Assembly: GCF_000826125.2 (NCBI RefSeq)
Contig: NZ_LN651373.1
Location: 1,344,626 to 1,379,299 of the forward strand
Length of the DNA stretch: 34,674 bases
Reading direction: 5' to 3'
Origin: Bhargavaea cecembensis
GTDB taxonomy: Bacteria > Bacillota > Bacilli > Bacillales_A > Planococcaceae
Position 1 is the stretch's first letter, and every line of letters begins with the position of its first letter. The notes under the pieces are model-generated. The model was given only the letters and a program-made list of their open reading frames with translations, was not told the DNA's origin and ran no database searches. Below, in pieces: positions 1-34,674 of this stretch. The position numbers were made by a program, and so were the translations under genes.

Positions 1-10
1 GGCCTCACGA

Positions 11-470
11 GCCTCCGAAAATCCGAGCGTCAGAAACGCTACCGCGAAACAGTCGCACGCGCCTTCGAAAATCCGGGCGGCAGAAACGGTACCACGAATC
101 GACCGCACCCGCCTTCGAAAATCCGGGCGGCAGAAACGCTACCGCGAATCGGCCGCGCGCGCCTTTGAAAATCGGCGCGGCATAAACGCTACCGCGAATC
201 GGCCGCGCGCGCCTTTGAAAATCGGCGCGGCATAAACGCTACCGCGAATCGGCCGCGCGCGCCTCCGAAAATCCGAGCGGCATAAACGCTACCATGAATC
301 GACGTCACGCGCCTCCGAAAATCCAAGCGGCAGAAACGCTACCGCGAAACAGTCGCACGCGCCTTCGAAAATCCGAGCGACAGAAACGCTACCGCGAATC
401 GGCTGCACGCGCCTTTGAAAATCGGCGCGGCAGAAACGCTACCGCGAATCGACCGCGCGCGCCTTCAGAA
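11..470. repeat. Tandem array of nine 50-bp units (array A)
   Basis: Nine consecutive 50-bp units begin at 11, 61, 111, 161, 211, 261, 311, 361 and 411, and a decayed tenth starts at 461. Each begins GCCTYCGAAAAT or GCCTTTGAAAAT, has a central CAGAAACGCTACCGCGAA block and ends in a CGCGCGC-like stretch. Units 4 and 5 (161-260) are identical; the others differ at a few positions. A 50-bp period is not a multiple of three, so a repeated protein is unlikely. The array may continue to the left of the window. It shares a CGAAAATCC core with the arrays at 9541 and 12233. Confidence 0.92.
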
Positions 471-525
471 TAGACAACACCACACCCCTCCCATTTCCTC
501 CCAAAAACCTAGGAACAATTCCCCC

Positions 526-554
526 TTGCGGCCGCCGCGGCTCTGTGGAATAAT
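526..554 (+). promoter_or_regulatory. Possible promoter of the rib operon
   Basis: TTGCGG at 526-531 is followed after 17 bp by AATAAT at 549-554, just upstream of the riboswitch. The -35 matches the vegetative consensus moderately and the -10 weakly. Position is the main support. Confidence 0.35.
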
Positions 555-576
555 GGAGCCGTACTTGAATAGGCAA

Positions 577-706
<130 letters not shown>

Positions 707-767
707 GTGTTGGAAAACGGCTGTTTTCAACGCTTTTTTAGGCATGTTTCAATTTGTGCATTCCACG

Positions 768-800
768 CCCCGTATCTTTTCAAAAGATGCGGGGTTTTTA
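768..800 (+). terminator. Riboswitch-controlled attenuator terminator
   Basis: CCCCGTATCTTTT (768-780) pairs with AAAAGATGCGGGG (782-794) and is followed by five T. It lies between the FMN aptamer and the ribD start, the expected place for a ligand-controlled intrinsic terminator. Confidence 0.92.
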
Positions 801-840
801 CGTTTTTATAACGATACGACCAAGAAAGGAGCCATCCCTT

Positions 841-1965
841 ATGCCACAGCTTGACCGTTTTATGGAGCTCGCGATCACGCTCGGCGAGTCGGCGGCGGGC
901 CAGACGTCGCCGAATCCGCCGGTCGGTGCGGTGGTCGTCAAAGAGGGCCGGATTCTCGGGACGGGTGTTCACCTGGCTGCCGGGGGACCGCATGCCGAGG
1001 TCGGTGCGCTGGCAGAGGCGGGGAGCGGGGCGGCGGGGGCGGATTTGTATGTGACGCTTGAGCCGTGCAGCCATGCCGGCAAAACGCCGCCCTGCGCAGA
1101 TGCCGTCATCCATTCGGGCATCCGCCGGGTGTTCATCGGCGCCCGCGATCCGAATCCGCGTGTCGACGGGACGGGGATCGACCGGCTTAGAGAGTCGGGC
1201 ATCGAGGTCCGCGTCACCGACGACCCGCGGGCAAAAGAGCTCATCGCGCCGTTCGCTCATTTCATCAGAACCGGAACACCTTATACAACGATCAAAACTG
1301 CCGTTACAGCCGACGGCAAAACAGCTGCGCACACCGGGCACAGCCGCTGGATCACCGGCGACGCCGCACGGGAAGATGTGCACCGCCTGCGCAGCCGACA
1401 CGATGCCGTTCTCACCGGCATCGGGACCATCCTTCATGATAATCCTCTCCTGACCTCCCGACTGCCCCGCGGAGGAAAACACCCCATTCGAGTCATTCTG
1501 GACACGGGTCTCCGGACGCCGGTCCACTTCAATGTCATCACCAACCGGGATGCCGACACGCTCGTCGTCTGCGGTTCCGACGCCCCCGCAGAAAATGAAA
1601 AGCGGCTTACAGACGCCGGAGCGACCGTGCTCAGGCAGGAAACGCCCGAAATCGACATTCCCATCCTCATGCGCCAGCTCGCAAAACGGGACTTCCAGAC
1701 GCTGCTCGTCGAGGCCGGCGGGGAAGTGAACGCCGCGTTCATCGAGGCGGATTGCTTCCAGCGGCTCATCGTGTACATGGCGCCGAAACTCATCGGCGGC
1801 CGGACAGCCCCGACCGCATTCGGCGGGACCGGATTCCCGTCGATGGATGATTCCGCCAGGCTCTCGTTCGAATCAATCGAAACGATCGGCCCGGACATCA
1901 AAATCACCGCTCTGAAGGAGGAATCCGCATGTTCACCGGAATCATCGAAGAAATCGGGACTATAA
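841..1965 (+). CDS. ribD: Bifunctional riboflavin deaminase/reductase RibD
   Basis: This 374-residue protein catalyses two successive cytosolic steps of riboflavin synthesis: deamination of the pyrimidinedione made from GTP, then NADPH-dependent reduction of its ribosyl side chain. The N-terminal deaminase domain (about 1-145) has the zinc site HAEVGAL (His51, Glu53) and PCSHAGKTPPC (Cys76, Cys85). The C-terminal half is the RibD_C reductase domain, ending near VEAGGEVNAAF and APKLIGG. The ATG at 841 follows an AAAGGAG site; the frame is open further upstream to 754, but that would start inside the attenuator region. The 3' end overlaps ribE by 37 bp. It is the first gene of the FMN-riboswitch operon. 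Confidence 0.97.
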   Translation: MPQLDRFMELAITLGESAAGQTSPNPPVGAVVVKEGRILGTGVHLAAGGPHAEVGALAEAGSGAAGADLYVTLEPCSHAGKTPPCADAVIHSGIRRVFIGARDPNPRVDGTGIDRLRESGIEVRVTDDPRAKELIAPFAHFIRTGTPYTTIKTAVTADGKTAAHTGHSRWITGDAAREDVHRLRSRHDAVLTGIGTILHDNPLLTSRLPRGGKHPIRVILDTGLRTPVHFNVITNRDADTLVVCGSDAPAENEKRLTDAGATVLRQETPEIDIPILMRQLAKRDFQTLLVEAGGEVNAAFIEADCFQRLIVYMAPKLIGGRTAPTAFGGTGFPSMDDSARLSFESIETIGPDIKITALKEESACSPESSKKSGL

Positions 1966-2576
1966 AGACGTTCCGCCTGGCCGGCCGCTCGGCCACGCTC
2001 ACCGTCCAAGCGACCACTGTTCTTGAAGATGTGCATCTCGGAGACAGCATCGCGGTCGACGGCGTCTGCGTGACCGTCACTCGGTTCACCGGCCGGGAAT
2101 TCTCGGCCGACCTGATGCCTGAAACAGTCAAGTCGACCACTCTTCGCACGTTAACACCCGGAAGCCGGGTGAATCTCGAGCGGGCGATGGCAGCCGGCGG
2201 GCGGTTCGGCGGCCATATTGTTTCCGGGCATGTGGACGGGACGGGGGAAATCATCGCAATAAAACCGGCGGAGAACGCCGTTTACGTCGATCTCCAAATC
2301 CCGCCGGCGCTTTCCCGCTATCTCGTTCCGAAAGGCTCGGTCACGCTCGACGGAACGTCGCTCACCGTGTTCGGCGCAGACAAAAACACATTGACCATTT
2401 CGCTCATACCGCACACCCGGGAACTGACCACACTGGCCGCCAAGAAGGTCGGGGAACAAGTCAACGTGGAGTGCGATCTCATCGCGAAGTATACGGAGCG
2501 CCTGCTCGGCCCCGCCGTTGAAGAGCCGGGCTCAACAATCGGCATGGCGCTCCTGAAGGAAAACGGATTTGCCTAA
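1929..2576 (+). CDS. ribE: Riboflavin synthase, alpha subunit
   Basis: 215 residues. The enzyme dismutates two molecules of 6,7-dimethyl-8-ribityllumazine to riboflavin and a pyrimidinedione. The N-terminus MFTGIIEEIGTI is the family signature. Two lumazine-binding barrels of about 95 residues follow each other, the second beginning near HIVSGHVDGTGEI (about residue 97). Length is normal. The start codon, with an AAGGAGG site, lies inside the last 37 bp of ribD, so translation of the two is probably coupled. It works with the lumazine synthase encoded two genes downstream, with which family members often form a complex. Confidence 0.97.
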   Translation: MFTGIIEEIGTIKTFRLAGRSATLTVQATTVLEDVHLGDSIAVDGVCVTVTRFTGREFSADLMPETVKSTTLRTLTPGSRVNLERAMAAGGRFGGHIVSGHVDGTGEIIAIKPAENAVYVDLQIPPALSRYLVPKGSVTLDGTSLTVFGADKNTLTISLIPHTRELTTLAAKKVGEQVNVECDLIAKYTERLLGPAVEEPGSTIGMALLKENGFA

Positions 2577-2588
2577 GGAAAGGAATGA

Positions 2589-3788
2589 ATGCAATTGTTC
2601 TCAACAGTCGAAGAAGCGATCGAGGATCTGAAAACAGGCAAGCTGATCATCGTCACTGATGACGAGGACCGGGAAAATGAAGGCGATCTGGTCGGGCTCG
2701 CCGACTTGGCGGACGCGGATATGGTGAATTTCATGGCGACACACGGACGCGGGCTCATCTGCATGCCGATCGACGCGGAGCGGGCGGCCCGGCTTGATCT
2801 TGCACCGATGGTCGGCCGGACGACGGACCCGCTCGGGACGGCGTTCACCGTAAGCGTCGACCACCAGTCATCGACAACCGGGATCAGCGCGTTCGAACGG
2901 GCCGCCACGATCAATGCCCTCATGGACGACCGCTCGACCGCAGACGAATTCATCCGTCCCGGACATTTGTTCCCGCTCGTCGCAAAACCGGGCGGTGTCC
3001 TGGTACGTCCCGGCCATACCGAGGCGGCGGTCGACCTGGCCCGGCTCGCCGGTCACCGGCCGGGCAGCGTGATCTGTGAAATTATGGAGGAGGACGGCAC
3101 GATGGCCCGGCTCCCGTCCCTCCGGAACACAGCCGAAAAACACGGACTGAAGATGCTGACGATCCGCCAACTCATCGAATACAGAAGAATGCATGATCCG
3201 CTCGTCACGCGGGAAGCCGAAGCGGCCCTGCCGACGGAGTTCGGTTCGTTTCGCGCCATCGGCTACACGGAACGTCTTACCGGCAGGGAACACATCGCCC
3301 TCGTCATGGGCGACATTGAAGCCGCAGAACCCGTTCCCGTCCGGATTCATTCGGAATGCATGACCGGGGATGTGTTCGGCTCCCGCAGATGCGACTGCGG
3401 TCCGCAGCTCCACGAGGCGCTCCGCCAGATTTCGCATGCGGGGCGCGGCATTCTCCTCTACATGCGCCAGGAGGGGAGGGGGATCGGGCTCATGAACAAG
3501 CTTAAGGCGTACAGCCTGCAGGAGGCCGGGCTCGATACGGTCGAGGCGAATGAGCGGCTCGGCTTCCCCGACGATCTGCGCAATTATGCTCCCGCCGCCG
3601 GCATACTTCATGACCTCGGCATAGATAGCATCATCCTCATGACGAACAATCCGAGGAAGATCGCGGCACTCGAATCTGCCGGGATCCGCATCGCCGGAAG
3701 GGCGCCGATCGAGACCGGCCGCTGTCCGGAAAATGAACGCTATATGAAGACGAAAGCCGAAAAGCTCGGCCATCTTTTACACATCTGA
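2589..3788 (+). CDS. ribBA: DHBP synthase / GTP cyclohydrolase II fusion
   Basis: 399 residues, the standard length for RibBA. The N-terminal half (about 1-200) makes 3,4-dihydroxy-2-butanone 4-phosphate from ribulose 5-phosphate; it shows [11 protein letters not shown] (residues 24-34) and the [16 protein letters not shown] motif. The C-terminal half opens the imidazole ring of GTP; its zinc ligands Cys257, Cys268 and Cys270 lie in [16 protein letters not shown], and the RQEGRGIGL motif follows. Both committed precursors of the pathway are therefore made by this one protein. The ATG at 2589 follows an AAGGAAAGGA site, 12 bp after ribE. Confidence 0.97.
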
Positions 3789-3801
3789 CGGAGGGATTCC
3801 C

Positions 3802-4266
3802 ATGAAACGACTTGAAGGAAACTTGATCGGAACAGACTTGAAAATCGGCATTGTCGCCGGGAGATTCAACGACTTCATCACGCGCAGCCTGCTCGACGGG
3901 GCGACGGACACCCTGAGGCGGCACGGCGTGGAAGAAGACAATATCTCGGTCGCCCACGTGCCCGGCGCGTTTGAAATCCCGCTGATTGCGAGAAAGATGG
4001 CCGCGTCCGGCAACTATGACGCCGTCATCACGCTCGGGGCGGTCATCCGCGGCGCGACCGCCCACTTTGACTACGTCTGCTCGGAAGCGGCAAAAGGGGT
4101 GGCGGGAGCGGCTGCCGATACCGGCGTCCCGGGCATCTTCGGCGTCCTGACGACCGATACGATCGAACAGGCGATCGAGCGGGCCGGCACGAAAGCAGGG
4201 AATAAAGGCTCGGAATCCGCTCTGGCCGCCATCGAAATGGCCAACCTGATCCGCTCGCTGGACTGA
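3802..4266 (+). CDS. ribH: 6,7-dimethyl-8-ribityllumazine synthase
   Basis: 154 residues, normal for the family. It condenses the two products supplied through RibD and RibBA into the substrate of RibE. Visible family motifs are GRFNDFIT (substrate-binding FN, residues 22-23), VPGAFEIP (53-60), and [15 protein letters not shown] with the catalytic His88. These subunits usually form an icosahedral or pentameric shell. An ACGGAGGG site precedes the ATG, 13 bp after ribBA. It is the last gene of the operon and is followed by a terminator; no ribT-like gene is present. Confidence 0.97.
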
Positions 4267-4284
4267 AATCAATCAACCAACCGT

Positions 4285-4318
4285 ACCCGGGGCCGCCACG
4301 GCGCCCGGGTGTTTTTTT
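4285..4318 (+). terminator. Terminator of the rib operon
   Basis: A GC-rich stem, ACCCGGGGCCG against CGGCGCCCGGGT-like sequence (4285-4310, slightly imperfect), is followed by GTTTTTTT. It lies 18 bp after the ribH stop. Confidence 0.9.
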
Positions 4319-4406
4319 GTCCTCGCATTTCCGGCCGGACACCCGCCGGATTTCCTGTATGACAAAATGATGACAGAGCCGGCGCTTTAGACCCGCAGGA
4401 GAATAC

Positions 4407-4451
4407 ATGACGAAATACTCAAAAAACCTCACCTTCCCTTACGACGGATAA
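4407..4451 (+). CDS. Possible 14-residue peptide or gene remnant
   Basis: The frame reads MTKYSKNLTFPYDG and has a well-placed GGAGAA site 4-9 bases before the ATG. A TATGAC -10-like hexamer lies about 45 bp upstream (4358-4363). It could be a leader peptide or the truncated start of a lost gene. The good Shine-Dalgarno match may be chance. Confidence 0.2.
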   Translation: MTKYSKNLTFPYDG

Positions 4452-4599
4452 CTCCTCGCCCCACAGACCGCCCGAAAGTCCCGCCGGATCTCCGTCTATG
4501 CCGGATACAAAGACCCCTTTCCCCTCTGGAGCCCTTTCTTTCTCCAAGCACCAGAGAGCACAATCCAACTTTTTATTCATTTATTCGGCTCCGGTCAAA

Positions 4600-4615
4600 T
4601 ATGCATACATGCATA
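4600..4615. promoter_or_regulatory. Palindrome TATGCAT-AC-ATGCATA
   Basis: A perfect inverted repeat with 7-bp arms and a 2-bp centre lies about 180 bp before the likely bpr -10. The size fits a dimeric repressor site, but nothing identifies the protein. Confidence 0.3.
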
Positions 4616-4791
4616 ATCGAAAGTCCTATCCGGAAAACACAGGCACACCGCGGATTTCTCAATTTAACCCGAGAATCCGCTCCCCGCCAAGTTCCTCCTT
4701 AAGACCCGTGCCGGAAAATCCCCGCGTGGGCGGAACGGGGCATCTTTATTTACCAGCCATCCCGGCGTCTAAAAAGGCGGTGTTTTTCTTG

Positions 4792-4797
4792 TATGAT
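4792..4797 (+). promoter_or_regulatory. Likely -10 element of bpr
   Basis: TATGAT is followed by GGAAGTAC. No good -35 hexamer is seen 16-18 bp upstream. The same -10-plus-GGA pattern precedes several other genes in the window. The leader to the bpr ATG would be about 150 bases. Confidence 0.4.
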
Positions 4798-4952
4798 GGA
4801 AGTACATCAAGAGGACGTTCCCATCATCTAGAGACCAAAATCAAATCAACGGAAAGGAGGCAGGGGGAGGATCATCTCCCTTCCCGAAGGCAGGTGATCC
4901 GCGGCAAAAAGCCGGAGCAACTATCATCGCCACCAAAAAGGGAGGAAAGGGT

Positions 4953-7900
4953 ATGCCGGGAACGAAGAAGAACAAACCGTCCAAGTTGTTGAGCATGGCC
5001 GCCACGGTCCTGATGGTCTCATCGCTCATCGCGCCGGGACTCGTCTCTGCGGAAAGCCGCACGAACGTATCCGCGGTCGATACGGGCAAGGTCATCCAGG
5101 AGAAGGTAAGCGAACGGCTGCTCGAAGAGTTCAAGAATGAGGAGAAAGTAACTTTCCTCGTTAAGTTCAAGGAAAAGACCGACGCACAGAAAGTCGCGAC
5201 GGAGGCCAGGGCCGCCGCCAAGGAGGACAAGCTTTCCGCGCACAAAGTGAAGCTTGCCCAGCGCTCTGCGGTCGTGTCGGAACTGAAGGCGACCGCACAG
5301 GAATCCCAGGCGGACGTGAAAAAGTATCTGGAGCTCATGGAAAAGAGCGGAAACGCGGAAAACATCCGGACGTACCACATCGTCAACGGGATGGCCGTCA
5401 CCGCCACGAAGAGCGTAGCGGAAAAGATCGCCACTTTCCAGGAAGTTGAAAAAGTTCTTCCGGATGAAATGCGCCAGCTGTCCGTGACGAAGACGCCTGA
5501 GGCGGAAGCGCCGGCATCTCAGATCGCCAACGTCGAATGGAACGTCGAACGCGTCCGTGCACCGGAAACATGGGGCCTCGGAATCGACGGCACCGGCACG
5601 GTCGTCGCGAGCATCGACACGGGCGTCCAGTGGGACCACCCGGGCCTGAAAGCCAAGTACCGGGGCTTCAATGAAGCGACCGGCGAAGCGGACCACGACT
5701 TCAACTGGTTCGACGCAACCGTCGGCCAGGGCACGCCGTATGACGATCAGGGCCACGGCACGCACGTGACGGGCACGATGGTCGGAAGCGAACCGGACGG
5801 CAGCAACCAGGTCGGTGTGGCACCGGGGGCCAAATGGATCGCCGTGAAGGCGTTCACGGCAGACGGCGGCTCCGACAGCGACCTTCTCGCAGCCGCGCAA
5901 TGGATCCTCGCTCCGAGGGATGCACAAGGGAACGAGCGCGTCGACATGGCGCCGGACGTTGTGAACAACTCGTGGGGCGGCGGTCCGGGCCTCGATGAAT
6001 GGTACCGCGACGTCGTCAAAAACTGGCGTGCGGCCGAAATCTTCCCTGAGTTCTCCGCGGGGAACACGACCCTCTTCAATCCGGGCGGACCGGGCTCGGT
6101 AGCCGCTCCGTCCAACTATCCGGAATCGTTCGCGACCGGCGCGACGGACATTAACAACAAAGTCGCCGGATTCTCGCTCCGCGGGCCTTCTCCGTATGAC
6201 GAGATCAAGCCGGACATTTCCGCACCGGGCGTGAACATCCGTTCCACGGTTCCGGGCAGCGGCTATGAAGGCGGATGGAACGGCACGTCGATGGCCGGAC
6301 CGGCCGTTTCGGCTGTGGCAGCGCTGCTTCGCCAAGTGGACGCGGACATCACCGTTGACGAAATGGAGCAGATCCTGCTCGACACGGCCGTCCCGCTCAC
6401 AGACAGCGAATACCCGACTTCGCCGAACCACGGATACGGCTACGGTCTCGTTGACTCATTCTCCGCCGTCTCCTCGCTCATGAGCGGAATCGGCGGCATC
6501 GAAGGCCGTGTCATGAAGGAAGGCGACGATGACGAAGCGCCTGAATTCGAACACACGGCACCAGCAGAAACATTCGCCGGCATGGACCTTGACCTGTCCA
6601 TCCGTGCAACGGACAATATTTCCGTGACGAGCGTCATGCTCAACTACACGGATGCAGATGGCAATGAGCATTCCGAAAAAGCCGTCCGCACATCCGGCAG
6701 CTTCACAGACGGCAACTACTCCGTCACGGTGCCGGGCGAGCAGATCGGCGGCACCGAATTCACGTACAGCTTCACCGTCTCCGACTTCGGCAACAACACA
6801 GTCACAGCCGGACCTTACACCGTTGACGTGAAGCCGGGCATCACGGCCGGATACTTCACCGACTTCGCCGAAAAACCGGCAGGCTGGGTATCGTTCGGAG
6901 ATGAAGACAGCTGGGAGTGGGGCGTCCCGACGTCCGGTCCGGGATCTGCGGCGACCGGCGATAACGTCTACGCCACGAATCTCTCCGGCAATTACGGCAA
7001 CTACATGAACGCCACGCTCGTCATGCCTCCGGTCGATCTGCCGGAAGGTTCGAGCTATCTGCAGTTCAAGCACTGGCACAGCTTCGAGCAGTCCTCCAGC
7101 GGACGCGCATGGGACTACGGCCATGTGTTCATCTCGACGGATTACGAAGAGTGGACGCAGCTCAACATGATCCAGGGTGACTCCGACGGCTGGATCGACA
7201 CGGAAGTCGACTTGTCCGACTGGGCGGGCCAGCGCGTCTACATCGGATTCAACGCATTCTCCGATGTCAGCGTCACACGCGACGGCTGGTATCTCGACAG
7301 CGTCGGCCTGTCCGATACACCGAAGGCCGACAATTCCCAAAAAGGAAATGCGGACAAAACGGACAACGGCCATGACAAGCCGGGCAACCAGCTTGCAAAA
7401 GTCCTGAACGGCGGCAAGCAGCTCGGCGTCATCAAGGACAGAGTCGACGATCTCGTCATGAAGAAACCGATCGATCCGTCGACGATCAAGCCGGTCCTTC
7501 CGAAGAAAGAACTCAAACCGATCGAAGACAACAAAAAGCCGGCTCCTGCACTCCTGCCGCTCGGCGCCCAGGTCAGCGTCCTGGAGACGGGCAGCTCGGT
7601 TTACACGGATCCGGCAGATGGCTCCTATTCGATGCGCGTCCCGGCAGGCGACTACACGCTTGTCGCGGAAGCATACGGATTCCGCTCCGCTGAACAGCGC
7701 GTACCGGTGGAAGCCGATGAAACATCGAACGCCAACTTCGTCCTCGAAGAAGTTCCGACGAACACCGTATCCGGAACGATCACCGATGCATCCGACGGCG
7801 AGCCGGTCGCAGACGCCACCGTCTACCTCGTCGAAGATGCAAACGTGGCGCCTGTTGAAACCGATGCGGCCGGACACTACTCGATCACGGCCTTCGAAGG

Positions 7901-9335
7901 AAGCTACACAGTGAAGGTCGTGGCGGCGGGCTACCACGGCCAGGAAACCCGGGTCACGATCGGGGCAGACGGCGCAGTCCAGAACTTTGAGCTCGAGCCG
8001 TTCTACACTGTCCCAGGCGGCGAAATCGGCTACGACGACGGCACAGCAGAAAACGCGCGCGCATTCTATGATGCGGGCAACGGCTGGGGCGTCAAGATGA
8101 CACTCCCGGACGGCGAAGAGCAGGGCATCGTCTCTGCGGGCGTATTCCGCTTCTGGGATACGGAATGGCCGGTCCCGGGCGGCACGGACTTTGCCGTTGA
8201 AGTATGGGATGCAAGCGGCGCTGAAGGAACACCAGGCAAGAAGATCGCCGGTCCTTACAATGCCACGGCCCTCCGGAACGGCGAATGGACAGTCGTCGAC
8301 CTGAGCGAACACGGCATCACGGTCGGCAAAGACTTCTACATGGTCTACATCCAGACGAAGGCCAACCCGAACACGCCTGGCCTGGGAGCGGATGAAAACG
8401 GACCGAACGCCCAGCGCAGCTACCAGTTCGTATCGGGCGCCTGGTCGCCATCCCCTGCGGAGGAAGGCAACTTCATGATCCGGGCGCGCGTCGACTTTGA
8501 AGTTTCTACTCCGGTCATCACCTCTCCGGCAGAATCCGGCGAGCTGACGAACGAACCGGCCTTCACCGTTGAAGGAACGGCTTCCCCGACAACCGACATC
8601 CGACTCGACAGCAATGGCGAAGAGGCCGGCACGGTCACGGTCGGCGACGACGGCAAATTCTCCTTCGACGTAACACTCGAGGAAGGCGACAACACCTTCA
8701 CCGCGACATCGCTGCTCGGCGGCAAAGTGACGGGCACGTCCGCACCTGTGACGATCACGCTCGACACGATCCAGCCGGAACTCACAGTCGAAAGCCCGGC
8801 TGACGGCGACAAGACAAACCGCGAAACGGTCACCGTGCAGGGGACCGTCGCAGACGCCAACCTCGACACAGTGAAAGTCAACGGCCTGCGAGCCGACGTC
8901 AAGGACGGCAAATTCTCAAAACGCATCCTGCTCGACAACGGAGAGAATATCATCCACGTTGACGCACAGGACAAAGCGGGCAATAAAACAACAAAACGCA
9001 TCACCCTCACTGCGAAATACGATGCACCGGAAATTGCCAACCTGACACCAGCCGAAGATCTTCACCTGAAGACCGGCCAGTCCGTCAAGTTTGAATTCGA
9101 CAGCGAACCGGGCCTGAAGGCAAGCTTCTTCATGCACATGCCGCTGACGAACACAACTCACGATGCAACGGAACTCCCGATGATGGAAATCGCACCGGGC
9201 CACTACGTCGGCTACTGGACGGCACCTGCCGGCCTGACCGCAAACGGAGCGCGCCTGGAAGTGAAGGCGGCCGATGACTTCGGCAACATCACAAGGGAAC
9301 TCGCAAACGGCAAAATCTTCATCAACATCGAATGA
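4953..9335 (+). CDS. bpr: Bacillopeptidase F-like secreted subtilisin (S8)
   Basis: A 1460-residue extracellular serine protease that matches the domain order and motifs of Bacillus bacillopeptidase F (about 1430 residues). An N-terminal signal peptide (KK-rich start, hydrophobic core about 11-30, SA cleavage near 33) precedes an inhibitor-type propeptide (about 45-180). The S8 catalytic domain has an intact triad: Asp222 in VASIDTGVQW, His268 in GHGTHVTGTM and Ser446 in GTSMAGPAVS. Behind it come an Ig-like segment, an immune-inhibitor-A-like beta domain (about 635-785), a lysine/proline-rich linker (about 790-860), two carboxypeptidase-regulatory-like repeats, a second beta domain (about 1020-1185) and C-terminal Ig-like repeats. 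No LPXTG or S-layer anchor is seen, so it is probably released. GGGAGGAAAGG precedes the ATG. It is monocistronic, with its own terminator. Confidence 0.96.
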   Translation: MPGTKKNKPSKLLSMAATVLMVSSLIAPGLVSAESRTNVSAVDTGKVIQEKVSERLLEEFKNEEKVTFLVKFKEKTDAQKVATEARAAAKEDKLSAHKVKLAQRSAVVSELKATAQESQADVKKYLELMEKSGNAENIRTYHIVNGMAVTATKSVAEKIATFQEVEKVLPDEMRQLSVTKTPEAEAPASQIANVEWNVERVRAPETWGLGIDGTGTVVASIDTGVQWDHPGLKAKYRGFNEATGEADHDFNWFDATVGQGTPYDDQGHGTHVTGTMVGSEPDGSNQVGVAPGAKWIAVKAFTADGGSDSDLLAAAQWILAPRDAQGNERVDMAPDVVNNSWGGGPGLDEWYRDVVKNWRAAEIFPEFSAGNTTLFNPGGPGSVAAPSNYPESFATGATDINNKVAGFSLRGPSPYDEIKPDISAPGVNIRSTVPGSGYEGGWNGTSMAGPAVSAVAALLRQVDADITVDEMEQILLDTAVPLTDSEYPTSPNHGYGYGLVDSFSAVSSLMSGIGGIEGRVMKEGDDDEAPEFEHTAPAETFAGMDLDLSIRATDNISVTSVMLNYTDADGNEHSEKAVRTSGSFTDGNYSVTVPGEQIGGTEFTYSFTVSDFGNNTVTAGPYTVDVKPGITAGYFTDFAEKPAGWVSFGDEDSWEWGVPTSGPGSAATGDNVYATNLSGNYGNYMNATLVMPPVDLPEGSSYLQFKHWHSFEQSSSGRAWDYGHVFISTDYEEWTQLNMIQGDSDGWIDTEVDLSDWAGQRVYIGFNAFSDVSVTRDGWYLDSVGLSDTPKADNSQKGNADKTDNGHDKPGNQLAKVLNGGKQLGVIKDRVDDLVMKKPIDPSTIKPVLPKKELKPIEDNKKPAPALLPLGAQVSVLETGSSVYTDPADGSYSMRVPAGDYTLVAEAYGFRSAEQRVPVEADETSNANFVLEEVPTNTVSGTITDASDGEPVADATVYLVEDANVAPVETDAAGHYSITAFEGSYTVKVVAAGYHGQETRVTIGADGAVQNFELEPFYTVPGGEIGYDDGTAENARAFYDAGNGWGVKMTLPDGEEQGIVSAGVFRFWDTEWPVPGGTDFAVEVWDASGAEGTPGKKIAGPYNATALRNGEWTVVDLSEHGITVGKDFYMVYIQTKANPNTPGLGADENGPNAQRSYQFVSGAWSPSPAEEGNFMIRARVDFEVSTPVITSPAESGELTNEPAFTVEGTASPTTDIRLDSNGEEAGTVTVGDDGKFSFDVTLEEGDNTFTATSLLGGKVTGTSAPVTITLDTIQPELTVESPADGDKTNRETVTVQGTVADANLDTVKVNGLRADVKDGKFSKRILLDNGENIIHVDAQDKAGNKTTKRITLTAKYDAPEIANLTPAEDLHLKTGQSVKFEFDSEPGLKASFFMHMPLTNTTHDATELPMMEIAPGHYVGYWTAPAGLTANGARLEVKAADDFGNITRELANGKIFINIE

Positions 9336-9342
9336 TCGCCGC

Positions 9343-9374
9343 AACCCCGGAAGCCCAGCGCTTCCGGGGTTTTG
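9343..9374 (+). terminator. Terminator of bpr
   Basis: CCCCGGAAGC pairs perfectly with GCTTCCGGGG across a 5-base loop (9345-9369) and is followed by TTTT. It lies just after the bpr stop. Confidence 0.92.
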
Positions 9375-9540
9375 CATGTGGGGGAATATCGGGCAGCAGT
9401 GCTAGGGCAAGGGAGGGGGAGAGATTCGGCAAGCGATGGTAAAGGGGAAGGCGGAGAGATTCTGGGCCTACTGGGTTGCGGGCGCGGAAATGGATGATGC
9501 GGCCGCGGAGATTTTTCAGGCAGGTGCAAAAACGCCGGGC

Positions 9541-9895
9541 CCCGAAAAGCGGTCGCGAAAAGCGCCAAAGCGGGCGCGAAAGGCCTCCGGGCCGGCGCGA
9601 AAATCCGGCTTGCCGAAAAGCGGTCGCGAAAAGAGCCAAAGCGGACGCGAAAAGCCTCCGGGCGGGCGCGAGAATCCGGCTTCCCGGAAAGCGGTCGCGA
9701 AAAGCGCCAAAGCGGGCGCGAAAGGCCTCCGGGCCGGCGCGAAAATCCGGCTTGCCGAAAAGCGGTCGCGAAAAGTGCCAAAGCGGACGCGAAAAGCCTC
9801 CGGGCGGGCGCGAGAATCCGGCTTCCCGGAAAGCGGTCGCGAAAAGAGCCAAAGCGGCTGCGAAAAGCTTCCAGGCCGGCGCGAAAATCCGGCCA
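9541..9895. repeat. Tandem array of 71-bp units (array B)
   Basis: Units starting GGCGCGARAATCCGGC recur at 9594, 9665, 9736, 9807 and 9878, exactly 71 bp apart, with a partial unit before 9594 and a truncated one after 9878. Units alternate between two versions (TTGCCGAAAAG and TTCCCGGAAAG), giving a 142-bp higher-order repeat. Inside each unit the motif CGCGAAAAG recurs. 71 bp is not divisible by three and the array follows the bpr terminator, so it is probably non-coding even though long frames cross it. The stretch 9375-9540 holds no recognisable gene. Confidence 0.92.
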
Positions 9896-10002
9896 TCTGT
9901 AGGGCGGTCCCCGGATCTCCACAATCCTCCGCCGGATCGGCCGCTTCGTACAGGGTAATGAGTCATACAATTAAGGGTAGATAACTGACTTGAAAAATAA
10001 GT

Positions 10003-10031
10003 TTGACAAATTGGTGAAATGGATAGAGAAT
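10003..10031 (+). promoter_or_regulatory. Promoter of the DUF2188 gene
   Basis: A perfect TTGACA (10003-10008), a 17-bp spacer and GAGAAT (10026-10031) fit a vegetative promoter. The same stretch can be read as GTTTGA-N14-GGATAG, a weak sigma-B-like match, so the sigma factor is open. Confidence 0.6.
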
Positions 10032-10047
10032 AGAGATAGGTCATTTT

Positions 10048-10065
10048 GCCCGGCCAAGGCCGGGC
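10048..10065 (+). promoter_or_regulatory. Perfect hairpin/palindrome in the DUF2188 leader
   Basis: GCCCGGCC-AA-GGCCGGGC is an uninterrupted 8-bp inverted repeat between the promoter and the ribosome binding site (AAAGGAG about 10074-10080). No T-run follows on either strand, so it is not a typical terminator. It could be a 5' stabilising stem or an operator. Confidence 0.6.
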
Positions 10066-10092
10066 ATCATCACAAAGGAGTGGAAAACGTTC

Positions 10093-10290
10093 ATGCAGTG
10101 CTATCGTGTTGCACCGGACAAGGACGCTTCTCGCTGGATTATCTCTACGGGGAACTTGGCACTCGAGGAAAATTATCAATACAAGGATGAAGCAATCGCC
10201 GAAGCGATCATCCGGGCGAAGGCGACAAGCCCGAGCAAGATCGAAATATTCGACGAAAGCCAAAAGGTGGTTGACAAGCGGAAGTATTAA
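10093..10290 (+). CDS. DUF2188-like small protein
   Basis: 65 residues. The pattern YRVAPDKDASRWIIS, a central run of acidic and alanine-rich residues (KDEAIAEAIIRAKATSP) and the ending KIEIFDESQKVVDKRKY match the small DUF2188 family, whose members are 60-80 residues long and of unknown function. The protein is soluble, with no signal or membrane segment. AAAGGAG lies about 12 bases before the ATG. It has its own promoter at 10003, a GC-rich leader hairpin and its own terminator, so it is a single-gene transcript. Nearby GsiB genes suggest, but do not prove, a stress role. Confidence 0.8.
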   Translation: MQCYRVAPDKDASRWIISTGNLALEENYQYKDEAIAEAIIRAKATSPSKIEIFDESQKVVDKRKY

Positions 10291-10335
10291 TCAGCCTTCA
10301 TATTATTTATCGATCCATTCCGCACACCGCCTGAA

Positions 10336-10380
10336 GCGGGAAAGCAAAGTTACTTTGCTTTCTCGCTTTTGCTGTTTTTA
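10336..10380 (+). terminator. Terminator of the DUF2188 gene
   Basis: GCGGGAAAGCAAAG pairs with CTTTGCTTTCTCGC across a 3-base loop and is followed by TTTTGCTGTTTTT. A 14-bp stem with a T-rich tail. Confidence 0.88.
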
Positions 10381-10467
10381 TGGGGCCTGTCGTTCTATGG
10401 CGGTTTGAGGAAAGACGCTGTGAAAGGGGGCGGTCGATGACGAACGGGGAGGGGAGGAGGAACGCAT

Positions 10468-10502
10468 GCAAAAGAGGCTGCCCATCTATGGGCAGCCTCT
10501 TC
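10468..10502 (-). terminator. Terminator of the GsiB-type genes
   Basis: AGAGGCTGCCCA and TGGGCAGCCTCT form a perfect 12-bp stem with a 4-base loop (10473-10500). On the minus strand it is followed by TTTT. It lies 14 bp after the stop of the minus-strand gene at 10516. Confidence 0.9.
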
Positions 10503-10515
10503 CGAACAACATGGA

Positions 10516-10743
10516 TTATTTTCTGTTGTTGTTGTCATCTTTGTTGTGGCGGGCTTCGCCGCCTTTATGGCCGATGTCTTCGTAGAATTCACGGTCGTGG
10601 TTCTCCGAAGTGGCTTCGCCGCCTTTTTTACCGATTTCTTCGTAGAACTCGCGGTCGTGAGTGCGTGCGGTTTCTTCGCCGCCTTTACGTCCTGCTTCTT
10701 CTACTGTCATTTTGCCGTCTTTGTTGTTGTTTTTGTCTGCCAT
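10516..10743 (-). CDS. Short KGG-repeat general stress protein
   Basis: 75 residues: MADKNNN, then EEAGRKGGEETARTHDREFY, then one further KGGEATSENHDREFYEDIGH unit and KGGEAR. These are the KGG (stress-induced) repeats of GsiB-like proteins, very hydrophilic and resembling plant LEA proteins; they are thought to protect the cell under desiccation or heat. AGGAGGG precedes the ATG. It is a shortened paralogue of the gene at 10792 and lies 48 bp downstream of it with no terminator between, so both are probably read from the promoter at 11273. Confidence 0.9.
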   Translation of the reverse strand: MADKNNNKDGKMTVEEAGRKGGEETARTHDREFYEEIGKKGGEATSENHDREFYEDIGHKGGEARHNKDDNNNRK

Positions 10744-10791
10744 TTTAATATCCCTCCTGAATTAGATGTTCATTAAATGAAAGAGCAGTTC

Positions 10792-11214
10792 TTATCGCTT
10801 GTTGCGGTTGTTGTCGTCATCGCCTCTGCCATGACGGGCTTCGCCGCCTTTGTGGCCGATCTCTTCGTAGAACTCACGGTCGTGGTTGTCGGAAGTGGCT
10901 TCGCCGCCTTTTTTACCGATCTTCTCGTAGAAATCACGATCGTGGTTCTCGGAAGTAGCTTCGCCGCCCTTTTGTCCGATTTCTTCGTAGAACTCGCGGC
11001 CATGGCTCTCAGCCGTAGCTTCGCCGCCTTTTTGCCCGATTTCTTCGTAGAATTCGCGACCATGGCTTTCCGAAGTAGCTTCGCCGCCCTTCTTCCCGAT
11101 TTCTTCATAGAAATCGCGGTCGTGGGTGCGTGCTGTTTCTTCGCCGCCCATGCGTCCTGCTTCTTCTACTGTCATTTTCTCGTTGTTGTTGTTTTTACGC
11201 TTGTTGTCTGCCAT
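10792..11214 (-). CDS. gsiB: GsiB-like general stress protein
   Basis: 140 residues, close to B. subtilis GsiB (123 residues). After MADNKRKNNNNEK and a first EEAGRMGGEE unit, 20-residue units of the form KGGEATSESHGREFYEEIGQ repeat in tandem; the repeats are also visible in DNA as 60-bp units. The protein is entirely hydrophilic, without signal or membrane segments. GsiB is a classical member of the sigma-B regulon, and a good sigma-B-like promoter stands at 11273-11296. GAGGAGGAATG precedes the ATG. Confidence 0.94.
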   Translation of the reverse strand: MADNKRKNNNNEKMTVEEAGRMGGEETARTHDRDFYEEIGKKGGEATSESHGREFYEEIGQKGGEATAESHGREFYEEIGQKGGEATSENHDRDFYEKIGKKGGEATSDNHDREFYEEIGHKGGEARHGRGDDDNNRNKR

Positions 11215-11272
11215 CTTGCATTCCTCCTCAAAAAGTTTTTGGAAAGAAGCTGTTGCAGCCTCACCCTCTGTA

Positions 11273-11296
11273 TTTCCCCTTCTCTATAAAATAAAC
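11273..11296 (-). promoter_or_regulatory. Sigma-B-type promoter of the GsiB operon
   Basis: On the minus strand GTTTAT (11296-11291) is followed after 12 bp by GGGAAA (11278-11273). The sigma-B consensus is GTTTAA-N12-14-GGGTAT. It lies about 60 bp before the GsiB ATG, and GsiB is a known sigma-B target. Confidence 0.8.
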
Positions 11297-11483
11297 AAAT
11301 GGAGAAGAACCGTAATATTTGTAACAATCGTAACTAGATTGTAATATTCTGTTCATTGTATATATAACAATGGTTCGCGATGTTGTAAACTCTCGGAACA
11401 ATGATATATAGCGTAAAATAATTTATCCCTGTATTAGGAATTTTCGCGGGAAATAAACATAATGTCAACCGCTAGATTCTATA

Positions 11484-11512
11484 TTGATATAGTGATAAAA
11501 TGTTTTTATCCT
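11484..11512 (+). promoter_or_regulatory. Probable promoter of the HELGH gene
   Basis: TTGATA (11484-11489), a 17-bp spacer and TATCCT (11507-11512). Moderate consensus match, about 100 bp before the GTG start. Confidence 0.45.
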
Positions 11513-11513
11513 G

Positions 11514-11549
11514 ATTGGATGAACGTTTTTCAACAGCTGTTCATCCAAT
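11514..11549 (+). promoter_or_regulatory. 11-bp inverted repeat at the transcript start
   Basis: ATTGGATGAAC (11514-11524) is repeated inverted as GTTCATCCAAT (11539-11549) around a 14-bp centre. It begins two bases after the likely -10, so it spans the start of the transcript. It could be an operator or a 5' RNA hairpin. No T-run follows. Confidence 0.6.
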
Positions 11550-11615
11550 AAAGAGAGCAGAATATGCCGGTTTTCGGCAGTTCTATACAAAAAACAATGG
11601 GGCGAAATAGAGAAA

Positions 11616-12149
11616 GTGAAAGAGAATATTGAATCCATCATCAGGCGGACGATGCAGCGGACAGGGTTGAATCTGGATGTTAAAGAGGATCATTGCGGAA
11701 TCAACATGACGTACCAGTTCATTCACGACTACGTGACCTACGATTCTGAACGGATTATGCAGGCCCTCGCCGAACAGCGGCATCCGGTGGACCTCGACAC
11801 GTACGTGACGGCGATCACCCTGCACGAACTCGGACATTCCATCGATAGGGAGGCGCTCCTCGCGTCAATCCCGCAATCCATTGAAGTGTTGAAGCTGAAG
11901 CAGGGGCTGCCAGTCCCGGCCCAGTACGGGGACCCGAACATTCTCGGAATCCTGATCGAAGAGGACGAACGCAATCTCGTCTTCGAAAAGACAGCCTGGG
12001 AAAACGCCGGAATGCTGAACAGCATGCACCAACTGGTCCGCCCGGATGACTTTGACGCAATCGCCATCCAATCTCTCGGCACCTACGAGAAGAAACTCGC
12101 CGACAAGAAGCACCAACTATCCTTGCTCGGCGGCCAGGCGATCGCCTAA
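11616..12149 (+). CDS. Putative HExxH zinc metalloprotease
   Basis: 177 residues. The sequence ITLHELGHSIDREALL contains the zinc-protease motif HELGH at residues 70-74. The third zinc ligand is probably a glutamate in EKTAWENAG (Glu124 or Glu129), a gluzincin-like arrangement, though this is inference. There is no signal peptide or membrane segment, so it should be cytosolic. The start is GTG at 11616 with only a weak purine-rich site (GGGGCGAAATAGAGAAA). The ATG at 11597 is out of frame. It is monocistronic between its own promoter and terminator. The family was not recognised beyond the motif, and no substrate can be proposed. Confidence 0.8.
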   Translation: MKENIESIIRRTMQRTGLNLDVKEDHCGINMTYQFIHDYVTYDSERIMQALAEQRHPVDLDTYVTAITLHELGHSIDREALLASIPQSIEVLKLKQGLPVPAQYGDPNILGILIEEDERNLVFEKTAWENAGMLNSMHQLVRPDDFDAIAIQSLGTYEKKLADKKHQLSLLGGQAIA

Positions 12150-12159
12150 TAGAAATAAA

Positions 12160-12200
12160 AGCAGTTTCCGATCTCCCGAAAGAGACGGAAACTGCTTTTT
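12160..12200 (+). terminator. Terminator of the HELGH gene
   Basis: GCAGTTTCCG (12161-12170) pairs with CGGAAACTGC (12186-12195) and is followed by TTTTT. It lies just after the stop at 12149. Confidence 0.9.
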
Positions 12201-12232
12201 GGTTTATTGGAAAAGTGACAGCGGAAAAACGA

Positions 12233-12487
12233 GCTTCCGCCAAACCGCCCATTGCCTCCGCGAAAACCTCCGCCGCCGGAATTGCTTCCGCCAAACCGCC
12301 CGTTGCCTCCGCGAAAATCCCCGCCGCCGGATTTGCTTCCGCCAAACCGCCCATTGCATCTGCGAAAACCCCTGCCGCCAGAATTGCTTCCGCCAAACTG
12401 CCCATTGCATCCGCGAAAATTCCTGCCGCCGGAATTGCTTCCGCCAAACGGCCCGCCAAATCAGCGAAAACCCCCACCACCACACCC
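12233..12487. repeat. Tandem array of 51-bp units (array C)
   Basis: Units beginning GCTTCCGCCAAAC recur at 12233, 12284, 12335, 12386 and 12437, exactly 51 bp apart; the fifth is partial and degraded. Each unit contains two related sub-motifs, GCTTCCGCCAAAC and GCCTCCGCGAAAA. Because 51 is divisible by three, long frames cross it on both strands; the plus frame from GTG 12215 would give a 17-residue repeat rich in Ala, Ser, Lys and Pro. There is no convincing ribosome binding site and a terminator lies directly upstream, so it is taken as non-coding. Confidence 0.9.
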
Positions 12488-12489
12488 CC

Positions 12490-12677
12490 GCAAAATAAAA
12501 ACCGCAGTCCGGCGGATGCCGTTCTGCGGTGTGGAGAATATGGCAATGAATGATTGGGCAATCATCTGTTAAGGTTGAATCTCCAAATGGCCGGGTTTCC
12601 AATCCGGCAGTGCTGTCCGGAAGCCGGTGTCTCGTTGCATCGTCTGGGTTGCTGTGGCTTCCGTTCATCACTATGCT
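12490..12677 (-). ncRNA. Candidate sigma-B-dependent small RNA
   Basis: A sigma-B-like promoter (12684-12708) and an intrinsic terminator on the same minus strand bracket about 190 bases that hold no plausible gene. The terminator stem is ACCGCAG...CTGCGGT (12501-12530) with a second inner CGGC/GCCG pairing; the minus-strand transcript then reads TTTTTATTTT. The RNA can fold a GGAAGCC/GGCTTCC stem in its 5' half. The only minus-strand frame starting here (ATG at 12671) lacks a Shine-Dalgarno site and runs through the terminator. It resembles no RNA family I recognise. Everything rests on promoter and terminator recognition. Confidence 0.5.
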
Positions 12678-12683
12678 TATTTT

Positions 12684-12708
12684 ATGCCCGTTTCTCCGAA
12701 AAATAAAC
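12684..12708 (-). promoter_or_regulatory. Sigma-B-type promoter of the small RNA
   Basis: On the minus strand GTTTAT (12708-12703) is followed after 13 bp by GGGCAT (12689-12684), close to the GTTTAA-N12-14-GGGTAT consensus and to the GsiB promoter at 11273. Confidence 0.6.
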
Positions 12709-12908
12709 GCTTTTGCTCCACCGACACGAAATTGTCAAGATGAATTTCGAGAGCGGAAGCAAATGATCGACCGCCGGCCTGACGCGAACCGTACCCCATC
12801 CTCAAATCCTACCCCAAAACACGCCCTATTATATTGAAGGAACTCAATTCACCGTCCCCCTCCATCCACCCGCCGGAAAATCTTGCCGATTCTTGGATGA
12901 AAACATTG

Positions 12909-12914
12909 TATAAT
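12909..12914 (+). promoter_or_regulatory. -10 element of the NERD-helicase gene
   Basis: A perfect TATAAT followed by GGAAG lies 33 bp before the ATG at 12947. The nearest -35-like hexamer is TTGCCG at 12883, 20 bp away, so the -35 is weak. Confidence 0.6.
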
Positions 12915-12946
12915 GGAAGAAACAGAATGGATTTGGAGGGATCGGC

Positions 12947-14866
12947 ATGGCGTATATGATCCCGGAGACGATCCGGTCGTCGGCGACGGCGGGGGAGCGT
13001 CTCCTGTTCAAGACGATGAAGACGGTGCTTCCGGACGATGTCATTGTTTATTATGAACCGACAATCCGCGGGCGGCGGCCGGACTTCGTTTTAATCGGCC
13101 CGGATTTTGGATTGCTCGTGCTGGAAGTGAAGGATTATACGAAGGGGACGCTGCATGAGCTGAATCCGGAGCGCTGGACGCTACTCACTGCGCAGGACGG
13201 TTATAAAACCGTGCCGAACCCGGTGGATCAGGCGCGGACCTATATGTTCCTGATCAAAGATATGCTCGAGCTGGATGAAAGCCTCGTGAACCGGGACGGC
13301 CGGTATCAAAACAAGCTGAAGTTCCCGTGCGGGCACGGGGCGGTGTTCACCCGGCTGCATACTTCAGACATGCACAGCCTGGGTCTGGACCGCGTGCTGG
13401 AACCGGCCCAGACGTTCATGCGGGATGAGATCGACCCGGATCATCCGAATTTCAATGAAGAAGAATTCATCGAGAAGATCTTCAATACGGCAGGGATGAT
13501 GTTCCCTCTGAGGGATACGCTCGTCCGGGAGGAGATCGATGCAATCCGGTATCATCTGTTCCCGGAAGTGCGCATCAGCGCGGAATTCCGCCGGCCGCCG
13601 GAGCATCAGGACCAGATGCTCCTGTCGCTGAAGGATCTCAAGGCGATGGATCTGCACCAGGAAAACATGGCCAAGCAGCTCGGGGACAAAAACCGGCTCA
13701 TCCGGGGTGTGGCGGGGAGCGGGAAGACGCTCATCCTCGCCAGCCGGGCGAAGCTTCTCATGCGGGAGCATCCGGATTGGAAGATTCTCATCCTCTGCTA
13801 CAACATCTCGCTTTCCCGGACGCTCGAAGCGCTGATCCGCCGGATGGTGAATGAACCGGACAGCCTGTTCGACTTTGATTTTTCGGGCGGGAACGAAGGG
13901 CTAACGGTTCCGGGGACCGGCAACATCGCCGTCCGGAACTTCCATGCGTGGCTGAAGTTCGACTTGAAGATCAAGGAAGACCAGATTCCGTATTTCATCG
14001 AAAAAATAGACGGCGGCGAGGCGATCCTGCCGACGTATGATGCCATCCTGATCGATGAAGGTCAGGATTTCGAACCGGAGTGGTTCACGCTCGTGAGCCG
14101 GCTGCTAAACCCGGAGACGAAGTCGCTGCTTCTCGTGGAGGACCGCGCGCAGTCGATCTACAAGCGGCGCCGGTCTTATATGCAAGACACGGGACTCGAC
14201 TTCCGCGGACGTTCGAAAGTGCTGAACATCAACTACCGGAACACGGAGCAGATTGTCTCGTTCGCGTGGGATTTCTACCGGGAGCATTCCGCCGTCCGCG
14301 GCGTGGTCGACAAAGAGATGGACGGGGAGATCATTGCCCCGCTCAGCACGAAGCGGAAGGGCTATGCGCCCGGCATCGTGCGGGCGAAGGACTTCTCGCA
14401 GGAGGCCACGTTCGTCGCCCGGCAGATCCGCCTTCTCCATACACAGCGCGGAATTCCGCTTTCCGGCATGCTCGTCCTGTATCGCGTCAGGCGGTGGCGG
14501 GGCGAGGACTACGTCGCCGAACTGAAGAGCGCGCTTGAAAAGGAAGGGCTGCCGTATTATTGGCTCACCGAATCGGCGGAGTCCAAGCGGAACTATGACC
14601 GCAACGGGGAAGCGGTGACGATCAGCACGATCGACAGCAGCAAGGGGCTCGACTTCCGGACGGTGTTCATCGTGAACGTCGACAACATGCCCCTGCCGCT
14701 CGAAGAAGACCCGGAGCGAGAAGCATCGCTCCTGTACATCGCGATGACCCGTGCGCAGGAATACCTCTGCCTCACGTATTCGGGCCATTCCGCCTACACC
14801 GCCTACCTAGACGCCATTCAGGAATCCAGAAAGAAACAACACAAAGCAAAAAAAAGCGCCACTTGA
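12947..14866 (+). CDS. NERD nuclease / UvrD-type helicase fusion
   Basis: 639 residues. The N-terminal part (about 10-130) matches the NERD nuclease-related domain: GRRPDFVLIGPDFGLLVLEVKDY with Asp46, Glu60 and Lys62 as the PD-(D/E)XK-like centre. A superfamily 1 helicase follows: Walker A GVAGSGKT (254-261), Walker B LIDEGQD (370-374), the NYRNTEQI motif, DSSKGLDF and the C-terminal YIAMTRAQEYL of UvrD-type enzymes. It is probably cytosolic and acts on DNA. GGAGGGATC precedes the ATG. It is a single gene between its own promoter and terminator, with base composition like the chromosome, so it need not be recent. Such fusions occur both as repair factors and in phage defence; nothing here decides which. 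Confidence 0.92.
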   Translation: MAYMIPETIRSSATAGERLLFKTMKTVLPDDVIVYYEPTIRGRRPDFVLIGPDFGLLVLEVKDYTKGTLHELNPERWTLLTAQDGYKTVPNPVDQARTYMFLIKDMLELDESLVNRDGRYQNKLKFPCGHGAVFTRLHTSDMHSLGLDRVLEPAQTFMRDEIDPDHPNFNEEEFIEKIFNTAGMMFPLRDTLVREEIDAIRYHLFPEVRISAEFRRPPEHQDQMLLSLKDLKAMDLHQENMAKQLGDKNRLIRGVAGSGKTLILASRAKLLMREHPDWKILILCYNISLSRTLEALIRRMVNEPDSLFDFDFSGGNEGLTVPGTGNIAVRNFHAWLKFDLKIKEDQIPYFIEKIDGGEAILPTYDAILIDEGQDFEPEWFTLVSRLLNPETKSLLLVEDRAQSIYKRRRSYMQDTGLDFRGRSKVLNINYRNTEQIVSFAWDFYREHSAVRGVVDKEMDGEIIAPLSTKRKGYAPGIVRAKDFSQEATFVARQIRLLHTQRGIPLSGMLVLYRVRRWRGEDYVAELKSALEKEGLPYYWLTESAESKRNYDRNGEAVTISTIDSSKGLDFRTVFIVNVDNMPLPLEEDPEREASLLYIAMTRAQEYLCLTYSGHSAYTAYLDAIQESRKKQHKAKKSAT

Positions 14867-14873
14867 CATGGAG

Positions 14874-14908
14874 AATCCCCGGCCGACCGCCAGCCGGGGA
14901 TTTTTATT
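14874..14908 (+). terminator. Terminator of the NERD-helicase gene
   Basis: AATCCCCGGC pairs with GCCGGGGATT across a 9-base loop and is followed by a T-rich tail. It starts 7 bp after the stop. Confidence 0.92.
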
Positions 14909-15017
14909 TCCCCCAGGTCAGTCAGACCGCCCCCAAGCATACGCTCAATCAAAAGGGTCATCCGCCGAAGTTTTGGGTAGACAAGTGGAAACGAAACGTT
15001 TCAAAGGGGTGCAGCTG

Positions 15018-16469
15018 ATGAGGGAAACAATCAATCAATGGGTCAATAAGCTTATTCCTTACCTGGAAGGCGTGAGGGCCGACGAGATCGGGCTGGAAAC
15101 GCTGCCGGACGATCCGGGCAGCTGCATGCTTGTCCGGAAAGGATCCGACGAACTCCTCGGCGAACTCGTTCTCGACGATGAGGGGGACCTGAGATTCTTT
15201 TCCTGTTTCCGTGCGACGGAGCATGCGCCGGTCGTCTCGCTCGCCCCGCGGATGATCCGAAAAATCGCGGAGCAGTTTCTCCGGAGCCTGTTTGAAGAGG
15301 ATTCGGCGAATCTCCAGTTCTCCTCGGTCGTCGACCTGGAGTCGATCTACTCGGTGGATTTTGTCCGGAGAGACATGGACGGCATCGAACTGCCGAATTC
15401 GGGAATGAGTTTTTCGTTCTGGAAGGACGGCCGGCTGCTGGACATGACGAACCATCTCGGGCCGCTCATCCTCATCAACGAGGAAAGCAACATCACGCCG
15501 GAAGCGGCGCTGGACCTGTTCATGGCGAATCTCACCGCAGAGCTTAAGATCAGCCGGTATGACCGCGAAATCTACGTGAAAGGCGACAATGAGTTCCACC
15601 TGATCTACGATTTTCTGACAGGGGCGCCGGATGAAGTCAAAATGGACGGCACCGTATTTTCGCTGGCCGAAGAACTCGGCTACACGCAGCCGGGGCATGA
15701 CCGCCTCCAAAAAGACGGTGTGGAACGCCTCCCGCTGACTGCGGCGTCGGGCATCGATGAGATGAAGTTCGTTTATGAAGAACATCTCGACGGAGTCGAC
15801 TACGAAGTCTACAGCGACGAACCGGCGCTCGTGGACGGCGACAGCCGGCTGTACGATCCGGACGCACCGATGGAACATACGGTCAAATTGATCACCGGAC
15901 ACCGCAGCGATTTGATCTACTCCGCCGTCGTGCAGCCGGAGCCCGCCGGCAAGAGCGGCCGGCAACGGATCGGCCGGGCGGATGCCTTCCAGACCGCCGT
16001 CTCCATTCTCTTCGGGGAATTCCCGGATGCCGACCGGCTTTTCCGCCTTCGTAAAGAGGACCCGGAACTTTACGAGGATGATGAAAACGGGGAAATGGAA
16101 GTGGCCGGGTATCAGTTCATCTTCGACCGGTTCCATGAAGACATCCAGATCGAGGATGAAGGAGTCGAGATCAACATCGATGCCCGGACCGGAAAACTGC
16201 TCAGGTACGATGCATCGGATCGCGTGACGTTTAACGCGGAAGGCCTCACCGAGGAGGCGCCGATCGAACTCACGACGGCGAAGGCGCTCTACATGTCCGA
16301 CATCCGGATGCGTCCCGTCCGGGCGAGAAATGAAAACGACGGCGGCGCACCCGTCTATGAACTCGTCTACGTGCCGGAATTCCCGCCGCCCGGCGGCCAC
16401 GTCCACGCCGTCGATGCCCACACGCTCGAGAAGTGGACCGTCGATACGGGAGCCCTGCTCGAGGAATGA
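15018..16469 (+). CDS. YcdB/YcdC-like protein (PepSY-type segments)
   Basis: 483 residues from the ATG at 15018, which has an AAAGGGGTG site. The frame is open upstream to 14868, but that start lies before the preceding gene's terminator and is rejected. The size and two-part arrangement resemble B. subtilis YcdB and YcdC (DUF4901 type), with PepSY-like endings such as EINIDARTGKLLRYDASDR and a matching C-terminal PPGGHVHAVDAHTLEKWTVD. No signal peptide or membrane helix is visible, so it appears cytoplasmic. The protein is strongly acidic. Family assignment is moderately sure; the role is unknown. Confidence 0.72.
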   Translation: MRETINQWVNKLIPYLEGVRADEIGLETLPDDPGSCMLVRKGSDELLGELVLDDEGDLRFFSCFRATEHAPVVSLAPRMIRKIAEQFLRSLFEEDSANLQFSSVVDLESIYSVDFVRRDMDGIELPNSGMSFSFWKDGRLLDMTNHLGPLILINEESNITPEAALDLFMANLTAELKISRYDREIYVKGDNEFHLIYDFLTGAPDEVKMDGTVFSLAEELGYTQPGHDRLQKDGVERLPLTAASGIDEMKFVYEEHLDGVDYEVYSDEPALVDGDSRLYDPDAPMEHTVKLITGHRSDLIYSAVVQPEPAGKSGRQRIGRADAFQTAVSILFGEFPDADRLFRLRKEDPELYEDDENGEMEVAGYQFIFDRFHEDIQIEDEGVEINIDARTGKLLRYDASDRVTFNAEGLTEEAPIELTTAKALYMSDIRMRPVRARNENDGGAPVYELVYVPEFPPPGGHVHAVDAHTLEKWTVDTGALLEE

Positions 16470-16505
16470 GCCGTGAAAAACGCTTTCATTCGACGCCATT
16501 CGCTG

Positions 16506-16511
16506 TATAAT
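16506..16511 (+). promoter_or_regulatory. Probable -10 element before hprK
   Basis: A perfect TATAAT followed by AGGAAAC. The best -35 at the 17-bp spacing is CTTTCA (16483-16488), a poor match. The leader to the hprK ATG would be about 150 bases. Confidence 0.5.
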
Positions 16512-16524
16512 AGGAAACAGAAGG

Positions 16525-16554
16525 ACCCGCAGCACAGAAACCGTGCTGCGGGTT
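16525..16554 (+). terminator. Strong hairpin between YcdB-like gene and hprK
   Basis: ACCCGCAGCAC pairs perfectly with GTGCTGCGGGT around a short loop. It lies about 15 bp after the TATAAT at 16506, so if that promoter is used the hairpin sits in the hprK leader. The tail (TGACTATAT) is T-poor, so whether it ends the upstream transcript or acts as a leader structure is open. Confidence 0.5.
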
Positions 16555-16669
16555 GACTATATCCTCTTGACCAAACTTTTCGCGGGGTCCGGCGTCCTAA
16601 TGGTACAGAGCCGGACACCAGTCACTCTTAAACAAAATGAATCGGGGAAACCCGGATGCGGAGAGAACC

Positions 16670-17602
16670 ATGGAAACAAAAACAGTCTTAGTCAAACAAA
16701 TTGCAGATGCCTTTTCACTGGAAGTGCTCGCCGGGAAATCCGAGCTGCACCGGACGATCGACAAAGCGCAAGTTCGCCGTCCGGGCCTTGAGTTCCTGAA
16801 CCACTTCGACTTCATCGCGACCGGACACGTCCAGATCCTCGGGCGGAATGAAATCAGCTACCTTCATACGCTGGATGACGAAGAGGCCCGCCACCGGATC
16901 GGAAACATCGTCACCTACAATCCGCCGTGCGTCATCATCACATCCTCGCAGGAAGAGCCGGACGGCCTGCTTCTATATTGCAGCGAAGCCCGGATCCCGG
17001 TGCTCCGGACGGCCGACTCGATGACCGAATTCGTCCAGAAACTGAACGGGTTCCTCGTGAAAAACCTGGCGGAGGAAATCGCCATCCACGGCGTCTGCGT
17101 GAACGTATCAGGCATCGGCGTCCTTCTCAGGGGGAAGTCGGGCGTCGGGAAAAGCGAGACCGCCCATACGCTGATCGGCCGGGGGCACCGGCTCGTGAGC
17201 GATGACATCGTCGTCATCCGGAAACTGAGCCCCCAGACGCTGCTCGGCACGCATGACGGCAGCAACAAGGAATTCCTCGCGCTCCGGAGCGTCGGGCTGC
17301 TCAACGTCGTCCGCATGTACGGGCGCACGTCGTTCCAGGAAGAGACGAGGATCACGCTCGACATCGAGCTCATCGAGTGGCAGAAAGACGCCTTGAACAA
17401 CGAGCTCGAAGTCGATATGAAATACAAGGAATACATGGGCGTGAAAATTCCGTATATCCAGATCCAGCTCCAGCCCGGACGGGACGTGGCCGGACTGATC
17501 GAGGCCGCGGCGAACAACTGGTATTTGCGGATGCAGGGCTACAGCGCGGCGGAAGAGTTCCGCCACCGGCTCGAAGAGGCCTTCCACGACGAGGAAGAGT
17601 GA
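16670..17602 (+). CDS. hprK: HPr kinase/phosphorylase
   Basis: 310 residues from the ATG at 16670 (GGAGAGAACC site), exactly the usual length; an ATG at 16637 adds 11 residues but has no ribosome binding site. HprK phosphorylates and dephosphorylates HPr at Ser46 and so drives CcpA-dependent carbon catabolite control. Visible are HGV (His140), Walker A GKSGVGKS (155-162), RGHRLVSDD (171-179) with the family's acidic pair, and EETRITLDIELI near the C-terminus. In Bacillus hprK is usually followed by lgt; here a hairpin follows and then a GGDEF-EAL gene, so the usual gene order is lost. Confidence 0.96.
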   Translation: METKTVLVKQIADAFSLEVLAGKSELHRTIDKAQVRRPGLEFLNHFDFIATGHVQILGRNEISYLHTLDDEEARHRIGNIVTYNPPCVIITSSQEEPDGLLLYCSEARIPVLRTADSMTEFVQKLNGFLVKNLAEEIAIHGVCVNVSGIGVLLRGKSGVGKSETAHTLIGRGHRLVSDDIVVIRKLSPQTLLGTHDGSNKEFLALRSVGLLNVVRMYGRTSFQEETRITLDIELIEWQKDALNNELEVDMKYKEYMGVKIPYIQIQLQPGRDVAGLIEAAANNWYLRMQGYSAAEEFRHRLEEAFHDEEE

Positions 17603-17616
17603 CATACACAACGGGC

Positions 17617-17656
17617 AATCCCGCATCCGGCCAACGGGTGCGGGATTCAGCGGTTT
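17617..17656 (+). terminator. Terminator of hprK
   Basis: AATCCCGCATCCG pairs with CGGGTGCGGGATT (17617-17647, one offset base). The tail CAGCGGTTTT is only partly T-rich, so termination may be incomplete. Confidence 0.65.
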
Positions 17657-17732
17657 TCACCCGTCCGCCTAAACTTTCGCAAAACAGGGTATGGAAATGG
17701 GAAGAAGACCCGTACATAAAGGATGTGACACG

Positions 17733-20516
17733 ATGAACGATCACTCACGATACCGCCAGCTTGCCAACCTGACGCGGCTTATCAATACGAAACTCGAACT
17801 GAAAGAAATGCTCGGCGCCGTCACGGAAGCGATTTCCGAGGAAGTTTTCCAGTGCGATTCCGTCGGCATTTATCTGCCCCAGGATGACGGAACGTTCCGG
17901 GGATTCACCGGAAAGCCCGACTTCATGAACGGCATGACGCTCGACATGCACGTCATCGATCCGAAGAACGATGCGCTCGTCCGGGAAGTCATCGAGACGA
18001 AGCGGCCGGTCTATATCCCGGACACCGCCGCCGATGAGCGGCCGAGCGACTGGGCGGTCGATTCATTCGCCATCCGGTCTTTGCTCGTGCTGCCGATCTC
18101 ATTCGGCGACGAGCTGTTCGGCCTTGTCTTCCTGTTCAATTATGGCCAGCCGATGAACATCTCGGATGAACAGCGGGAGACGGTCGAGGCGTTCGTCAAT
18201 ATGGCTGCGGTCGCCATCCGGAATGCCAATGACCTGCACCGGAAGGAAGCACTGCTGAAGGAAAAGCAGTTCCTTCTCGACGTCAACCGGGAGCTTTCCC
18301 GCTGTGAAACGATGCAGGGGGCCATTGAAATCTGTTTCCGGTTCATCGGGCAGGTTCTCGATAACGACAATCCCGGCGTCCACCTGCTGGACCCGCTCGC
18401 GGGAAAGCGGATCAAGCCCGCCCGGCTGAGCAAAGAAAGCAGCTGGAACGAAGATGAATGGCTGAAAGTCCATGAGATGGCGATGGAAGACGTCCTGTCC
18501 GACAAGGTTTTCCAGGAAGCGATCGCGACGAGAAAGCCGATTTTCATCCCGGATGTCTATCAAGACGACCGCCCGGATCCGGAAGTGTGCAAAGCGTTCG
18601 GCATCCGCGGCCTGGCTGTTTTCCCGCTTGTTGCGATGAACGAGATTCTTGGATTTATCGCTGTTCCAAATTTAACCGATGAGGTCATCATTTACCCGCA
18701 ATCTGTCCAACAGCTCGCGCAGTCAGTCGTCGACTCGACGGCATCGACACTGTCCAACCTGCTCTACATGGAGAAGCAGGAAGTGATCATCGCCGAGCGC
18801 ACGTCCGAAGCGACGGAGAAAAACCGTCAGCTGGAGCGCGTCGTCACCGAACTCGGCAACCTGTCGAGGGAAAAGGAACTCATCCTGAGCTCGGCGGGCG
18901 AAGGCATTTTCGGCTTGGATCTCCGGGGACGGATGACGTTCTGCAACCCGGCGGGACTGGAAATGCTCGGCTACGACCGGGAGGAAGAAATCGTCGGCCT
19001 CCCGTGCGGACTGGTTTTCTGGGGAAATGCCGCATTGACGGACGGCTGCTCGGTGGGGCCCGGCAACAAGCCCGTCGTCAATGTGGACTCTTTTTACAGG
19101 AAAGACGGGAGTTCATTCCCGGTGGAATACGATCTCTCGCTCATCCAGGAAGGAGAAGAGGTCTTCGGCCAGGTGATCATCTTCAAAGACATCACCGAAC
19201 GCCGCCAGTTGGAAGACGAGATCAAGTACTACGCCTACTATGACAGCCTGACGGACCTGCCGAACCGGCTGCTTCTCCGCGACCGGCTTGACAATGCGCT
19301 GATGAACGCCGGACTGCACGACGAATATTTGGCGGTCCTGTTCCTGGACCTGGACCGGTTCAAGCTGATCAACGATACGTTCGGACACTCATTCGGCGAC
19401 CTTCTCCTAAAAGAAGTGGCCATCCGGCTGAGCAAAGCGATCCCCGACACGGGAATCGTTTCCCGGCAGGGTGGGGATGAGTTCATGATCATCCTGCTCG
19501 ACGTGAAAAACAAGGAAGAAGTCATCCGTACCGTCCAGCGGGTGAACGGGGCATTCGCGGATCCGATCTTGCTGGAAGGCCATGAAATCTTCATCAAGAA
19601 CTCGATCGGCATCGCGATGTATCCAGAGGACGGGACAGATGCAGAAGCATTGATCAGAAAAGCCGACACGGCAATGTACCGTTCAAAGGAAGTCGCCGGC
19701 GGCAGCTTCCACTTCTATCATGAAGGCATGGGCCGCCGCACGGTCGAGAACGTCAAATATGAGAATGCCCTGTACCGGGCGCTTGAGCGCGATGAGTTCG
19801 TCCTGTTCTACCAGCCGCAGGTGGATTACTGCACCGGCAAACTGTCGGGGGTCGAGGCGCTCATCCGGTGGAACCATCCGACTGAAGGGCTTGTGCCGCC
19901 GACGATCTTCATTCCGCTTGCGGAGCAGACGGGACTCATCGTCCAGATCGGGGAATGGGTCATGCGCGAGGCGGCGGGACAGCTGAAGAAATGGATCGAT
20001 GCCGGCTACCCGGCGATGAACATGGCCGTCAACCTGTCGGCCGCCCAGTTCGAGCAGGATGACCTCGTCGCAGTCGTCGAGCGGGTGCTCGCAGATGTCG
20101 GGATTCCGGCCGGCCACCTGCATCTGGAGCTCACCGAAAATCAGCTCATGCGCGATTCGGAGCTTGCCATCGACACGATGAACCGGCTGAAGGACCTCGG
20201 CGTGAAGCTCGCCATCGATGATTTCGGGACCGGCTACTCTTCTCTCGGCTACCTGCAGAAGTTTCCGGTCAGCACACTGAAGATCGACCGCTCGTTCATC
20301 CGGGACTTGATGGACGACGAAGACGACCGGGCGCTCACCGACACAATCATCACGATGGCCGGCAACCTCGGGATGGATGTCATTGCGGAAGGGGTGGAAA
20401 CAAAACCGCAGGCAGACTATCTCGCATCGAGGGAATGCTCGCTCATGCAAGGGTATTACTTCAGCCCGCCGATCCCGGCGAGAAAGCTTGAAAAGGATTT
20501 CTTAAAAAAGAACTAA
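17733..20516 (+). CDS. GAF-GAF-PAS-GGDEF-EAL c-di-GMP protein
   Basis: 927 residues from the ATG at 17733 (AAAGGATG site); an in-frame ATG at 17691 is less likely. Domains in order: GAF (about 16-165), GAF (about 180-345), a short coiled coil, PAS (about 380-490), GGDEF (about 495-655) and EAL (about 675-925). The cyclase signature GGDEF is intact (580-584). The phosphodiesterase motif VEALIRW is intact (EAL 708-710), as is the downstream DDFGTGYSSLGYL. No RxxD inhibitory site is found before GGDEF (the local sequence is PDTGIVSRQGGDEF). There is no membrane helix, so it should be a cytosolic sensor that could make or break c-di-GMP. It lies 16 bp before the ThDP enzyme gene, probably in one transcript. 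Confidence 0.95.
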   Translation: MNDHSRYRQLANLTRLINTKLELKEMLGAVTEAISEEVFQCDSVGIYLPQDDGTFRGFTGKPDFMNGMTLDMHVIDPKNDALVREVIETKRPVYIPDTAADERPSDWAVDSFAIRSLLVLPISFGDELFGLVFLFNYGQPMNISDEQRETVEAFVNMAAVAIRNANDLHRKEALLKEKQFLLDVNRELSRCETMQGAIEICFRFIGQVLDNDNPGVHLLDPLAGKRIKPARLSKESSWNEDEWLKVHEMAMEDVLSDKVFQEAIATRKPIFIPDVYQDDRPDPEVCKAFGIRGLAVFPLVAMNEILGFIAVPNLTDEVIIYPQSVQQLAQSVVDSTASTLSNLLYMEKQEVIIAERTSEATEKNRQLERVVTELGNLSREKELILSSAGEGIFGLDLRGRMTFCNPAGLEMLGYDREEEIVGLPCGLVFWGNAALTDGCSVGPGNKPVVNVDSFYRKDGSSFPVEYDLSLIQEGEEVFGQVIIFKDITERRQLEDEIKYYAYYDSLTDLPNRLLLRDRLDNALMNAGLHDEYLAVLFLDLDRFKLINDTFGHSFGDLLLKEVAIRLSKAIPDTGIVSRQGGDEFMIILLDVKNKEEVIRTVQRVNGAFADPILLEGHEIFIKNSIGIAMYPEDGTDAEALIRKADTAMYRSKEVAGGSFHFYHEGMGRRTVENVKYENALYRALERDEFVLFYQPQVDYCTGKLSGVEALIRWNHPTEGLVPPTIFIPLAEQTGLIVQIGEWVMREAAGQLKKWIDAGYPAMNMAVNLSAAQFEQDDLVAVVERVLADVGIPAGHLHLELTENQLMRDSELAIDTMNRLKDLGVKLAIDDFGTGYSSLGYLQKFPVSTLKIDRSFIRDLMDDEDDRALTDTIITMAGNLGMDVIAEGVETKPQADYLASRECSLMQGYYFSPPIPARKLEKDFLKKN

Positions 20517-20532
20517 AAGGGGATGGAGATTC

Positions 20533-22170
20533 ATGAAAGCAGGAATTGCTGTATTGGAGTATTTCCGCAACATCGGAGTGGACAAGATCTTCGGCATTCC
20601 GGCCGGGAGCCTGAACGTTATCTATGACGGCCTGAACGATTACCCGGACATCGCGCCGATTATCACGAAGCACGAAGGCGCGGCCGGCTATATGGCGGCC
20701 GCTTACGCCAAGTACTCAGGAAAAATTGCGGTGGCCGCAGGTTCGAGCGGCCCGGGGGCGACAAACCTGATTACGGGCGCGGCGAACGCGATGCGGGAAC
20801 ATCTTCCCGTCCTGTTCCTGAGCGGCGCCGTTCCGATGAGCACGGTCGGCTTCAACGCCTCCCAGGAACTCGACGTATCCCCGGTCTTCGCCCCGGTCAC
20901 GAAATATTCAAAGCGGGTGGAACGGCCAGAAGATCTCGTGGCGGAAATCGACAAAGCCGTCCGGATCGCGCTTGACGGCGTCCCCGGACCGGTCCATATC
21001 GCGATTCCGCTCAACGTCCAGATGGGCCAGGTGGAAATCGAGATTCCGGAGGGACCGGTCACGACCAATCCGCCTGCAATGGACACCGGCGCAGTCAAGA
21101 AAGCGGCCCAGGAGATGAAGCGCCGGAAAACGGGCATCCTGTTCGCCGGCCAGGGCGTAAGGGGCGCCGTTCCGGAAGTGATGATGCTGTCCGAACTGCT
21201 CGGCTGGCCGGTCGTCTGCACGCCGGTCGCAAAAGGACTCTTCAAGGACAGCCACCCGAACTTCGCCGGCGTCTACGGATTTGCCGGCCATGAATCCACG
21301 ACCAAGCTCATTCAGGAAGGCGACTTCGAGACACTCGTCGTGCTCGGATCGAGCCTCGGCGAAACGGCAACGAGCAACTACAACGAAAACCTCGCGAAAG
21401 ACCGGTTTGTCATCCACGCGGACATCGACGAAAACGTCTTCAGCCGGAAATACCCGGCCGATCTGCCGGTGCTTGGCGACCTCCATGAAGTGCTGCCGCG
21501 CTTCATCCGCGAACTCCGCCAGCTCGGCGCCTCCCCGAAATCGGTCAAGACGCCGTACAACGCGGCAAGACTCACGCCCGGCGAGGAATTCACGACGAAG
21601 AACGTCATGCTGAAGCTACAGCAGCTCCTGCCCGAAAAGACGAGATGGGCGATCGACATCACCGAAACCGAAGCATACATCATCCACGACCTGAGCGTCC
21701 TTTCAAATGATGCCTTCGACATCAACGTCCACTTCGGCGCGATGGGCAGCGGCCTGTCGACCGGAATCGCGGCGAAACTCGCCGACCCGGAACGCCCGAC
21801 CGTCACCGTCACGGGAGACGGCTGCTTCTACATGCACGGCATGGAGATCCTGACGGCAAAGGAATACAACGTCCCGCTCCTGTTCATCGTCATGAACAAC
21901 GCCCGGCTCGGCCTCGTGTACCATGGCCATAACCTCCAGTTCAAGCGCACCCACAAAACCTTCTCGACGAAGCCGTTCAACATGGCGGCAATGGCCGAAG
22001 CGATGGGCATCCCGAGCGCCCGCGTCGAATCGATGGATGACTTGAACGAACAAACCATTTCGGACTTGATGCGGGACGACGGACCGACACTCCTCGAAAT
22101 CGTCCTCACCGACGATAACCCGCCGCCGATGGGCGACCGCGTCAAATTCCTCTCCAGCTTCGGAGAATAA
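20533..22170 (+). CDS. ThDP enzyme, acetolactate synthase/pyruvate oxidase family
   Basis: 545 residues with the three domains of this family. The N-terminal part has the catalytic glutamate Glu48 in ITKHEGAAGYMAAAYA and the GSSGPGATNLITG loop. The middle domain has GVRGAVPEV. The C-terminal ThDP site runs from TGDGCFYMHG (GDG 428-430) to VMNN about 26 residues later. The family includes acetolactate synthase, pyruvate oxidase and decarboxylases, and sequence alone does not separate them here; either acetolactate or acetyl-phosphate formation from pyruvate is possible. AAAAGGGGATGGAG precedes the ATG. It probably shares a transcript with the GGDEF-EAL gene, an unusual pairing. Confidence 0.9.
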   Translation: MKAGIAVLEYFRNIGVDKIFGIPAGSLNVIYDGLNDYPDIAPIITKHEGAAGYMAAAYAKYSGKIAVAAGSSGPGATNLITGAANAMREHLPVLFLSGAVPMSTVGFNASQELDVSPVFAPVTKYSKRVERPEDLVAEIDKAVRIALDGVPGPVHIAIPLNVQMGQVEIEIPEGPVTTNPPAMDTGAVKKAAQEMKRRKTGILFAGQGVRGAVPEVMMLSELLGWPVVCTPVAKGLFKDSHPNFAGVYGFAGHESTTKLIQEGDFETLVVLGSSLGETATSNYNENLAKDRFVIHADIDENVFSRKYPADLPVLGDLHEVLPRFIRELRQLGASPKSVKTPYNAARLTPGEEFTTKNVMLKLQQLLPEKTRWAIDITETEAYIIHDLSVLSNDAFDINVHFGAMGSGLSTGIAAKLADPERPTVTVTGDGCFYMHGMEILTAKEYNVPLLFIVMNNARLGLVYHGHNLQFKRTHKTFSTKPFNMAAMAEAMGIPSARVESMDDLNEQTISDLMRDDGPTLLEIVLTDDNPPPMGDRVKFLSSFGE

Positions 22171-22181
22171 AACACATACGA

Positions 22182-22217
22182 AAGCCCGGTCAGCATTTGC
22201 CGACCGGGCTTGTTTTT
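22182..22217 (+). terminator. Terminator of the ThDP enzyme gene
   Basis: AAGCCCGGTC pairs perfectly with GACCGGGCTT across a 10-base loop and is followed by GTTTTT. Confidence 0.92.
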
Positions 22218-22236
22218 CGTGTGGGAAGGGTTCTTC

Positions 22237-22291
22237 TTTAGATTCGGAGCGTCCAGCTTTAGATTCGGAAGGTCCAGCTTTAGATTCGATT
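22237..22291. repeat. Three direct repeats, 21-bp period
   Basis: TTTAGATTCGG/A recurs at 22237, 22258 and 22279, joined by GTCCAGC. The copies are nearly identical and exactly 21 bp apart. They lie between two convergent genes. Confidence 0.85.
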
Positions 22292-22357
22292 CAGCAGCCG
22301 GTGATGACACTCCCGGTTAAGTCCAAGCTATTGGGCAAAGGCAATCCGCCGGCAAAC

Positions 22358-22407
22358 CAACGTTTCCGCACAGATACGCAACGTTTCGCCATAGATACAC
22401 AACGTTT
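22358..22407. repeat. Second set of three direct repeats, 21-bp period
   Basis: CAACGTTT recurs at 22358, 22379 and 22400, with CATAGATAC or CACAGATAC between copies. The sequence differs from the set at 22237 but the period is the same. Confidence 0.85.
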
Positions 22408-22443
22408 GTGACTGTGCCTCACCTCTCCGAGCAGGATCTTCTT

Positions 22444-23046
22444 TCATTGCTTCCCGGACAGCGGGTGCTCCTCGAAGTAATCGGTGATGGTCCGGATCGT
22501 GGCGGTTTTGAATTCAACCGGGACCGGCTTTCCATCCGGCTCCTCGTGGAAGGCATGTCCGTCGCGTCTTTCAAAGCCGATTTCCACGAGCAGGTCGAGG
22601 AGTTCGTCGGGCAACCGCTCATTGCCGGTGACCGTCATATACGCCTCGGTCGGGGAGACAATGACGTCGAGGTCCCGGTGTCCGCCGGTGATCATCACAA
22701 GGTCGCCGTCATGCCGCTTGACCCAGTTTTCCTTGGACCGGATCGAGATGGGGGCCTTTTCCATCGCGACGATTCCTTCCAGGTTCGTGCCGAACAGCCG
22801 GAGCAGAAGCGGACACACATGCTCGGCGGTCAACTCGGGAAGCTCTTTCAGCTTCTCCGCTAGAAATTCGCAGTTTGCGACGTCTTCCCGCTTCTCGATC
22901 AAAACAGGAATCCGGTGATAATCAAAACCGAACAGGTCCTTCACCGCCAGGCAGATCTCTTCCGCAGCGCTATCAAGATCATTGCCGTACATCCGTTCCA
23001 GCCGGTCTTCCAGCTGCTGGATCCGGTCTTTTTCCACAGGGTTCAT
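22444..23046 (-). CDS. Hypothetical protein, 200 residues
   Basis: The family was not recognised. The protein is soluble and acidic, without signal or membrane segments, and starts with a helical stretch (DRIQQLEDRLERMYG). A middle part (about 95-130) reads KAPISIRSKENWVKRHDGDLVMITGGHRDLDVIV, and the C-terminus is FKTATIRTITDYFEEHPL. CAGGAGGATCAATC precedes the ATG, an excellent ribosome binding site, so it is very probably real. It is convergent with the ThDP enzyme gene and divergent from the DUF4145 gene. No function can be offered. Confidence 0.82.
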   Translation of the reverse strand: MNPVEKDRIQQLEDRLERMYGNDLDSAAEEICLAVKDLFGFDYHRIPVLIEKREDVANCEFLAEKLKELPELTAEHVCPLLLRLFGTNLEGIVAMEKAPISIRSKENWVKRHDGDLVMITGGHRDLDVIVSPTEAYMTVTGNERLPDELLDLLVEIGFERRDGHAFHEEPDGKPVPVEFKTATIRTITDYFEEHPLSGKQ

Positions 23047-23271
23047 GATTGATCCTCCTGATATTATGTTAGTTGTTATTCAAACAGACAAATTCAACCG
23101 GATAAAAGGCTGTCTCTTCCACGCTTTGTCCCGGCTCCCTCATTGGCGGAGTATAATAAACACTTCTTACAGTATAGTAGCACAAAACGCTCAAAATACA
23201 GAGCTGACTTCGAATCTGTCTATGAACCTTTTAATACATATCCCCGTATCAAACCCGCGCTTCCGCCATGA

Positions 23272-23277
23272 TACAAT
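23272..23277 (+). promoter_or_regulatory. Possible -10 of the DUF4145 gene
   Basis: TACAAT followed by AGGATGAG lies 34 bp before the ATG at 23312. No good -35 is seen. The rest of the 23047-23311 divergent gap holds no gene. Confidence 0.4.
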
Positions 23278-23311
23278 AGGATGAGATATTTTGACTTAAG
23301 GAGCCAAGCCA

Positions 23312-24433
23312 ATGACCGACCAATATTTCTATCATTTCCTGAACCATAAACAGCTCGCGCTCGTGGCGAACGAGCTGGAACAGAGTGTGTATTCGAGTCC
23401 GCGGACGATGCTGACGCATGCGCGCGTGCTCGTTGAATCGGTGCTGAAGCTCGTCATGCGGGAAGAGGGGATTCCCGACGAGCCGTACATGACGCTAAAG
23501 GAGCGGCTGGATGAAGTGGACCGGCAAGGGCTGCTCACCCGAGAAGTGAAAGATGCGCTTGAAGTCATCCGCCGGAGCGGGAACCTGGCCGCCCACGAAA
23601 CGAGAGCGTTCCGCGTGTCCGAGGCGCTCACTTCATGGGAAGCGATTTATACCGTGCTGAAATGGTACGCCGAAGTGTACGGAGATCCGAATTTCACTTT
23701 CCCGGAGTACCGCGACCCGGCGGCGCCGACCCAGCAGGCGTTCGAACTGCCGGAACTGGAAGCCCGGCTCGAGCGGCTGGAATCGCTTCTCCGGCAGCAG
23801 GTCGGCGGGGAAGAAGAGGAGACAGATCCGGCGCAGGAAGAAGCGGCGGCCACCCTCGAAACCGAAGCGCCTGCAGAGCCGCCGGGCTTCACGACCGTAC
23901 GGAAAATCCGATTCAAGGACCAGTCGCTCGACGTGCCGTACTTCCTGCGGGACGCTTTCCTCCTGCCGCAGCGGTTCGAAAAATCTGTCCGGTTCCTCGT
24001 CAAGCTCGGCGGGGAAGAGGAAGCCCGCATCATGAGCGAGCTGCCCGCCGACCTGGACGGCCTGCACCAGTCGGCCTCCCGTTATACCGAAAAGAACGAT
24101 GAGCAGCTGTTCGAGGAACTCGGCGTCTTCATCGAAGAAGAAAAAGCCCGGAGGAAAATCCGCCTTGAGCGGCCGGGCGAGCTGTTCCTTTTCTACAAGG
24201 CGGACTGCGTGACGGTGACCGAGAACCTCGCAAAAGCCGGACTGACGAAAGAGAACTTCCCGTCGCTCACGCCGGGGTTCGTCCGGCAACTCGAGGAGAG
24301 CGGCATCGTGCGTGCAGGCCAGCTGCCGCAGGAACTCGTCATCCTCGCGAAATACAAAAACGTCGGCAACGGCACGATCGAGAAGCTGTTCGATGACTTG
24401 AACGAATGGCAAAAAGCGAAATCCGCTGAGTGA
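23312..24433 (+). CDS. DUF4145-like N-terminal protein
   Basis: 373 residues. The N-terminal part (about 10-105) has the DUF4145 pattern: ARVLVESVLKLVMREEGI, then LKERLDEVDRQGLL and ALEVIRRSGNLAAHETRAF. That domain is common at the front of restriction and defence proteins but also stands alone. A glutamate-rich linker (about 162-195) follows. The C-terminal part is not recognised; near its end SLTPGFVRQLEESGIVRAGQLP and LAKYKNVGNGTIEKLFDDL look like helix-hairpin-helix-type turns, which is inference. TTAAGGAGCC precedes the ATG. The next small genes follow 34 bp later and may share the transcript. Confidence 0.8.
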   Translation: MTDQYFYHFLNHKQLALVANELEQSVYSSPRTMLTHARVLVESVLKLVMREEGIPDEPYMTLKERLDEVDRQGLLTREVKDALEVIRRSGNLAAHETRAFRVSEALTSWEAIYTVLKWYAEVYGDPNFTFPEYRDPAAPTQQAFELPELEARLERLESLLRQQVGGEEEETDPAQEEAAATLETEAPAEPPGFTTVRKIRFKDQSLDVPYFLRDAFLLPQRFEKSVRFLVKLGGEEEARIMSELPADLDGLHQSASRYTEKNDEQLFEELGVFIEEEKARRKIRLERPGELFLFYKADCVTVTENLAKAGLTKENFPSLTPGFVRQLEESGIVRAGQLPQELVILAKYKNVGNGTIEKLFDDLNEWQKAKSAE

Positions 24434-24467
24434 TTCTGTGCCGATCGGTTAAAGGGAGGCATCCGCT

Positions 24468-24584
24468 TTGGACTTCTTGTTTAAACGAAATTGGGACTTG
24501 GCAAGGCAGATTCTTGCCGAATTAAAAACGAACTGGCGCCGCTTCGCGGAACAAGAGACCGGCAGAAACAAGCTAAAATGCTGA
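24468..24584 (+). CDS. Small 38-residue protein, TTG start
   Basis: A TTG at 24468 follows AAAGGGAGG by 7 bases. The frame gives a 38-residue, basic, helical peptide (MDFLFKRNWDLARQI...NKLKC). Its TGA stop overlaps the ATG of the membrane protein at 24578 in the sequence ATGCTGA, so translation of the next frame is probably coupled. Alternatively the two frames are halves of one gene split by a frameshift. The family was not recognised. Confidence 0.5.
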   Translation: MDFLFKRNWDLARQILAELKTNWRRFAEQETGRNKLKC

Positions 24585-24838
24585 CTCTCGTCTATATGAA
24601 TGCCGTCTTTTTCCTGGCCCTCCTGGCGAGCTGGTATGTATGCACCGTGTTCATTCTGGCAGGAGTCGGGCTGGGCATCTTCCTCGGCATCACGGTGGAC
24701 CCTTTCTATCTGTTTATGCTCTTCTTGCCGTTTGCCGGCTTGCTGGTCCTGAAGCTGACGCAATTGTTCTGGACCCGTCTTTACCTGCCGTACCAAGAGG
24801 AGTTCCTAAAAAAAATGATGACCGACCAAAAGGGATGA
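24578..24838 (+). CDS. Small membrane protein, two TM helices
   Basis: 86 residues. Two hydrophobic segments are visible: LVYMNAVFFLALLASWYVCTV... (about 3-35) and FYLFMLFLPFAGLLVL (about 43-58), with a basic and acidic C-terminus (EEFLKKMMTDQKG). The ATG lies inside the end of the preceding 38-residue frame and has no clear ribosome binding site of its own. The frame is open back to 24491, but that start lacks a Shine-Dalgarno site. No function is known. Confidence 0.6.
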   Translation: MLTLVYMNAVFFLALLASWYVCTVFILAGVGLGIFLGITVDPFYLFMLFLPFAGLLVLKLTQLFWTRLYLPYQEEFLKKMMTDQKG

Positions 24839-24921
24839 GTTTCTTCTAAACAGTGTCGGCAGGATTCTCAGCCTCGTTTCCCGAAAGATAACTAAAGAAC
24901 GACTTGAAAGGGGACGGTAGC

Positions 24922-25662
24922 ATGAACGAACAATACCCGGTGCTCGAAGGGGCGGAACCATTCTATTTTGAAGGCGGAAAAACCGGCATCCTCATCTCTC
25001 ATGGATTCACCGGAACGACGCAGAGCATGCGTCCGCTCGGCGAAGCCTACGCCGAGGCGGGCTACACGGTGTGCGGACCGAGGCTCGCTGGCCACGGCAC
25101 CCATCCCGAAGACATGGAACGCTCAAGCCGGCATGACTGGATCCGGTCAATCGAAGAAGGCTACGCATGGCTCAAAGAGCGTTGCGACACGATCCTCATG
25201 ACCGGCCTGTCGATGGGCGGCACGCTCACGCTTTACATGGCTGAAAAACACCCGGACATCAAAGCGATCGCCCTCATTAATGCCGCAATCGACATGCCGG
25301 CCATGGAACACGTGCCGGAGTCAATGCGTTTTCTCGATGCGATCGGATCGGATATCAAGAAACCGGGCGTTACCGAACTCGCCTATGACCAGACGCCGGT
25401 TCAGTCGATGAAGGAAATCGTCGCCCTCATGGAAGAAGTGAAACCCGAACTCCGCAAAGTGACCTGCCCGGCGCTCATCTTCGTATCGGACGAAGACCAC
25501 GTCGTCCCGCCGGAAAATGCAGACATCATTCGTAACGGCATCTCCTCGGAAACAAAAGAAATGAGCCGGCTGCACGACAGCTACCACGTCGCCACGCTGG
25601 ACAACGACCAAGAGAAGATCATTAAAGAAACATTGGCGTTCTTCGAGAAGCATCAAAAGTGA
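24922..25662 (+). CDS. Carboxylesterase, Est30-like alpha/beta hydrolase
   Basis: 246 residues from the ATG at 24922 (AAAGGGGACGG site); the frame is open to a TTG at 24904, which would sit inside that ribosome binding site. The length and motifs match the Geobacillus Est30 carboxylesterase group. The catalytic triad is Ser97 in GLSMGG, Asp192 in SDEDHV and His222 in DSYHVAT. The oxyanion-hole segment is SHGFTGT (26-32). It lacks a signal peptide and should hydrolyse small esters or lactones in the cytosol; the physiological substrate is unknown. A hairpin at 25710 ends the gene. Confidence 0.93.
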   Translation: MNEQYPVLEGAEPFYFEGGKTGILISHGFTGTTQSMRPLGEAYAEAGYTVCGPRLAGHGTHPEDMERSSRHDWIRSIEEGYAWLKERCDTILMTGLSMGGTLTLYMAEKHPDIKAIALINAAIDMPAMEHVPESMRFLDAIGSDIKKPGVTELAYDQTPVQSMKEIVALMEEVKPELRKVTCPALIFVSDEDHVVPPENADIIRNGISSETKEMSRLHDSYHVATLDNDQEKIIKETLAFFEKHQK

Positions 25663-25709
25663 GCGGAGAGGCCGTAGTAAACTGAGCTTTAATCAGTGAG
25701 GTGAGGTGA

Positions 25710-25743
25710 GATGATTCCGGTATTGAGCCGGGGTCATCTTTAA
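25710..25743 (+). terminator. Terminator of the esterase gene
   Basis: GATGATTCCGG pairs with CCGGGGTCATC (two G-U pairs in RNA) across a 7-base loop and is followed by TTTAA. The T-run is short. Confidence 0.6.
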
Positions 25744-25789
25744 GTGGTTATTGAGTTATCGTTGTTTTGAAGCTGCAAGGGGGGATGGT

Positions 25790-25969
25790 TTGTTTCGATA
25801 TCTGATTGTCTTTGCAATTGGTTTTTTATTAACGTTTATTCTTGCCGGTGAATTTTTCTCTCAATATAACCTGTTTTTAAATATAATTATCAGGACTGCT
25901 TTTGCTTTGTTCTTCCTATTTATTATTTGGTTACTACAAAAAAACAGAAGAAGATTTCGGCAGGAATAG
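25790..25969 (+). CDS. Small membrane protein, AT-rich gene
   Basis: 59 residues from TTG 25790, which follows AAGGGGGGATGG; an in-frame TTG at 25751 lacks such a site. Two hydrophobic segments (about 2-18 and 27-50) are followed by a basic tail KNRRRFRQE. The gene is clearly more AT-rich than its neighbours, which suggests a separate origin. The family was not recognised. A good terminator begins at the stop codon. Confidence 0.55.
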   Translation: MFRYLIVFAIGFLLTFILAGEFFSQYNLFLNIIIRTAFALFFLFIIWLLQKNRRRFRQE

Positions 25970-26000
25970 CTCCTTGGTTCTTTCAAGGAGCTATTCTTTT
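25965..26000 (+). terminator. Terminator of the small membrane gene
   Basis: AATAGCTCCTTG pairs with CAAGGAGCTATT across a 7-base loop and is followed by CTTTTATTT. The stem includes the stop codon. Confidence 0.9.
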
Positions 26001-26213
26001 ATTTGATTTATCGTGAAGTCAGTTGCAGAAGAAAGGTCAGGCAGCCGCCTTCATTCGGTCTGAGACAAAGAACATTTTATGATAGAACGGCCAATGCGGT
26101 CGACGGGCGAGTAGACGATCACAATTTCTTGCTCACCTGATCTTGATCAGCTTCGTTCGAGAATGATGACTCTTGGAAGGACCGCAACTAGGGTAGAGGA
26201 GTAAGGAAGGGAA
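26001..26213. other. Intergenic stretch, possible remnant
   Basis: No gene with a start and ribosome binding site is seen. A TATGAT (26078-26083) could be a -10 for the next operon. Short frames read without similarity that I recognise. Confidence 0.4.
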
Positions 26214-26423
26214 GTGGGGCCATTGAAAAACCTGCTGGAGCAAGCCAATAGCCTTTCAATTCTTCTCCTGCTGCTGAGTTCCATCATCTACTACTTCCAC
26301 TTGAGAAAGGAAAAGCGGCGGAGAAAGCTGACTTTGTTTGAAATGACCATGTACATCGTCACGATGGTCGCCTACTCGCTGTTTGCCATCACGACGTTCA
26401 TTCTTTTCCTGGACCGCATGTAA
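26214..26423 (+). CDS. Small two-helix membrane protein
   Basis: 69 residues from GTG 26214, or 66 from TTG 26223; the GGAGTAAGGAAGGG stretch upstream spaces better with TTG. Hydrophobic segments lie at about 12-28 and 45-66, separated by a strongly basic loop HLRKEKRRRKLTLFE. It lies 22 bp before the HIRAN-like gene and probably shares its transcript, which would put two membrane proteins together. The family was not recognised. Confidence 0.65.
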   Translation: MGPLKNLLEQANSLSILLLLLSSIIYYFHLRKEKRRRKLTLFEMTMYIVTMVAYSLFAITTFILFLDRM

Positions 26424-26445
26424 TCTAGAGAAGGAGGTGGAATAA

Positions 26446-27003
26446 ATGGGATACATCCTGCTGGTCGTTGCGCTGATCATCATCATCTTCATCGCCGGTG
26501 CGAAAAACACGAAGCTGCGTGACCAACTGAGAAACGACGAACCCGACGCACAACCATCCATGCCCGACGAGGAGCCGACGCATCGGACGATGGAACTCTC
26601 CGTCGCAGGCATCCACGAACGCAATGAAGCCGGGGAAGACATCCAAGAGGTCCTCAGGCGCATCGGCGGTCAATACAAGGACAATCATCACCCGGACACC
26701 GATGAAGATCTTGGATTCAAAGATGTCGTCCGGCTCGTCCCGGACCCGGGCAACCTCGACGACCCCCACTCGATCAAAGTCTTTCTGATGGACACGTCCA
26801 TGAAGTGGCACCACGTCGGCTTCGTGAAAAGGGAAGACAGGCGGAAAGTCGGAAAACTGCTGGAACGCGACAGCATTGACGGCTCCTATGCTCAGATTAC
26901 AGGACACACCCACCGGGGGACCGGATACGATGTGATCACTGAGCAGCGAGGCATCAGTACAACAGAACTGGATAGGGGTTTAAGGGTAATTCTTGTCATC
27001 TAA
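26446..27003 (+). CDS. Membrane-anchored HIRAN-like protein
   Basis: 185 residues. A single N-terminal helix (about 3-18, VVALIIIIFIAG) is followed by a polar linker. A region at about 48-155 resembles the HIRAN domain: SVAGIHERNEAGEDIQEVLRR, then VRLVPDPGNLDDPHSIKVFL, a WHHVGFVKREDRRKVGKLL segment and SYAQITG. HIRAN domains bind DNA ends or stalled forks, usually inside helicases; membrane-tethered versions are less familiar. The last 20 residues change to lower-GC codons just before an AT-rich insert, so the original C-terminus may have been replaced. AAGGAGGTGGAATAA precedes the ATG. HIRAN assignment is moderately sure. Confidence 0.7.
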   Translation: MGYILLVVALIIIIFIAGAKNTKLRDQLRNDEPDAQPSMPDEEPTHRTMELSVAGIHERNEAGEDIQEVLRRIGGQYKDNHHPDTDEDLGFKDVVRLVPDPGNLDDPHSIKVFLMDTSMKWHHVGFVKREDRRKVGKLLERDSIDGSYAQITGHTHRGTGYDVITEQRGISTTELDRGLRVILVI

Positions 27004-27036
27004 AATGCCTGGTTTTATTATCAACCAGGCATTTGA
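27003..27036 (+). terminator. Terminator after the HIRAN-like gene
   Basis: AAATGCCTGGTT pairs perfectly with AACCAGGCATTT across an 8-base loop, starting at the stop codon. The tail (TTGATAG) is only weakly T-rich. Confidence 0.75.
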
Positions 27037-27179
27037 TAGAATTCAAAATCTTTAAAGTCCACGTGAAGGTAAATTAGCAACCAACAGCAACTTCTCTTAC
27101 AAATCTAGTTGCTATGCTAATATATAGTGAAGATCATTTAACACGAAGACGATTACTTCACATTAGGGGTGCTGTAAAA

Positions 27180-29114
27180 GTGATTGTATACGAAGCGACA
27201 AAAGACGAATTTATGGATGATATACTCACCGATAACTTGGTAAATAATATTTGTAAAAATTTTAACGATAAAATTGGGAAAGTCAATGAGGCGGAAATCC
27301 GGTCATGGGATAACTCGATGCAGTACATGTATAAAGTACTAAACGATGAAGAAATCCCTTCAGATGCGGGAGTAGCAATCGAATTTCGAATTCCTTACAC
27401 TTCTAAACGAGTAGATTTTTTAATAGCAGGGAAAAATCAATCTGAGGACACTGTTGTAATTGTGGAACTAAAACAATGGGGAGAAGTTGAGAGAGTAAGC
27501 GGCAAGGAAGCCATCGTAAAAACTTTAATCAATAGGGGGATTCGTGAAACAGCCCACCCATCTTATCAAGCATGGTCTTACGCAGCTTTAATAGAAGATT
27601 ATAACCAGAATGTTCAAGAACAAGAGATTAATTTGAAACCATGTGCATACGTACATAATTATATAAAAAAACAACAAGACGACCAATTAACAGATCCAAT
27701 TTACCAATTTTATATTGATCAAGCCCCTGTTTTCACAAAAGGTGAAGCTCCGAAGTTAAGACAGTTCATAAAAAAATATATCAAATATGGTGATGATAAA
27801 AAGCTTATTTATGAGATTGAGAGAGGAAAAATCAGACCATCAAAGTCATTGCAGGATTCATTAAGCAATATGCTTAAGGGTAATAGGGAGTTTGTGATGA
27901 TTGATGAACAAAAGGTTGTATTTGAGGAGGCAATTTCTCTTGCAAAGAAAGCACTGAGAACAGGCAGAAAGCAGACACTTGTCGTTAGCGGCGGACCAGG
28001 CACCGGTAAATCCGTTTTGGCTATAAACCTTTTGGTTGCAATGACGAAACTGGAGCTTGTTGCCCAATACGTCACTAAAAATTCAGCACCCAGACATGTT
28101 TACTCTACAAAGTTAAAGGGCGATTTTAGAAAGACAAGGATTGATAATTTATTCAAAGGATCAGGTAGTTATACTCAATCAAAAGAGGGAGAGATTGATG
28201 TATTAATTGTTGATGAAGCCCACCGTCTTAATGAGAAGTCTGGAATGTTTCAAAATCTAGGCGAAAACCAGGTGAAAGAGATCATTCATGCCTCCAAGCT
28301 GTCCATATTTTTTATTGATGAAAACCAAAAAGTTACTCTCAAAGACATCGGATCAGTTGAACTTATCAAAAGCTTTGCTACTGAGTTCTCTGCCGATTTA
28401 ACTACGCTAGAATTGTCTTCACAATTTCGCTGTGATGGTTCCGATGCTTATCTTGCCTGGTTGGATGACGTGCTTGGAATTAGAGAAACTGCAAATGACA
28501 ATTACTATGGCCTTGATTACGACTTTCGGGTTTTTGAAAATCCCAATGATTTATTTAAAGAGATACACCGGTTAAATCACCGGACAAATAAATCACGAGT
28601 GGTAGCCGGTTACTGCTGGGATTGGAAAAATAAAAATGATAAAGAGTATAAGGACATTGAGATCCCTGAATTTGATTTTGCTGTAAGTTGGAACTTAGGA
28701 AATACACAAACCTGGGCTATTGACGAGCAGTCCGTTTGGCAAGCCGGGTGTATTCATACATCACAGGGTCTGGAGTTTGAGTATGTCGGCGTAATTATCG
28801 GCGATGACTTACAGTATAAAGATGGAGAAGTCGTTACAGACTTAACAAAAAGGGCAAAGACTGACCAGTCGTTGAGAGGAATCAAAAAAATGCTGAAATC
28901 AGATCCGGAAAAAGCCCAAAAGCTAGCTGATTCGATCATCCGAAATACATACCGCACTCTAATGACTAGAGGACAAAAAGGATGTTTTGTGTTTTGTACT
29001 GACAGAGAACTCAATGAATACTTTAAAGAAAGGTTGGATCGAGCGACTAATTCAAAGGGCAAAGAGATTGAAAAATCACTCCGCGTTGCTGAAAAAGGAA
29101 TAAACTACGAATAA
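27180..29114 (+). CDS. PD-(D/E)XK-like plus DUF2075 ATPase protein
   Basis: 644 residues from GTG 27180 (AGGGGTG site), giving the N-terminus MIVYEATKDEF; an in-frame ATG at 27114 adds 22 residues but has no ribosome binding site. The N-terminal third holds a nuclease-like motif: Glu68 in AIEFRIP, Asp79 in KRVDFLIAG, then Glu96 and Lys98 in VVIVELKQW, a PD-(D/E)XK arrangement. The rest is a DUF2075-type P-loop ATPase: Walker A GGPGTGKS (271-278), Walker B VLIVDEAH (DEAH 345-348), and a helicase-like IHTSQGLEFEYVGVIIG. The gene is strikingly AT-rich against its neighbours, a strong sign of transfer. A role in phage defence or DNA restriction is inference. Confidence 0.88.
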   Translation: MIVYEATKDEFMDDILTDNLVNNICKNFNDKIGKVNEAEIRSWDNSMQYMYKVLNDEEIPSDAGVAIEFRIPYTSKRVDFLIAGKNQSEDTVVIVELKQWGEVERVSGKEAIVKTLINRGIRETAHPSYQAWSYAALIEDYNQNVQEQEINLKPCAYVHNYIKKQQDDQLTDPIYQFYIDQAPVFTKGEAPKLRQFIKKYIKYGDDKKLIYEIERGKIRPSKSLQDSLSNMLKGNREFVMIDEQKVVFEEAISLAKKALRTGRKQTLVVSGGPGTGKSVLAINLLVAMTKLELVAQYVTKNSAPRHVYSTKLKGDFRKTRIDNLFKGSGSYTQSKEGEIDVLIVDEAHRLNEKSGMFQNLGENQVKEIIHASKLSIFFIDENQKVTLKDIGSVELIKSFATEFSADLTTLELSSQFRCDGSDAYLAWLDDVLGIRETANDNYYGLDYDFRVFENPNDLFKEIHRLNHRTNKSRVVAGYCWDWKNKNDKEYKDIEIPEFDFAVSWNLGNTQTWAIDEQSVWQAGCIHTSQGLEFEYVGVIIGDDLQYKDGEVVTDLTKRAKTDQSLRGIKKMLKSDPEKAQKLADSIIRNTYRTLMTRGQKGCFVFCTDRELNEYFKERLDRATNSKGKEIEKSLRVAEKGINYE

Positions 29115-29191
29115 GCTTATAGTATTACAATGGTTATTTCATTTGTTTAATAACAAAGAGTACATTTTCCTCTCGAAATTCATATCTTAAA

Positions 29192-30169
29192 ATGAAAATT
29201 AAGGGAGGGCTTCCGCTGTCCATTTCTGCGTTTTTGCTGGCCATGAGTCCTCTGTATGTGATGGCGGCGGTCGGGTTTGTGGGGAGACGGCTGAATGTTC
29301 TCGGCGGCGGGGCGAATGCGGTGATCACGCAGCTGATGCTTTATATTACCTTGCCGGCGCTGATCCTGTTTTCGCTGGATACGACTTTTACCACCGGGTT
29401 GCTGGGCGATTTTGCCTGGCTCGTGGCCATGTCGGTGTTTGTGCTGGCCTTGTCGGTTTTCACGGCGTCCCGGCTTCGGAGAAGGGCACAGCTTCCCGCC
29501 GGCCAAAAAAGCGTGTATGAGAGCCTGATCGTTTTCGGCAATCAGGGGTTTATTGGATTCGCGGTGAGTTATATCCTGATGGGCGAGCAGGGGATCGTTT
29601 ATCTGACGTTGTTCAACATTTGTTATCTGGTGCTGATCTGGACGTACGGGATCCACTTGTTTACCCGCGATGAGCCGTCGGTGAATTGGCGGGTTTTATT
29701 CCTTAATCCGGGGATTCTCGCTACTGTTGTGGGTGTTATCATGCTCGTTCTTCCGATCGGCTGGCCGGAAATCCTGTCAGCGACTTTTGAGGATGTCGGG
29801 AAGATGACGATCCCGCTGTCGATGATCCTGATCGGCAGTCTGCTCGCGGAGACCCGGATGAGCGACTTGAGGAAATTCAGCCGGAACGTCCACCTGTGGA
29901 TCGCTTCCTCGTTCAAGCTGCTGATCCTGCCGCTGACTCTGCTCATTTTTCTTTTATTCGGGGTGCCGTTTCCGCTGCTCGTCATTGCCGTCTTGACCGC
30001 AGGTATGCCGAGCGCGGCGACAACGACGGTGTATGCGCAGAAGTTCGGCGGGGACGCGGTGTTTGCGTCCTACGGTGTCATCCATTCCACGATTTTCTGC
30101 GTGCTCACGATTCCGCTGCTCTACGGCATTCTTCAGTGGCTGTACGGATGGACGGGGATCTGGGGATGA
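29192..30169 (+). CDS. AEC-family (auxin efflux carrier-like) transporter
   Basis: About 320 residues with eight to ten hydrophobic helices in two groups around a central loop, typical of AEC permeases. Recognisable motifs are MSPLYVMAAVGFVGRRL, ITLPALILFSLDTT, FGNQGFIGFAV, the long TIPLSMILIGSLLAETRM segment and AGMPSAATTTVYAQKFGGD near the C-terminus. Bacterial members move organic acids or similar anions; the substrate is unknown. The start is uncertain: ATG 29192 has no site before it, while AAGGGAGGG at about 29201 would fit a CTG at 29216 or a TTG at 29234. GC-rich composition returns with this gene. Confidence 0.9.
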   Translation: MKIKGGLPLSISAFLLAMSPLYVMAAVGFVGRRLNVLGGGANAVITQLMLYITLPALILFSLDTTFTTGLLGDFAWLVAMSVFVLALSVFTASRLRRRAQLPAGQKSVYESLIVFGNQGFIGFAVSYILMGEQGIVYLTLFNICYLVLIWTYGIHLFTRDEPSVNWRVLFLNPGILATVVGVIMLVLPIGWPEILSATFEDVGKMTIPLSMILIGSLLAETRMSDLRKFSRNVHLWIASSFKLLILPLTLLIFLLFGVPFPLLVIAVLTAGMPSAATTTVYAQKFGGDAVFASYGVIHSTIFCVLTIPLLYGILQWLYGWTGIWG

Positions 30170-30201
30170 AAAAGGACAATAGAATCAACGTCTCATCAGT
30201 T

Positions 30202-30240
30202 GAGCCGATGCCGTTTCCGGGTATCGGCTCTTATTTTATT
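30202..30240 (+). terminator. Terminator of the AEC transporter gene
   Basis: GAGCCGATGCC pairs with GGTATCGGCTC across a short loop and is followed by TTATTTTATTT. Confidence 0.88.
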
Positions 30241-30254
30241 TCCTTCCAAGACGT

Positions 30255-30283
30255 TTGTCGAAAGGCGCCGGTTCTTTTATAGT
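30255..30283 (+). promoter_or_regulatory. Promoter of the SF1-nuclease gene
   Basis: TTGTCG (30255-30260), a 17-bp spacer and TATAGT (30278-30283): a good vegetative promoter that would make the large helicase gene independent of the transporter. Confidence 0.6.
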
Positions 30284-30343
30284 AGGGACAGAGAATGACG
30301 AAATGATTGTACTTTTTGTAAGAGCGAAAGGCGGCTGGATAGG

Positions 30344-33300
30344 TTGGTTCAACTCGCGGATCAGGAAAAGGCGATACAGTTTTTCGAGTACTTGCACTCG
30401 TTGAATATGCTGACAGGCAAGATCAAACGGGATTACCGGGAATACGACCGGGTGTGGACCGTGGAGGAGCTGCGGTCCGGCTTCGACTGCCTCGTTGGGG
30501 ATGACTGCACGGCAGCCGGGGCGGTGTTTGAAATCCGCCGTCCGAGGATTTCGGAAGCGGAGCGGATTCCGCCGGTCAGACCGTTCGTGCTGACCGGCTG
30601 GCTGAAAGAAGAGGCTTCCGGACGGAACCCGTTCCCGGGCCGGCTTGAGCGGATGGCCGTCCAGGAAGAGGGCGGAGTGATGCGGTATACCAAGTTTGAT
30701 GAAGACGCGGACCGAGTGAGGGCGTATGACCGGTGGCGGCGCGAGTGGGAGGCCTGGTCGGAAAATCTCCGGAGCAAAGAAACGGCACTCGCGCTTTACG
30801 AGGAGTTCTTTAACCTGCTCACCCGTTTTGAGAACGAGGGGGAGAACCTCGAACTCGTGCTCGGCGAGGGGCTGCTCCTATGGAATCATCCGGATCCGTC
30901 GGTCGGACTGATCCGGACGCCGGTCATGTCGTCGAAGCTCGAATTGGCATTTGATGCGGTGAACGGGGTGATTGCAGCGAAGTCGGTCGAGGATCTGTTC
31001 GTCTTCGAGCAGGAGCCGTTCATGGGGGTGACATTCCCTCATTCCCGGCAGGCCGAGGAGCTCATCGCCTCCATCCCGGAGATCGGCCTGGACGAGCCGT
31101 ATGAAATCCGGCAGTTTCTGAAAGAGTTCGTCCATCTGATCGATGCGAACGGACGGTACTCCGAGGCGGCGGAACCCGGCCGGGCGACAAGTGTGCCGGT
31201 CGTTTATCCGGGAGAGATGTTTTTGCTTCGTTCCAAGCAGTCCCGGGTGATCCGCGATGACCTCACGCAGATCATCAGCGGCGTCCGCAGCGGATCCGTC
31301 GAACTGTCTCCCGCCGTGCTGTCTCTGATCGGCGGGGAAGTGCCGGTGCAGGCGGATCCCGGCACGCGGACGGACGACATTCTTTATTTCCCGCTGCCGT
31401 CCAATGAGCAACAAAAAGACATCGTCGAGCGGATCCGCGGCAACTTCGGCGTGACGATCCAGGGGCCTCCGGGCACGGGGAAGACGCATACGATCGCGAA
31501 CCTCGTATCGCATTTCCTGTCCGAAGGGAAAAAAGTGCTCATCACAAGTCAGAAGGAAAGCCCGCTCCGGGTGCTGAAGGATAAGATTCCGGAAGACATC
31601 CGGGACCTTTGCGTGCCGGTCCTCGGCGGCGGCCGGGAGTCGCTCCAGGACATCGAGGCCTCCACCCGGCTGATCAGCGAGAAGCTGGGCGAGCTCGACC
31701 CTCGTCAGCTGAGGCGCTATGTGGAACGGGACCGCGATGAGCTGATGTCGAGCCGGGAGCGAGAGGAGCGGCTGCTCGGCCGGCTGCAGGGCTACGCCGA
31801 AGCGGAAGGGACGCCCGTCATTTACCGGGGACGGAAGCTGACGAAGGTGGAGACGGCGAAACGGCTCGCTTCCTCTGAAATCGACGCCGGCTGGATTGCC
31901 GATCCGGTCGCGTTCGAAGAAGAGTTTCCGCTCGGCGGGGAGGAGTTTGAAGAGCTGTGGTCGCTGAAAAACCGGATCGGCGGCGAATGGTTCAAGCTGG
32001 CCGGACAGCGGCTGCCGGATCTTCAGGACGATGTGATTTCCTTCGAGCGGCTGAAGTGGCTCCTCAATGACCGGCGCGTTCTGGAACGGGATCAGGAAGA
32101 GGCGAAGCGGGTCATCGAGGCGAACGGATGGCCGGATGATCTGGCGTCTCTCCAGGAATTCGAGGAAGCGGTCCTGCAGGCGGCCGGGAACTTGCAGTCG
32201 GTTGATCTGGACCGTTTCCGGGTCCTCATCAGCGACCTGCGAGCCGGCGGTGTGAGGGAACAGCGCTGGCTCGACTGGATGGCGAAGATCGAAGAGATGA
32301 ATGCCGTACTGGCGTCGCTCTATGCGGACCTTGCGAATCACCGGCTGGCCCCGCCGCCGTTTCCGGTGAGCGAAGTCCGGCAGCACCTCGATGTTCTGGC
32401 GGATGAACTGAAATCCGGCGGGGAGCCGGGTTTCCTGTTTTGGCTCGGGAAGGGCAGGAAGGCCAAGTATTTGTATCAGCACGACTGGCTGGACGGGCAC
32501 CCTGTCCGCTCGGCGGCGGATATCGATGTGTTCCGGAAGTTTGTGGATTACCAGGAGCTGCGAAACACGCTGCGCCGGATTTATAATTCTCCTTCCGGGG
32601 AGTCCGGTCTTCCGGAGATCGAAGCGGATGCCCGGCGCTTCCCTTATGAGATGGACGAGCACATCGCGCTGTTCAAGAAAGTGCATGCGCTCGTGCGGGA
32701 GATCGAGCTGCTGAAGGCATCCCCGCTCGCCGGCCGGCTCGACCGGGAGAAGTTCTACGATGCGGCATGGCTGGAGGGGGAACTGCTTCCCGCTGTCCGC
32801 CTTGCCAAGCGGGTCCCGGAATACGGAGATTGGCAGGACAGCCTGCGTTCACTCGTTGACGGACTGAAGGAGAAGAATGATGGGGAGGACGTCCATCCGA
32901 TTGCCGGCCGGCTGATCGATGCGGTCGGTGCGCTGGATGAGGAACGGTTTTACGGACTTGTCGCAGAGTTGAAGGAGCTCGTTTCCCGGCGCGATGAAGC
33001 ATTGAAGCTCCAGGAACTGCTTCGGCAATTGTCGGAAAGCATGCCGAAGACTGCCGGGCGGCTGGAGGGCCGGCTCGGTGTTGAGGATGCTTTTCCGGAA
33101 GATTATCTTGACGCGTTCGAATGGAAGAAATTGAAGACGTGGGTCGACGAATCGAAGGGAATGGACACGACGGTCGTGCGCGGCCAGATCGCCGGGGAAC
33201 AGGCCGAACAGGCGCGGCTGATCAACCAGATCGTGAAGAACGCCACGTGGGCGAACCTCCTCGAAAATATTACGGAGCGGGAGAAGAACGCCCTGTCCGC

Positions 33301-34660
33301 CTGGAAATCGTCGATCAAGAGGTACGGCAAAGGGACCGGCCGCCATGCCCGGTATTACCTGAAGACGGCGCGCGAGAACATGAAGGTCGCGCAGACCGCG
33401 ATTCCAGTCTGGATCATGCCGATCAACCAGGTGCTCGAGAACTTCCCGGCAGCGAACGAGAAGTTTGACGTCATCATCTTCGACGAAAGCAGCCAGTGCG
33501 ACATCTTTTCGACGAACGTCCTTCTCCGCGGCAAAAAAGCGATTGTCGTCGGCGACGAGGAACAGATCAGCCCGCAGGCGATCGGCATCCGGTTCGATGA
33601 CGTCCGGGAACTTTCCCGGCGCTATCTGAAAGGCGTGCCGAACGCGGCCTTGCTTGACGGCAACACTTCTCTCTATGAACTGGCGGAGCAGACCTTCCCG
33701 AAAGGCGGGAAGCTCATGCTGCGAGAGCATTTCCGTTCCGTGAAGGAGATCATCGAGTTCTCAAACAGGCTCAGCTACGACGGGGAAATGGTCCCGATGC
33801 GCGTGCCGCTTGAAAACGAGAAGTTCGACCGGCCGGTGGTCGCCGTAAAAGTGGCGGACGGCCGCAATGATGAACTCGACAAAGACGTGAACGTTCCGGA
33901 AGCGGACCGGATCGTCGAAGACATCGTACGGATGATCCGCGATCCCAGGTATGACAACCAGACATTCGGCGTCATTTCCCTGCAGGGACAAAAACAGCAC
34001 CGGCTGCTCGAAACGAAGATCCGAAATGCCATCGGCGACGATGAATTCGTCCGGCGGCGGATGATCTGCGGAAGCCCGTACACGCTCCAGGGCGACGAGC
34101 GGGACATCATCTTCCTCTCGATGGTCGTCGCGCCCGGCCGCCGGTTCCGCGCCCTCACCGGCTCCGCGGACAAGCAGCGCTTCAACGTCGCGGCCAGCCG
34201 CGCGAAAAACCAGATGCGCCTGTACCATTCCGTCGACCCCGAAGACTTGAGCATCGACGACCTCCGGTACCGGCTGCTCAGCTACTGCCGCCAAACGGAG
34301 ATCGAACACGAACGGGTGCCGGATCCCGAAGGACTGTGCGAATCGGAATTCGAGCGCGACGTCCTCCGGGTGATCCGGGAGAGGGGCTACGCCGTCAAAC
34401 CAAAAGTCCGCGTCGGCAAATTCCTCATCGACTTCGTCATCGAAGGAGCGAAAGACCGGCTCGCCGTGGAATGCGAAGGCGACAAATGGCAAGGCCCGGA
34501 ACGCTTCCTCAGCGACCTCTACCGGCGCCAATCCCTCGAACGCGTCGGCTGGGAATTCTGGCAGATCCGCGGCAGTGATTTTTACTTTGACCAAGAAACC
34601 GCAATGCAACCGCTCTGGCAGAAGTTGGAGGAGCGGGGGATTGAACGGGAGAGTGAATAG
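30344..34660 (+). CDS. Large SF1 helicase with C-terminal DUF559/Vsr-like nuclease
   Basis: 1438 residues, start TTG 30344 after AAAGGCGG. The first 350 residues are not recognised. A superfamily 1 helicase of the Upf1/Dna2-like type is split by a long, mostly helical insert: motif I GPPGTGKT (374-381), then motif II DESSQ (1047-1051), the LREHFRSVKEIIEFSN segment and the C-terminal RMICGSPYTLQGDERDIIFLS and RFNVAASRAKNQM. The last about 110 residues resemble the DUF559/Vsr endonuclease fold: CESEFERDVLRVI, Asp1363 in FLIDFVI and Glu1376 in AVECEGDKW, then RRQSLERVGWEFWQIR. Similar helicase-Vsr proteins with other N-termini are reported in phage defence. Composition is chromosomal. Confidence 0.9.
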   Translation: MVQLADQEKAIQFFEYLHSLNMLTGKIKRDYREYDRVWTVEELRSGFDCLVGDDCTAAGAVFEIRRPRISEAERIPPVRPFVLTGWLKEEASGRNPFPGRLERMAVQEEGGVMRYTKFDEDADRVRAYDRWRREWEAWSENLRSKETALALYEEFFNLLTRFENEGENLELVLGEGLLLWNHPDPSVGLIRTPVMSSKLELAFDAVNGVIAAKSVEDLFVFEQEPFMGVTFPHSRQAEELIASIPEIGLDEPYEIRQFLKEFVHLIDANGRYSEAAEPGRATSVPVVYPGEMFLLRSKQSRVIRDDLTQIISGVRSGSVELSPAVLSLIGGEVPVQADPGTRTDDILYFPLPSNEQQKDIVERIRGNFGVTIQGPPGTGKTHTIANLVSHFLSEGKKVLITSQKESPLRVLKDKIPEDIRDLCVPVLGGGRESLQDIEASTRLISEKLGELDPRQLRRYVERDRDELMSSREREERLLGRLQGYAEAEGTPVIYRGRKLTKVETAKRLASSEIDAGWIADPVAFEEEFPLGGEEFEELWSLKNRIGGEWFKLAGQRLPDLQDDVISFERLKWLLNDRRVLERDQEEAKRVIEANGWPDDLASLQEFEEAVLQAAGNLQSVDLDRFRVLISDLRAGGVREQRWLDWMAKIEEMNAVLASLYADLANHRLAPPPFPVSEVRQHLDVLADELKSGGEPGFLFWLGKGRKAKYLYQHDWLDGHPVRSAADIDVFRKFVDYQELRNTLRRIYNSPSGESGLPEIEADARRFPYEMDEHIALFKKVHALVREIELLKASPLAGRLDREKFYDAAWLEGELLPAVRLAKRVPEYGDWQDSLRSLVDGLKEKNDGEDVHPIAGRLIDAVGALDEERFYGLVAELKELVSRRDEALKLQELLRQLSESMPKTAGRLEGRLGVEDAFPEDYLDAFEWKKLKTWVDESKGMDTTVVRGQIAGEQAEQARLINQIVKNATWANLLENITEREKNALSAWKSSIKRYGKGTGRHARYYLKTARENMKVAQTAIPVWIMPINQVLENFPAANEKFDVIIFDESSQCDIFSTNVLLRGKKAIVVGDEEQISPQAIGIRFDDVRELSRRYLKGVPNAALLDGNTSLYELAEQTFPKGGKLMLREHFRSVKEIIEFSNRLSYDGEMVPMRVPLENEKFDRPVVAVKVADGRNDELDKDVNVPEADRIVEDIVRMIRDPRYDNQTFGVISLQGQKQHRLLETKIRNAIGDDEFVRRRMICGSPYTLQGDERDIIFLSMVVAPGRRFRALTGSADKQRFNVAASRAKNQMRLYHSVDPEDLSIDDLRYRLLSYCRQTEIEHERVPDPEGLCESEFERDVLRVIRERGYAVKPKVRVGKFLIDFVIEGAKDRLAVECEGDKWQGPERFLSDLYRRQSLERVGWEFWQIRGSDFYFDQETAMQPLWQKLEERGIERESE

Positions 34661-34674
34661 GAGAGTGGGCCAGC

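Follow-up and report, generated by a model that had tools for sequence, protein, structure and literature searches.

A stretch of 34,674 nucleotides from Bhargavaea cecembensis, referred to here as the window, contains one AT-rich gene (27180..29114, forward strand) whose predicted 644-amino acid product joins a putative PD-(D/E)XK-like nuclease domain to a Schlafen-type helicase domain. On balance, we think that it probably encodes a patchily inherited, single-protein anti-phage nuclease-helicase. The family is not well covered by the defence catalogue that we used (PADLOC), and an anti-phage role is the most likely one for this gene. From the evidence below we infer its nuclease and helicase activities, its substrate and trigger, its role against phage, and any joint action with the pyrophosphatase encoded beside the genes of some relatives.

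The longest open reading frame spans 27114-29114 and would give a protein of 666 amino acids. The true start is most likely the GTG at 27180, because the common start of the relatives places it there; an [ILV][ILV]Y motif lies near the start in 82 of the relatives' 86 proteins, and within the first four residues in 53. Conservation was read from an alignment (A1) of the window protein with 57 of the 86 relatives (58 rows, 55-76% identity), for which 79 proteins of 600-700 amino acids were thinned to 61 (<88% identity) and L033, L054, L062, and L074 were omitted.

Residues 264-608 (27969..29003, forward strand; 286-630 of the 666-amino acid form) are clearly a Schlafen-group-3 SF1 helicase domain. 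The protein matches PF09848 with an E-value of 1.7e-101 and 340.5 bits against a cut-off of 24, over profile positions 1-354 of 354, which bears out the earlier note on this DNA in calling a DUF2075 P-loop ATPase. PF09848 (DUF2075) now goes by the name "Schlafen group 3, DNA/RNA helicase domain". The Walker A motif GGPGTGKS (residues 271-278, 27990..28013) and the Walker B or motif II DEAH (residues 345-348, 28212..28223), both on the forward strand and placed by protein numbering and A1, are intact and agree with the Schlafen group 3 motifs. Lys277, Glu346, and His348 are invariant in the 58 rows, while Asp345 and Ala347 are nearly so; the Walker A lysine, previously given as Lys278, is Lys277 in the 644-amino acid numbering. 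A structure of the full protein predicted from the 58-row alignment (pLDDT 83.7) resembles UvrD (Z = 21.4, rmsd 3.8, 299 aligned), SLFN14 (Z = 19.4, rmsd 3.6, 275 aligned), and SLFN11 (Z = 17.2-19.7), with the HelD and RecD2 folds also matched and motor-fold Z-scores of 17-21 overall. The two top SLFN11 rows reach Z = 19.7 but with an rmsd near 18, because two domains are matched simultaneously. A sequence search of the PDB with the protein returned just RecD, at an E-value of 0.28, and PHROG matches were weak and mostly to P-loop proteins.

Residues 1-237 (27180..27890, forward strand) are suggested to form a PD-(D/E)XK-like nuclease, an assignment made because an invariant motif is joined by a consistent, sub-threshold fold. 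Glu68 (27381-27383), Asp79 (27414-27416), Glu96 (27465-27467), and Lys98 (27471-27473), whose codons span 27381..27473 on the forward strand, had been proposed as a nuclease-like signature; they are correctly numbered for the 644-amino acid protein and invariant across the 58 rows of A1. The full-model fold search barely probed the nuclease half, and the N-terminal domain was therefore predicted and searched alone. The resulting model (pLDDT 88.7) mixes alpha and beta elements and carries the motif on adjacent strands, where the acidic residues and the Glu96-Leu-Lys98 element fall on strands 64-68, 77-86, and 89-98, as in a PD-(D/E)XK motif. Its best structural row is Can2 (Z = 6.8, rmsd 3.4, 127 aligned), and the rows for Can2, Cdn1, VC1899, Kpn2I, and EndoMS have Z-scores of 5.3-6.8, each weak alone; Cap4 and Shedu are also among the strongest (Z = 4.5-6.8 for the whole set). 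We take all seven to be proteins holding PD-(D/E)XK domains, as presumably are the top 18 of the 50 structural rows. A Foldseek search with this model gave nothing at E<=0.001. The motif part of the proposed signature thus stands, and the fold part amounts to a weak resemblance.

No model in PADLOC (2023) covers the protein well, and its own matches are weak. As the best reading, the protein would work like Nhi (nuclease-helicase immunity; SERP2475; PDLC02372), though by sequence it is no Nhi, and we infer defence itself. The accessible portion of one paper presents Nhi as a nuclease-helicase encoded by one gene and believed to switch on when it senses phage SSB (PMC12904381), and that of a 2023 review assigns a NERD nuclease domain to Nhi-like (PMC10952713). 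Both Nhi and the window protein would place a nuclease and a helicase in one polypeptide, predicted here by motif, profile, and model, and the helicase parts are related (E-value 3.4e-11). However, the Nhi model has 470 positions compared to 644 amino acids here, the window protein has no NERD match in Pfam, and the better of its two stretches lies in the helicase (277-439 of the 666-amino acid form to 198-329 of 470). Two relatives, L018 and L086, each match the Nhi model in one stretch, 198-332 of 470. Membership in Nhi is ruled out, as there is no full-length match and the best stretch lies within the helicase. PDC-S41 (phage-defence candidate; PDLC05014) is a sister family, and it is the PADLOC model with a best stretch that runs from the nuclease into the first part of the helicase (25-325 of the 666-amino acid form to 5-276 of 657). 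The match is nonetheless weak, with an E-value of 5.1e-12 (42.9 bits) for the window protein and 1.7e-16 for L018, compared to 9e-147 for a protein near one relative; membership is ruled out on score, with no strong full-length match. A literature search by the name PDC-S41 found no paper. AbiO (PDLC02350) has a related helicase (E-value 2.8e-12), but here too the best of its three stretches lies in the helicase (259-439 of the 666-amino acid form). Finally, SLFN11 and SLFN14 share the motor family by profile (PF09848) and fold, while the nuclease differs: the window protein carries a PD-(D/E)XK-type motif in place of the Schlafen RNase.

The gene occupies a 2.2-kb stretch (~27035-29190) with 37-38% G+C compared to 57.5% in the remaining window. 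In 200-bp steps, G+C falls from 0.53-0.55 to 0.33-0.35 at ~27000 and is back to 0.56 at ~29200, confirming the sharp drop at the end of the HIRAN gene and the return at the transporter that had been described. The four 500-bp intervals from 27001 to 29000 have a G+C of 0.352-0.386 (and 0.398); the next lowest are 0.410 (11001-11500) and 0.414 (25501-26000), and all others lie at 0.476-0.664. A sliding-window calculation agrees, with the lowest 2-kb value, 0.3715, at 27201, compared to a minimum of 0.4725 among 571 2-kb intervals clear of the AT-rich stretch. Third-position G+C is 0.343 in the nuclease-helicase gene and 0.655-0.786 in the eight other window genes measured, in keeping with one gene of foreign composition.

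The upstream border of this stretch is marked by a perfect 12-bp inverted repeat with an 8-bp loop (27003..27034), found by repeat search behind the HIRAN gene. This hairpin is perhaps the terminator of the HIRAN gene; it is absent from the output of the terminator scan, and the promoter and terminator scans of the window did no better than shuffles. Apart from the hairpin, the repeat search at the edges gave no notable pair, just short chance-like matches, and a Pfam scan of six window proteins revealed no integrase, both as the earlier note had reported. A tRNA search of the window found none, so no tRNA target for insertion was seen, and the sole Rfam match in the window is an FMN riboswitch (573-707) unrelated to the nuclease-helicase gene.

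Upstream of the gene is a weak HIRAN-like protein (26446..27003, forward strand; PF08797, E-value 0.0023, below the curated cut-off), and downstream is an AEC-type membrane transporter (29192..30169, forward strand; PF03547, E-value 1.9e-29). The transporter and an esterase are present in all eight genomes of the genus that were compared, whereas the nuclease-helicase gene is present in three, with a distant relative (28%) in a fourth. In B. ginsengi, the gene has a DoxX-like gene on one side and, on the other, the leader of an rRNA operon with a 16S gene that starts where the contig ends; the copy of B. massiliensis occupies this site too. Just 64-87 bp separate these two flanks in four relatives that lack the gene (G001, G002, G005, and G007; the DoxX side in G002 matches over just 162 bp), compared to 2.3 kb with the gene. 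The window copy sits in the same esterase-transporter interval, but next to the HIRAN-like gene. In G002, a type I restriction system with an Mrr-type nuclease lies between the 5S rRNA and the transporter, and in G003 a large ProA/Hhe-like helicase lies near the esterase and transporter. The region is a variable hotspot, since gene content near the esterase and transporter differs among genomes, and part of it is hidden by contig breaks. The expected empty site thus exists at the B. ginsengi and B. massiliensis site but not at the window's own junction, where an insertion could not be demonstrated because the HIRAN-like gene is missing from the seven other Bhargavaea genomes (except for a 32-bp match in one). 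Recent insertion at that junction is unsupported.

Beyond the genus, the gene is patchily inherited and crosses phyla. In the window's order, 54 of 261 genomes carry it, spread over 14 of the 19 genera (E<=1e-100; the rows listed all belong to the window's own family), and in a sample of the phylum in 10 of 398 genomes, the window's genome counted (E<=1e-60). A pattern scan of GTDB genome contigs confirmed 201 relatives, 80 of which were kept, from Bacillota to Methanobrevibacter and Ignatzschineria; E. coli genomes gave no match at the DNA level. Thirty-nine plasmid records match, 21 of them over at least 80% of the protein, and among the matches listed (30 of the 39) eight rows have 38-55% identity and the other long ones 25-29%. 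Four phage records match, three over at least 80% of the protein, led by a Microcystis phage (52% identity), with 25-27% for the rest. All plasmid and phage relatives that cover at least 80% of the protein have <60% identity. In a quickly built tree with some long branches (81 rows: 75 of the 86 locus proteins, the window protein, and five plasmid or phage proteins, omitting L004, L005-L009, and the short or split L041, L051, L073, L078, and L084), archaeal, Bacteroidota, Actinomycetota, and Pseudomonadota records are intermixed with Bacillota. Lone Arthrobacter or Chryseobacterium records within Bacillaceae could be misnamed or contaminated. Patchiness, spread across phyla, and presence on plasmids and phage are in keeping with the mobile gene described in the earlier note.

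The neighbourhoods of the relatives are relatively rich in defence genes. We scanned proteins of 120-1000 amino acids, pyrophosphatases excluded, drawing at random 110 of 149 near the gene and 110 of 122 distal to it (>5.5 kb). At E<=1e-15, the near proteins matched 158 PADLOC models and the distal proteins 40, counts of models rather than of proteins or systems, in which models of the same family overlap. The near matches include Gabija GajB, type III and IV restriction, DRT3b, SIR2, HEC-06, and phage-defence candidates, with 1-2 proteins each, and the distal control set also has defence matches (BREX, Zorya, and Abi). Because the models overlap and the distal set has defence matches too, the near-set excess is a trend and a relative enrichment only. 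The Priestia plasmid relative (38%), for example, lies amid a DUF3578 protein, a restriction endonuclease, and type I RM and ABC-three-component genes. Next to the gene in the window itself, no sign of defence is seen: one neighbour is the HIRAN-like protein, which has no PADLOC match, and the other is the transporter.

The most interesting lead comes from a pyrophosphatase partner of the relatives, although it is not directly applicable to the window copy. At 30 of 78 loci, the nuclease-helicase gene has a gene for a MazG-like pyrophosphatase of ~110 amino acids no more than 214 bp away; 18 of these partner genes lie upstream, 8 downstream, and 4, all Macrococcus-type, upstream but in the opposite direction. 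The other 48 loci have no MazG-like gene near the nuclease-helicase gene, and a profile search of all reading frames found no further copy within the flanks covered, which reached up to 8 kb on each side. The value of 1e-24 obtained for near placement in 30 of 30 cases assumes that related loci are independent and should not be read as a true probability. The partner matches PF12643, and its solved relatives include dCTP pyrophosphatase 1 (E-value 4.7e-16 for that of L089). DCTPP1/RS21-C6 and the small MazG-like enzymes are thus matched by the linked partner of the relatives, whereas the window gene is without an adjacent copy and the window has no MazG-like profile match. A PRA-PH-like gene takes the place of the pyrophosphatase at 4 more loci (two tested, both just under Pfam's cut-off), and a NUDIX gene lies within 500 bp at 2. 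Of the five plasmid or phage records inspected among the 34 listed, the haloarchaeal Halalkalicoccus plasmid, Priestia plasmid, and Microcystis phage have a MazG-like gene directly upstream, while no such gene is annotated in the Methanosphaera and Hymenobacter records, where the small proteins closest by gave no Pfam match. A 27% relative is also linked to a pyrophosphatase, the two genes overlapping by a few bases. The upstream arrangement underwent at least four changes on the tree, judged by well-supported branches, and has therefore been remade several times rather than simply inherited.

In the phylum sample, the genes are side by side in 5 of the 10 genomes that have the nuclease-helicase (four within 30 bp, one at ~500 bp), and presence of the pyrophosphatase tracks the gene (6 of 10 compared to 21 of 388, Fisher p = 1e-5). 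In the window's order, the pair is adjacent in none of the 54 genomes holding the gene (places compared by eye), and a pyrophosphatase occurs anywhere in 14 of 54 genomes with the gene compared to 50 of 207 without (Fisher p = 0.86), counting MazG-like proteins at E<=1e-22, with weaker ones and the PRA-PH and NUDIX kinds outside the count. The pyrophosphatase is therefore ruled out as an obligatory partner in this order. The sole MazG-like copy of the window's genome (G000) is on contig C2 at 75842-76147, and this chromosomal copy is syntenic in all eight Bhargavaea genomes, with or without the nuclease-helicase. Given the lack of adjacency and the conserved chromosomal copy, the window gene would work alone or with the house-keeping copy. 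The title of PMC4491611 gives human DCTPP1 a role in 5-methyl-dCTP metabolism, and the pyrophosphatase relative may likewise remove protective modified nucleotides. MazG domains are named as predicted, unvalidated defence parts in the accessible portion of PMC13092281, where no mention of the nuclease-helicase/pyrophosphatase pair was found; an earlier mention in print is possible.

In the proposed mechanism, the C-terminal SF1/Schlafen-type motor would load on single-stranded or end-containing DNA that arises in phage replication and travel along it using ATP, and the N-terminal PD-(D/E)XK-like, metal-dependent nuclease would cut the DNA fed by the motor. In many lineages, the neighbouring dCTPP1/MazG-like pyrophosphatase may be a second arm that destroys dNTPs, whether ordinary or base-modified, which the phage would use in rebuilding or protecting its DNA. 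The Bhargavaea gene has no such neighbour, and a homologous pyrophosphatase is encoded elsewhere on the chromosome. A less likely, more tentative view is that the family, in bacteria and archaea alike, is a two-part immune module with a dNTP pyrophosphatase: the nuclease-helicase would break down phage DNA as it replicates, and the pyrophosphatase would take away the dNTPs, perhaps base-modified, by which that DNA could be repaired or shielded. The partner would have been re-linked on either side and its place filled by different families (dCTPP1/MazG-like, PRA-PH-like, or possibly NUDIX), and the window copy would be a derived stand-alone that needs no partner or uses the chromosomal pyrophosphatase.

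For a defence gene, 50-58% identity between domains of life is high and counts against that role, as do the weak PADLOC matches of the protein itself, the absence of a defence sign in the window's neighbours and the sub-threshold match of the nuclease fold. The strong conservation across archaea and bacteria would suit an accessory enzyme of DNA repair or fork restart, a nuclease-helicase like Dna2 that spread horizontally without serving defence, as would the full-model Foldseek rows for Dna2 (ranks 4, 5, and 13), RecD2, and UvrD and the house-cleaning type of the linked pyrophosphatases (MazG-like, PRA-PH-like, and NUDIX). We consider such an enzyme rather unlikely, as the gene is patchy in both genus and order and occurs on plasmids and in a phage record, and its neighbourhoods are relatively defence-rich, with no repair gene recognised among the 45 most frequent neighbour clusters of the 78 loci (clusters read by eye). 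It is quite improbable that the protein is instead a toxic effector, acting by abortive infection or directed at RNA, whose Schlafen-type motor would sense infection and whose nuclease would cut host DNA or RNA so that the cell dies. Human SLFN11 and SLFN14, which are antiviral RNases, are among the closest motor folds, and Can2 and Cdn1 with bound cA4, both type III CRISPR effectors, are among the best nuclease rows; however, where SLFN11 and SLFN14 are well fitted the overlap is limited to the motor part (model residues 234-610), and Pfam shows no sensor or cyclic-nucleotide domain.

The history of the gene in the genus bears on a different alternative. A recent acquisition is not supported: the three Bhargavaea copies form one clade (support 100), the other two share 76% with the window copy, compared to 62-74% for five of the neighbouring genes and 44% for a small sixth, so that the copies are about as diverged as their chromosomal neighbours, and the B. 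massiliensis copy is in the same gene neighbourhood as the window copy. These data would also fit a gene long resident on the chromosome of the genus that most species have lost and whose low G+C has a cause other than foreign origin. We find that unlikely, as all three copies are AT-rich (0.378-0.405) in surroundings of 0.499-0.575, the site is empty in four relatives, and the sister rows of the clade are Bacillaceae and other Bacillota, groups that are low in G+C. A patchily inherited anti-phage nuclease-helicase remains our preferred reading.

This is a common family (54 of 261 genomes in the order; 201 relatives), yet the PADLOC models of 2023 cover it poorly, and in the accessible portions of the literature under DUF2075 or COG3410 none appears to treat it as defence. 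The recurrent pyrophosphatase partner offers a direct and cheap way to ask whether nucleotide destruction and DNA cutting cooperate in phage immunity. The family also provides a prokaryotic setting in which a Schlafen motor is fused to a different nuclease.

Relatives of the nuclease-helicase gene vary in the genes that accompany them. At four loci (L043, L035, L032 and L021), a PRA-PH-like pyrophosphatase is encoded downstream of the nuclease-helicase gene in place of the MazG-like pyrophosphatase, and a single change on the tree is sufficient to account for these four. A protein combining PLD, SF2-helicase and DUF3427 domains is encoded 53-1988 bp from the nuclease-helicase gene in 7 of the 78 loci examined, as exemplified by positions 9997-12801 of locus L075. 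NUDIX genes occur in 9 of the 78, lying more than 500 bp away in seven of those nine. On a Hymenobacter plasmid (locus L157, 7098-8987), a tandem pair of DUF2075 genes adjoins a restriction system. The relatives' neighbor proteins (set A4) also include one with a strong match to the phage-defense candidate PDC-S41 (E = 9e-147).

Within the window itself, two further genes match phage-defense candidates. The larger (30344-34660) encodes an SF1 helicase of 1438 residues that ends in an MTES_1575 endonuclease domain and matches PDC-S37 (E = 6.5e-58). Its relatives include the anti-phage proteins ProA and Hhe, although it scores below the cut-offs for both. In G003, one of the compared Bhargavaea genomes, the homologous gene lies on the opposite side, between the esterase gene and the rRNA leader. 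The second gene (23312-24433) encodes a DUF4145 protein whose N-terminal part is matched by PDC-M16A (E = 1.7e-17), but it is found in all eight genus genomes.

In B. ginsengi, an rRNA operon lies downstream of the nuclease-helicase gene. A 16S rRNA gene was not found anywhere in the whole assembly of the window's own genome, where the operons may be missing, masked or lost. In B. massiliensis, an Rfam match to the sRNA family BsrG, a type I toxin-antitoxin RNA, lies upstream of the transporter gene (locus L107, 797-1047). The window carries an FMN riboswitch at 573-707.
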